Of a stretch of 33,439 nt of DNA, positions 1 through 33,439 are shown one piece after another. The notes beneath the pieces are model-generated. The model ran no database searches. It worked only from the letters and a program-made list of their open reading frames with translations, and was not told the DNA's origin. Made by a program: the position numbers and the translations under genes. The DNA is taken from the NCBI GenBank assembly GCA_903844665.1, contig CAIMUS010000204.1, positions 1-33,439 of the forward strand, read 5' to 3'. The stretch comes from an uncultured Pseudomonadota bacterium. GTDB taxonomy: Bacteria > Pseudomonadota > Gammaproteobacteria > Competibacterales > Competibacteraceae. How positions within the stretch are numbered: the first letter of the stretch is position 1; every line of letters begins with the position of its first letter.

Positions 1-172
1 CTGTTCGGGTTGGAACTGGTCAGCACACTGCTGGCCGGTTACAGCACGATGGGCAGCCGATCCCCCAATCGGCTGCCCATCGTCGGTTTTGCGGTCATGA
101 TGGCGGTGACGGTTGACGGCATGCTCGACATGGAATGATTTCGACCAGGCGCTGGTAGAGCGGCGGGAGAGT
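1..172 (+). pseudogene. C-terminal end of a DUF4239 (bestrophin-like) membrane protein, apparently frameshifted
   Basis: The first 45 codons read in frame from base 1 to a TGA at 136-138. The translation has a GYSTMGS segment followed by a hydrophobic stretch (IVGFAVMMAVTV) and ends LDME. This resembles the end of DUF4239 membrane proteins, where a hydrophobic helix is followed by a LDxE-PRLGLIR-type segment and FDQALV. The expected DFDQALVERRES does appear, but in another frame (137-172). About ten codons between the two parts seem to be missing, so the gene looks broken by a deletion near 136. The family match is from memory of the motif and only the last part of the gene is in the window. 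It could also be an intact divergent C-terminus ending at 138. Confidence 0.4.
48..81. repeat. Perfect 14-bp inverted repeat (hairpin)
   Basis: GATGGGCAGCCGAT at 48-61 and its exact reverse complement at 68-81 are separated by 6 bases (CCCCCA). A GTCGGTTTT stretch follows. The hairpin lies inside the DUF4239-like reading frame, so it may be an inserted palindrome or may act as a terminator for the decayed gene. The symmetry is certain; the role is not known. Confidence 0.6.
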
Positions 173-179
173 ATCCCCG

Positions 180-3100
180 CTAGGGTGCTTCCGCTGCCAT
201 GACGGGCTTTGCTTCGACCTTGTAGAAGATAGCGTAAAGCGCCGGCGCGACGATCAGGGTGAGGACACAAGCAAACAACAGCCCGAACATAAGTGCCACC
301 GCCATGGCCGCGAAAAAAGCGTCCTGCAACAGAGGTATCATGCCAAGCACCGTAGTGATGGCAACCATAAGCACGGGTCGGGACTTGCTGACGCAGCCGT
401 CCAGAATCGCCTGATAGGGCGGCTTTCCTCGGTCGATCTCGGTGTTGACCTTGTCCAGCACCACAATCGAGTTCTTGATCTGTTCGCCGCCCAGGCTGAG
501 CACGCCCAACAGCGCCATGAAGCCGAATGGTTGACCGGTCAACAGCAGTCCCGCCGTCACGCCGATAATGCACAATGGCACGATCAGCCAGATCACCAGC
601 GTGGTGCGGACCGAATTGAACAGGCACACCACGATGAACACCATCAGCACCAGCGCCATCGGCAGCGGCTTGGCTAAGGCGGTGCGGGCGTCGCGGGAAT
701 CCTCGTATTCGCCGCCCCATTCGAGCGAATAGCCCGAGGGCAAGGCGATATTTTCGATCTGGGCCCGCACCCGGTTGAACAATTGGCTGGGTAGACCGGA
801 TCGCGGGTCGGCATGGACGGTGATCGTCGGAACACGGTCGCGGCGCATCACTACCGGATCTTCCCAGCTCATATGAACGTCGGAAGTCACCTGGTTCAGT
901 GGAATCATCCGCCCGGCGACCGGACTCCAGATCTGCATATTCTGAATCTCCTGGACGTCATTGCGCTCGGCCAGCGGCGGACGAGCGATGATCGGCAACA
1001 GTCGGGTTTCCTGCGGAAAGATACCCGTGCCGGCGCCGCCCGGCTCGCGGTAGAAGCCGACCGTCCGGCCTTGAAAGCCGGTCTCCAGCGCTTGGGCGAC
1101 ATCCACCCGGGTAATGCCATTGCGACGCGCCTGCAGCTCGAGCAGGTCAGGGCGGATCACCAGCTCGCGCTCCCGCCAATCATCGCGCACCCCCTTGGCC
1201 CCGCCATCCTGTTCGAGGATTTGTTTGGCCTGGTCGGCCAGTTGACGCAGCGTAGCGGGATCAGGACCACGGAACCGCGCCTGCACCCGCCCGCCGCTGC
1301 CGGGACCCAATAGAAACTTTTTGGCGACAGTGTTGGCGTTCGGATAATTCTCATCCAAGTGCCGTTGGATGCCAGCCAGCAGTCCGTCGATCTTTTTCTC
1401 GTCATCGACATCGATCAGGAACTGGACGTAGGCTCTGTTCAGACTTTCCGGGCTGTAGACCAACATAAAGCGCAAGCCACCGCTGCCGACGAACGTCGTT
1501 ACGTGGGTGACGTCGGGTTGGGCCTGGATAAAACGCTCGATGCTGTCGGCGAATGCCTCCGATTCATCGATATGGACGCCGGCCGGCAGAAAGGCGTCCA
1601 CCATAAATTGCGGTCGAGTCGCCGCCGGGAAAAAGCTCTGTTCGACCTTGCCGAAGCCATACGGCGCCGCAGCAAACAGCACCAGCGAGAGCACTACCAC
1701 CGTCCAGCGAAAGCGCAGCGCCGTCACCAGCATGCGCCGGTAAGCCCGGAAGAACAGGCTGCCGTAGGGATCGCCGCTTGCGGCTGTGTTACCGCCGGTG
1801 GGCGAAAAAAACTTATAGCTCAGAAGCGGCGTAATGGTAATCGCCGACACCCAGCTTAGGCTGAGGGAGATCAGGATGACCCAGAACAGCGAGTTGCAAT
1901 ACTCGCCGGTCCGGTCCTCCGATAGCCCGATCGCCGCGAAGGCGATCACGGCGATGGCCGTCGCGCCGAACAGCGGCCACTGATTCTGCGCCACCGCCTC
2001 GCGCACCACCTGGAGCTTGTTCTCGCCGGCTTCTATCCGGACCCTCAGCGACTCGATGATGATAATCGCATTGTCCGTCAGCATACATAACGCGATGATC
2101 AGCGCACCCAGGGAAATTCGCTCCATCAGGAGATCGCCGTCGAGATACATCACCAGGAACGTCGCCATGATGGTCAAAAACAGCACTGCGCCGATGATCA
2201 GCCCGGTTTTTCGCCCCATCGTAAAGAACAGCACCACGAAGACGATGGTAACCGCCTTGGCCAGATTGAAAATAAAGTCGTTAGTGGCCTGAGTGACGGC
2301 TTCGGGCTGGAAGTTGATCTCGCCAATCTCGATGCCGATCGGCTGGTTGCTTTTGAGTTCGTCCAGCTTTTGGCGGATGCCCTGACCCATGGTGACGACG
2401 TTGCCGCCTTGCACCGTGGAGATACCCAAGCCGATGGTCGGCTTGCCATCGTAGCGGAGCAGACGGCGCGGTGGCTCCTGATTGTCGCGTTCCAGTGAGG
2501 CGATGTCTTTGAGGGTAAGTTGGCGGCCCGTCCTGTCCGACCCGATTACCATATCGAGCATATCCTCCGCCGAGCGGAAACCGCCCTGCGGGTCAAGGGC
2601 GATGTATTGATCGCCGACGCGCACACGACCGCCGTCGGCGGCGATATTCTGCGCCTGAAGCTGGTTATAGATCTGCTCCTCGTTCAGACCGAGTCCCGCC
2701 AACCGTTGCCGCGAGATTTCGAGGAAAACCACTTCCTGCTGTTCGCCGAAGAATTCGATTTTTTTAACGTTCTGCACCCCCAGTAATTCACGGCGCAGGT
2801 ACTCGGCGTAGCGGCGCAACTCGGGATACGAGTAGCCTTCGCCGGTAATCGCCAGAAAAATGCCGTAGACATCGCCGAAATCGTCGATCACCATCGACTT
2901 GCCACGCACCGAAGGCGGCAACAGCGGTTGGACGTCGTTGATCTTGCGCCGGAGTTCGTCCCAGACTTGGGGGATCGCATCCTGGTGGAATCGGTCTTTG
3001 ATTATGGCCGACACCACGGAACGTCCGCGCGAGGATTCCGATTCGACCCGCTTGAGTTGACCGAGTTGCTGCACGGCGCTTTCGATCGGATTGGTGACCT

Positions 3101-3284
3101 CCTTGGCGACCTCTTCGGCGCTGGCCCCCGGATACGGGGTAATGATCAACGCTTCTTTGATGGTAAATTCCGGGTCCTCGAGCCGGCCCATCCGCTGATA
3201 GGCCATCAGCCCGCCGATAACGACGAACAGCATCACAAAGAAAACAACGCGGTCCTTATGGACAGAGATTTCACCAAGGTTCAT
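180..3284 (-). CDS. RND-family efflux permease (AcrB/HAE1-like)
   Basis: Proton-driven inner-membrane pump of a tripartite efflux system; the substrate cannot be told from sequence. The protein is 1034 aa, the usual RND length. It starts MNLGEISVHKDR with a first membrane helix at about 12-30 and an EDPEF segment at about 36-40. There are two large periplasmic loops and two hydrophobic blocks, at about 340-560 and 860-1020. TM4 carries LCMLTDNAI with D404; the second Asp of the classical DD pair is Asn405. A lysine in TM10 (GGEQIKNSIVVLD) is kept. The reading frame stays open further upstream, but the ATG at 3284 fits the family N-terminus. It lies 2 bases after the adaptor stop, so the two form one operon. 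No TolC-type outer membrane gene is in the window. Confidence 0.93.
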   Translation of the reverse strand: MNLGEISVHKDRVVFFVMLFVVIGGLMAYQRMGRLEDPEFTIKEALIITPYPGASAEEVAKEVTNPIESAVQQLGQLKRVESESSRGRSVVSAIIKDRFHQDAIPQVWDELRRKINDVQPLLPPSVRGKSMVIDDFGDVYGIFLAITGEGYSYPELRRYAEYLRRELLGVQNVKKIEFFGEQQEVVFLEISRQRLAGLGLNEEQIYNQLQAQNIAADGGRVRVGDQYIALDPQGGFRSAEDMLDMVIGSDRTGRQLTLKDIASLERDNQEPPRRLLRYDGKPTIGLGISTVQGGNVVTMGQGIRQKLDELKSNQPIGIEIGEINFQPEAVTQATNDFIFNLAKAVTIVFVVLFFTMGRKTGLIIGAVLFLTIMATFLVMYLDGDLLMERISLGALIIALCMLTDNAIIIIESLRVRIEAGENKLQVVREAVAQNQWPLFGATAIAVIAFAAIGLSEDRTGEYCNSLFWVILISLSLSWVSAITITPLLSYKFFSPTGGNTAASGDPYGSLFFRAYRRMLVTALRFRWTVVVLSLVLFAAAPYGFGKVEQSFFPAATRPQFMVDAFLPAGVHIDESEAFADSIERFIQAQPDVTHVTTFVGSGGLRFMLVYSPESLNRAYVQFLIDVDDEKKIDGLLAGIQRHLDENYPNANTVAKKFLLGPGSGGRVQARFRGPDPATLRQLADQAKQILEQDGGAKGVRDDWRERELVIRPDLLELQARRNGITRVDVAQALETGFQGRTVGFYREPGGAGTGIFPQETRLLPIIARPPLAERNDVQEIQNMQIWSPVAGRMIPLNQVTSDVHMSWEDPVVMRRDRVPTITVHADPRSGLPSQLFNRVRAQIENIALPSGYSLEWGGEYEDSRDARTALAKPLPMALVLMVFIVVCLFNSVRTTLVIWLIVPLCIIGVTAGLLLTGQPFGFMALLGVLSLGGEQIKNSIVVLDKVNTEIDRGKPPYQAILDGCVSKSRPVLMVAITTVLGMIPLLQDAFFAAMAVALMFGLLFACVLTLIVAPALYAIFYKVEAKPVMAAEAP

Positions 3285-3286
3285 GG

Positions 3287-4576
3287 CTAGACCCCTCCGA
3301 GCGCATCGCCCAGGTCGCGTACTTTCATCCCGTCGCGCAGAAACGACACGCCCGCCACGGCGATCCGCTCGTCCGGTTGCAGCCCGTCGACAATTTCGAT
3401 CTGACCGCCCGCCGGCGCGCCGATTTTCACCGGCCGGCGGGTTACCTTTTGATCCGGTCCAATGATCCACACGACCTGCTGCCCCGTGCTTGCCTTGAAA
3501 ACGGCGGAAACTGGCACCAGGATGCGATTGTCGAGAATACCGGCGCGGCGATAGGTAAGGGTGACCGTGGCCGTCATGCCCGGCAGCAAATTCACCTCGG
3601 GCGGGGACTTCATGGCGACGCGAACTTTGAACGTCTGCGTCGTCGGGTCCGCTGCCTGCGCGACCTCTGTGATATGAACCGGAAACTGGAGTCCAGGCGC
3701 CCCGCTGAACTCCGCAAGCATCTGCACAATGTCCGCTGTGCGGAGATCGGCGGCCATGACCGTTTCGGGCACATCCACGACGATGTCGATCTCGTCAACG
3801 TCCTGGAACCTGACGATCGGAGCCTGCGCCCTGATGTTCTGTTGCAGTTCGACAAACCGCTGAGCGATGACGCCGTCGTAAGGGGCGCGCAGCGTAGAAT
3901 CCTGGAGCTGAATGTTCGCTTCGACCACGCGCGCTTCGAGTCCCCGGACTACGCCTTGCTGGGCGTCGATCTCCTCCGGTCGGGCAACCATTCCCTTCTG
4001 GAGCATCTGCCGGGCAGACCGCTGCGCTTCCTGCGCCACTTGGTAGGCAGTTCGAGTGCGCTCGTAAGCCGCCCGCGATATGGCGTTAGAGCGCAGCAAG
4101 CGCGCATGGCGATTGTATTCCGTCCGCGCATTGGCGAGTTCCGCCTCAGCCGCCCGCAGTTGCGCTTCCAGCCGCTGCCTTTGCTCGGGTCGTTCACCCG
4201 CCCGCAGCGCCTGCAGTGCCGCCCGCGCCTGGTCCAGTTGACCTTGCAGTGTCCGCAGTTGGGCCTGGAATTCATCTTGCCTCAGTTGGGCGATCAGCTC
4301 GCCCCTGGCGACCTTCTGTCCCTCCCTAACCGGCAACCTGACGAGCAAACCGGACACCGGGAAGGCAAGCTCGACATTTTTCGAGGCTTCGACCTTTCCA
4401 GGGAAGGAGCGCACATGCGGTTCTCCCCCGGCTGCCACGACCATCGTCTTGACGGGACGAACCACATCGGAACGGGGCGGAGCCTCCGGCGAGCACCCGG
4501 CAGCGAGATAGATGATCGACAAGGCGATCAGCACGGTTCGACCGAGGCCTGTACAACCGCAACTTCCGGCGTTCAT
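3287..4576 (-). CDS. RND efflux periplasmic adaptor lipoprotein (membrane fusion protein)
   Basis: A HlyD/AcrA-type adaptor that would link the RND permease to an outer membrane channel. The protein is 429 aa. The N-terminus has a hydrophobic stretch ending LAAGC, a lipobox with the acylated Cys at 28. A biotinyl-lipoyl half (GKVEASKNVELAFPVSG, LPVREGQKV) comes next. A long helical hairpin rich in Ala, Gln and Arg follows at about 105-215. Then comes the second lipoyl half with LRAPYDGVIAQR, and beta-barrel segments with LLPGMTATVTL near 335. AGGAGG stands a few bases ahead of the ATG (4574-4576). The gene precedes the permease with a 2-base gap, the standard adaptor-permease order. Confidence 0.93.
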   Translation of the reverse strand: MNAGSCGCTGLGRTVLIALSIIYLAAGCSPEAPPRSDVVRPVKTMVVAAGGEPHVRSFPGKVEASKNVELAFPVSGLLVRLPVREGQKVARGELIAQLRQDEFQAQLRTLQGQLDQARAALQALRAGERPEQRQRLEAQLRAAEAELANARTEYNRHARLLRSNAISRAAYERTRTAYQVAQEAQRSARQMLQKGMVARPEEIDAQQGVVRGLEARVVEANIQLQDSTLRAPYDGVIAQRFVELQQNIRAQAPIVRFQDVDEIDIVVDVPETVMAADLRTADIVQMLAEFSGAPGLQFPVHITEVAQAADPTTQTFKVRVAMKSPPEVNLLPGMTATVTLTYRRAGILDNRILVPVSAVFKASTGQQVVWIIGPDQKVTRRPVKIGAPAGGQIEIVDGLQPDERIAVAGVSFLRDGMKVRDLGDALGGV

Positions 4577-4680
4577 GACTGCCTCCTAAGAAGGACAGGA
4601 AATTCAACGGGGCTTAATCGCCCATTTCAACCGAATGGTGCGCTCGGATCAGAATATCGTCAAGCGATGATAAAGTGTGA

Positions 4681-6276
4681 TCATGGGCCATAAGCGCGAG
4701 CTGCTTGCCGCAACGACGGCATCCCGGACGTCTTTTGCGTTCTTTCGGTCGGCCCGGGTTCACCGACGGCGCTTGCAAACAAGCGGTCGGCAACCGAGGT
4801 GGCGTCCGATACGTTCGTCGGGCGGCTGCCGATGCCTTCCTCGATCCGGTCGAGCATGTAGGGGAAGAATGGGTTGGATGACATGCGAGCCAGGGCATCC
4901 AGAGTGACGATCAGCGTGCCGCGCTCTCCCCGCGTGGCCATCGCGCCCAGATTGACCCCGAAATCCTCCGCCGAATCGGGTTGCATTCCATACAGCGCAT
5001 CGCTCATCGGAAAGGGCAGCGCCACATGCGAGAGCGAAAACACATCAGCCGGGTACGTCAATCCCCCCAGCGTGCGCGTCTGCTCCGTGGTCGCACCTGC
5101 CTCGGTAACGCGCTCGACGACCTCGCCAGTCTCGGAGCTGACGTTGGTGATGATCGTGGTGCGGAACGGGCGCGGCGGTTCGGGCAGGATGCGCGTCAGC
5201 ATGTTGCCCGCCCTGGAACGCAGGAGCGGTCCTAACCTGGCGTTACGGTTCAAGTCGAACAGCACGAGTTCGCTGCCATTCGCCGGGAGGTGGACATACA
5301 GCGCGGAAACAATCGCGCGGGTGCTGACGGTGAAATCCACGATCGACTGGAAGGTCAGGATGGGCGGCAGCTCCGCGAGGCGTCCATCGCGCGCGTGGTC
5401 GGCGATCTGTTGCTGCAATCTGCGCACCACCAGCGACGATTGCCGTGCGCCGTTGACCGGGAACGAGTTGTACTTGAACGGATTGAATTCCGGCACCACG
5501 CTGAGCCACGCCGCTTTCGCAAACGGGGGAAAGATCGCCGGCCAGCCGAACACCCCGGCGAAGCGGGCAAGGTTGGTGATGCCGATCATCGGCGAGATCA
5601 GCACGATGCGATCCGGCCGCGACAGCGCCTTGTCGTCGAGCGCATCGAGCGCGTATTTCATGGCCAGCGCCCCGCCGTTGGAAAACCCGATCACGTGCAG
5701 CGGCCGCGACGGCCCGATCCGTCGCCGCGCTTCCCTGACCGCCAGACGCGTCGCCGCGGACCAGTCTTCCCATGCGACGTGGGTCAGGCCGGACGGCACC
5801 GTACCGTGACCGGGCAGGCGGATCGCGACCGAGACGTAACCATGCTCCCGGTAGCGCCGCGCGATGTGGCGCAGGCTGTACGGTGAATCCGTCAGCCCAT
5901 GCAGGAGGACGACCGCACCGACGGGCGGTCCCTCGGGCTCGAGGATGTAGGAGCGGTTCCAATCCTGCTTGAAATGACCGGGATAAATCGGGCTGCCGGC
6001 GAAGTAGCGATTGGCGGGATTGCGCGCTTCCGGAGGGAGCTTTTCGGTCACCTCGGCCCGGACTGCATCGAACAGCGCGTTCTCGGCCGACACGTACTCC
6101 GCCCAATCCGCGTTGCCGATCTCTTCGGCCGTCAAATCGTACGGGACGTAGGTGTGCCAGAGTTCCAGCGGAGGGCCACGTTGCGAGTCGTAGACGCGTA
6201 TCGCGAGCAGGGTCAGCACGCTCACGGCGACCACGATCGCGGTGCGCTTCAACAGCTTCGCTACCTTTGCTCTCAT
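4681..6276 (-). CDS. Membrane-anchored alpha/beta hydrolase
   Basis: Predicted serine hydrolase of 531 aa; the substrate is unknown. An N-terminal helix at about 10-26 (after KLLKR) should anchor it in the inner membrane or act as an uncleaved signal. The hydrolase core starts at about 120 with VVLLHGLTD (oxyanion HG at 126-127). It continues with RLPGHG at about 153-158 and the nucleophile elbow GFSNGG with Ser199. The Asp and His of the triad must lie in the C-terminal half; the SIVDFTVS and SHVALPF segments are candidates. The protein is longer than typical lysophospholipase-like hydrolases, with an extra C-terminal region after about 410. It is on the same strand as the efflux pair, 104 bases upstream of the adaptor start. 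Cotranscription is possible but no functional link is evident. Confidence 0.8.
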   Translation of the reverse strand: MRAKVAKLLKRTAIVVAVSVLTLLAIRVYDSQRGPPLELWHTYVPYDLTAEEIGNADWAEYVSAENALFDAVRAEVTEKLPPEARNPANRYFAGSPIYPGHFKQDWNRSYILEPEGPPVGAVVLLHGLTDSPYSLRHIARRYREHGYVSVAIRLPGHGTVPSGLTHVAWEDWSAATRLAVREARRRIGPSRPLHVIGFSNGGALAMKYALDALDDKALSRPDRIVLISPMIGITNLARFAGVFGWPAIFPPFAKAAWLSVVPEFNPFKYNSFPVNGARQSSLVVRRLQQQIADHARDGRLAELPPILTFQSIVDFTVSTRAIVSALYVHLPANGSELVLFDLNRNARLGPLLRSRAGNMLTRILPEPPRPFRTTIITNVSSETGEVVERVTEAGATTEQTRTLGGLTYPADVFSLSHVALPFPMSDALYGMQPDSAEDFGVNLGAMATRGERGTLIVTLDALARMSSNPFFPYMLDRIEEGIGSRPTNVSDATSVADRLFASAVGEPGPTERTQKTSGMPSLRQAARAYGP

Positions 6277-6394
6277 TGCCTCGAACCTCGTTTACCACGA
6301 TCGGCTGTCGGCTATTATTTCACAACGGCGCCGCCTGTTGCCAGTGCCCGGGTGTTACCGTGTTATCTGTATCGGGCCATAGACCAGGAAGGAA

Positions 6395-6741
6395 ACTTTG
6401 ACAGTTTCCGGCTGGGCGCATACCACTCATCTGGGCGTGGAAACGCAGCGGCAGTGGTCCGACAACGCCATCGCCCCCACCACGCCGGTCCTGTTCGGGC
6501 TGTTCTCGTTGGTCTGCGTCATGGCCCATCGCTTGACGGCCGCCGGGGCGACGCTGGCGGCCCCGTACCACCGCCTGGTATGCCCAAGGCAGAGGCCACG
6601 TTTTCCGATGTCTTAGCCTTCGTGCGGCGGACCTTATGGGCCCATCAGTATTTCAGCACCTCGACAGACGCCAACGAGTGTATCCTATTTCCGAAGGCCA
6701 CCTGGGAAGCCGTGCTCGATCAACTGGCAGCGACGGCTTAG
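6395..6741 (+). pseudogene. Decayed DDE transposase, C-terminal remnant
   Basis: The frame through 6434-6540 reads HLGVETQRQWSDNAIA followed by PVLFGLFSLVCVMAHRLT. This matches my recollection of the C-terminal part of a DDE-superfamily transposase, where a similar LGVETQRQWSD..ARTTPVL..LFSLV segment occurs. The expected TTAWY-AKAE segment is split over frames around 6568-6592. The reading then returns to a clean frame (TFSDVLAFVRRTLW to LDQLAATA) that stops at 6739-6741. At least two frameshifts are needed and no N-terminal catalytic part is visible. It fills most of the 515-base gap between the hydrolase and the ABC transporter. I saw no terminal inverted repeats. Confidence 0.6.
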
Positions 6742-6791
6742 CACCCTTCAGGATGGCCAAAGTCGAGTAAGCAACATAGGATGGTAAATCC

Positions 6792-8561
6792 GTGACAGCA
6801 ATCCAACAATCCCGAGGCGGCCTGCGCCCCCTGCGCGACCTGATTCCTTTTGTCAGCCCCTATTGGCGCATTCTGGCGGCGGCGCTGGCGGCTCTGGCCG
6901 TGGCGGCGACCGCCACGTTGATCCTGCCCCTGGCGGTGCGCTCGATGATCGATCTGGGTTTCGCCAGAGAAAATGCCGCGCATATCAATCAATATTTTCT
7001 CAAGCTGTTCGCGGTGGCGTGCCTGCTGGCCCTGGCCACGGCGGCCCGCTATTACTTCGTCGCCCGCCTGGGCGAGCGGGTGGTGGCCGATATCCGCGCC
7101 CAGGTTTACGCCCATGTCATCGGCATGAGCCCCGGTTTTTTCGAGACCACCCGGACCGGAGAGGTACTTTCCCGGCTGACCACCGATACCACCCTGATCC
7201 AGTCGGTGATCGGCGCCAGCGCTTCCCTGGCCCTGCGCAATCTGTTCCTGTTGCTTGGTGGTTTTACCATGCTGACGGTGACCAGTCCGCGCCTGACCGG
7301 TTTTATCATCGTCGGAGTGCCGGTCGTCGTCCTGCCGATTATTTTATTCGGACGTCGTGTCCGCCGGCTGTCACGGGCCAGCCAGGATACGCTGGCGGAT
7401 ACCAGCGCCGTCGCCGGGGAGACCCTGAACGCGGTGCAAGTGGTGCAAGCGTTCACCCATGAAAACCTGGAAGCCCGGCGCTTTGCCCAAGCCGTGGAGG
7501 TCGCCTATAACACCGCATTGCAACGGATCGGCGTGCGGGCGGTGTTGACCGCGCTGGTGATCCTGCTGGTGTTCGGCGCCATCGTGATGGTGCTTTGGCT
7601 GGGCGCGCATGCGGTGCTGGACGACCGACTGTCGGCGGGTCAATTGAGTCAGTTCGTCCTGTACGCGGTGCTGCTCGCCGGCGCCGTCGGCGGCTTGAGC
7701 GAGGTCTGGGGCGAACTGCAACAGGCCGCCGGCGCCGCGGAACGCCTGCAGGAATTACTGGCCGCCCAATCGACCATCACCGCCCCGGCCCGGCCCCGGA
7801 CGCTGCCGCAGCCGGTACGCGGCGCCATTCGCTTCGATAGAGTGACGTTCCATTACCCGTCGCGGCCCGACCATGCCGCCTTGGATGGCTTTTCGCTGGA
7901 AGTCCGGCCTGGCGAAACCGTGGCTCTGGTCGGTCCGTCGGGCGCCGGCAAGAGTACGGTGTTCCAGTTGCTGTTGCGCTTTTACGATCCCCGGCAAGGG
8001 CATATTTTTCTGGAGGGGGTCGATATCGCCCAGCTTCGGCCCCAGGATTTACGCCGCCAGATCGGCATCGTGCCGCAACATACGGTCATTTTCGCGGAGG
8101 ACGCCATGAGTAATATCGCCTATGGCCGCCCCGACGCCGGCGAAGCGGAGGTGAAAGCGGCGGCGCAGGCGGCGCTGGCCGATGAATTCCTGGAACGTCA
8201 GCCGGAAGGTTACCATACCTTTCTGGGCGAGCGGGGCGTCCGGCTGTCGGGCGGCCAGCAGCAGCGGATCGCCATCGCCCGGGCGATTCTCAAGGATTCG
8301 CCGGTGATGCTGCTGGACGAGGCGACCAGCTCGCTGGATGCGGAAAGCGAACGCCTGGTACAGCAAGCCCTGGATCATTTGATGCAGAACCGCACCACCC
8401 TGGTCATCGCGCATCGTCTGGCCACCATCCTCAAGGTGGATCGAATCGTGGTGATGGAACAGGGGCGGGTGGTCGCCACCGGCACTCACGAGGAATTGGT
8501 GAAGCAGGGCGGTTTGTATACCCGTCTGGCCGAATTGCAATTCGGCGTCCAGGCGGCTTAG
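6792..8561 (+). CDS. ABC transporter, fused membrane and ATPase domains (ABCB/MsbA-like)
   Basis: A half-size exporter of 589 aa that should work as a homodimer in the inner membrane. Residues 1-320 form the six-helix ABC type-1 membrane domain, with helices at about 25-50, 70-90, 150-195 and 260-300. The ATPase domain has Walker [10 protein letters not shown] at about 380-388, a Q-loop ([18 protein letters not shown]), the signature LSGGQQQR at about 486, Walker B VMLLDEAT at about 504, and the H-loop AHRLAT. Sequence alone does not separate lipid A flippase from drug or peptide export. The start is GTG at 6792; the ATG at 6781 hits a stop after four codons. It stands alone: cbiM begins 130 bases downstream. 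Confidence 0.92.
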
Positions 8562-8691
8562 GGTGCAATAGCAGGTTAGTGACAGCGTTAAGAGCCAGTC
8601 GCATAATACCCGCTGCCCCAATAACAATGTTCTTCGCAATTACCCTTTGCGGCGGGCTTTCTCAAGATGACCACCAGGAGAAATCGACCTT

Positions 8692-9795
8692 ATGCATATT
8701 CCCGATGGCTATTTAAGTCTGTCCACCTGTGCGGTGACATACACCGCCGCCGTGCCGTTCTGGACGGTGGCGTTATGGCGCGTCAAACGGCTGTTGAACA
8801 CCCGGCTGGTGCCCTTGCTGGCGGTGTTCTCCGCCTTCTCGTTCGTGATCATGATGTTCAACCTGCCGCTGCCGGGCGGCACCACCGGCCATGCCGTGGG
8901 CATGGGCATCGCGGCGGTGGTGCTGGGACCGTGGGCGGCGATGCTGGCAATTTCGATTGCGCTGTTGATCCAGGCCATCTTCTTTGGAGATGGCGGCATC
9001 ACCACGTTGGGCGCCAATTGTTTCAACATGGCCATCGTCGGTTCGCTGGTGGCATACAGCGTCTATCGTCTGGTCTCCGGCCGGTCGGCGATCGACTCCT
9101 CCAAGCGCGTGATCGCCGCGGCGGTGGCAGGTTATGTCGCTATCAACATCGCCGCCCTGCTTGCCGCCATCGAGTTCGGCATTCAACCGATCTTGTTTCA
9201 CGATGCGGCGGGAACCCCGCTCTATGCGCCCTATCCGTTGAATATTGCTATCCCGGCCATGATGATTGGCCATCTGGGGTTCGCCGGGCTGGCCGAGGCG
9301 ATTATCAGTGGCGGCCTGGTGGCTTACCTCCAGCGGACCGAGCCGACGCTGTTACGGCTGACGGCTCCCGGTGCGCCCGAACCTGATGCAGCCGCCGTGC
9401 AAGCGGTGGTATCGAGAGGCGGCTGGCTGAGCACGCGGACGCTCTGGGGCGCGGTGGCGGTGTTGATGATTTTGACGCCGTTGGGCTTGTTAGCCGCCGG
9501 CGTCGCCTGGGGCGAGTGGAGCACCGAGGATTTCGCCAATCCCGAGATGCGTCAGGAGATCGCGGCGGCGTCGGGCAATCAGGCGCCGCCCGAACAGACG
9601 CCGGCGGGACTGGAACGACTGGCCTCGCTGTGGACGGCGCCGCTGCCGGATTATGCGCCGGCGTTTATCCGCAGCCCCGCTGTCGGCTATATCCTGTCGG
9701 CCATGGTGGGCGCCGGCCTGATCATTCTTATCTTCCTGGGGGTTGGCTGGCTGGGGGATAAAATGCGCGGCCCCGCCGCGACGACGGCAGGTTAA
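8692..9795 (+). CDS. cbiM: Cobalt/nickel ECF transporter substrate-binding subunit CbiM/NikM with fused C-terminal CbiN/PDGLE-like domain
   Basis: Membrane subunit that binds Co(II) or Ni(II) for an energy-coupling-factor transporter, 367 aa. It begins MHIPDGYLS; the family uses the N-terminal Met amine and His2 for metal binding, so the ATG at 8692 is well fixed. GDGGITTLGANCFNMAIVG at about 99-117 is the family signature. The CbiM core ends near 230. It is followed by a helix at about 248-265, a loop containing PAGLERLASLW at about 305-315, and a final helix at about 328-350. This is the layout of a fused CbiN or PDGLE-type domain, which explains why no separate cbiN is present. The 130-base leader shows no cobalamin riboswitch box that I can recognise. 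First gene of the cbiMQO operon. Confidence 0.9.
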   Translation: MHIPDGYLSLSTCAVTYTAAVPFWTVALWRVKRLLNTRLVPLLAVFSAFSFVIMMFNLPLPGGTTGHAVGMGIAAVVLGPWAAMLAISIALLIQAIFFGDGGITTLGANCFNMAIVGSLVAYSVYRLVSGRSAIDSSKRVIAAAVAGYVAINIAALLAAIEFGIQPILFHDAAGTPLYAPYPLNIAIPAMMIGHLGFAGLAEAIISGGLVAYLQRTEPTLLRLTAPGAPEPDAAAVQAVVSRGGWLSTRTLWGAVAVLMILTPLGLLAAGVAWGEWSTEDFANPEMRQEIAAASGNQAPPEQTPAGLERLASLWTAPLPDYAPAFIRSPAVGYILSAMVGAGLIILIFLGVGWLGDKMRGPAATTAG

Positions 9796-9823
9796 AGCGC
9801 GACCGGCGTTCGTAGTACCGCGC

Positions 9824-10678
9824 ATGTCGGAGCAATCCTTTATCGGCCACACTCACGCCCGCCGGCGCGGCGGCTTTGTCGAGCGCTTGGTGGCCGATTT
9901 GCTGGCGGTGCTGGAGCATGCCTTTTACGCCGAGCGAATGGCGCAGACCGCGGGTCTGTTGCAGCGTCTCGACCCGCGCATCAAGGTGGTGGGAACGCTG
10001 ACCCTGATCTGCGCCGCCGTCCTGGCGCGGCATCTGCCGGTGATCCTGGGTCTGTTCATGAGCGCCGTCGTCCTGGCATGCCTGTCGTCTATTTCGATCC
10101 GCATGTTGGCGGCCGGGGTATGGACCAGCGTAGTGCTGTTTACGGGGGCTATCGCGCTGCCGGCGCTCTGCCTTGTCCCTGGAGAGGTATTGTATCGGCT
10201 GCCATTGCTGGACTGGCCGGTCACCCGCCAGGGATTGGAAAGCGCCGCCCTGCTGCTGAGCCGCGCGGAGACGACGGCAACCCTGGCGGCGCTGCTGATC
10301 CTGAGCACGCCCTGGACGCATGTGCTCAAGGCGCTACGGGTATTGGGCGTACCGGCGGTACTGGTTATTATTCTGGGGATGACCCACCGCTATCTCTTCC
10401 TGCTGCTGCAAACCGCTCATGATATGTTCGAAGCCCGTGAGAGCCGGCTGGTCGGAACCCTGACAGGCGCCGAACGCCGCCGCCTGATCGCCGCCAGCGC
10501 CGGAGTGTTATTGAGCAAGAGCATCTATCTGGCCAACGAGGTATTCCTGGCCATGCAATCCCGTGGTTATCGCGGCGAACACTTTACGCTCGACGAGTTT
10601 CGGCTGCGCTGGCCCGATTGGGTGGCAATCGGCGTCGTCATAGTCCTGGTGACAGCCGTTTTCCGCTTCGGCTCTTGA
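9824..10678 (+). CDS. cbiQ: Cobalt/nickel ECF transporter membrane coupling subunit CbiQ
   Basis: The T-subunit that couples CbiO ATP hydrolysis to the CbiM substrate subunit, 284 aa. It contains the typical LLQRLDPRIKV segment at about 47-57, several membrane helices, and the coupling region STPWTHVLKALRVLGVP at about 167-183. A second helical segment ESRLVGT...RRRLIAASAGVLLSKS follows. The reading frame is open from 9743, but the ATG at 9824 (MSEQSFIGHTH) avoids overlap with cbiM and leaves a 28-base gap. It is the middle gene of the cbiMQO operon, with cbiO following after 18 bases. Confidence 0.88.
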   Translation: MSEQSFIGHTHARRRGGFVERLVADLLAVLEHAFYAERMAQTAGLLQRLDPRIKVVGTLTLICAAVLARHLPVILGLFMSAVVLACLSSISIRMLAAGVWTSVVLFTGAIALPALCLVPGEVLYRLPLLDWPVTRQGLESAALLLSRAETTATLAALLILSTPWTHVLKALRVLGVPAVLVIILGMTHRYLFLLLQTAHDMFEARESRLVGTLTGAERRRLIAASAGVLLSKSIYLANEVFLAMQSRGYRGEHFTLDEFRLRWPDWVAIGVVIVLVTAVFRFGS

Positions 10679-10696
10679 TCGTTCAGGTCGATAGCG

Positions 10697-11503
10697 ATGG
10701 CTGAACCGGTCTTCGATGTCTGTAATATCAAGTACAGCTACCAGCGCGTGGCCGCGCTCGATGGCCTGTCGCTGACGATCGGGCAGGGTCAGCGCATTGC
10801 CCTGTTAGGCGCCAATGGCTCGGGCAAATCCACCCTGCTGCGCGTGCTCGATGCCCTGTATTTTCCCCAGGCGGGTCAGGTTTCCGCCTTCGGCGAGCCG
10901 CTGACCGAGGAACGGCTGCAAGACGAAGCCTTCGCCTTCGCTTTCCGCCGCCGGGTCGGGATGATCTTCCAGAATCCGGAAGTGCAACTGTTCAACCCCA
11001 CGGTCTTCGACGAGGTCGCTTTCGGACCCTTACAACTGCGCTGGCCCGGCGAGCGGATTCGCCGCCAAGTCACCGAAACACTGGAACTGCTGGGCATCGC
11101 CCAGTTGAAAGACCGACCGCCGCACCGTCTATCGGGCGGCGAGAAAAAACGGGTGGCGCTGGCCTCGGTGCTGATCCTCGATCCTGAAGTCTTGTTGCTG
11201 GACGAACCGACCGCCGCGCTCGATCCCCAGAGTCAGAGCCAGTTGATCGAATTCATGATCGGTTGGGGCGGCGGCGTCAAGACAGTGATCGTGGCCACCC
11301 ACGATCTGGACAGCGTCGAGGATATCGCCGATCACTGTCTGGTCATGCAAAACGGCCGTATCGTCGCACAAGGACAACCCGCGACGATTCTGTACGATGA
11401 ACCGCTGCTGCGCCAAACCGGCCTGATTCATGCGCATCGCCATGGCCACGCCCACGGCGAAATGCACGTTCATCATCATTTGCATCGCGCTCCGCCGGAT
11501 TAA
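10697..11503 (+). CDS. cbiO: Cobalt/nickel ECF transporter ATPase CbiO with His-rich tail
   Basis: ATP-binding subunit of the metal uptake system, 268 aa. It has Walker A GANGSGKST at about 37-45, Q-loop FQNPEVQLF, signature LSGGEKKR at about 144-151, Walker B EVLLLDEPTAALD at about 161-173, and the switch His in ATHDLD. The last ~25 residues are unusually His-rich, with HAHRHGHAHGEMHVHHHLH. Such tails are known in nickel and cobalt handling proteins and may buffer the metal at the cytosolic face. Whether the metal is Ni or Co is not resolved by sequence. The operon ends here; the accessory island begins directly downstream. Confidence 0.9.
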   Translation: MAEPVFDVCNIKYSYQRVAALDGLSLTIGQGQRIALLGANGSGKSTLLRVLDALYFPQAGQVSAFGEPLTEERLQDEAFAFAFRRRVGMIFQNPEVQLFNPTVFDEVAFGPLQLRWPGERIRRQVTETLELLGIAQLKDRPPHRLSGGEKKRVALASVLILDPEVLLLDEPTAALDPQSQSQLIEFMIGWGGGVKTVIVATHDLDSVEDIADHCLVMQNGRIVAQGQPATILYDEPLLRQTGLIHAHRHGHAHGEMHVHHHLHRAPPD

Positions 11504-11511
11504 GCCTGGTA

Positions 11512-11591
11512 TGTCTGCTCGTATGAATACGGTAGTGCTGTAGCCGGATTTTCTCGCGGACTTGATCGAGCAGAAGGGGCTTGTCAACCAT
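11512..11591 (-). pseudogene. 5-prime remnant of an integron-type tyrosine recombinase gene (intI-like)
   Basis: Reading down from an ATG at 11591 gives MVDKPLLLDQVREKIR then LQHYRIHT. Integron integrases characteristically start with a segment of the form LLDQVRERIRxxHYSIRTEQAY. After HYRIHT a one-base loss would restore TEQTYQ (DNA at about 11512-11524), after which the similarity ends, 8 bases from the cbiO stop. Only about 25 of some 320 codons remain, so it is non-functional. The family assignment rests on this short but distinctive N-terminus. It reads away from the island genes that follow, as intI does relative to its cassettes. Confidence 0.55.
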
Positions 11592-11681
11592 AACCGGAAG
11601 GCGTATAAACCTTTTTCACAGAGTGTGTCTTTACCAAGCTGAATCATAGTCAAAATAACTACTTTTGACGCCTTGGCCGGG

Positions 11682-11729
11682 ATAGACACCACATCTGGGG
11701 TAATTTGTGGCGCCATTTCGGGTGTCTAT
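11682..11729. repeat. 9-bp inverted repeat in the gap before the HEPN-like gene
   Basis: ATAGACACC (11682-11690) and GGTGTCTAT (11721-11729) are exact reverse complements, 30 bases apart. They lie in the 257-base space between cbiO and the HEPN-like gene, where an integron attachment site would be expected if the integrase remnant is real. A GTTAGCT at 11744-11750 is one base from the GTTRRRY core. I cannot call an attI site from this. Apart from the integrase remnant nothing else is visible in the gap. Confidence 0.35.
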
Positions 11730-11760
11730 TTCATGTTAGCTGGCACTCATCACACTGAGC

Positions 11761-12396
11761 ATGCGAAAACCGTTCTGGTTGATTGACGGCAAGTTGCGGG
11801 AAGCCGATTTCTTCCTCGACAAGCTACGCACGTCTCTCGCTCTCGACGATGCACGCTTCTACTTCAGCGCATTCGTGTCGGCGACGCGCTCGGTGACCTA
11901 CGCGATACAGGCTTGCCTGAAAAGAGCACCTGGTTTCTCGGAATGGTACGCGGGAAGAAGGGCAGAGCTCACGAACGATCCTCTCGCCAAGTATTTTCTC
12001 TGCGCCCGCAACACGAGTGTGCACGTTGGCCTCAACCCGCTTGGCCTGCTGCAGCGCAGCATGTTGGGCACGTCTGAATTCTTTCTCTATGGCGAGAAGG
12101 TTCCTGAGCGAAATGCTGTCGCGGGCGCCACACGATACATGTCCTCACTGGTAGACATCGCTGGGGAGGCGTTTTCCAAGTTCTGGTCATTCCTCGACCT
12201 TTCCCATGACGTCACCTTAGCCTCGCTCTTGCGTGACGGGCACTCGATCGAGGATATCGAGGCCGAGTTCGGACTACCGAAAGGCTGGTCGCGTGGTGAG
12301 GGCCGGACTGACGAAGAGCGCTTGGAACTTCTCAAGCAGTACTCACGAACCGACATCCAGAGGCTTCGGCAAAAGTATCCCATGCAGGCTAACTAG
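11761..12396 (+). CDS. HEPN-like protein of unknown role
   Basis: Predicted soluble protein of 211 aa that I do not recognise as a named family. Two features stand out: a helical segment DARFYFSAFVSATRSVTYAIQ at about 30-50, and ARNTSVH at 82-88, which fits the R-x4-6-H motif of HEPN ribonuclease domains (Arg83, His88). HEPN proteins are often toxins or defence RNases. Here no nucleotidyltransferase (MNT) antitoxin sits next to it. The C-terminal part (EDIEAEFGLPKGWSRGEGRTDEER...) is charged and of unknown function. The ATG at 11761 has no strong ribosome-binding site. The gene is the first intact one after the integrase remnant and precedes a RelB/RelE-type pair. Confidence 0.6.
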   Translation: MRKPFWLIDGKLREADFFLDKLRTSLALDDARFYFSAFVSATRSVTYAIQACLKRAPGFSEWYAGRRAELTNDPLAKYFLCARNTSVHVGLNPLGLLQRSMLGTSEFFLYGEKVPERNAVAGATRYMSSLVDIAGEAFSKFWSFLDLSHDVTLASLLRDGHSIEDIEAEFGLPKGWSRGEGRTDEERLELLKQYSRTDIQRLRQKYPMQAN

Positions 12397-12398
12397 CC

Positions 12399-12459
12399 AG
12401 CGCGTAGGTTGGGGTGAGCGCGTAGGTTGGGGTGAGGAACGAACCCCAACCTACGCGCT
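12399..12459. repeat. Direct and inverted copies of a 17-bp repeat (REP/BIME-like)
   Basis: AGCGCGTAGGTTGGGGT occurs at 12399-12415 and again at 12417-12433. Its exact reverse complement is at 12443-12459, separated from the second copy by 9 bases. The unit lies 3 bases after the stop of the HEPN-like gene. Such CGTAGGTTGGG palindromes are common intergenic repeats in proteobacteria. It may act as a terminator or mRNA stabiliser, but that is inference. Confidence 0.75.
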
Positions 12460-12500
12460 ATTGTTATTATGAAATGTATAGCAAAGATCGGGACATACGC

Positions 12501-12713
12501 ATGTTGGCAATTCATCTACCCCCTGAAATTGAACAACGCCTTGAGCGTTTGGCCAAGCTTACCGGACGAACCAAGGCTTATTATGCTCGTGAGGCTATCC
12601 TGGAGCATCTAGAGGATTTGGAAGATACCTATCTAGCCGTTGAGCGCTTGCAGCATCCGGCCAAGCGTTGGACCCAGGATGAACTGGAGCAGGGACTTGA
12701 CCTGGACGATTGA
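12501..12713 (+). CDS. RelB/ribbon-helix-helix antitoxin
   Basis: A small protein of 70 aa. It begins MLAIHLPPEIEQRLERLAKLTGRTKAYYAREAI, the pattern of a ribbon-helix-helix DNA-binding domain (beta strand, then two helices). It ends in an acidic tail (DELEQGLDLDD) of the kind that wraps the toxin. The ATG at 12501 fits the family start; the frame is open upstream to 12432 but runs into the repeat. The antitoxin would neutralise the RelE-like toxin whose gene overlaps its 3-prime end by 17 bases. Antitoxins of this type usually repress their own promoter. Confidence 0.8.
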   Translation: MLAIHLPPEIEQRLERLAKLTGRTKAYYAREAILEHLEDLEDTYLAVERLQHPAKRWTQDELEQGLDLDD

Positions 12714-12972
12714 ATGGGATGATCGCGCGAGGCGGGAGTTGCGCCAACTTGATCACCAGGCCCAGCGAGAGATTCTGCGATTTTTTAGAGAGCGTATCGC
12801 TACCGATGAGGATCCGCAGAGGTTTGGTAAACCCCTGAAGCATGAATTGCAGGGCTTGTGGCGTTATCGGGTTGGCGCTTATCGCATGGTATGCCGTATC
12901 GAGGATAAGCGCTTGGTTGTTCTGGTATTGAGCGTCGGTCATCGTGGCACGATTTATCGCCAATCTCGCTAA
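12697..12972 (+). CDS. RelE/ParE-family toxin
   Basis: Predicted toxin of 91 aa. The sequence TWTIEWDDRARRELRQLD, then LQGLWRYRVGAYRMVCRIED and VLVLSVGHRGTIYR, is the standard RelE-superfamily pattern: an N-terminal beta strand and helices, then the conserved GLWRYRVGxYR core and the closing GHR...Y. A TTG at 12697 gives the family N-terminus and has GGAG/AGGG just upstream. An in-frame ATG at 12679 is the alternative. RelE-type members cut mRNA at the ribosome, while ParE-type members attack gyrase; sequence alone does not decide. It overlaps the antitoxin by 17 bases, so the two are translationally coupled. Confidence 0.8.
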   Translation: MTWTIEWDDRARRELRQLDHQAQREILRFFRERIATDEDPQRFGKPLKHELQGLWRYRVGAYRMVCRIEDKRLVVLVLSVGHRGTIYRQSR

Positions 12973-12973
12973 T

Positions 12974-13120
12974 TAGTGTCTGACCGAAAACCTCTGTTTA
13001 GCACCCTGTAGGAGCGAGCTTGCTCGCGAATCCAGCTAAATTGCCGCTGCACGTCCCTTTCGCGAGCAAGCTCGCTCCTACAGGGGGTAACCGGGTTTTG
13101 TAGTTTTCGGTCAGGCACTA
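12974..13120. mobile_element. 147-bp MITE-like element with nested palindrome
   Basis: The ends TAGTGTCTGACCGAAAAC (12974-12991) and GTTTTCGGTCAGGCACTA (13103-13120) are inverted repeats with one mismatch in 18. Inside is a perfect 26-bp inverted repeat (13005-13030 and 13059-13084) containing GTAGGAGCGAGCTTGCTCGCGAA. The element starts 2 bases after the toxin stop codon. TA at both outer edges is compatible with a TA target duplication as in Tc1/IS630-type elements, which is inference. It has no coding capacity. The inner palindrome recurs at 24902-24975. Confidence 0.7.
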
Positions 13121-13238
13121 AATAGGCCAATGACGATATCATGCATTTTGTCCAGTTTGGAGAAGTAAATTGTCTGTCGAGCCAACCGTTTGATGCGCGC
13201 TCAAATATACGATATCCAACTTTAAAACACTACCCTCT

Positions 13239-13430
13239 TCACGATATCTCGAGCTCAGCAACTCTGCGAACGTTGGGAATGCTTCCGCTTGTCAGTTCTT
13301 TATAAATGTCGATTAAATTCTCCTTCAATTCCTCCTCCGTTTCTCCCTGTGTCCAGTAGTCTGGAAATTCTTCGAGGTGTCCCAACCACATGTCGTCGTC
13401 TTTCCAATAAATATACTTGCTTTTCACCAT
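13239..13430 (-). CDS. HicB-like antitoxin (partner hicA broken)
   Basis: A 63-aa protein with YIYWKDDDMWLGHLEEFPDYWTQGETEEELKENL, the partial RNase H-like fold typical of HicB. Strands are followed by a helix with the G-x-T-EEEL-x-N motif. It has no obvious C-terminal DNA-binding domain. AGGTGA precedes the ATG by 8 bases. The stop TGA (13239-13241) overlaps a GTG in a GTGA, as in many hicB-hicA operons. The frame from that GTG reads V-K-R like HicA but closes at 13222-13224 after six codons, and only a GYRIFERASNG-like stretch survives in another frame. The antitoxin therefore seems to have outlived its toxin. Confidence 0.65.
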   Translation of the reverse strand: MVKSKYIYWKDDDMWLGHLEEFPDYWTQGETEEELKENLIDIYKELTSGSIPNVRRVAELEIS

Positions 13431-13472
13431 CTCGATATCACCTCATCAGCAATCATTGAGAGTGAAGCTTGG

Positions 13473-13531
13473 CCCTAACGCTGGGCATGAGCCACGCGGT
13501 TTACCGCATCGGCTCCCTGCCCTCGTTAGGC
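13473..13531. other. attC-like recombination site (integron cassette site), 59 bp
   Basis: CCCTAAC (13473-13479) and GTTAGGC (13525-13531) form the ends of an imperfect hairpin. The inner arms GGGCATGAGCC and GGCTCCCTGCCC pair with small mismatches around a central segment. The GTTAGGC end fits the GTTRRRY core exactly; the other end differs from RYYYAAC by one base. Length and layout agree with integron attC sites. It lies upstream of the hicB-like gene (minus strand). The direction of the site cannot be fixed by eye. Confidence 0.5.
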
Positions 13532-13611
13532 TAGATAGCCAGATCGTTACTCAAAACTTGGTTTGTCCTCTATTTTCCCACTACCTGGCTTCACTTGCAG
13601 CCATTTCAGTG

Positions 13612-13700
13612 GTAGCCCGGATGTAGGCCAGAGGCCGGAATCCGGGATTCGAGAGTGGAACCCGGATTGCGCTTCGCAAGCTCCGCTCCATCCGGGCTAC
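13612..13700. repeat. 89-bp REP-like element with perfect 12-bp ends
   Basis: GTAGCCCGGATG (13612-13623) and CATCCGGGCTAC (13689-13700) are exact inverted repeats. The interior contains a second arm pair (GGAATCCGGGATTCG and GAACCCGGATTGCG). This is a familiar kind of intergenic palindrome in proteobacteria. It abuts the ABC ATPase gene fragment at 13703. A related copy lies at 16561-16592. Confidence 0.7.
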
Positions 13701-13702
13701 GC

Positions 13703-13803
13703 TGGCTGCTCGATGAACCGACCCAGGGGATGGGCCGCGAAGACGTGGAGCGCGTGACCGGGCTGATCGAGCGGGCGGCGGCTAACCGTACCGTGCTAAT
13801 GGA
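13703..13803 (+). pseudogene. Internal fragment of a LivG-type ABC transporter ATPase gene
   Basis: The frame from 13703 reads WLLDEPTQGMGREDVERVTGLIERAAANRTVLM. This is the Walker B region of branched-chain amino acid (LivG/LivF-like) ATPases: LLDEPTQGMG followed by a helix and a TVLM strand that should run on into VEHD/VEHN. Here the match stops after TVLM at about 13803. On the other side it is cut by a REP-like element. Only about 33 codons remain, on the opposite strand to the neighbouring methyltransferase. It is a stray piece brought in by rearrangement. Confidence 0.65.
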
Positions 13804-13817
13804 GCGATTTGTTAGCC
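13780..13817. other. Possible truncated attC end at the 3-prime side of the restriction-modification pair
   Basis: On the minus strand, directly after the methyltransferase stop, the DNA reads GGCTAACAAATCGCTC. This has the look of an attC inverse core and its adjoining arm. A matching GTTAGCC lies 24 bases further on (RC of 13780-13786), but the intervening sequence belongs to the ABC ATPase fragment. I read it as an attC cut by the rearrangement at about 13803. The 7-bp complementarity could also be chance. Confidence 0.25.
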
Positions 13818-13818
13818 G

Positions 13819-15054
13819 TTACTGCCACCTTGCCGAAACATCAAACTCGATCAGTTCTTTCTTTGAGTTGCGCTTGCGAATGGGCCTGATCTCGATGTCG
13901 GTAAAGCCCATCTCGGCCATGATGTGGACATATATCTTCTCGACTGACAAAAGCTCACCGTAGAAGGTCGAGTTGCCGACGATGTAGTGAAGCCGGGCCC
14001 GCGGCGCGAGGATAGCTCGCAGTTCCGCGAAGTGCTGCGCCATATCGACGCAATACTTTCGGATATAGGCGGCGAGTAGGGCACCGTTCGCGTTCTTGGG
14101 GCTCGCAACACGGGCAAGCGTTGCCTCCAATTCCTGGGATGTGTAAGCGTTCTCCTCGGGCTTCCAGTCGTTAAGGCGACTCGTCGCGACGCCCCAGGTC
14201 CCACCAATCGCGAGCCAGTCGAGTTCCCCGGCGTCGCGCCCGTTCACGAGGAAGCGCAGCCAGTACATATACGGGCGCAGTTCGCGAATGTAAGACATCC
14301 GGTTGGCGTAAGGGGGCGAGGTTACAACCAGATCGAATGGCTCGGTTGTGAGCTTCGAGAGCTTTCGCGCATCATGCAGGATAACCTTCGCCTCCCCTGT
14401 CGGATTTTCGAGGGCCCCCTTGAGAACGAAGGCGACGTTCTCGTGGAAGAGGCCGGCGTAATCCGTTCCTATATCGAGCTCGGGCTGCGGGTTATCCTTG
14501 AAGGACATAGATTGATGGTTAAAGGCCGCGTTCGAGCATGCGATCAGCGTGCGGCAGAACGCAATGCGCAAAAGCTTCCCCTCACCGGTTCCTGGTGGAA
14601 CGGTTTTGTCGATCGCGGCCTGTAGCCGGCAGAGGAAGGTGAGGGCGGCAGGCAGCCACCATCGCTCAATGTTGTGGATCGGCGGCGGCAACGCTGGCTC
14701 GACAATCTGCGCCTTGACCAACGCGAGTACTTCCACGCCCGCGTTTCGCGTCTGCATGACGGTGTCGGCTGAATAGTGGGCGGTCTTCGTCTGACCGAGC
14801 CAGACAAGAAATGCGTTGATGTCCGTGGTTGCGGCATCATGCCCGTGATAAGCAGCGCTCAGCGCCGTGGTGGCAGTACCGCAAAAGGGATCGAAAACGC
14901 GCAGATGGCCGTGGGTACGGTCCATCAGTTCTTCAACGATTTTCACCGAGTAGGCCGGCGTGAGGCGAAGCCAGCCATGCCGCCCGGTTGTTAGATTGTA
15001 CTTGTGAGTATAGTCCGCGCGTTGCCGGAGCTGATCGAAGGCAAGGTGTGTCAT
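13819..15054 (-). CDS. Type II DNA methyltransferase (beta-class, probably N4-cytosine)
   Basis: A 411-aa modification enzyme of a restriction-modification pair. The AdoMet-binding motif FDPFCGTATT is at 54-63 and the catalytic motif TSPPY at 245-249. TSPPY is typical of N4-cytosine (and some N6-adenine) beta-type enzymes. ANRMSYIRELRPYMYWLRFL follows the catalytic motif. A late NSTFYGELLSVEKIY segment resembles the C-terminal part of this class. The ATG at 15054 shares ATGA with the stop of the endonuclease gene upstream, so the two are translationally coupled. The methyltransferase is second in the operon. The recognition site cannot be read from sequence; similarity to M.CfrBI-type enzymes is suspected, not proved. 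Confidence 0.85.
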   Translation of the reverse strand: MTHLAFDQLRQRADYTHKYNLTTGRHGWLRLTPAYSVKIVEELMDRTHGHLRVFDPFCGTATTALSAAYHGHDAATTDINAFLVWLGQTKTAHYSADTVMQTRNAGVEVLALVKAQIVEPALPPPIHNIERWWLPAALTFLCRLQAAIDKTVPPGTGEGKLLRIAFCRTLIACSNAAFNHQSMSFKDNPQPELDIGTDYAGLFHENVAFVLKGALENPTGEAKVILHDARKLSKLTTEPFDLVVTSPPYANRMSYIRELRPYMYWLRFLVNGRDAGELDWLAIGGTWGVATSRLNDWKPEENAYTSQELEATLARVASPKNANGALLAAYIRKYCVDMAQHFAELRAILAPRARLHYIVGNSTFYGELLSVEKIYVHIMAEMGFTDIEIRPIRKRNSKKELIEFDVSARWQ

Positions 15055-15866
15055 CTGGCCTCCGGTGTCAGCAGGGACTGAAGAACCTTGTCGATCTCAT
15101 CGCGGAGGGTCTGCCGGTTGCGCTCGAAGAATCCCGCGAGGTCGTAGCCTACGATCTCGCGCGTGAAGTCGTAAGTCGAGCGGAGCGGATCATTTAGTCC
15201 GACCAAGCCGGTGAGCACCGACCACTTCTCGGCGCGGTATCGGACCAGGATATCGGAGTCGATTTGCGCGGAGAGAATGACCGCGCAAGGTAGATAGCTC
15301 TTAATGTAAGCGGTCGCAGCATTGGCGATATCCGCATTCTGGCGTTTCGAGTCCTTACTCTTGTAACCCTGGCGGACCTCGAAGATGGTTCCTGTAAGGG
15401 CGGCGAAGACGTTGGCTTCGACGCCGACGGTATCGGCTGATTCCTTCATCCAATCATGGAAGCGCTTGCGGGCTTGCTTATTCGGGATCTCGGCAAGTGG
15501 AACGCGGCCGTCGAGGTAAAGCGTGCGCTTCTTGCCATTCGTGCCTGTCACTTCATAGGACCAAGTGACGGCTTCGGATGACAACCCGAGTGAGTCTTGG
15601 AGAACATGCCGAAAGACGCGCTCGCAGCCAATGCCGATCTGGCGATAGATGCTCGTCATCCCTCCAGCGGCCCTGTGGGCAGCGTACATTAGCGGGTTGT
15701 CGAGGCCGAACCAGCTATAGAACGGATCCTTTTGGTACAGACCTTGAAACTGCTCAAGCGTGAGACCGGCACCCGCCCCTTGGCCGAACTTGGGTTTGTA
15801 CTTCGCACACACCCGGATCGGGTCCAAGATCACTTCGAGGTACTTGGCGTCGTTTTTTGACAACAA
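15051..15866 (-). CDS. Type II restriction endonuclease (possibly CfrBI-like)
   Basis: About 271 aa. It overlaps the methyltransferase start by 4 bases, which by itself argues for a cognate endonuclease. A possible PD-(D/E)xK nuclease core is GTIFEVRQGYKSKDSKRQNADIAN, where Glu and Lys of E-V-R-Q-G-Y-K could be catalytic. The N-terminal half has NDAKYLEVILDPIRVCAKYKPKFGQG and a MTSIYRQIGIGCERVFRHVL segment that I associate, with limited certainty, with CfrBI-type enzymes (site CCWWGG). AAGGAG stands 9 bases ahead of a TTG at 15866, so I prefer that start. The frame is open to a TTG at 15968, but that would lie inside the attC-like site. Confidence 0.6.
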   Translation of the reverse strand: MLSKNDAKYLEVILDPIRVCAKYKPKFGQGAGAGLTLEQFQGLYQKDPFYSWFGLDNPLMYAAHRAAGGMTSIYRQIGIGCERVFRHVLQDSLGLSSEAVTWSYEVTGTNGKKRTLYLDGRVPLAEIPNKQARKRFHDWMKESADTVGVEANVFAALTGTIFEVRQGYKSKDSKRQNADIANAATAYIKSYLPCAVILSAQIDSDILVRYRAEKWSVLTGLVGLNDPLRSTYDFTREIVGYDLAGFFERNRQTLRDEIDKVLQSLLTPEAR

Positions 15867-15936
15867 CTGCGTAGACTCCTTCGAGGAATTCCTGTCTTGC
15901 GTGTCGCGCAACACCGCACGTAGTAGCACCGGGTAT

Positions 15937-16014
15937 GACGGCTGACGTGCCGCATAACCGGCTGCCAACGAAGCGCAGCGTAGTTGGCAGTCCTAGTTGA
16001 TGCGATTGTTAGGC
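15937..16014 (-). other. attC-like recombination site between the DUF2442 gene and the restriction-modification pair
   Basis: Read on the minus strand it begins GCCTAAC (RYYYAAC consensus, 16014-16008). It contains a perfect inverted repeat CTGCCAAC (15990-15983) and GTTGGCAG (15969-15962), and continues GGTTATGCGGCAC to GTCAGCC, an imperfect core. GTTATGC (15958-15952) is an alternative core. The TAA stop of the DUF2442 gene lies inside GCCTAAC, the usual arrangement for a gene cassette. One core is degenerate, so the site may be inactive. Confidence 0.5.
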
Positions 16015-16281
16015 TGCTTGCCTGTGCAGACGACGCGCCGGCGAACCATGCAACATGCCTTCCACGCTAATGTCTTCGTCTATATCGGGCCAGTGGATGC
16101 CCTGACCATCGCCGAGAATTTCAAAATTCTGTCGCTGCTCTTCGGCGGCTTCCGACAAACGCCATGACCAGATCAGCGGAACACTGATTGTGCGCCCATC
16201 GATGAGATGAGCAATAATCTCATCTTCGGTAATTTCAGCATTCAACAGACGAGGTTCTACGACGTTAACCACAGTGTTCAT
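16009..16281 (-). CDS. DUF2442-family protein
   Basis: A 90-aa protein of the DUF2442 family. The hallmark is the stretch NAEITEDEIIAHLIDGRTISVPLIWSWRL (two beta strands and a W-R-L turn), then ARR near the end. DUF2442 genes are often paired with DUF4160 genes in a toxin-antitoxin-like arrangement, and here the DUF4160 frame overlaps its start by 17 bases upstream. The biochemical role is not known. The stop codon is within the attC-like site, which suggests the pair moved as a gene cassette. The ATG at 16281 lies within the end of the DUF4160 frame. Confidence 0.8.
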   Translation of the reverse strand: MNTVVNVVEPRLLNAEITEDEIIAHLIDGRTISVPLIWSWRLSEAAEEQRQNFEILGDGQGIHWPDIDEDISVEGMLHGSPARRLHRQAA

Positions 16282-16501
16282 GCCAAGCCTCCAATATGCT
16301 CGGTAAATGGGTTTCGATGAGTTTCCGAATGACGTTGAGTTCCTTTGGCGAAAAGCCGCTATTCTTGCCGAGATAAATCGGCTCCAGCCAAAATTTGCAA
16401 ATCAGTTTATCCCGTTGCACATGGACATGTTTCGGCTCGCCGCAATCGAAGCTGTAAAAGAAGAATCAATAAGGGCCGGGAATATTCTTGATGCTTGGCA
16501 T
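16265..16501 (-). pseudogene. DUF4160-family gene with an internal TGA stop
   Basis: From the ATG at 16501 the frame reads MPSIKNIPGPY, then TGA at 16466-16468, then FFFYSFDCGEPKHVHVQRDK. It continues to a TAA at 16265-16267 (79 codons in all). Family members have PGPYRFFFYS at this place, so one C-to-T change (CGA to TGA) explains the stop. The rest is intact, including GEPKHVHVQRD and the closing EAWHEHCG. Translation could restart only at weak internal sites, so the partner of DUF2442 is probably lost. A 65-aa reading frame on the plus strand over the same DNA is a shadow. Confidence 0.8.
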
Positions 16502-16560
16502 TGATTCCTCATTGCGCCGATTTTTGCGTTATCGGCAAACCTCAAGCTGTTTGGCGATTT

Positions 16561-16622
16561 CCCGGATTCCGCGAAGCTTCATTCGGGCTACGCTTGCTTG
16601 TCGGGCACGCCCTGTGCCCGAC
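16561..16622. repeat. REP-like palindromes between the DUF4160 frame and the Sel1 gene
   Basis: CCCGGATTCCGCGAAGC followed by ATTCGGGCTACG (16561-16592) resembles the REP-like element at 13612-13700. Directly next to it, GTCGGGCAC (16600-16608) and GTGCCCGAC (16614-16622) form a 9-bp stem with a 5-base loop. The pair follows the Sel1 gene on the minus strand and could serve as its terminator. Confidence 0.55.
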
Positions 16623-16638
16623 CTACCCGGCTGTTCTT

Positions 16639-17340
16639 TCAGACTGGGCCGAATTGGTAAAACATCCCTACCGTAGATTCCAGGGTGGCAGCCGTCTGTT
16701 GTGCCGCCTTCCGATAGAGGCGTATCGCCTCTGCTTTATCCTTGGGGAGACCTCCACGCCCTTCCTCGTACAAGAGTCCTAGTGCTTGCTGTGCCCCTGC
16801 AGCAGCAAACCCCTTTGTTCCTTCAGTGAGCCAGCGGACTGCCTCAGCATCGTTCTGCGCAACTCCAGAACCGGTAAGGTACATCTTGCCTACAGTCGTT
16901 TTCGCAAGTGCATTGCCACTCTCGGCTGCCTTAATTGCACCCTCGTAACCACCGGCAAAATGAAATGGCTGCTTTGAGAATTCTCGCAGCGCAGACTGTG
17001 CTCCTTTACGAAACCAGGCGAGCGCCTGTTCTTCGCTATGCGGAACGCCGAGGCCATCAGCGTACATGAGACCTAACACAGAGGCTGCGCTGACATTTCC
17101 TTGTTCTACAGCTTTGCGATACCAACTCGCGGCTTCACTCTCATTCTTGGCAACACCAATTTCTTTTTGATACATAATCCCCAGGAAGCATTGCGCATCA
17201 GCCTTTCCTTGTTTCGCTTCGTTCATCATTGTAGTGACGAAATTGCGACGATATTCTTCAGACGATCCCTGTGGGTTCTGTGCGCAGGCACATAGAGAGA
17301 CACCAATACTCAACACTAGAGTTATTACAAAAGGCTTCAT
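16639..17340 (-). CDS. Sel1-repeat (TPR-like) lipoprotein
   Basis: A protein of 233 aa, probably exported. A hydrophobic signal at about 3-17 ends SLCAC, a plausible lipobox with Cys19. At least four Sel1-like repeats of about 36 residues follow, with the usual A-x3-LGxMYxxGxGVxxxxxEAxxWxxKA pattern: CFLGIMYQKEIGV, SVLGLMYADGLGV, TTVGKMYLTGSGV, QALGLLYEEGRGG. Such solenoids bind other proteins; the partner is unknown. I choose the ATG at 17340; a TTG two codons earlier is the only nearby alternative. The gene lies at the edge of the accessory island. A GTTAGGC (minus strand, 17375-17369) stands upstream of it. Confidence 0.8.
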   Translation of the reverse strand: MKPFVITLVLSIGVSLCACAQNPQGSSEEYRRNFVTTMMNEAKQGKADAQCFLGIMYQKEIGVAKNESEAASWYRKAVEQGNVSAASVLGLMYADGLGVPHSEEQALAWFRKGAQSALREFSKQPFHFAGGYEGAIKAAESGNALAKTTVGKMYLTGSGVAQNDAEAVRWLTEGTKGFAAAGAQQALGLLYEEGRGGLPKDKAEAIRLYRKAAQQTAATLESTVGMFYQFGPV

Positions 17341-17513
17341 TCTCAATTTCTCGACGAGTAATACCCGCGCCTAACAAATGATTCTATGGTTTCCATATAA
17401 CCTACCACAACCCGTTGTCCTTGAAAAGAATTACTTGATCTTGCTAGCCTTTGCTAGCTGTATAACATCCCCCAGCACAAGTTATCCAACCCATGGATAT
17501 CATGACATATCAG

Positions 17514-17613
17514 GTATTCCCCCGGAACTGGCCCGTTTCTACAAGACGCGATTGGCACAGCAGGGTGTTGCGGTCGAGCATCGTCATCACGAACCACTTT
17601 CAGCTCTCCGCTG
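17514..17613 (+). pseudogene. Possible N-terminal remnant of a second tyrosine recombinase
   Basis: The plus strand reads GIPPELARFYKTRLAQQGVAVEHRHH and then a degenerate SALRCHYC. Tyrosine recombinases of a class I know from gammaproteobacteria begin in a similar way (PPEL...FY...L...GV...H-H-Y-x-KWLRYYLDF). The similarity is short and from memory, and it ends where the minus-strand SPFH gene stops (17617). The rest of the 276-base gap from 17341 shows a short palindromic TGCTAGC pair (17446-17462) and nothing else I can name. Confidence 0.25.
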
Positions 17614-17616
17614 CCA

Positions 17617-18594
17617 CTACTGTCCCGTCTTCGGAGTGGTTGCCGGTATAGGAGAAACCGCCGGTGGTGTCGCCGCAGTCGAACCCATAATATCGCCCAC
17701 CAACGGGACTCCCATGGCGCCTACGGGCACATAAATAATAGTGTGATTCTGGGAGTTGGCCATGGCCAGTTGCGCCTTGATGGCCTCGTACTGGAGATAC
17801 GACGGCGTCAACTGTTGATTGATGATCGTCATGGCTTCGGCGATGCCACGGGCTTCGGCCACCCGTTTCTCGGCCTCCTTTTGGGCGATTTTGATCTCCG
17901 TATCGGTGCGCTCCAGATTCTGCGTAGCCGCCAGTTTTTTGGCCACCGCATCGGCCACCTCCGGCGGATACTGAATATTGCCGACGACCACGCTGATAAT
18001 ATCGAACGGGGTGTCTTTTACCAATGCCGCCAACTGCTCTTGAATACTGCGTCCGATATCGCTGATTTTGTCCTTGATATCCATGCCTTTCAACTGCTGG
18101 ACGGCATTGCGGGCGGCAGTGCGCAAGGGTTCCTGCAAGTAATTCTGATACGCCACGCGCACGATCTGCTCGGGATTCTCTCCCTGTCCCAAGGTGGAGT
18201 AGCGTTCGACGAAAGCCTGCACCCGGTCCGGCCTGACCCGCCAGACGATATGGATCCGAAAACCGACGTTCAGATTATCCTGCGACAGGACCGAGTTCTG
18301 GCCCAGAAACTCCTCGCCATAGGTGTAGGGCGTAATCGACACATTGGTAACCCGCAACAACCAGCCCAGACCCGTGCTGGTAGGTCCGGTTTGCAGTCCC
18401 ACATACTTGGCTTTACCGACCAGGGCGCCGCGGGTGATATAACCGACGTAACCCGCCGGGGTATAGGGGTTACTCATGAACTGGAAAACCGCCAGCACGG
18501 TGAGCAGGCCGGCGGCGGCGACCAGGATGGTCGCTCCCCGGCGCAGCCGGGGAGTCAGAGCGGGTGGAGTCAGCATGGCAAAACGCACTGGCAT
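17617..18594 (-). CDS. SPFH/band 7 (prohibitin-like) membrane protein
   Basis: A 325-aa protein with one N-terminal helix (about 22-40). The SPFH domain runs from about 45 to 235, with GYVGYITRGALVGKAKYVGLQTGP and VGFRIHIVWRVRPDRVQAFVE. A helical Ala/Glu/Lys-rich region follows (EIKIAQKEAEKRVAEARGIAEAM, about 236-260). The tail is Pro/Thr-rich. Proteins of this family form large membrane-bound rings or microdomains with proteases or other partners (HflK/C, prohibitin); no partner gene is next to it. The ATG at 18594 (MPVRFAMLTPP) precedes the helix and fits. It faces argC with 171 bases between the two starts. Confidence 0.85.
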   Translation of the reverse strand: MPVRFAMLTPPALTPRLRRGATILVAAAGLLTVLAVFQFMSNPYTPAGYVGYITRGALVGKAKYVGLQTGPTSTGLGWLLRVTNVSITPYTYGEEFLGQNSVLSQDNLNVGFRIHIVWRVRPDRVQAFVERYSTLGQGENPEQIVRVAYQNYLQEPLRTAARNAVQQLKGMDIKDKISDIGRSIQEQLAALVKDTPFDIISVVVGNIQYPPEVADAVAKKLAATQNLERTDTEIKIAQKEAEKRVAEARGIAEAMTIINQQLTPSYLQYEAIKAQLAMANSQNHTIIYVPVGAMGVPLVGDIMGSTAATPPAVSPIPATTPKTGQ

Positions 18595-18765
18595 AATGGA
18601 CCTCGGGACGCCGCTTCAAAGCCGGCAACAGTCCTACATTGGTAAGATTATAACTGATTACTTCCAAGCGCTGTCGAGGCGTAACGCCACTGCCACCCCC
18701 TGGCGGCTGACAGCCAAGCCATGTAATCTCTACGTCAACAAAGTGTAAAGCTTAAGGTGAAACCA

Positions 18766-19797
18766 ATGATCAAAGCGGGCATCGTGGGCGGAACGGGTTA
18801 CACCGGGGTGGAACTGTTGCGGTTGCTGGCGGGGCATCCGCAGGTCGAACTGACGGCGATCACCTCGCGCTCCGAACAGGGTATTGCCGTCAGTCAATTG
18901 TTTCCCAACCTGCGCGGTCACGTGGATCTCGCATTCGTCGCGCCGGATGAAGCGACTTTGCGAGCCTGCGATGTGGTGTTTTTCGCCACCCCTAACGGCG
19001 CCGCCATGCAGATGGCTCCGGCGTTGCTGGAAGCCGGGGCGAAGGTCATCGATCTGGCCGCCGATTTTCGTCTGCGTCGCGCCGAGGAATGGGAAAAATG
19101 GTACGGCATGCCGCACGCCTGTCCGGAACTGTTGCAGGAAGCCGTTTACGGCCTGCCGGAAGTCAACCGTGAGGCGATCCGCGCCGCCCGGCTGGTGGCC
19201 AATCCCGGCTGTTATCCGACGGCGGTGCAACTGGGCTTTCTCCCTTTGCTCGAAGCCGATCTGGTCGATATCCGCCATTTGATCGCCGACGCCAAATCCG
19301 GCGTCAGCGGGGCAGGGCGCAAGGCGGAAGTGGGAATACTGCTGTGCGAAGCGGGCGATAACTTCAAGGCGTATAACGTCCCCAAACATCGCCACCTGCC
19401 GGAAATCCGCCAGGGTCTGGCGACCGTAGCCCGGCAGGAGGTGGGACTGACTTTCGTGCCCCATCTGACGCCGATGATCCGCGGCATCCACGCCACCCTG
19501 TACGCCGTACTGAAGGATATCCGGGTGGACCTGCAAACCCTGTTCGAGATGCGCTACGCCAACGAGCCTTTCGTGGACGTGCTGCCCGCCGGTTCTCACC
19601 CGGAGACCCGCAGCGTCCGTGGCGCCAATGTCTGCCGCCTGGCCGTGCACCGTCCCCAAAACGGCGATACGGTCGTGGTGCTCTCGGTGATCGACAATCT
19701 GGTCAAGGGGGCCGCCGGACAGGCGGTGCAGAACATGAACCTGATGTTCGATCTGCCGGAAACCACCGGCCTGGAGACGGTCGCCTTATTGCCTTAA
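18766..19797 (+). CDS. argC: N-acetyl-gamma-glutamyl-phosphate reductase
   Basis: Third step of arginine synthesis: NADPH-dependent reduction of N-acetylglutamyl phosphate to the semialdehyde, in the cytosol. The protein is 343 aa, normal for the long ArgC type. The NADP-binding loop [17 protein letters not shown] is at 5-21. The catalytic Cys149 lies in [21 protein letters not shown] and the HRHLPEI...FVPHL segment with the catalytic His follow. AAGGTGA stands 7 bases ahead of the ATG at 18766, which is better than the GTG at 18757. It is a single gene: the next gene converges from the other strand. Confidence 0.95.
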
Positions 19798-19805
19798 AAC
19801 TGTGG

Positions 19806-19824
19806 GGCCGGCTTCCAGCCGGCC
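19806..19824. terminator. GC-rich hairpin between convergent genes
   Basis: GGCCGGCT (19806-19813) and AGCCGGCC (19817-19824) form a perfect 8-bp stem with a 3-base loop. It lies 8 bases after the argC stop and just beyond the end of the cupin gene. No T-run follows on either side, so it may be a REP-like unit that serves as a bidirectional terminator. Confidence 0.5.
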
Positions 19825-19832
19825 TGCCAACC

Positions 19833-20135
19833 TCAACCATAGCCATACAGCCAGCGGGTGGTGCCGGTATGGCTGTTTTTGACCGAATGCACGGCGCCGC
19901 GTGGAATAAAGACCTCATCGCCCGGCTCCACCCGATAGGTGGAACCGGTGACGGTCAGTTCCAGGCGGCCCTCCACCACCGTCACCAGTTCATTGGTGCT
20001 ATGGACGAAATCCCGCCATTCCCGTCCGGGCGGGTCGCTGAACCCATCACAGGAATAACCCCGCCGGCGCCAGTCAGCGGCCACGACCGCCTTATCGAGC
20101 GGCGGTGAAAAGCGTTGTCTGACAAACAGATCCAT
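19833..20135 (-). CDS. Small cupin-domain protein
   Basis: A single-domain cupin of 100 aa. The strand pattern ELVTVVEGRLELTVTGSTYRVEPGDEVFIPRGAVHSVKN contains both cupin motifs, here with an Asn-Glu in place of the usual first His pair (HSTNELV) and a single His (AVHSV). Metal binding is therefore uncertain. GGGAG precedes the ATG at 20135 by 7 bases, which is better than the longer frame to 20192. It follows the cyclophilin-fold gene by 19 bases and is likely cotranscribed. Its ligand or reaction is unknown. Confidence 0.8.
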   Translation of the reverse strand: MDLFVRQRFSPPLDKAVVAADWRRRGYSCDGFSDPPGREWRDFVHSTNELVTVVEGRLELTVTGSTYRVEPGDEVFIPRGAVHSVKNSHTGTTRWLYGYG

Positions 20136-20154
20136 CGGTACTCTCCCGCGAGCA

Positions 20155-20532
20155 TCAATCGATAATGTTCTCAACCGTAATGGGATCGCCATCTCTGACG
20201 CGGCTCAGTTGTTTGACATCATCCCTGGTCCGCGCCCAGATATTGGTCCGGGCCGCCAGCCGAATCTCGTCTCCCCGTGAAATCGGGGTGCGACCGAAAC
20301 CGATGGCGATGGCGTGTCCCTCGACCCAGAAAGCCAGTTCACCCGGTTGAACGACATCGCGGGCATCGGCTTCCAGTTCGACCTGGACGGGAACCGGAAA
20401 ATACACTTCCTCGCCCCAGGTATGCGCCCTGGAGTGCAACGGCAGATGATGGTAGATCGCATCCGCCGTGGGGGTATCCAGGAGTTCCGCGGTCAGTTCT
20501 ACCGCTCCGAGAGTGAGTTTGATCTTACGCAT
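20155..20532 (-). CDS. Cyclophilin-like fold protein (DUF369/TM1367 type)
   Basis: A 125-aa protein starting [32 protein letters not shown]. It continues with [47 protein letters not shown]. The order [13 protein letters not shown], then GEEVYFP, then V-PG-LA-W--G-A--I-FG-TP, matches my memory of the prokaryotic cyclophilin-like family (PF04126), which lacks proven isomerase activity. The ATG at 20532 gives the family start; the frame is open to 20568. It is the first gene of a two-gene unit with the cupin. Confidence 0.75.
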
Positions 20533-20669
20533 GGCTGTTCCAGATTCGGTTCGATTGATAGGATGCAATTATAAGATTTTTGGATGCTGGAAGCTTAACC
20601 GTAGTAGCGGACAGACTGCTGGAGATCGCGCGGCCAGCCCTTATCAAACTGAATATCAGGTCGAAAAAA

Positions 20670-22385
20670 GTGAAGCAATTGTCGTTGCCCCTGCTGGATT
20701 TTTCAGAGGCTGGCAAGCACTCCGCCAACAGGAGCGTGGAAGAGCGCGGCGCGGTGTTTACCCGAAGCGAGATTGTCGAGTTCATTCTGGATCTCGTCGG
20801 ATACACCACCGATCGGCCTTTGTATGAGTTTCATATCCTGGAACCATCCTTCGGGGATGGAGACTTTTTATTGCCCGTCGTGGAGCGGTTGTTGACCGCC
20901 TATCAGGCGAACTCTCTGGATCGGTCCAACAGCATCGTCCAACTCGGCTCCTCGATCCGGGCTGTCGAGTTGCATCAGGAAAGTATCAAAAATACCCGCG
21001 CCAGGCTCCTGGCCCTGCTCCGGGCGCATGGCGTATCCGAGGATGACGCCCATCTTCTTCTTGATGCATGGATTATCGAGGGGGATTTCCTCTTGGTGGA
21101 GTTACCGGAGACATTTACGCATGCGGTGGGAAACCCGCCCTATGTGCGGCAGGAGCTTATCCCTGATATTCTCATGGCCGAGTACCGGGCACGCTACAGC
21201 ACAATTTATGATCGGGCGGATTTGTATGTCCCCTTCATCGAACGCTGTCTGCTCAGCCTTGAGCCGGAAGGCCTATTGGGGTTTATTTGCGCGGACCGGT
21301 GGATGAAGAATAAGTACGGCTCACCACTCCGGGAAATGATTGCAGACCGTTATCATTTGGCCTACTACGTCGATATGGTGGGCACGCCCGCATTCCACTC
21401 CGAAGTGATGGCGTATCCCGCTATCACCGTCATCAAGCGTGGTAAATCAGGACCCACGCGGATTGCACACCGCCCTCAGATTGACCGCAACACGCTGGCG
21501 AAACTCGCTCAGACTCTGCGCGCCAGCGCTATTCCGCAGGGAAGCAGTGTTGTAGAAGTGACCGGCATCGCCAAGGGTAACGAACCCTGGATACTGCAAT
21601 CCTTCGATCAGTTGGCCGTAGTGCGGCGTCTTGAAAAGGATTACCCCGTTTTGGAGGATGCCGGTTGCAGGGTCGGAATCGGGGTCGCCACCGGAGCCGA
21701 TAAAGTGTTTATAGGCCCATTCAATAGCTTGGATGTAGAAGAGGATCGTAAGTTGCCGCTGGTCATGACCAGGGATATCGTGGATGGAACTGTGCAATGG
21801 CAGGGTCTTGGAGTAATTAACCCGTTCCACAATGATGGCTCTCTGGTTGAACTCTCGGCTTACCCGAAGCTCGCACGCTACTTGAAGGAACATGCCGACA
21901 TGATTCGCCAGCGGAACTGTGCAAAGAAAAATCCGATGGCTTGGTATCGGACCATCGACCGAATCTATCCGGATCTGGTATATCGCCCCAAGTTACTCAT
22001 CCCCGATATCAAAGGCGAAGCCCATATCGTTTACGAAGACGGTCACTTTTACCCACATCATAATCTGTATTTCATTACCTCCGAGGAATGGGATGTAATA
22101 GCCCTGCAAGCAGTGCTCCGATCAGGCATTGCAAAGCTCTTCGTATCGATCTACTCGACCCGGATGCGTGGAGGTTATCTTCGTTTCCAGGCTCAATATC
22201 TGCGGCGAATCAGGCTCCCCCGCTGGCAGGATGTTCCCAAGACTATCCAAAAAGCTCTCGTAGACGCAGCCAAGGTGGGAAACCTAGAGGCATGCAATCA
22301 TGCGGTATCCGACTTGTATCGGTTGACTCCCGAGGAAAAGGCGGCGATAGGAGGCAACAATAGCGAGGATTGGCAGCTCGCGTAG
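20670..22385 (+). CDS. Eco57I-like N6-adenine DNA methyltransferase (no partner endonuclease visible)
   Basis: A gamma-type DNA methyltransferase of about 571 aa. The AdoMet motif [15 protein letters not shown] is at about 56-70 and the catalytic NPPY motif, in [13 protein letters not shown], at about 155-158. An [13 protein letters not shown]...[13 protein letters not shown] segment follows. The C-terminal ~280 residues form the target recognition part ([30 protein letters not shown]) known from Eco57I/PstI-group enzymes. I prefer the GTG at 20670 ([11 protein letters not shown]); the frame is open to a TTG at 20580. No endonuclease gene adjoins it: divergent small genes lie upstream and 441 bases without a gene lie downstream. 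It may be an orphan methylase or a fused type IIG relative. Confidence 0.8.
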
Positions 22386-22386
22386 A

Positions 22387-22826
22387 GCGGAATAGGCCAC
22401 CAAGCCGTATTCCGCCGAATAGTTTCCGCTCACCCGCCTCATGCGACGCATTATGCTGCGCTAATGTGCCCTACACGGGCTGCTGGTGCTGGAACAACCG
22501 ATAGATCAAAGCTGATCGGTTGTCCGCTGTAACAGGCTTGGCAGGTGTAGGTGTCGAGCGTGGTGATGGTTGTTCATCGTTTTGTCTACTGTTGGAGTGT
22601 TTGGGGCGGGCTTAACGCCTTGAAAATTAAGGGGTGCGCCGATAGACATGAGACACTTTGACTCATTCTGTCCAATGTTACGCGGTGCGGCGCAGGGCGC
22701 CTCCTCCCGTTCCCTATTGCCTCGGTTGAAGGCGCATCACCTTCGGCGGGTTGATCACATTCGCGGCCATCCACCCCGGAGCCGTGACGGCCAGGACTCA
22801 ATCCCCAGCTTCCCCGCCCTTCCCGG
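22387..22826. other. Gene-poor stretch with a hairpin after the methyltransferase
   Basis: GCGGAATA (22387-22394) and TATTCCGC (22408-22415) form an 8-bp stem directly after the methyltransferase stop and may end its transcript. A weaker inverted pair, CAACCGATAGATCAA and TTGATC-GGTTGT-like arms, lies near 22494-22520. The rest, to 22826, has only short frames that I judge non-coding. A former endonuclease gene could have stood here, but no recognisable remnant is visible. Confidence 0.45.
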
Positions 22827-23540
22827 TCAGCCGATCAGCTCGTTCCGGGACGCAATGCCGGGACCGGAATGCCGGGACCGGGATGCGATGCCGAGGGCGA
22901 CGAGGGAGGCCAAGGCCAGCGAAAGCGTGCCCGGTTCCGGGACGGCTGTGCCAGTGACGGTGAACCCGTTGTCGTAGAGGGTACTCGTCACGAAAGTGGA
23001 CTTCCAGGGGTTCGTGGTGTTCGGGACGCCGTTGGTTGTGTTCGCGAAGATCTCGCCGTTGGCGGACACACCGGTCCCGAAGGTCGTGGAACTGCCCCCG
23101 GCCCACCGGACGTTGACGTTGTCTGTCGTATCCGGGTTGAAGAGGGTCAGATAATAGCTGCCGGGGTTGAGCGTCAGGCCGCTGAACAGAGCGGCCAGGG
23201 TGATATCCCCTGCGGTCGCAAAGTTAGGGACGGTAACGTTCGCCGTGGCGAGCGGGGACCCGGCCCCGGGACCCACCGCGTCCGTCAGATAAGCGGAAAC
23301 GGTTTCGCTGCTGCCGTCAACGCTCCCCACCAGTGCGGAGATGTTGACGCCGGTGTAAGTGTTGGTCTGCGTCCAGGACATCGTCTCGACCTGGCTGTTC
23401 GGCCCGCCGACGCGGAACGACGTGCCCGCGTTGGGGCTGATGTCGACGATTAGAGCGGCCTGGGAGGTGGCTGCGCTGCCAAGCATGGCGGTTGCCAGCA
23501 AGGCCTTAACCAGCAGACATTTGCGGACGGACTTTGGCAT
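22827..23540 (-). CDS. PEP-CTERM sorting domain protein (exosortase substrate)
   Basis: An exported 237-aa protein. A signal peptide at 1-29 ends ATSQAA. A beta-rich central domain with many Thr, Ser, Asn and Gly contains GVNISALVGSVDG, LFSGLTLNPGSYYLTLFNP and GFTVTGTA. This looks like the GDSL-free surface domains common in these proteins. The C-terminal sorting signal starts VPEPGTLSLAL at 200-210, runs through a helix and ends in a basic RSRH at 221-224. Exosortase (EpsH) would cut at the PEP motif. Unusually, 13 further residues (SGPGIASRNELIG) follow the basic cluster. No exosortase gene is in the window. Confidence 0.88.
   Translation of the reverse strand: MPKSVRKCLLVKALLATAMLGSAATSQAALIVDISPNAGTSFRVGGPNSQVETMSWTQTNTYTGVNISALVGSVDGSSETVSAYLTDAVGPGAGSPLATANVTVPNFATAGDITLAALFSGLTLNPGSYYLTLFNPDTTDNVNVRWAGGSSTTFGTGVSANGEIFANTTNGVPNTTNPWKSTFVTSTLYDNGFTVTGTAVPEPGTLSLALASLVALGIASRSRHSGPGIASRNELIG
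22854..22881. repeat. 14-bp tandem duplication in the 3-prime end of the PEP-CTERM gene
   Basis: AATGCCGGGACCGG occurs twice in direct succession (22854-22867 and 22868-22881), followed by a partial GATGCGATGCC. It lies exactly over the codons that extend the protein past the normal RSRH end, so slippage probably created the tail. Confidence 0.6.
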
Positions 23541-23748
23541 GGGAACTATCCTCTATGACGGATCGTGATGTGATTGGTAAATTATAGCAAAGGCATAACA
23601 AGCCCATCCAGGGCAATCGCGCTATGTTTGTTGAGGTCCGAAGATTAACTGGGCGCGGTAGCCGGGTAGGTGGGCATGGCCCACGCTTTCCTGTGAACCC
23701 CGGTTAGAATGGTGAGCCGTGCCACCTTACAAGACTGGAGCTTCGAGC

Positions 23749-23991
23749 ATGTCCAAAGAAGTACAAATGTCGATCAAAATGGAGCCAGAACTGCGCGATC
23801 AATTCATGGCCATTGCCGCCAGCCGGCACCGTCCAGCGGCTCAGATCATCCGCGACCTGATGCGCCTTTACATTGCGCAGAGCGAACCCCCTAACGAACT
23901 GACCGCCGATACCATTCGTAAGGCTCGGCGTGGCGAAGACGTTTTCCATGCCAAGGATGCCGAAGACCTGTTTCAGCAGTTGGGCATCTGA
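23749..23991 (+). CDS. RelB/DinJ-family antitoxin
   Basis: A protein of 80 aa beginning MSKEVQMSIKMEPELRDQFMAIAASRHRPAAQIIRDLMRLYI. This is a ribbon-helix-helix domain of the RelB/DinJ type. It continues into the toxin-binding tail with ADTIRKARRGEDVFHAKDAEDLFQQLGI. The ATG at 23749 has GGAG 8 bases upstream and is preferred over the ATG at 23719. Its stop overlaps the start of a truncated toxin frame (TGATG), as expected for a dinJ-yafQ pair. Confidence 0.8.
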   Translation: MSKEVQMSIKMEPELRDQFMAIAASRHRPAAQIIRDLMRLYIAQSEPPNELTADTIRKARRGEDVFHAKDAEDLFQQLGI

Positions 23992-24155
23992 TGCGCTCGG
24001 CGATCTACACCGGCCAGTTCAAACGGGACGATCGTATGAGATTACGGAACATCCTGTTACTGATTGCCGCAAGTGCAACAGCTTGGCATTATACTGGCTT
24101 TACATCCCCTCAACATCGGTCGTTAGGGTTACAAAGATTCCTGCAGTGGAGGTAA
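23991..24155 (+). pseudogene. Truncated YafQ-like toxin
   Basis: The frame starts with ATG overlapping the antitoxin stop and reads MRSAIYTGQFKRD, a good match to the first residues of YafQ/RelE toxins of this class. From about 24030 the similarity ends, and the frame continues as DRMRLRNILLLIAASATAW... to a TAA at 24153-24155 (54 codons). The catalytic part of the toxin is missing. A deletion or recombination joined the first 13 codons to unrelated DNA. The product should have no RNase activity. Confidence 0.65.
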
Positions 24156-24157
24156 GC

Positions 24158-24373
24158 ATGGAACAGACGATACCTTTCGGGGAAGTTCTGGAAGCGATTG
24201 ACAAGTTATCCTGGGAAGAACAAGAGACACTTCTGGATATTGTGCAGCACCGCTTAGTCGAACGGGGCCGCAAGCAGTTGGCTGCTGACATTCAGGAGGC
24301 GCGGACAGAGTTCGCGGCAGGTCGGTGCCAACCAACCACGGTGGAAGATCTCATGAAAGAGATTCTATCGTGA
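24158..24373 (+). CDS. Small antitoxin-like protein
   Basis: 71 aa, beginning MEQTIPFGEVLEAIDKLSWEEQETLLDIVQHRLVERGRKQLAADIQEA and ending TTVEDLMKEILS. The pattern of a helical N-terminus with LSxEEQE-LLDIV--RL--R-R is one I know from antitoxins that precede RelE-type toxins. GGAGGT stands 6 bases ahead of the ATG. Its TGA stop overlaps the GTG of the next frame (GTGA), which encodes the front half of a RelE-like toxin. No DNA-binding domain is recognisable. Confidence 0.7.
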   Translation: MEQTIPFGEVLEAIDKLSWEEQETLLDIVQHRLVERGRKQLAADIQEARTEFAAGRCQPTTVEDLMKEILS

Positions 24374-24579
24374 AACGAATGCTGATCCGGTCCAGTGCCT
24401 TTGTACGGGCAGCCAAGCACCTGCTCAAAAAGCATCCTCAGCTTGCGAAAGACCTTCGGGTAGCTTTGGATGTAATGTCAGAAGATGTGTTTGATTCCAA
24501 GTTGCTGTGCATGGGGTGGATTACCTCATTACCTGGAACTTCAAGCACATCGCCAATCCAATCCTGCAAGAGCGGGTAG
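24370..24579 (+). pseudogene. RelE/YafQ-like toxin, front half only, joined to foreign DNA
   Basis: From the GTG at 24370 the frame reads VKRMLIRSSAFVRAAKHLL, then KKHPQLAKDLRVALDVMSEDVFDSKL. This is the first ~45 residues of a RelE-superfamily toxin. Family members go on with a THKLKGxLxGxWACSAGYDLRI-type core, which is absent. Instead, after about 24504, the DNA encodes a PIN-domain C-terminus in another frame and this frame closes at 24579. The toxin is dead, while its antitoxin is intact. Confidence 0.65.
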
Positions 24580-24668
24580 CCATCTTTCTGGAAGCCCACG
24601 GTTACCTGATCCCCTTTATCTGTTCGCCACAGGAATTGCTCGGAGAGAACGATGACGCGATTGACTGA
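24501..24668 (+). pseudogene. C-terminal fragment of a PIN-domain protein
   Basis: In the frame of the TGA at 24666-24668 the DNA reads VAVHGVDYLITWNFKHIANP, then an amphipathic helix, then GYLIPFICSPQELLGENDD. VDYLxTWNxKHIAN and the I-C-x-P-x-EL closing segment are typical of the C-terminal half of VapC-like PIN-domain proteins. There is no N-terminal part with the first catalytic Asp. The fragment is joined to the toxin front half at about 24504 and overlaps the next small gene by 17 bases, as its intact parent probably did. Confidence 0.65.
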
Positions 24669-24867
24669 TGAAATTGTTGATGAGATTCACTCCATTCGTC
24701 AACAACATGCCACCCGCTTCGATTTCGACATTGATCGTATCATCGACGATCTGCGCGTCGGCCAGGAAAAGCATGCTGCCGAGGGTTGGCCCTTGCGCAA
24801 AGCCTCGGACACACCGCCGATCAATCCTAACTCTGCATTGCAGCGGACTCGCTTCGCTCGCCGCTGA
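24652..24867 (+). CDS. Small protein, former partner of the PIN-domain gene; its tail is encoded by an attC-like site
   Basis: 71 aa, starting MTRLTDEIVDEIHSIRQQHATRFDFDIDRIIDDLRVGQEKHAAEGWPL. I recognise no named domain. Helical proteins like this follow PIN-domain genes and may be their antitoxin; the 17-base overlap with the PIN fragment supports the pairing. The last residues NSALQRTRFARR are encoded by the attC-like site at 24825-24882 and the stop is inside it. That is typical of cassette genes whose frame runs into the recombination site. Confidence 0.6.
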   Translation: MTRLTDEIVDEIHSIRQQHATRFDFDIDRIIDDLRVGQEKHAAEGWPLRKASDTPPINPNSALQRTRFARR

Positions 24868-24882
24868 ATATTCATGTTAAAC
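24825..24882 (+). other. attC-like integron recombination site, 58 bp
   Basis: TCCTAAC at 24825-24831 is one base from RYYYAAC. GTTAAAC at 24876-24882 fits GTTRRRY exactly. Between them GCAGCGG and CCGCTG form the arm pair, around the central palindrome CGAGCGAAGCGAG (plus-strand reading CTCGCTTCGCTCG). The length is within the usual attC range and the site lies at the 3-prime end of a small plus-strand gene. It is the best-formed attC-like site in the window. No integrase gene is nearby. Confidence 0.7.
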
Positions 24883-24900
24883 CTCCAATTTCATGGTGCC

Positions 24901-24975
24901 TGTAGGAGCGAGCTTGCTCGCGAACATCGCCGGTTTACCGGCGACCGCTGCATTCGCGAGCAAGCTCGCTCCTAC
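24901..24975. repeat. Palindrome related to the core of the 12974-13120 element
   Basis: GTAGGAGCGAGCTTGCTCGCGAA (24902-24924) and its exact reverse complement (24953-24975) frame a 28-base centre, itself partly symmetrical (CGCCGGTTTACCGGCG). The arms are identical to the inner palindrome at 13005-13084, but the outer TAGTG...CACTA ends are missing here. Confidence 0.75.
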
Positions 24976-25162
24976 GCGAGAGCGGACGACTGGTTACGCC
25001 CGATTTAATTCGACAACCGGATTAATCTTTCAAAGGCTGGACAGGATAAGGAGCGCCTACTGTGCCTGGATGTACTCCAAGCCGGAAACGCTTATACTCC
25101 CCGCCTGTTCTAACTGATCATGCTCTGTAGGAAAAAAGCACCCCCAGGGATAAAAGTCGGTT

Positions 25163-25244
25163 CCCCTGTCGGGTTACGACGCGCCCATCACGTCTCTGCT
25201 AGCGGCTGGCTCGGTGGAGGGCGCGTCTAACCCGACCTACGGGG
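25163..25244. repeat. Inverted repeat upstream of the glycosyltransferase-like gene
   Basis: GTCGGGTTACGACGCGCC (25168-25185) pairs with GGCGCGTCTAACCCGAC (25220-25236), with a one-base difference. CCCC and GGGG lie further out. It is a REP-like unit of a type frequent between proteobacterial genes. The rest of the space 24976-25280 holds nothing else I can identify. Confidence 0.6.
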
Positions 25245-25280
25245 ATTTTCACGGTAACCTGTTCCCCGTAAAGACGCCCC

Positions 25281-26378
25281 ATGTTCTCCGCTCCCCATTT
25301 GTTTGTCGCCCTGTCCGGTCATGGCTTCGGTCATCTGGCCCAGGCCGCACCGGTGCTCAACGCCCTGCGCCGACGCCTGCCGGCATTGCGGTTGACTGTT
25401 CAGAGCGCTCTGTCCGGCGACGTTTTGCAGGCCCGTATCGCCGGCGAGCTGACCCATATTCCCGAAGCCACCGACCTTGGCATGATCATGGCGAGCGCCC
25501 TGGAGGTGAAAACGGCTGAAAGCCTGGCCGCCTATCGGGCGTTTCATGCCGACTGGGAACACTGCTTTGCCCGGCAAACCGCACTGCTTAGGGAGCATGC
25601 GCCGGATTTACTGTTCGCCAACATTCCCTATCTGCCGCTGGCCGCCGCCGCCCAGGCGGGGATTCCGGCGGTGGCGTTATGCTCTTTGAACTGGGCCGAT
25701 ATCCTTAAGTCTTACTGGCCGGAGGATGCCGAGGTAAAGTCATGGCGCGAGATCATGCTGGCGGCCTATAACAGCGCGGCGGTGTTCCTGCGTCCCGTCC
25801 CCGCCATGCCGATGCCGGAGTTACGCAATACCCAGGCAATCGGCCCTATCGCCGCCCTGGGTCGGGACCGTAGAAGCGAGCTTAACCGGCGTTTCGGCTT
25901 GCCGGAGGATGGCATCCTCGTACTGATTACCCTGGGTGGCATCGATACGCCCTTGCCGATGGCGCGCTGGTCGGTCCATCCGGGCCTTTATTGGATCATC
26001 CCGGAAGCTTGGAACTTGCAGCGCGCCGATTGCCTGCACCGGGAGCAGGTGGCGGATATCCCGTTTATCGACCTGCTGTGCTCCAGCGATCTGCTGCTCA
26101 CCAAGCCCGGCTACGGCGCCTTCGCCGAAGCGGCCTGCAACGGCAGACCGGTGCTGTATGTGGAACGGGATAATTGGCCGGAGACGCCTTACCTGGTGGA
26201 TTGGCTGCATGTGCACGGCAACGCCTTGCTGCTGTCGCAAGAGACGCTGCTCGACGGCGATCTGGCGGAGCCGGTGCAGACGCTGCTGGCTCAGTCGCGC
26301 CGACCGGCGCTGCCGCCCCAGGGGATCGATATGGCCGCCGACCGGCTCTATCGTTATCTGACGGGGGTTGGCCAATAG
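25281..26378 (+). CDS. GT-B-type glycosyltransferase-like protein
   Basis: 365 aa, cytosolic. The N-terminus LFVALSGHGFGHLAQAAPVLNALRRRLP (about 8-35) is the Gly-rich donor/acceptor loop of the MGT/UGT-like GT-B fold. The second half has VLITLGGIDTPLP (about 212-224) and DLLLTKPGYGAFAEAACNGRPVLYVERDNWPE (about 273-304). In GT-B enzymes this place binds the nucleotide sugar (K-x-G-x-x-x-x-E-A). Proteins of this kind are annotated as glycosyltransferase-like or L-arabinokinase N-domain-like; the sugar and acceptor are unknown. The ATG at 25281 fits the domain start. The sirtuin gene converges on it from the other side. Confidence 0.7.
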   Translation: MFSAPHLFVALSGHGFGHLAQAAPVLNALRRRLPALRLTVQSALSGDVLQARIAGELTHIPEATDLGMIMASALEVKTAESLAAYRAFHADWEHCFARQTALLREHAPDLLFANIPYLPLAAAAQAGIPAVALCSLNWADILKSYWPEDAEVKSWREIMLAAYNSAAVFLRPVPAMPMPELRNTQAIGPIAALGRDRRSELNRRFGLPEDGILVLITLGGIDTPLPMARWSVHPGLYWIIPEAWNLQRADCLHREQVADIPFIDLLCSSDLLLTKPGYGAFAEAACNGRPVLYVERDNWPETPYLVDWLHVHGNALLLSQETLLDGDLAEPVQTLLAQSRRPALPPQGIDMAADRLYRYLTGVGQ

Positions 26379-26439
26379 ACGCAGGCTTGCCGGAAACGGC
26401 CTGGCGGCCTTATTCCGGCCTACGGCTGCTGTCCAGGGC

Positions 26440-27216
26440 TTAGAGCAGATGAAAATGGCGCCAGATTTCCCGCATACTGTCCGCCGCGCCCATGGACAGC
26501 TTGTAATCCACCAGGCGGGAGACGGCGGTCTGACCGGGATTGATCTCCACCGTCGGAACCCCCGTCCGGCTGGCTTCCATGACCGGGCCGGCGATATAGG
26601 GAAAGACACTGGTGGTGCCGATGCTGAACACCATATCGAAGCCCTGTTCCAGTTCTTCATAGAGACGATTCACCGCATGCATCGGCAGCATCTCGCCGAA
26701 CAGCACCACCCGTGGGCGGAGCACGGCGCCGCAGGAAGGACAGTAAGGAGGAATGTCCAATTCGCCGTAATGGGGTACCCAGGTTTCATACTGACAGCGG
26801 GTGCAATGCAGCTCGTGGATATCGCCGTGAATCTCGATAAGATTGCGGCTGCCGGCCTGGCGATGGAACCCGTCCACGTTCTGGGTGAGCACGCAGATGT
26901 TATCGAAATGGGTTTGCAGATCGGCGATGACCTGGTGCGCCTCATTGAATGAGGCTGCCCGGCAGGACTGTTCGATCTGATGGATGTATTTCCAGGTGAT
27001 ATGCGGAGCGGCTTCCAGGGTTTCACCGGACAGGGCATCCTCGATGGCCATGTTTTCTTCGGTCATCCCGCTGTTATAGAGTCCGCCGATACCCCGATAG
27101 GTGGGCAGTCCGGAATCCGCGGAAAGTCCCGCGCCGGTGATGAACAACAACCGTCGGGCACGATGCATCTCATCGACGATACGGTCGATCAGGTCTTGAT
27201 GTTGGGGCGCAAGCAT
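26440..27216 (-). CDS. NAD-dependent protein deacetylase, sirtuin family
   Basis: 258 aa. It removes acetyl or acyl groups from lysines, using NAD. The NAD-binding motif ITGAGLSADSGLPTYRG is at 26-42. TQNVDGFH is at 111-118 and the catalytic His130 in IEIHGDI. A zinc site is formed by Cys138, Cys141, Cys159 and Cys162 (CTRC and CPSC). The late GTTSVFPYIAGP and PTVEINPGQT segments complete the Rossmann fold. CobB and other bacterial sirtuins activate acetyl-CoA synthetase by deacetylating its active-site lysine. Such a ligase gene starts 640 bases away on the other strand. Confidence 0.93.
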   Translation of the reverse strand: MLAPQHQDLIDRIVDEMHRARRLLFITGAGLSADSGLPTYRGIGGLYNSGMTEENMAIEDALSGETLEAAPHITWKYIHQIEQSCRAASFNEAHQVIADLQTHFDNICVLTQNVDGFHRQAGSRNLIEIHGDIHELHCTRCQYETWVPHYGELDIPPYCPSCGAVLRPRVVLFGEMLPMHAVNRLYEELEQGFDMVFSIGTTSVFPYIAGPVMEASRTGVPTVEINPGQTAVSRLVDYKLSMGAADSMREIWRHFHLL

Positions 27217-27315
27217 GAGTCTCTCCTACTCTTTGGCAGGCTGAAGTCATAATCGGAACTGTCATATTAACAGTTTGACACAGCATTTCCCGTAGCTCCA
27301 GAGGGTTACAAACCG

Positions 27316-27816
27316 ATGTCAAGACACTTAACGTCCAAGTTGACGGAATACTATGCCTTTCCAACCAACCGGAGCGGTCTGCTCATGATCTGCACGTTAT
27401 CACTGCTGCTGGCCTGTACCGCGGTCAAATCCACCGCTTCAGGCGGCCAGGACGACAAACTGCCGCCGTGTCCGGCAAGTCCTAACTGCGTCAGCAGCGA
27501 CGCCACCGATGAGGTGCACCGGGTCGAGTCCTATCGACTGCTGGTCGCGTCGCGACAAGGATGGCAGGTCTTGCTTGAAGTCGTCGCTGCGCTGCCGCGA
27601 ACCACCGTTGTCACTGCAAACGACGGTTACCTGCATGCCGAATCCCGCAGCGCGCTCTTCGGTTTTGTGGACGATGTGGAATTTCAGTTGCGACCGGCGG
27701 GCAAAATCATTGCGGTGCGCTCGGCCTCGCGGCTGGGGTATTGGGATCTGGGCGTCAATCGCCGTCGGGTGGAGCAGATTCGTGAGTTACTCCGGGCGCG
27801 TGGCGTTGTCGGATGA
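27316..27816 (+). CDS. DUF1499-family lipoprotein
   Basis: 166 aa. After a hydrophobic stretch the sequence LLACTAV forms a lipobox (Cys34). It is followed by KLPPCPASPNCVSSDA, the hallmark of DUF1499, and FGFVDDVEFQLRP...IAVRSASRLGYWDLGVNRRRVEQIRELL, its C-terminal signature. The role of the family is unknown; an envelope location is likely. Two starts are possible: ATG 27316 with AGAGGG 10 bases upstream, or ATG 27385, which would give a short, standard lipoprotein signal. It is 39 bases upstream of the acyl-CoA ligase gene. Confidence 0.8.
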   Translation: MSRHLTSKLTEYYAFPTNRSGLLMICTLSLLLACTAVKSTASGGQDDKLPPCPASPNCVSSDATDEVHRVESYRLLVASRQGWQVLLEVVAALPRTTVVTANDGYLHAESRSALFGFVDDVEFQLRPAGKIIAVRSASRLGYWDLGVNRRRVEQIRELLRARGVVG

Positions 27817-27855
27817 TCCGCAACCGGCATTACACTCGATAAAGAAGAGCAAGCA

Positions 27856-29661
27856 ATGTATTGGCAGACGATCAAGAAATCTCCAGAATCTCAGCAGACC
27901 TGTCCCAATCTATCGGACTACGAGCAGGCCAGAGCCAGCTTCTCCTGGAACCAGGTACGGCAGGAACTCATCGGTTTGCCGAACGACCAGGGTCTGAATA
28001 TTGCCTATGAAGCCGTGGAGCGCCATGCCCTCGGTCCAAGCCGTGAGCGGGTGGCGCTGCGCTGGCTGGGCAAGGACGGCGGTGTGCAGGACTATAGCTA
28101 TGGCCGCTTGCAGGAACTCACCAACCGCTTCGCCAATGTCCTCGAATCCCTGGGAGTGGACAAGGGCGATAAGGTATTCGTGCTGGCCGAGCGCATCCCG
28201 GAGTTGTATATCGCCGCGCTCGGCGCCCTGAAAGCGGGAGCGGTGTTCTGTCCGCTGTTTTCCGCTTTCGGTCCGGAGCCGATCGCCGCGCGCCTGGCGA
28301 TCGGCCAGGGTAAGGTATTGGTCACCACCGAGCGCCTGTATCAGCGCCGCAAGCTGGCGACCTTGCGCGGCGCGCTGCCGGATCTGAAGCAGGTGCTGCT
28401 GGTGCGGCAGGAAGGCGAACGTGTCGACCTGCCCGACACCCATGATTTTCACGAACTACTCGCGGTGGCGGCGGCGGATTTCACCATTCCACCCACCGAC
28501 CCCGAGGATCTGGCCCTGCTGCACTTTACCAGCGGCACTACCGGCAAACCCAAGGGAGCGGTTCACGTGCATGCAGCGGTATTGGTGCATTACCTCACCG
28601 GCAAATGGGTGCTGGACCTGCGTCCGGACGACATCTTCTGGTGTACGGCCGATCCCGGCTGGGTGACGGGCACTTCGTATGGAATCATCGCCCCTCTGGT
28701 CAACGGAGTAACCAACTTGATGGTCGAAGAGGAATTCGAGGCCGAACGCTGGTACCGGATTCTCCAGGAGCAGCGGGTGAACGTCTGGTATACCGCGCCG
28801 ACCGCCATCCGGATGCTGATGAAAGCCGGAACGGAACGGGCGCGCGGTTATGATTTCAGCCGGCTGCGGCTGCTGGCCAGCGTCGGCGAACCCCTCAATC
28901 CCGAAGGGGTCGTCTGGGGCCAGGAGGCTTTCGGCCTGCCCTTTCACGACGACTGGTGGCAGACGGAAACCGGCGGCATCATGATCTCCAATTATCTCTG
29001 TATGGACATCAAGCCGGGCTCCATGGGCCGTCCCTTGCCCGGTGTCGAGGCCGCCATCGCGCGCCGTACCCACCTTGGCGGTATCGAGTTGATCGAGGAA
29101 CCGGACCAGCCCGGTGAGTTGGCTTTGCGGGTCGGCTGGCCGGCCCTGTTCCGGGGCTATTTCCAGGAAGACCTGCGGTATCGCCAATGCTTCGCCGACG
29201 GCTGGTATCTGACCGGCGATCTGGCCAGCCGCGACCGGGACGGCTATTACTGGTTTATGGGCCGCGCCGACGATGTGATCAAATCCGCCGGCCATCTGAT
29301 CGGTCCCTTCGAGGTGGAATCCATTCTCATGGAGCACCCCGCCGTGGCCGAAGCGGGCGTCATCGGCAAACCCGATCCAGTGGCGGGGGAAGTCGTCAAG
29401 GCGTTTGTCTCGCTGAAAACCGGCTTTCAGCCCGGCGAGGAATTAAGGCGCGAACTGCTGGCGCTCGCCCGCAAGAAGCTGGGGCCGGCGGTGGCGCCCC
29501 GCGAGATCGAGTTTCAGGCCAGCCTGCCCAAGACCCGCAGCGGTAAAATCATGCGGCGGCTGCTCAAGGCCCGTGAATGGGGGCTGCCGGAAGGCGATCT
29601 GTCCACTCTGGAGAATGTGGCGGAGACGGGGCAGGAGGCCGACAGCGACGCCAAGCCGTGA
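27856..29661 (+). CDS. acsA: Acetyl-CoA synthetase-type AMP-forming ligase
   Basis: 601 aa. It activates acetate (or a related short acid) to the acyl-CoA through an acyl-AMP, in the cytosol. The P-loop-like motif [11 protein letters not shown] lies at about 222-232, the adenine-binding GEPLNPEG at about 348-355, [11 protein letters not shown] at about 371-381, and the hinge segment [41 protein letters not shown] near the end contains the catalytic, acetylatable Lys at about 564. It is shorter than E. coli Acs (about 650 aa) and has the AcsA proportions seen in Bacillus. Trp at DDWWQTETG, as in acetate-specific enzymes, favours acetate. Regulation by the nearby sirtuin is inferred. Confidence 0.88.
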
Positions 29662-29909
29662 GGGGTCGAAAGAGCGCCGAGCCGGCGGCCGGCTACCAGG
29701 CAGGCGCCGGATCGGTCCGACGCCAAGCGCCACCGCCGCCAAGGGTAGTCCCTGACCACTGCTTGCGGCTTGCCCTTGACGGTGGTGGCGCGGCGCCACA
29801 CTCTCCGCCAGCCTGGGATGGGCCACCCCCGACAACTGGGACCCAGCTTCTATCCGGGCCGATCCATAACCGACACCGCATGCGGTCCAGTTACCGCCAA
29901 AACCCATTC
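29662..29909. other. Intergenic space without recognisable genes
   Basis: 248 bases between the acyl-CoA ligase stop and the DUF2283 gene, which converge here. Short frames overlap it on both strands but none has a family match I know. There is a GCCGGCGGCCGGC-type palindrome at about 29681-29693. I see no clear terminator. Confidence 0.5.
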
Positions 29910-30137
29910 TCAGGCAACATGACTGGATAGAACTTCATCACTCAATTCGAGACTGTAGGATAAAATGGTGTGGATATCCATTTTTTTAGACGCCTCTATA
30001 ATTTCTATACCCACCAATTTACCATCCTTGGTTAAGTCCACATTGACTCCTTCACCTATTTCATCGACTCCCTCGGGCTTTCCATCACCAAACTGTAGAT
30101 ACAGGGCATCGACTGCTGGATCGTAGAATACTCTCAT
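29910..30137 (-). CDS. DUF2283-family protein
   Basis: 75 aa, beginning MRVFYDPAVDALYLQF, then EIGEGVNVDLTKDGKLVGIEIIEASK. This is the DUF2283 pattern (Y-D-x-x-x-DALY---, then V-VD-D--G-LVGIEI--AS). Its biochemical role is unknown. These proteins frequently sit next to DUF4258 proteins in small operons that look like toxin-antitoxin modules. Here its ATG overlaps the DUF4258 stop by four bases (30134-30137), so the two are coupled. Confidence 0.85.
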   Translation of the reverse strand: MRVFYDPAVDALYLQFGDGKPEGVDEIGEGVNVDLTKDGKLVGIEIIEASKKMDIHTILSYSLELSDEVLSSHVA

Positions 30138-30358
30138 TTTCTGCCTCTTTTCAAAGGATATGCCGTTATGACTACAATGGAATCAGCTTGAACAGCGAAA
30201 ACGACTTTAATAGGAAAGTTAAAACCAGGAACATTATTAAGTATTTCTTGTTTCCCTCCAGAAAAAGAGCCTGCCTGAAGGATGTTTGTAATAGCCGATT
30301 CTGGAATATCATAAAGCCTCATCCTCCTGTTGGCATGACGCGAAAAATGGATGTTCAA
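30134..30358 (-). CDS. DUF4258-family protein (toxin-like)
   Basis: 74 aa, beginning MNIHFSRHANRRMRLYDIPESAITNIL, then IKVVFAVQADSIVVITAYPLKRGRK. The S-x-HA--RM--R-I start and the VITAYP end are the DUF4258 signature; the fold is related to RelE-like toxins. It is the first gene of a two-gene unit with DUF2283, which may be its antitoxin (inference). It ends the plus-strand gap after draT: its start is 15 bases from the draT stop on the same strand, so readthrough from draT is possible. Confidence 0.8.
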   Translation of the reverse strand: MNIHFSRHANRRMRLYDIPESAITNILQAGSFSGGKQEILNNVPGFNFPIKVVFAVQADSIVVITAYPLKRGRK

Positions 30359-30373
30359 TGGATCATTTCTTTC

Positions 30374-31231
30374 TTAAGACAACCGCTCCACCTCGTACAA
30401 CCCCCCGATCACCACATACTCATTCTCTCCCTTGAGCATCCCCGGCAGCAACTGGTTGTAGAAGAAAATCTTCGCCAGCGGCACTTGCATCCATAGTATA
30501 TGATCGCCGAACTCGTCCGCCCGTTCCCAGGAGGAGGTGAATGAATTCAGATTGTTGAGCAACACCCACCATTGGCGGGCAGTGGGCCTGGCCAGAATCT
30601 CGTCGTCTCCCAGCCGGTTGAACCCCCGGAACAGGCTGAAATGCCGATGCTCGGGAAACTGCCGGTGGAGTTCGTACTGACTGTATGTATAAAGCAGATC
30701 CAGTTGCGCCTCCAGGGCATTGGTGTTGTAGAGACCCTGACACCGCGCCTCCAGATAGCGCCGGTAATTGGCGCCGGAACGGTCCTCGAGGCTGCCACCG
30801 TGGTAGGTCGGCAGCAGGCCGAAACGCGACTCCACCCAGGCTTTGAGCACCGCCCCTTCCCGACAATCCGGATCGAAAGCCCAGCCCCGCATCATCCTTA
30901 AATAATCCGCTCGTCCCCGCAGATTCTTCCTGCCCGGCGTCAGGCCGACATCCTCCAGCGCCTCCAGCCGGAAATACACCGTCATGTAATCCATAAACCG
31001 CTGCGAACGTTCCAGAGTTGTCTCCAACGGCTCCAGCATGGCGAACAGGCGCCGGTGCAACTCCATCACTCCATCGAGCGTTAGCGGCGCCGGATGCCGC
31101 TGAAAGCTCAAACTGCCCAGAATCGTCGCGGGCAGATTGCAGCGATTGATCGGTAAGCGGGCCGTTCTGGGAAGCGCAGGCCAAAGCGCCGGTTTGTCGT
31201 CAACCGTACAAGTCACAGCCGCCTTTGTCAT
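30374..31231 (-). CDS. draT: NAD(+)--dinitrogen-reductase ADP-D-ribosyltransferase
   Basis: 285 aa. DraT turns nitrogenase off after ammonium or darkness/anoxia signals by attaching ADP-ribose from NAD to one Arg of NifH. Family traits visible are LPINRCNLPATILGSLSFQ near 26-44, a long helical centre, GLLPTYHGGSLEDR at about 157-170, and a C-terminal SFTSSWERADEFGDHILWMQVPLAKIFFY. The length fits DraT (about 270-290 aa). It is divergent from nifH, and NifH here keeps the target Arg100. The removing enzyme DraG is not in this window and could be elsewhere. The ATG at 31231 leaves 146 bases to nifH. Confidence 0.92.
   Translation of the reverse strand: MTKAAVTCTVDDKPALWPALPRTARLPINRCNLPATILGSLSFQRHPAPLTLDGVMELHRRLFAMLEPLETTLERSQRFMDYMTVYFRLEALEDVGLTPGRKNLRGRADYLRMMRGWAFDPDCREGAVLKAWVESRFGLLPTYHGGSLEDRSGANYRRYLEARCQGLYNTNALEAQLDLLYTYSQYELHRQFPEHRHFSLFRGFNRLGDDEILARPTARQWWVLLNNLNSFTSSWERADEFGDHILWMQVPLAKIFFYNQLLPGMLKGENEYVVIGGLYEVERLS
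31195..31210 (+). promoter_or_regulatory. NifA upstream activator site (TGT-N10-ACA)
   Basis: TGTCGTCAACCGTACA is an exact TGT-N10-ACA site, 100 bases ahead of the -24 element of the nifH promoter, the usual distance. It lies within the first codons of draT on the other strand. Confidence 0.65.
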
Positions 31232-31269
31232 CTATCGCACCTGATCGGGACACTCGGGAAATAGTTACT

Positions 31270-31282
31270 AATCATTTAATTA
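31270..31282 (+). promoter_or_regulatory. Possible IHF site
   Basis: AATCATTTAATTA matches WATCAA-N4-TTR with one mismatch and lies in an AT-rich stretch between the NifA site and the sigma-54 promoter, where IHF usually bends the DNA. The match is weak by itself. Confidence 0.35.
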
Positions 31283-31309
31283 TTAGCTACTTATAAGAGT
31301 ATTGCTGGT

Positions 31310-31325
31310 TGGCACAGGGTTTGCT
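31310..31325 (+). promoter_or_regulatory. Sigma-54 promoter of nifH (-24/-12)
   Basis: TGGCACAGGGTTTGCT fits TGGCAC-N5-TTGCW exactly, with GG and GC at the required 10-base distance. The nifH ATG follows 52 bases after the end of the -12 element. Confidence 0.88.
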
Positions 31326-31365
31326 GAACACTTACCCGGAGATGCACTTTTGCGTCTGCTTCTGA

Positions 31366-32271
<906 letters not shown>

Positions 32272-32290
32272 ACCGATAAGGAGCAATGTC

Positions 32291-33439
32291 ATGGGTACCA
32301 TGAATCGCGAAGCCACCGAGCAACTGATCCAGGAAGTGCTGGAAGTCTATCCCGAGGAAACCGGGAAGCAACGCGCCAAGCACTTGATGGCCAACGACCC
32401 CACCCTGGAGAAATCCAACAAGTGCATCGTCGCCAACAAGAAAGCCCTGCCTGGCGTGATGACCGCGCGCGGCTGCGCCTATGCCGGCTCCAAGGGCGTG
32501 GTGTGGGGACCGGTCAAGGATGTCGTCAATATTTCCCATGGTCCGGTCGGTTGCGGTCAGTTCTCCCGCGGCGGGCGCCGCAATTACGTCACCGGTCACA
32601 GCGGCGTGACGGTGTTCAACGATATTAACTTCACCTCCGATTTTCAGGAAAAGGATGTGGTATTCGGGGGCGATAAGAAACTCGCCAGGATCATCGACGA
32701 GATCAACCTGCTGTTCCCCCTGGCCAAAGGCGTTACGATCCAGTCCGAATGCCCCATCGGTTTGATCGGCGACGATATCGAGGCGGTGGCCAGGAAAAAG
32801 GCGGCGGAGATCGGCAAGGTGGTGGTGCCGGTGCGCTGCGAAGGCTTCCGGGGCGTATCCCAATCCCTGGGCCACCATGTGGCCAACGACTCATTGCGGG
32901 ACTGGGTGCTGTCCAATCGCGACGGCAAAGACTTCGAATCCACCCCCTATGACGTGGCCATCACCGGTGATTACAACATCGGTGGCGATGCTTGGTCTTC
33001 CCGGATTCTGTTGGAAAAAATCGGTCTGCGGGTGGTCGCGCAATGGTCCGGCGACGGCTCCATTCCCGAGTTCGAGATGACTCCCAAGGTCAGGCTCAAC
33101 CTGCTGCACTGCTACCGCTCGATGAACTACATCAGCCGCCATATAGAAGAGAAGTACGGCATTCCCTGGCTGGAGTACAACTTCTTCGGGCCGACCAAGA
33201 TCGCCGAGAGCCTGCGCAAAATCGCCGCCCGCTTCGACGAGCGGATTCAGGATAACGCCGAGCGGCTGATCGCCGGGGTCCAGCCGGAGATGGATGCAAT
33301 CATCGCCAAGTACCGGCCCCGGCTGGAAGGCAAGCGGGTCCTGCTGTTCGTCGGTGGCCTGCGGCCACGCCATATTATCGGCGCCTACGAGGACCTCGGC
33401 ATGGAAGTCATCGGCGCCGGTTACGAGTTCGCCCATAAC
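32291..33439 (+). CDS. nifD: Nitrogenase molybdenum-iron protein alpha chain (5-prime part, cut by window end)
   Basis: The first 383 codons of about 490; the frame is open to the last base. Alpha subunit of the MoFe protein, which reduces N2 at FeMo-co. P-cluster ligands Cys62 (ARGCAYAG), Cys88 (GPVGCGQ) and Cys154 (SECPIGL) are in place. So are Val70, Arg96, Gln191 and His195 (GVSQSLGHH) around the cofactor, and the FeMo-co ligand Cys274 ([10 protein letters not shown]; Cys275 in Azotobacter numbering). [15 protein letters not shown] closes the visible part. The second FeMo-co ligand, His, lies beyond the window. AAGGAG precedes the ATG, 19 bases after nifH. The segment 99-113 ([15 protein letters not shown]) differs from the common YYIGTTGV.. 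form. Confidence 0.96.

Follow-up and report, generated by a model that had tools for sequence, protein, structure and literature searches.

Paired integron remnants in a Competibacteraceae genome and the possible retention of the first integrase codons as part of a cassette promoter

The 33,439-nt contig CAIMUS010000204.1, from an uncultured member of the Competibacteraceae and hereafter called the window, almost certainly contains integron remnants. The affected region, 11505-17602, would correspond to two decayed chromosomal integrons placed head to head, with cbiO on one side and a Band-7 gene on the other. Platform A, which breaks off next to cbiO, would face platform B, which breaks off next to the Band-7 gene, each retaining attI and only the first integrase codons, with the A cassettes on the plus strand and the B cassettes on the minus strand. 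We regard the presence of two platforms as very probable. The codons that survive in platform A overlap a promoter-like sequence, and the explanation as a whole, in which two head-to-head integrons decayed and the stub codons were retained as part of the cassette promoter Pc, appears likely.

Results

To the right of cbiO, the minus strand read from position 11591 carries ATGGTTGACAAGCCCCTTCTGCTCGATCAAGTCCGCGAGAAAATCCGGCTACAGCACTACCGTATTCATACGAGCAGACATACCAGG, which encodes MVDKPLLLDQVREKIRLQHYRIHT; one base is missing after codon 24, and EQTYQ continues in the next frame. This intI-A stub (11505-11591, minus strand) comprises the first ~29 codons of an integron integrase, and its end at 11505 lies directly after the cbiO stop codon. 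The first-pass annotation had assigned HYRIHT to an IntI-type start and had proposed that one base was lost before TEQTYQ. Both statements are borne out, the latter by the minus-strand frame, which is one base short after HYRIHT, and the former by alignment with the N-termini of many intact IntI proteins from family-level relatives, which were identified with TIGR02249 (best E-value 1e-9, which applies only to the small local collection searched, these intact IntI among its loci). Identity reaches 80% over 25 amino acids, as in the example KPKLLDQVREKIRLKHYSIRTEQAY, from an intact IntI of a relative. The profile search with a mended frame that the same annotation had called for gave a weak match of the 30 frame-joined residues to positions 1-22 of PF13495 (Phage_int_SAM_4; E 0.0025, below the curated cut-off). 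The uncorrected peptide matched no Pfam family, its matches among PDB sequences were at chance level (N-WASP, zinc finger) and included no tyrosine recombinase, BLASTN of 11505-11620 against plasmids returned short chance matches only, and an IUPAC scan for the intI start in collections of genome contigs and viral contigs gave no match. Membership in the IntI family is thus assigned from N-terminal homology, the IntI-specific insertion near the C-terminus being absent from the fragment. Full-length intI does not occur at 11505-17602, where ~29 codons (A) and ~36 codons (B) are left.

The stub belongs to a repeat. Positions 11542-11739 have copies of 79-89% identity elsewhere in this genome that share the intI start and fall into subfamily A (the window, C320, C269, C86 and C280) and subfamily B (C342 and C17). 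Each attI-bearing copy has a GTTRRRY-type core (GTTAGCT in the window, GTTAGGC in others), then ~150 bp, and then the intI start; the copies diverge outside the core, and the next gene begins ~20-60 bp beyond it. Intact integrons of relatives have the same intI/attI/core layout, several of them with AACAT(G/A)AAGTAGAC-like ends at the core. Because the repeat family ends at the core and the relatives share this layout, we designate 11592-11741 (plus strand) the putative attI-A. It lies directly upstream of intI-A and ends in the core at 11735-11741, 20 bp before the first accessory gene, so that, by sequence layout, an attI next to intI has its GTTRRRY-type core at the cassette junction. The genome has nine such intI-start stubs, seven of which keep attI; C319 and C160 have lost it and keep only the stretch around the intI start. 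At the DNA level, the repeat family was not found in 58 relatives, and the copies represent one lineage.

The gene bordering remnant A, cbiO (10697-11503, plus strand; PF00005, 4.7e-33), encodes a cobalt ECF transporter ATPase and belongs to the host; the gene upstream of it is CbiQ (TIGR02454, 2.4e-37). The end of the gene looks natural, since residues 1-266 of the 268 in the window CbiO align with a Hyphomicrobiales CbiO. In 38 family relatives, just one CbiO reaches even 47% identity. On the other side of attI-A, 20 bp after the core, the first gene in cassette position (11761-12396, plus strand) encodes a 211-amino acid protein of unassigned family with no match in Pfam, NCBIfam or PADLOC and with distant plasmid homologs (28-44% identity). 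After this gene, GTAGGTTGGGGTGAG repeats form a palindrome at 12398-12460. A RelB-like antitoxin and ParE/RelE-type toxin pair follows (12432-12972, plus strand; NF048017, 1.4e-24, and PF05016, 1.5e-12). The covariance model found no attC after the forward genes of remnant A; their status as cassettes therefore depends on position and orientation. Between the plus-strand and minus-strand cassettes lies a 149-bp element (12973-13121) in which inverted ends, TTAGTGYCTGACCGAAAA, surround a long palindrome, GTAGGAGCGAGCTTGCTCGCGA. It resembles a MITE around a REP-type repeat, and we take the palindrome to be similar to Pseudomonas REPs.

The cassette genes of the minus strand (13239-17346) and their attC are wrongly oriented for attI-A. 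They are explained by a second intI start and attI at 17369-17602, which make two integrons of the region and account for the minus-strand cassettes in 13239-17372. The intI-B stub (17495-17602, plus strand) is the N-terminus of a long-form integron integrase (IPPELARFYKTRLAQQGVAVEHRHH). It is 62% identical over 24 amino acids to a longer remnant on another contig of this genome, C180, and 48% identical to an intact long-form integrase of the relative G010; intact long-form matches occur in two relatives. The C180 remnant matches PF13495 and was considered as a short-form intI, a candidate that was rejected when it proved to be a long-form integrase remnant. Adjacent to intI-B, the attI-B segment (17369-17494, minus strand; core GCCTAAC at 17369-17375 as read on the plus strand) aligns with the 5' regions of the long-form integrases of two relatives with local scores of 157 and 131, compared with a best score of 59 against 200 shuffles of the C180 sequence. 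No clear Pc was seen at the start of long-form remnant B. The first-pass annotation had tentatively read 11504-17616 as a lost integron or its edge. An IntI fragment, an attI-like segment and attC are indeed present, which upholds the integron; the proposal was incomplete in that there are two, and it had overlooked the repeat family with its attI, the second intI start and attI, and the promoter-like sequence over the retained codons.

Array B begins with a Sel1-repeat protein (16639-17346, minus strand; PF08238, 1.6e-30), followed on the same strand by a DUF2442 gene (16009-16281; PF10387, 6.5e-20), a cassette-like type II methyltransferase and restriction enzyme pair (13819-15968; PADLOC MTase_II, 1.7e-22, and REase_II, 1.8e-85), and a small UPF0150-like (HicB-type) gene (13239-13430; PF21748, 3.7e-5, below the curated cut-off). 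The attC-like sites that had been noted beside the accessory genes proved to be of unequal quality, and all lie in array B. The site at 13473-13531 (minus strand) is strong, with R'' GCCTAAC, R' GTTAGGG and 52.7 bits in covariance model R1, for which it was a training sequence. The site after the DUF2442 gene (15940-16014, minus strand), whose R'' box contains the stop codon of that gene, is degenerate and weak (17.2 bits). After the restriction-modification pair there is only half an attC (GGCTAACAAATCGCTCCA, ~13800-13817, minus strand; a partial model match), with a 5' half identical to that of attC sites on C342 and C254. Away from 11505-17602, a lone attC-like site at 24825-24882 scores 30.5 bits and is outside the training set. 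Rfam assigned no family in the window. The motif GTAGGTTGGG occurs 14 times in 176 kb of loci from this genome.

Model R1 was built from twelve sites chosen by their R boxes and stem. At E 1e-6 it finds 69 attC sites on 37 contigs of this genome, many of them solitary, and 0-7 in each of 38 family relatives, a comparison that favors the former because the model is partly trained on it (seven of the 12 sites are from other genomes). In its dispersed attC sites, the genome stands apart from the rest of its family. Five attC on each of C342 and C17 are oriented as expected from attI, and the long-form stub on C180 has at least three; most of the attC in these arrays lie outside the training set. 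These arrays indicate that these three stubs are real integron platforms. The assembly is a draft of 348 contigs, two of which, C253 and C254, start inside intI (bases 1-208) and open with the same 69 C-terminal residues, which implies that the assembly was interrupted at no fewer than two copies of intI. With these two intact IntI C-termini at the ends of contigs, the genome may still encode a working integrase.

The predicted Pc of platform A (11581-11609, plus strand) consists of a -35 element, TTGTCA (11581-11586), a 17-nt spacer and a -10 element, TATAAA (11604-11609). The -35 element falls inside intI codons 2-4, antisense to intI, and the promoter would be directed toward the cassettes. 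A sigma70-like TTGNCA-N17-TATANN motif with its -35 at intI codons 2-4 is present in all nine stubs: the -35 covers intI nucleotides 6-11 (TTGTCA, or TTGCCA in C86), the -10 is TATAAA, TATATT or TATACT, and the spacing is 17 throughout. TTGACA occupies the same nucleotides in three relatives whose intI (starting MNVKP or MDVKP) is intact or nearly so. In a position-weight scan of ~340 nt per copy, the motif ranks first in eight of nine copies and second in C160, scoring 10.7-12.8 compared with a shuffled median of 7.5 and a 95th percentile of 10.6. When the genome was searched for the Pc pattern, eight real copies and one weak match were found, and the reversed control gave none. Across seven aligned copies, nine of the 12 hexamer columns are invariant, compared with 38 of 163 columns elsewhere (Fisher p 0.0004, kinship ignored); some of this conservation is due to the common descent of the copies. 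A stricter consensus promoter scan called no promoter in the region; it misses the window Pc because the -10 lacks a T at position 6, and this conserved T is absent from the TATAAA of subfamily A. From its composition, position and conservation, the motif is best interpreted as a candidate cassette promoter.

The nine short-form stubs break at differing points between ~nt 14 and ~nt 87 of intI, all within ~29 codons. In C280, C86, C319 and C180, the break coincides with short palindromic repeats or lies close to them, an indication that intI may have been deleted between repeats at these loci. The relatives show graded decay: G026 C9, G030 C19 and G015 C291 have internal deletions that spare the intI start, and G015 C233 has an intI stub.

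Discussion

We propose that intI would have eroded while Pc was retained. Loss of the integrase gene would spare the first codons since they would double as promoter sequence for the captured genes; the motif would be transcribed, selection would have kept it, and deletion at repeats or gene ends would have removed the rest. That the first intI codons persist as a stub because Pc was retained is, on balance, the interpretation we favor. The ~29-codon upper limit goes beyond what Pc alone explains and requires near-complete erosion of the remaining intI.

A chance resemblance to IntI of an open stretch of 24-29 codons would suit the unmended peptide, which has no Pfam family and no tyrosine recombinase in the PDB; we give this reading practically no weight, because homology to many intact IntI N-termini speaks against it, and the 79-89% identical copies with the same intI start (eight further copies of the start, most with attI-like DNA), together with the attI and attC context, rule it out. 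More serious is the possibility that intI was deleted at random and that the promoter motif was simply inherited, with no selection involved. Copies within a subfamily are 80-97% identical and the sample is nine non-independent copies, as this would predict; yet the motif persists in C86, although the intI ATG is gone there, and in C319 and C160, where attI is missing, and the spacing of 17 is held by all nine. On this evidence we consider neutral deletion unlikely, while leaving it a real share of the probability.

The stubs might also be copies of one small dispersing element, an attI plus intI-start unit akin to delta-attI cassettes and copied by the integrase or another recombinase, rather than leftovers of many integrons. 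The ~50 nt past the truncation are common to C269 and C86 and take in the final codons (LRRQS*) of the cation-efflux gene on the C269 side, a junction that indicates copying of the unit after truncation, although plain segmental duplication or import would account for it as well. The restriction of the family to one lineage at the DNA level, as judged against the 58 relatives, also fits dispersal, as does the recombination competence of delta-attI cassettes with attI fragments in class 1 and 2 integrons (PMC12901181). However, the other copies are truncated at varying points, the full attC arrays of C17 and C342 are what one would expect of whole integrons, and intI decay in relatives is graded, and we therefore judge dispersal rather unlikely. 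A bolder extension, which we find quite improbable, is that Pc and attI form a lasting, duplicating module from which integrases are repeatedly discarded down to the -35 codons. The orphan units would then continue to drive cassettes, and might capture them, at a dozen or so loci, using integrase provided in trans. The decay of whole integrons, with the Pc-bearing codons spared, remains our preferred explanation.

Standard integron detection depends on recognizing an integrase, so integrons with fewer than 30 intI codons would go unnoticed or be scored as loose clusters of attC. The codons that survive here lead to attI and to a candidate cassette promoter, and offer a sequence-based way to find such platforms. 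They also allow a prediction: once the integrase is lost, whatever remains of intI should be the stretch of use to the captured genes.

It is well known that cassettes can outlast their intI, as in the CALIN of IntegronFinder (PMC9024848), and in Xanthomonas intI is commonly truncated or deleted (PMC12444791). The region resembles a chromosomal (sedentary) integron with inactivated intI, or a CALIN, in its cassette-type genes (toxin-antitoxin, restriction-modification) and its attC without a working integrase, with attI present; one strong and one weak attC without a full integrase lie in 11400-17700; a CALIN is defined by at least two attC. It differs in that attI and the intI start survive, that two unrelated platforms stand head to head, and that the genome has nine such stubs. 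Repeated erosion of intI down to Pc across one genome does not appear in the accessible portions of the literature on orphan or remnant attI or intI. A Pc inside intI is known from class 1, class 3 and Pseudomonas stutzeri integrons, and the class 1 Pc lies 223-252 bp from the attI crossover (PMC8876359). The promoter predicted here is likewise inside the integrase gene and antisense to it, but has its -35 at codons 2-4 and its -10 upstream of the intI start. Delta-attI cassettes, in which attI fragments occur in gene cassettes of class 1 and 2 integrons (PMC12901181), offer a third parallel, in that the attI fragments vary in length, have the crossover core as their fixed end and lie behind another gene. 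The published fragments are described as the 3' sites of resistance cassettes, whereas the genes upstream of the stubs described here are host genes such as cbiO and the cation-efflux gene, cbiO having the appearance of a host operon gene.

Follow-up and report, generated by a model that had tools for sequence, protein, structure and literature searches.

Is the short interval between a DUF4160-DUF2442 gene pair and a type II restriction-modification (R-M) pair a genuine integron recombination site (attC), and how did the two gene units come to be joined there? The interval lies on the minus strand of contig C204, in the 33,439-nt stretch analysed here (hereafter the window). The features concerned are:

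16265-16501, minus strand: DUF4160 gene, interrupted at codon 12 by an in-frame TGA; it overlaps the DUF2442 start
16009-16281, minus strand: DUF2442 gene (90 aa; PF10387, E 6.5e-20)
15940-16014, minus strand: attC site of the DUF4160-DUF2442 cassette (75 nt; covariance models R1 and R2, and fold)
16008-16014, minus strand: R'' box GCCTAAC, in which TAA 16011-16009 is the DUF2442 stop
15996-16004, minus strand: L'' box CGCATCAAC, with C 15999 unpaired (the bulged G of the bottom strand)
15959-15995, minus strand: variable terminal structure with the CTGCCAAC/GTTGGCAG stem, A 15991 being unpaired; stem changes are compensated in homologues
15951-15958, minus strand: L' box GTTATGCG (fold and box reading)
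15940-15946, minus strand: R' box GTCAGCC, its G15946 read as part of the DUF2442 cassette and its TCAGCC as part of the R-M cassette
15051-15968, minus strand: type II restriction endonuclease ORF (PADLOC REase_II, E 1.8e-85)
13819-15054, minus strand: type II DNA methyltransferase (411 aa; PADLOC MTase_II, E 1.7e-22; N6_N4_Mtase and UPF0020), which overlaps the endonuclease stop

Read on the minus strand from 16014 to 15940, the site is made of GCCTAAC, an AAT spacer, CGCATCAAC, the stem-loop, GTTATGCG, a GCAC spacer and GTCAGCC, with the stem arms at 15990-15983 and 15969-15962. An earlier note, based on the letters of the sequence, had placed an attC-like site at 15937-16014, with the stop codon of the DUF2442 gene (ORF 16281-16009) inside the inverse core, a stem behind it and the R-M pair following. 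All three elements are where it put them and the 16014 end is correct; the other end had to be moved from 15937 to 15940. For the degenerate second core, two candidates had been given: GTCAGCC is indeed the R' box, while GTTATGC, which sits in the L' box (15958-15951), was ruled out as a core since it base-pairs within L''/L'.

When the bottom strand was folded as single-stranded DNA, a free energy of -16.7 kcal/mol was obtained (z -2.52; 3 of 200 shuffles as good), versus -14.1 kcal/mol for the top strand (z -1.82; 12 of 200). In the bottom-strand fold the R boxes are paired, the central spacer is unpaired, the L boxes are paired and a single G is extrahelical in L''. Such an extrahelical base is diagnostic of attC sites according to the fold criteria set out in PMC2727003 (in excerpt), and the span of 15940-16014 falls within the 57-142 nt length criterion of the same excerpt. 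Boxes, spacers, the bulged G in L'', the stop in R'' and the better folding of the bottom strand are all as in the attC sites of chromosomal integrons (R''-L''-VTS-L'-R'). The R'' box at 16014-16008 satisfies the RYYYAAC form; the difference is in R', where GTCAGCC violates the GTTRRRY form at its third and sixth bases.

Part of the evidence would also suit a chance or unrelated inverted repeat, for instance a terminator or a REP-like element between two genes. The heptamer GCCTAAC is by itself at chance level in the window (4 occurrences versus 2.73 expected, with 28 of 100 shuffles giving at least 4), and REP-like inverted repeats are found elsewhere in the window. The generic covariance model R1, built from 15 attC sites (14 taken from intI-bearing loci in five relatives, the fifteenth from another place in this genome), gave 15940-16014 only 14.9 bits (E 0.13). 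A scan of the window against Rfam returned no family at the gathering cut-off, and pattern scans of the form RYYYAAC...GTTRRRY, in which GTT is demanded in R', did not list the site; they did pick up 13473-13531 and 24825-24882. The subfamily covariance model R2, from which the target was left out, gave a different result: built from only six sites (five in relatives and one on contig C19 of this genome), it matched 15940-16014 with 72.6 bits (E 1.1e-15, which like the E-values of R1 is a rough figure according to the tool itself), the next match within the window being at 17.8 bits. Over the whole genome its top two matches were the C19 site (72.9 bits), whose first 19 bases are identical to those of 15940-16014, and 15940-16014 itself; the next was at 42.6 bits. 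The covariance search that the earlier note had suggested as a check, together with the bottom-strand fold, therefore bears out its attC-like site, and in practice the R2 score refutes a chance repeat.

Homologues of the site in relatives point the same way. A DNA search with the site listed 25 of 115 genomes at E <=0.1: three homologues were 82% identical over 71 nt (G020), 81% over 70 nt (G015) and 77% over 65 nt (G040), two were weaker (G033 and G082), another genome (G005) had the left half only (94% over 34 nt), and the other matches were mostly short and weak. The homologues lie behind different genes; their stems are compensated, GTTAGGC is intact and stop codons fall in R''. In five of the eight sites of this type (target counted) the reading frame upstream ends at one and the same position of that box. 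On the contigs that carry the G033 and G015 homologues (C345 and C278) there is in each case an intI above the cut-off, that of C278 having one internal stop in its frame. When the target was aligned with five of its homologues (the structure was derived from the same sequences and is thereby favoured), standard pairs filled 88.5% of the pair cells, a share that 0 of 500 shuffles reached (81.7% in shuffles); 8 pairs were changed on both sides versus 3.0 (0 of 500), and the covariation score was reached by 1 of 500 shuffles; the number of further pair types was ordinary (167 of 500). Since, in addition, R' is directly followed by a base of an R-M unit whose ends are constant (see below), we consider a chance or unrelated repeat extremely improbable: 15940-16014 is a genuine integron recombination site.

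The nature of the unit on the other side of R' was approached through its homologues, i.e. 21 loci, 20 of them distinct (L092 and L103 are one contig), four of which came from a search of 274 genomes with five matching, this one included. They are found in MAGs labelled Desulfarculus, Nitrospira, Chlorobium, Competibacteraceae, Lysobacteraceae, Chloroflexi, Thermogutta and others, the nuclease being 69-81% identical in 15 of the loci, where the match covers either most of its length or 184 residues. Similarity to relatives begins near residue 36 of the ORF, and the true start of the endonuclease is probably TTG 15866, behind GAAGGAG. Many of the loci start with TTAGCCGT and have CGGCTAAC at the methylase stop; in the window, too, CGGCTAAC follows that stop. 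The motif GTTAGCCGT, which was picked after inspection of the loci and scored over at most 200 bases preceding the nuclease alignment, was present with at most one mismatch in 12 of the 20 distinct loci, 11-71 nt ahead of the aligned part (exact in L100, L101, L102, L104, L105, L109 and L111; one mismatch in L096, L098, L106, L107 and L112). The eight others were without a clear copy (two mismatches, which is chance level, in two loci and at least three in six). GGCTAAC was found at the methylase stop in 5 of the 15 distinct loci that have the methylase, and a whole attC begins there in L101, L102, L105 and L107 (by R1) and in L098 (by R2; R1 gave only 14.9 bits). In L102 the pair is flanked by attCs on both sides, and in L111 an attC lies just upstream of the nuclease fragment. 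At the same place as the intact attCs behind the methylase of L098, L101, L102, L105 and L107, the window has:

13780-13817, minus strand: remnant of the R-M cassette's own attC, with GGCTAAC and the left arm, the hairpin mostly gone, then GTTAGCC (R1 13.8 bits, E 0.25)

With its constant 5' end and the attC at the methylase stop across loci, the R-M pair is a gene cassette with ends TTAGCCG and CGGCTAAC and with varying neighbours.

The comparison with these loci makes the seam readable base by base: a single base belongs to the left cassette and all others to the right one. In G|TCAGCCGT, as the seam reads, everything behind G15946 corresponds to the 5' end of the R-M cassette, apart from a T-to-C at its second base. 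Because TCAGCCGT matches the R-M cassette 5' ends of other loci, R' reads as a mosaic to which both cassettes contribute, with one T-to-C change added and a crossover that would lie between 15946 and 15945; strand exchange at G|TT produces just such a mosaic. The third-base deviation of R' is then a substitution in the neighbour's TTAGCC end, and the sixth-base deviation is the neighbour cassette's own sequence. Decay of R' by two substitutions was rejected on this comparison in favour of mosaic plus one, so that the degeneracy reported in the earlier note is real and simple decay is not its source: the box ends in six bases that the adjoining cassette contributes from its 5' end, one of them substituted.

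A genuine attC could still have had the R-M pair placed alongside by other means, i.e. an insertion or deletion, in which case the seam would not be an integrase product. The departure of R' from GTTRRRY could be taken that way, as could the damaged attC of the methylase and the apparent ABC-transporter gene fragment (identified by eye) that follows it. Set against this, the sequence after G15946 is the very R-M 5' end that stands behind unrelated sequence in other phyla, one substitution apart, and a random join would not hit that base; such a joint is thus very unlikely in our judgement. An empty site was sought via the neighbouring Band 7 gene, for which no homologue was found at E 1e-30 in 39 other genomes. 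On this evidence we hold with high confidence that 15940-16014 is the attC of the DUF4160-DUF2442 cassette and that its R' is the seam where an integron integrase joined the R-M cassette.

In the DUF4160-DUF2442 cassette, the portion of DUF4160 past the TGA matches PF13711 (E 1.8e-15), and annotation suggests a toxin-antitoxin action for the pair. This genome has 18 DUF2442-family genes; a same-orientation attC directly follows a gene of this family in 5 of 44 loci (by R1), three of them here (C336, C111 and C269) and the others in G011 and G010. A DUF2442 gene was also seen convergent right behind one intI 3' end of this genome (L018, 227-499), with an attC-like, incomplete end GCCCAACAAGCGCATGCAG. 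The closest homologues of the window's DUF2442 (64% identity in G163 and below) have no matching attC adjoining among the 28 relatives' loci run with the models. The expectation of the earlier note that the same two-gene unit would be found elsewhere with the same attC was not borne out: homologues occur in 27 of 190 genomes, and no such arrangement was found in the 23 loci read (18 from the 190-genome search; five were own or repeated places). The attC type of 15940-16014 does occur elsewhere, beside other genes. Conserved synteny of DUF2442 with the restriction genes, which the earlier note had named as an argument against an attC, was absent too, as tblastn found DUF2442 in none of the 21 R-M loci (the upstream flank is below 1 kb in L102, L104 and L105). 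With no DUF2442 at the R-M loci and no matching site at the closest DUF2442 homologues, the two cassettes meet here by assortment.

Three further features of the window belong to the same picture:

13473-13531, minus strand: second attC with intact boxes, in the same orientation as 15940-16014 (R1 28.2 bits, E 8.1e-5)
13239-13430, minus strand: small HicB-like ORF after the second attC (UPF0150, E 3.7e-5, below the Pfam cut-off), possibly a further cassette
24825-24882, plus strand: third attC, isolated and in the opposite orientation (R1 37.1 bits, E 5.8e-7)

The bottom strand of 24825-24882 folds no better than shuffles (z -0.79). No integrase was found on contig C204, on which no PF00589 (tyrosine recombinase) match was obtained. 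With two attCs (13473-13531 and 15940-16014) and one remnant within 2.6 kb (13473-16014) on a contig without integrase, the window has the make-up of a CALIN, i.e. two or more attCs and no intI nearby; it differs in that only one of the two attCs passes the generic model at E <0.01, and the assembly is fragmented.

In the genome as a whole, R1 at E <=0.0067 gave at least 104 distinct attC places on 51 contigs, a lower bound, because scoring covered only 150 of 3,959 candidates and 13473-13531 does not figure in that list. These places fall into 55 clusters (4-kb cut), 32 of them single. At E <=0.001 there were at least 98 attCs in this genome versus 0 to 24 in 23 family members by the same search. 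Since arrays break draft assemblies and fragmentation inflates CALIN counts (PMC9024848, in excerpt), some of the single attCs may be pieces of arrays. It is tempting to view the hundred or so attCs in 55 or more places as cassettes scattered over the chromosome by repeated insertion at non-attI sites, the R-M cassette being one such insertion, a tentative reading to which we give slightly less than even weight. The attC density of this genome makes it a natural case for how cassettes land outside arrays. As for the integrase, two intI 3' ends (L017 1-211 and L018 1-211, on contigs C253 and C254) agree at the contig edges over about 141 bases, beyond which they diverge; this implies at least two intI copies in this genome; no complete intI was found in the assembly, in which these incomplete 3' ends lie at contig edges and the 5' parts are absent from the matches.

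An integrase of this lineage would have made the DUF2442/R-M joint. The joint would now be little mobile, and the whole an old, largely immobile integron remnant, because R' has a T-to-C at its third base, the hairpin of the R-M attC is mostly lost, DUF4160 is interrupted and the contig has no integrase. The site might instead be still fully active, the change in R' being tolerated: hairpin, bulged G and spacers are intact, and on the bottom strand R' still ends in A-C, the place of exchange (PMC2727003, in excerpt). We regard this as unlikely in view of the lack of a complete intI in the assembly matches and of the GTT of R', which is invariant in the 15 training sites of R1 and present in each of the 30 attCs that score best in this genome (a selection that favours high scores). 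Should the R-M pair be expressed, it would restrict foreign DNA, and the addictive effect of such pairs would help to keep the array.

Integron attC sites, CALINs and R-M cassettes are all already known. XbaI and HphI are examples of R-M systems carried as integron cassettes. The present case is similar in that a complete type II pair lies between attC sites and is spread across phyla; it differs in its endonuclease family, for which no relevant match was found among solved structures (best E 0.81). Its methylase likewise had no match there at E 0.01. The analysis identifies a type II R-M family whose members, several of them integron cassettes, are found in MAGs that carry the labels of several phyla. 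In the excerpts consulted, R-M genes are reported to move in integrons (PMC4176335), toxin-antitoxin and restriction functions to be common among cassettes (PMC9668308), and integrons to be cited as defence libraries, with a mention of insertion at attG sites (PMC12444791); an R-M family as integron cassette fits this current work on integrons as phage-defence stores. The DUF4160-DUF2442 cassette is, as a small two-gene unit with its own attC, like the integron toxin-antitoxin cassettes of PMC9668308 (in excerpt), and unlike them in that DUF4160 is interrupted and the action of the pair is suggested by annotation. No discussion of this R-M family or of this genome was found within the literature searched.

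A few other elements were seen in the window. Past the attC remnant of the methylase, 13640-13800 holds, on visual inspection, part of what would be a gene for an ABC-transporter ATPase and, behind it, a repeat that recurs at 16576-16603. REP-like inverted-repeat elements GTAGGAGCGAGCTTGCTCGCGAA lie at 13004-13085 and 24899-24975, the latter adjoining the isolated attC (24825-24882). A TraY/ribbon-helix-helix and ParE-like pair, likely a toxin-antitoxin module, occupies 12432-12972, and a second, unrelated large DNA methyltransferase is found at 20580-22385 (PADLOC MTase_II, E 7.1e-254).
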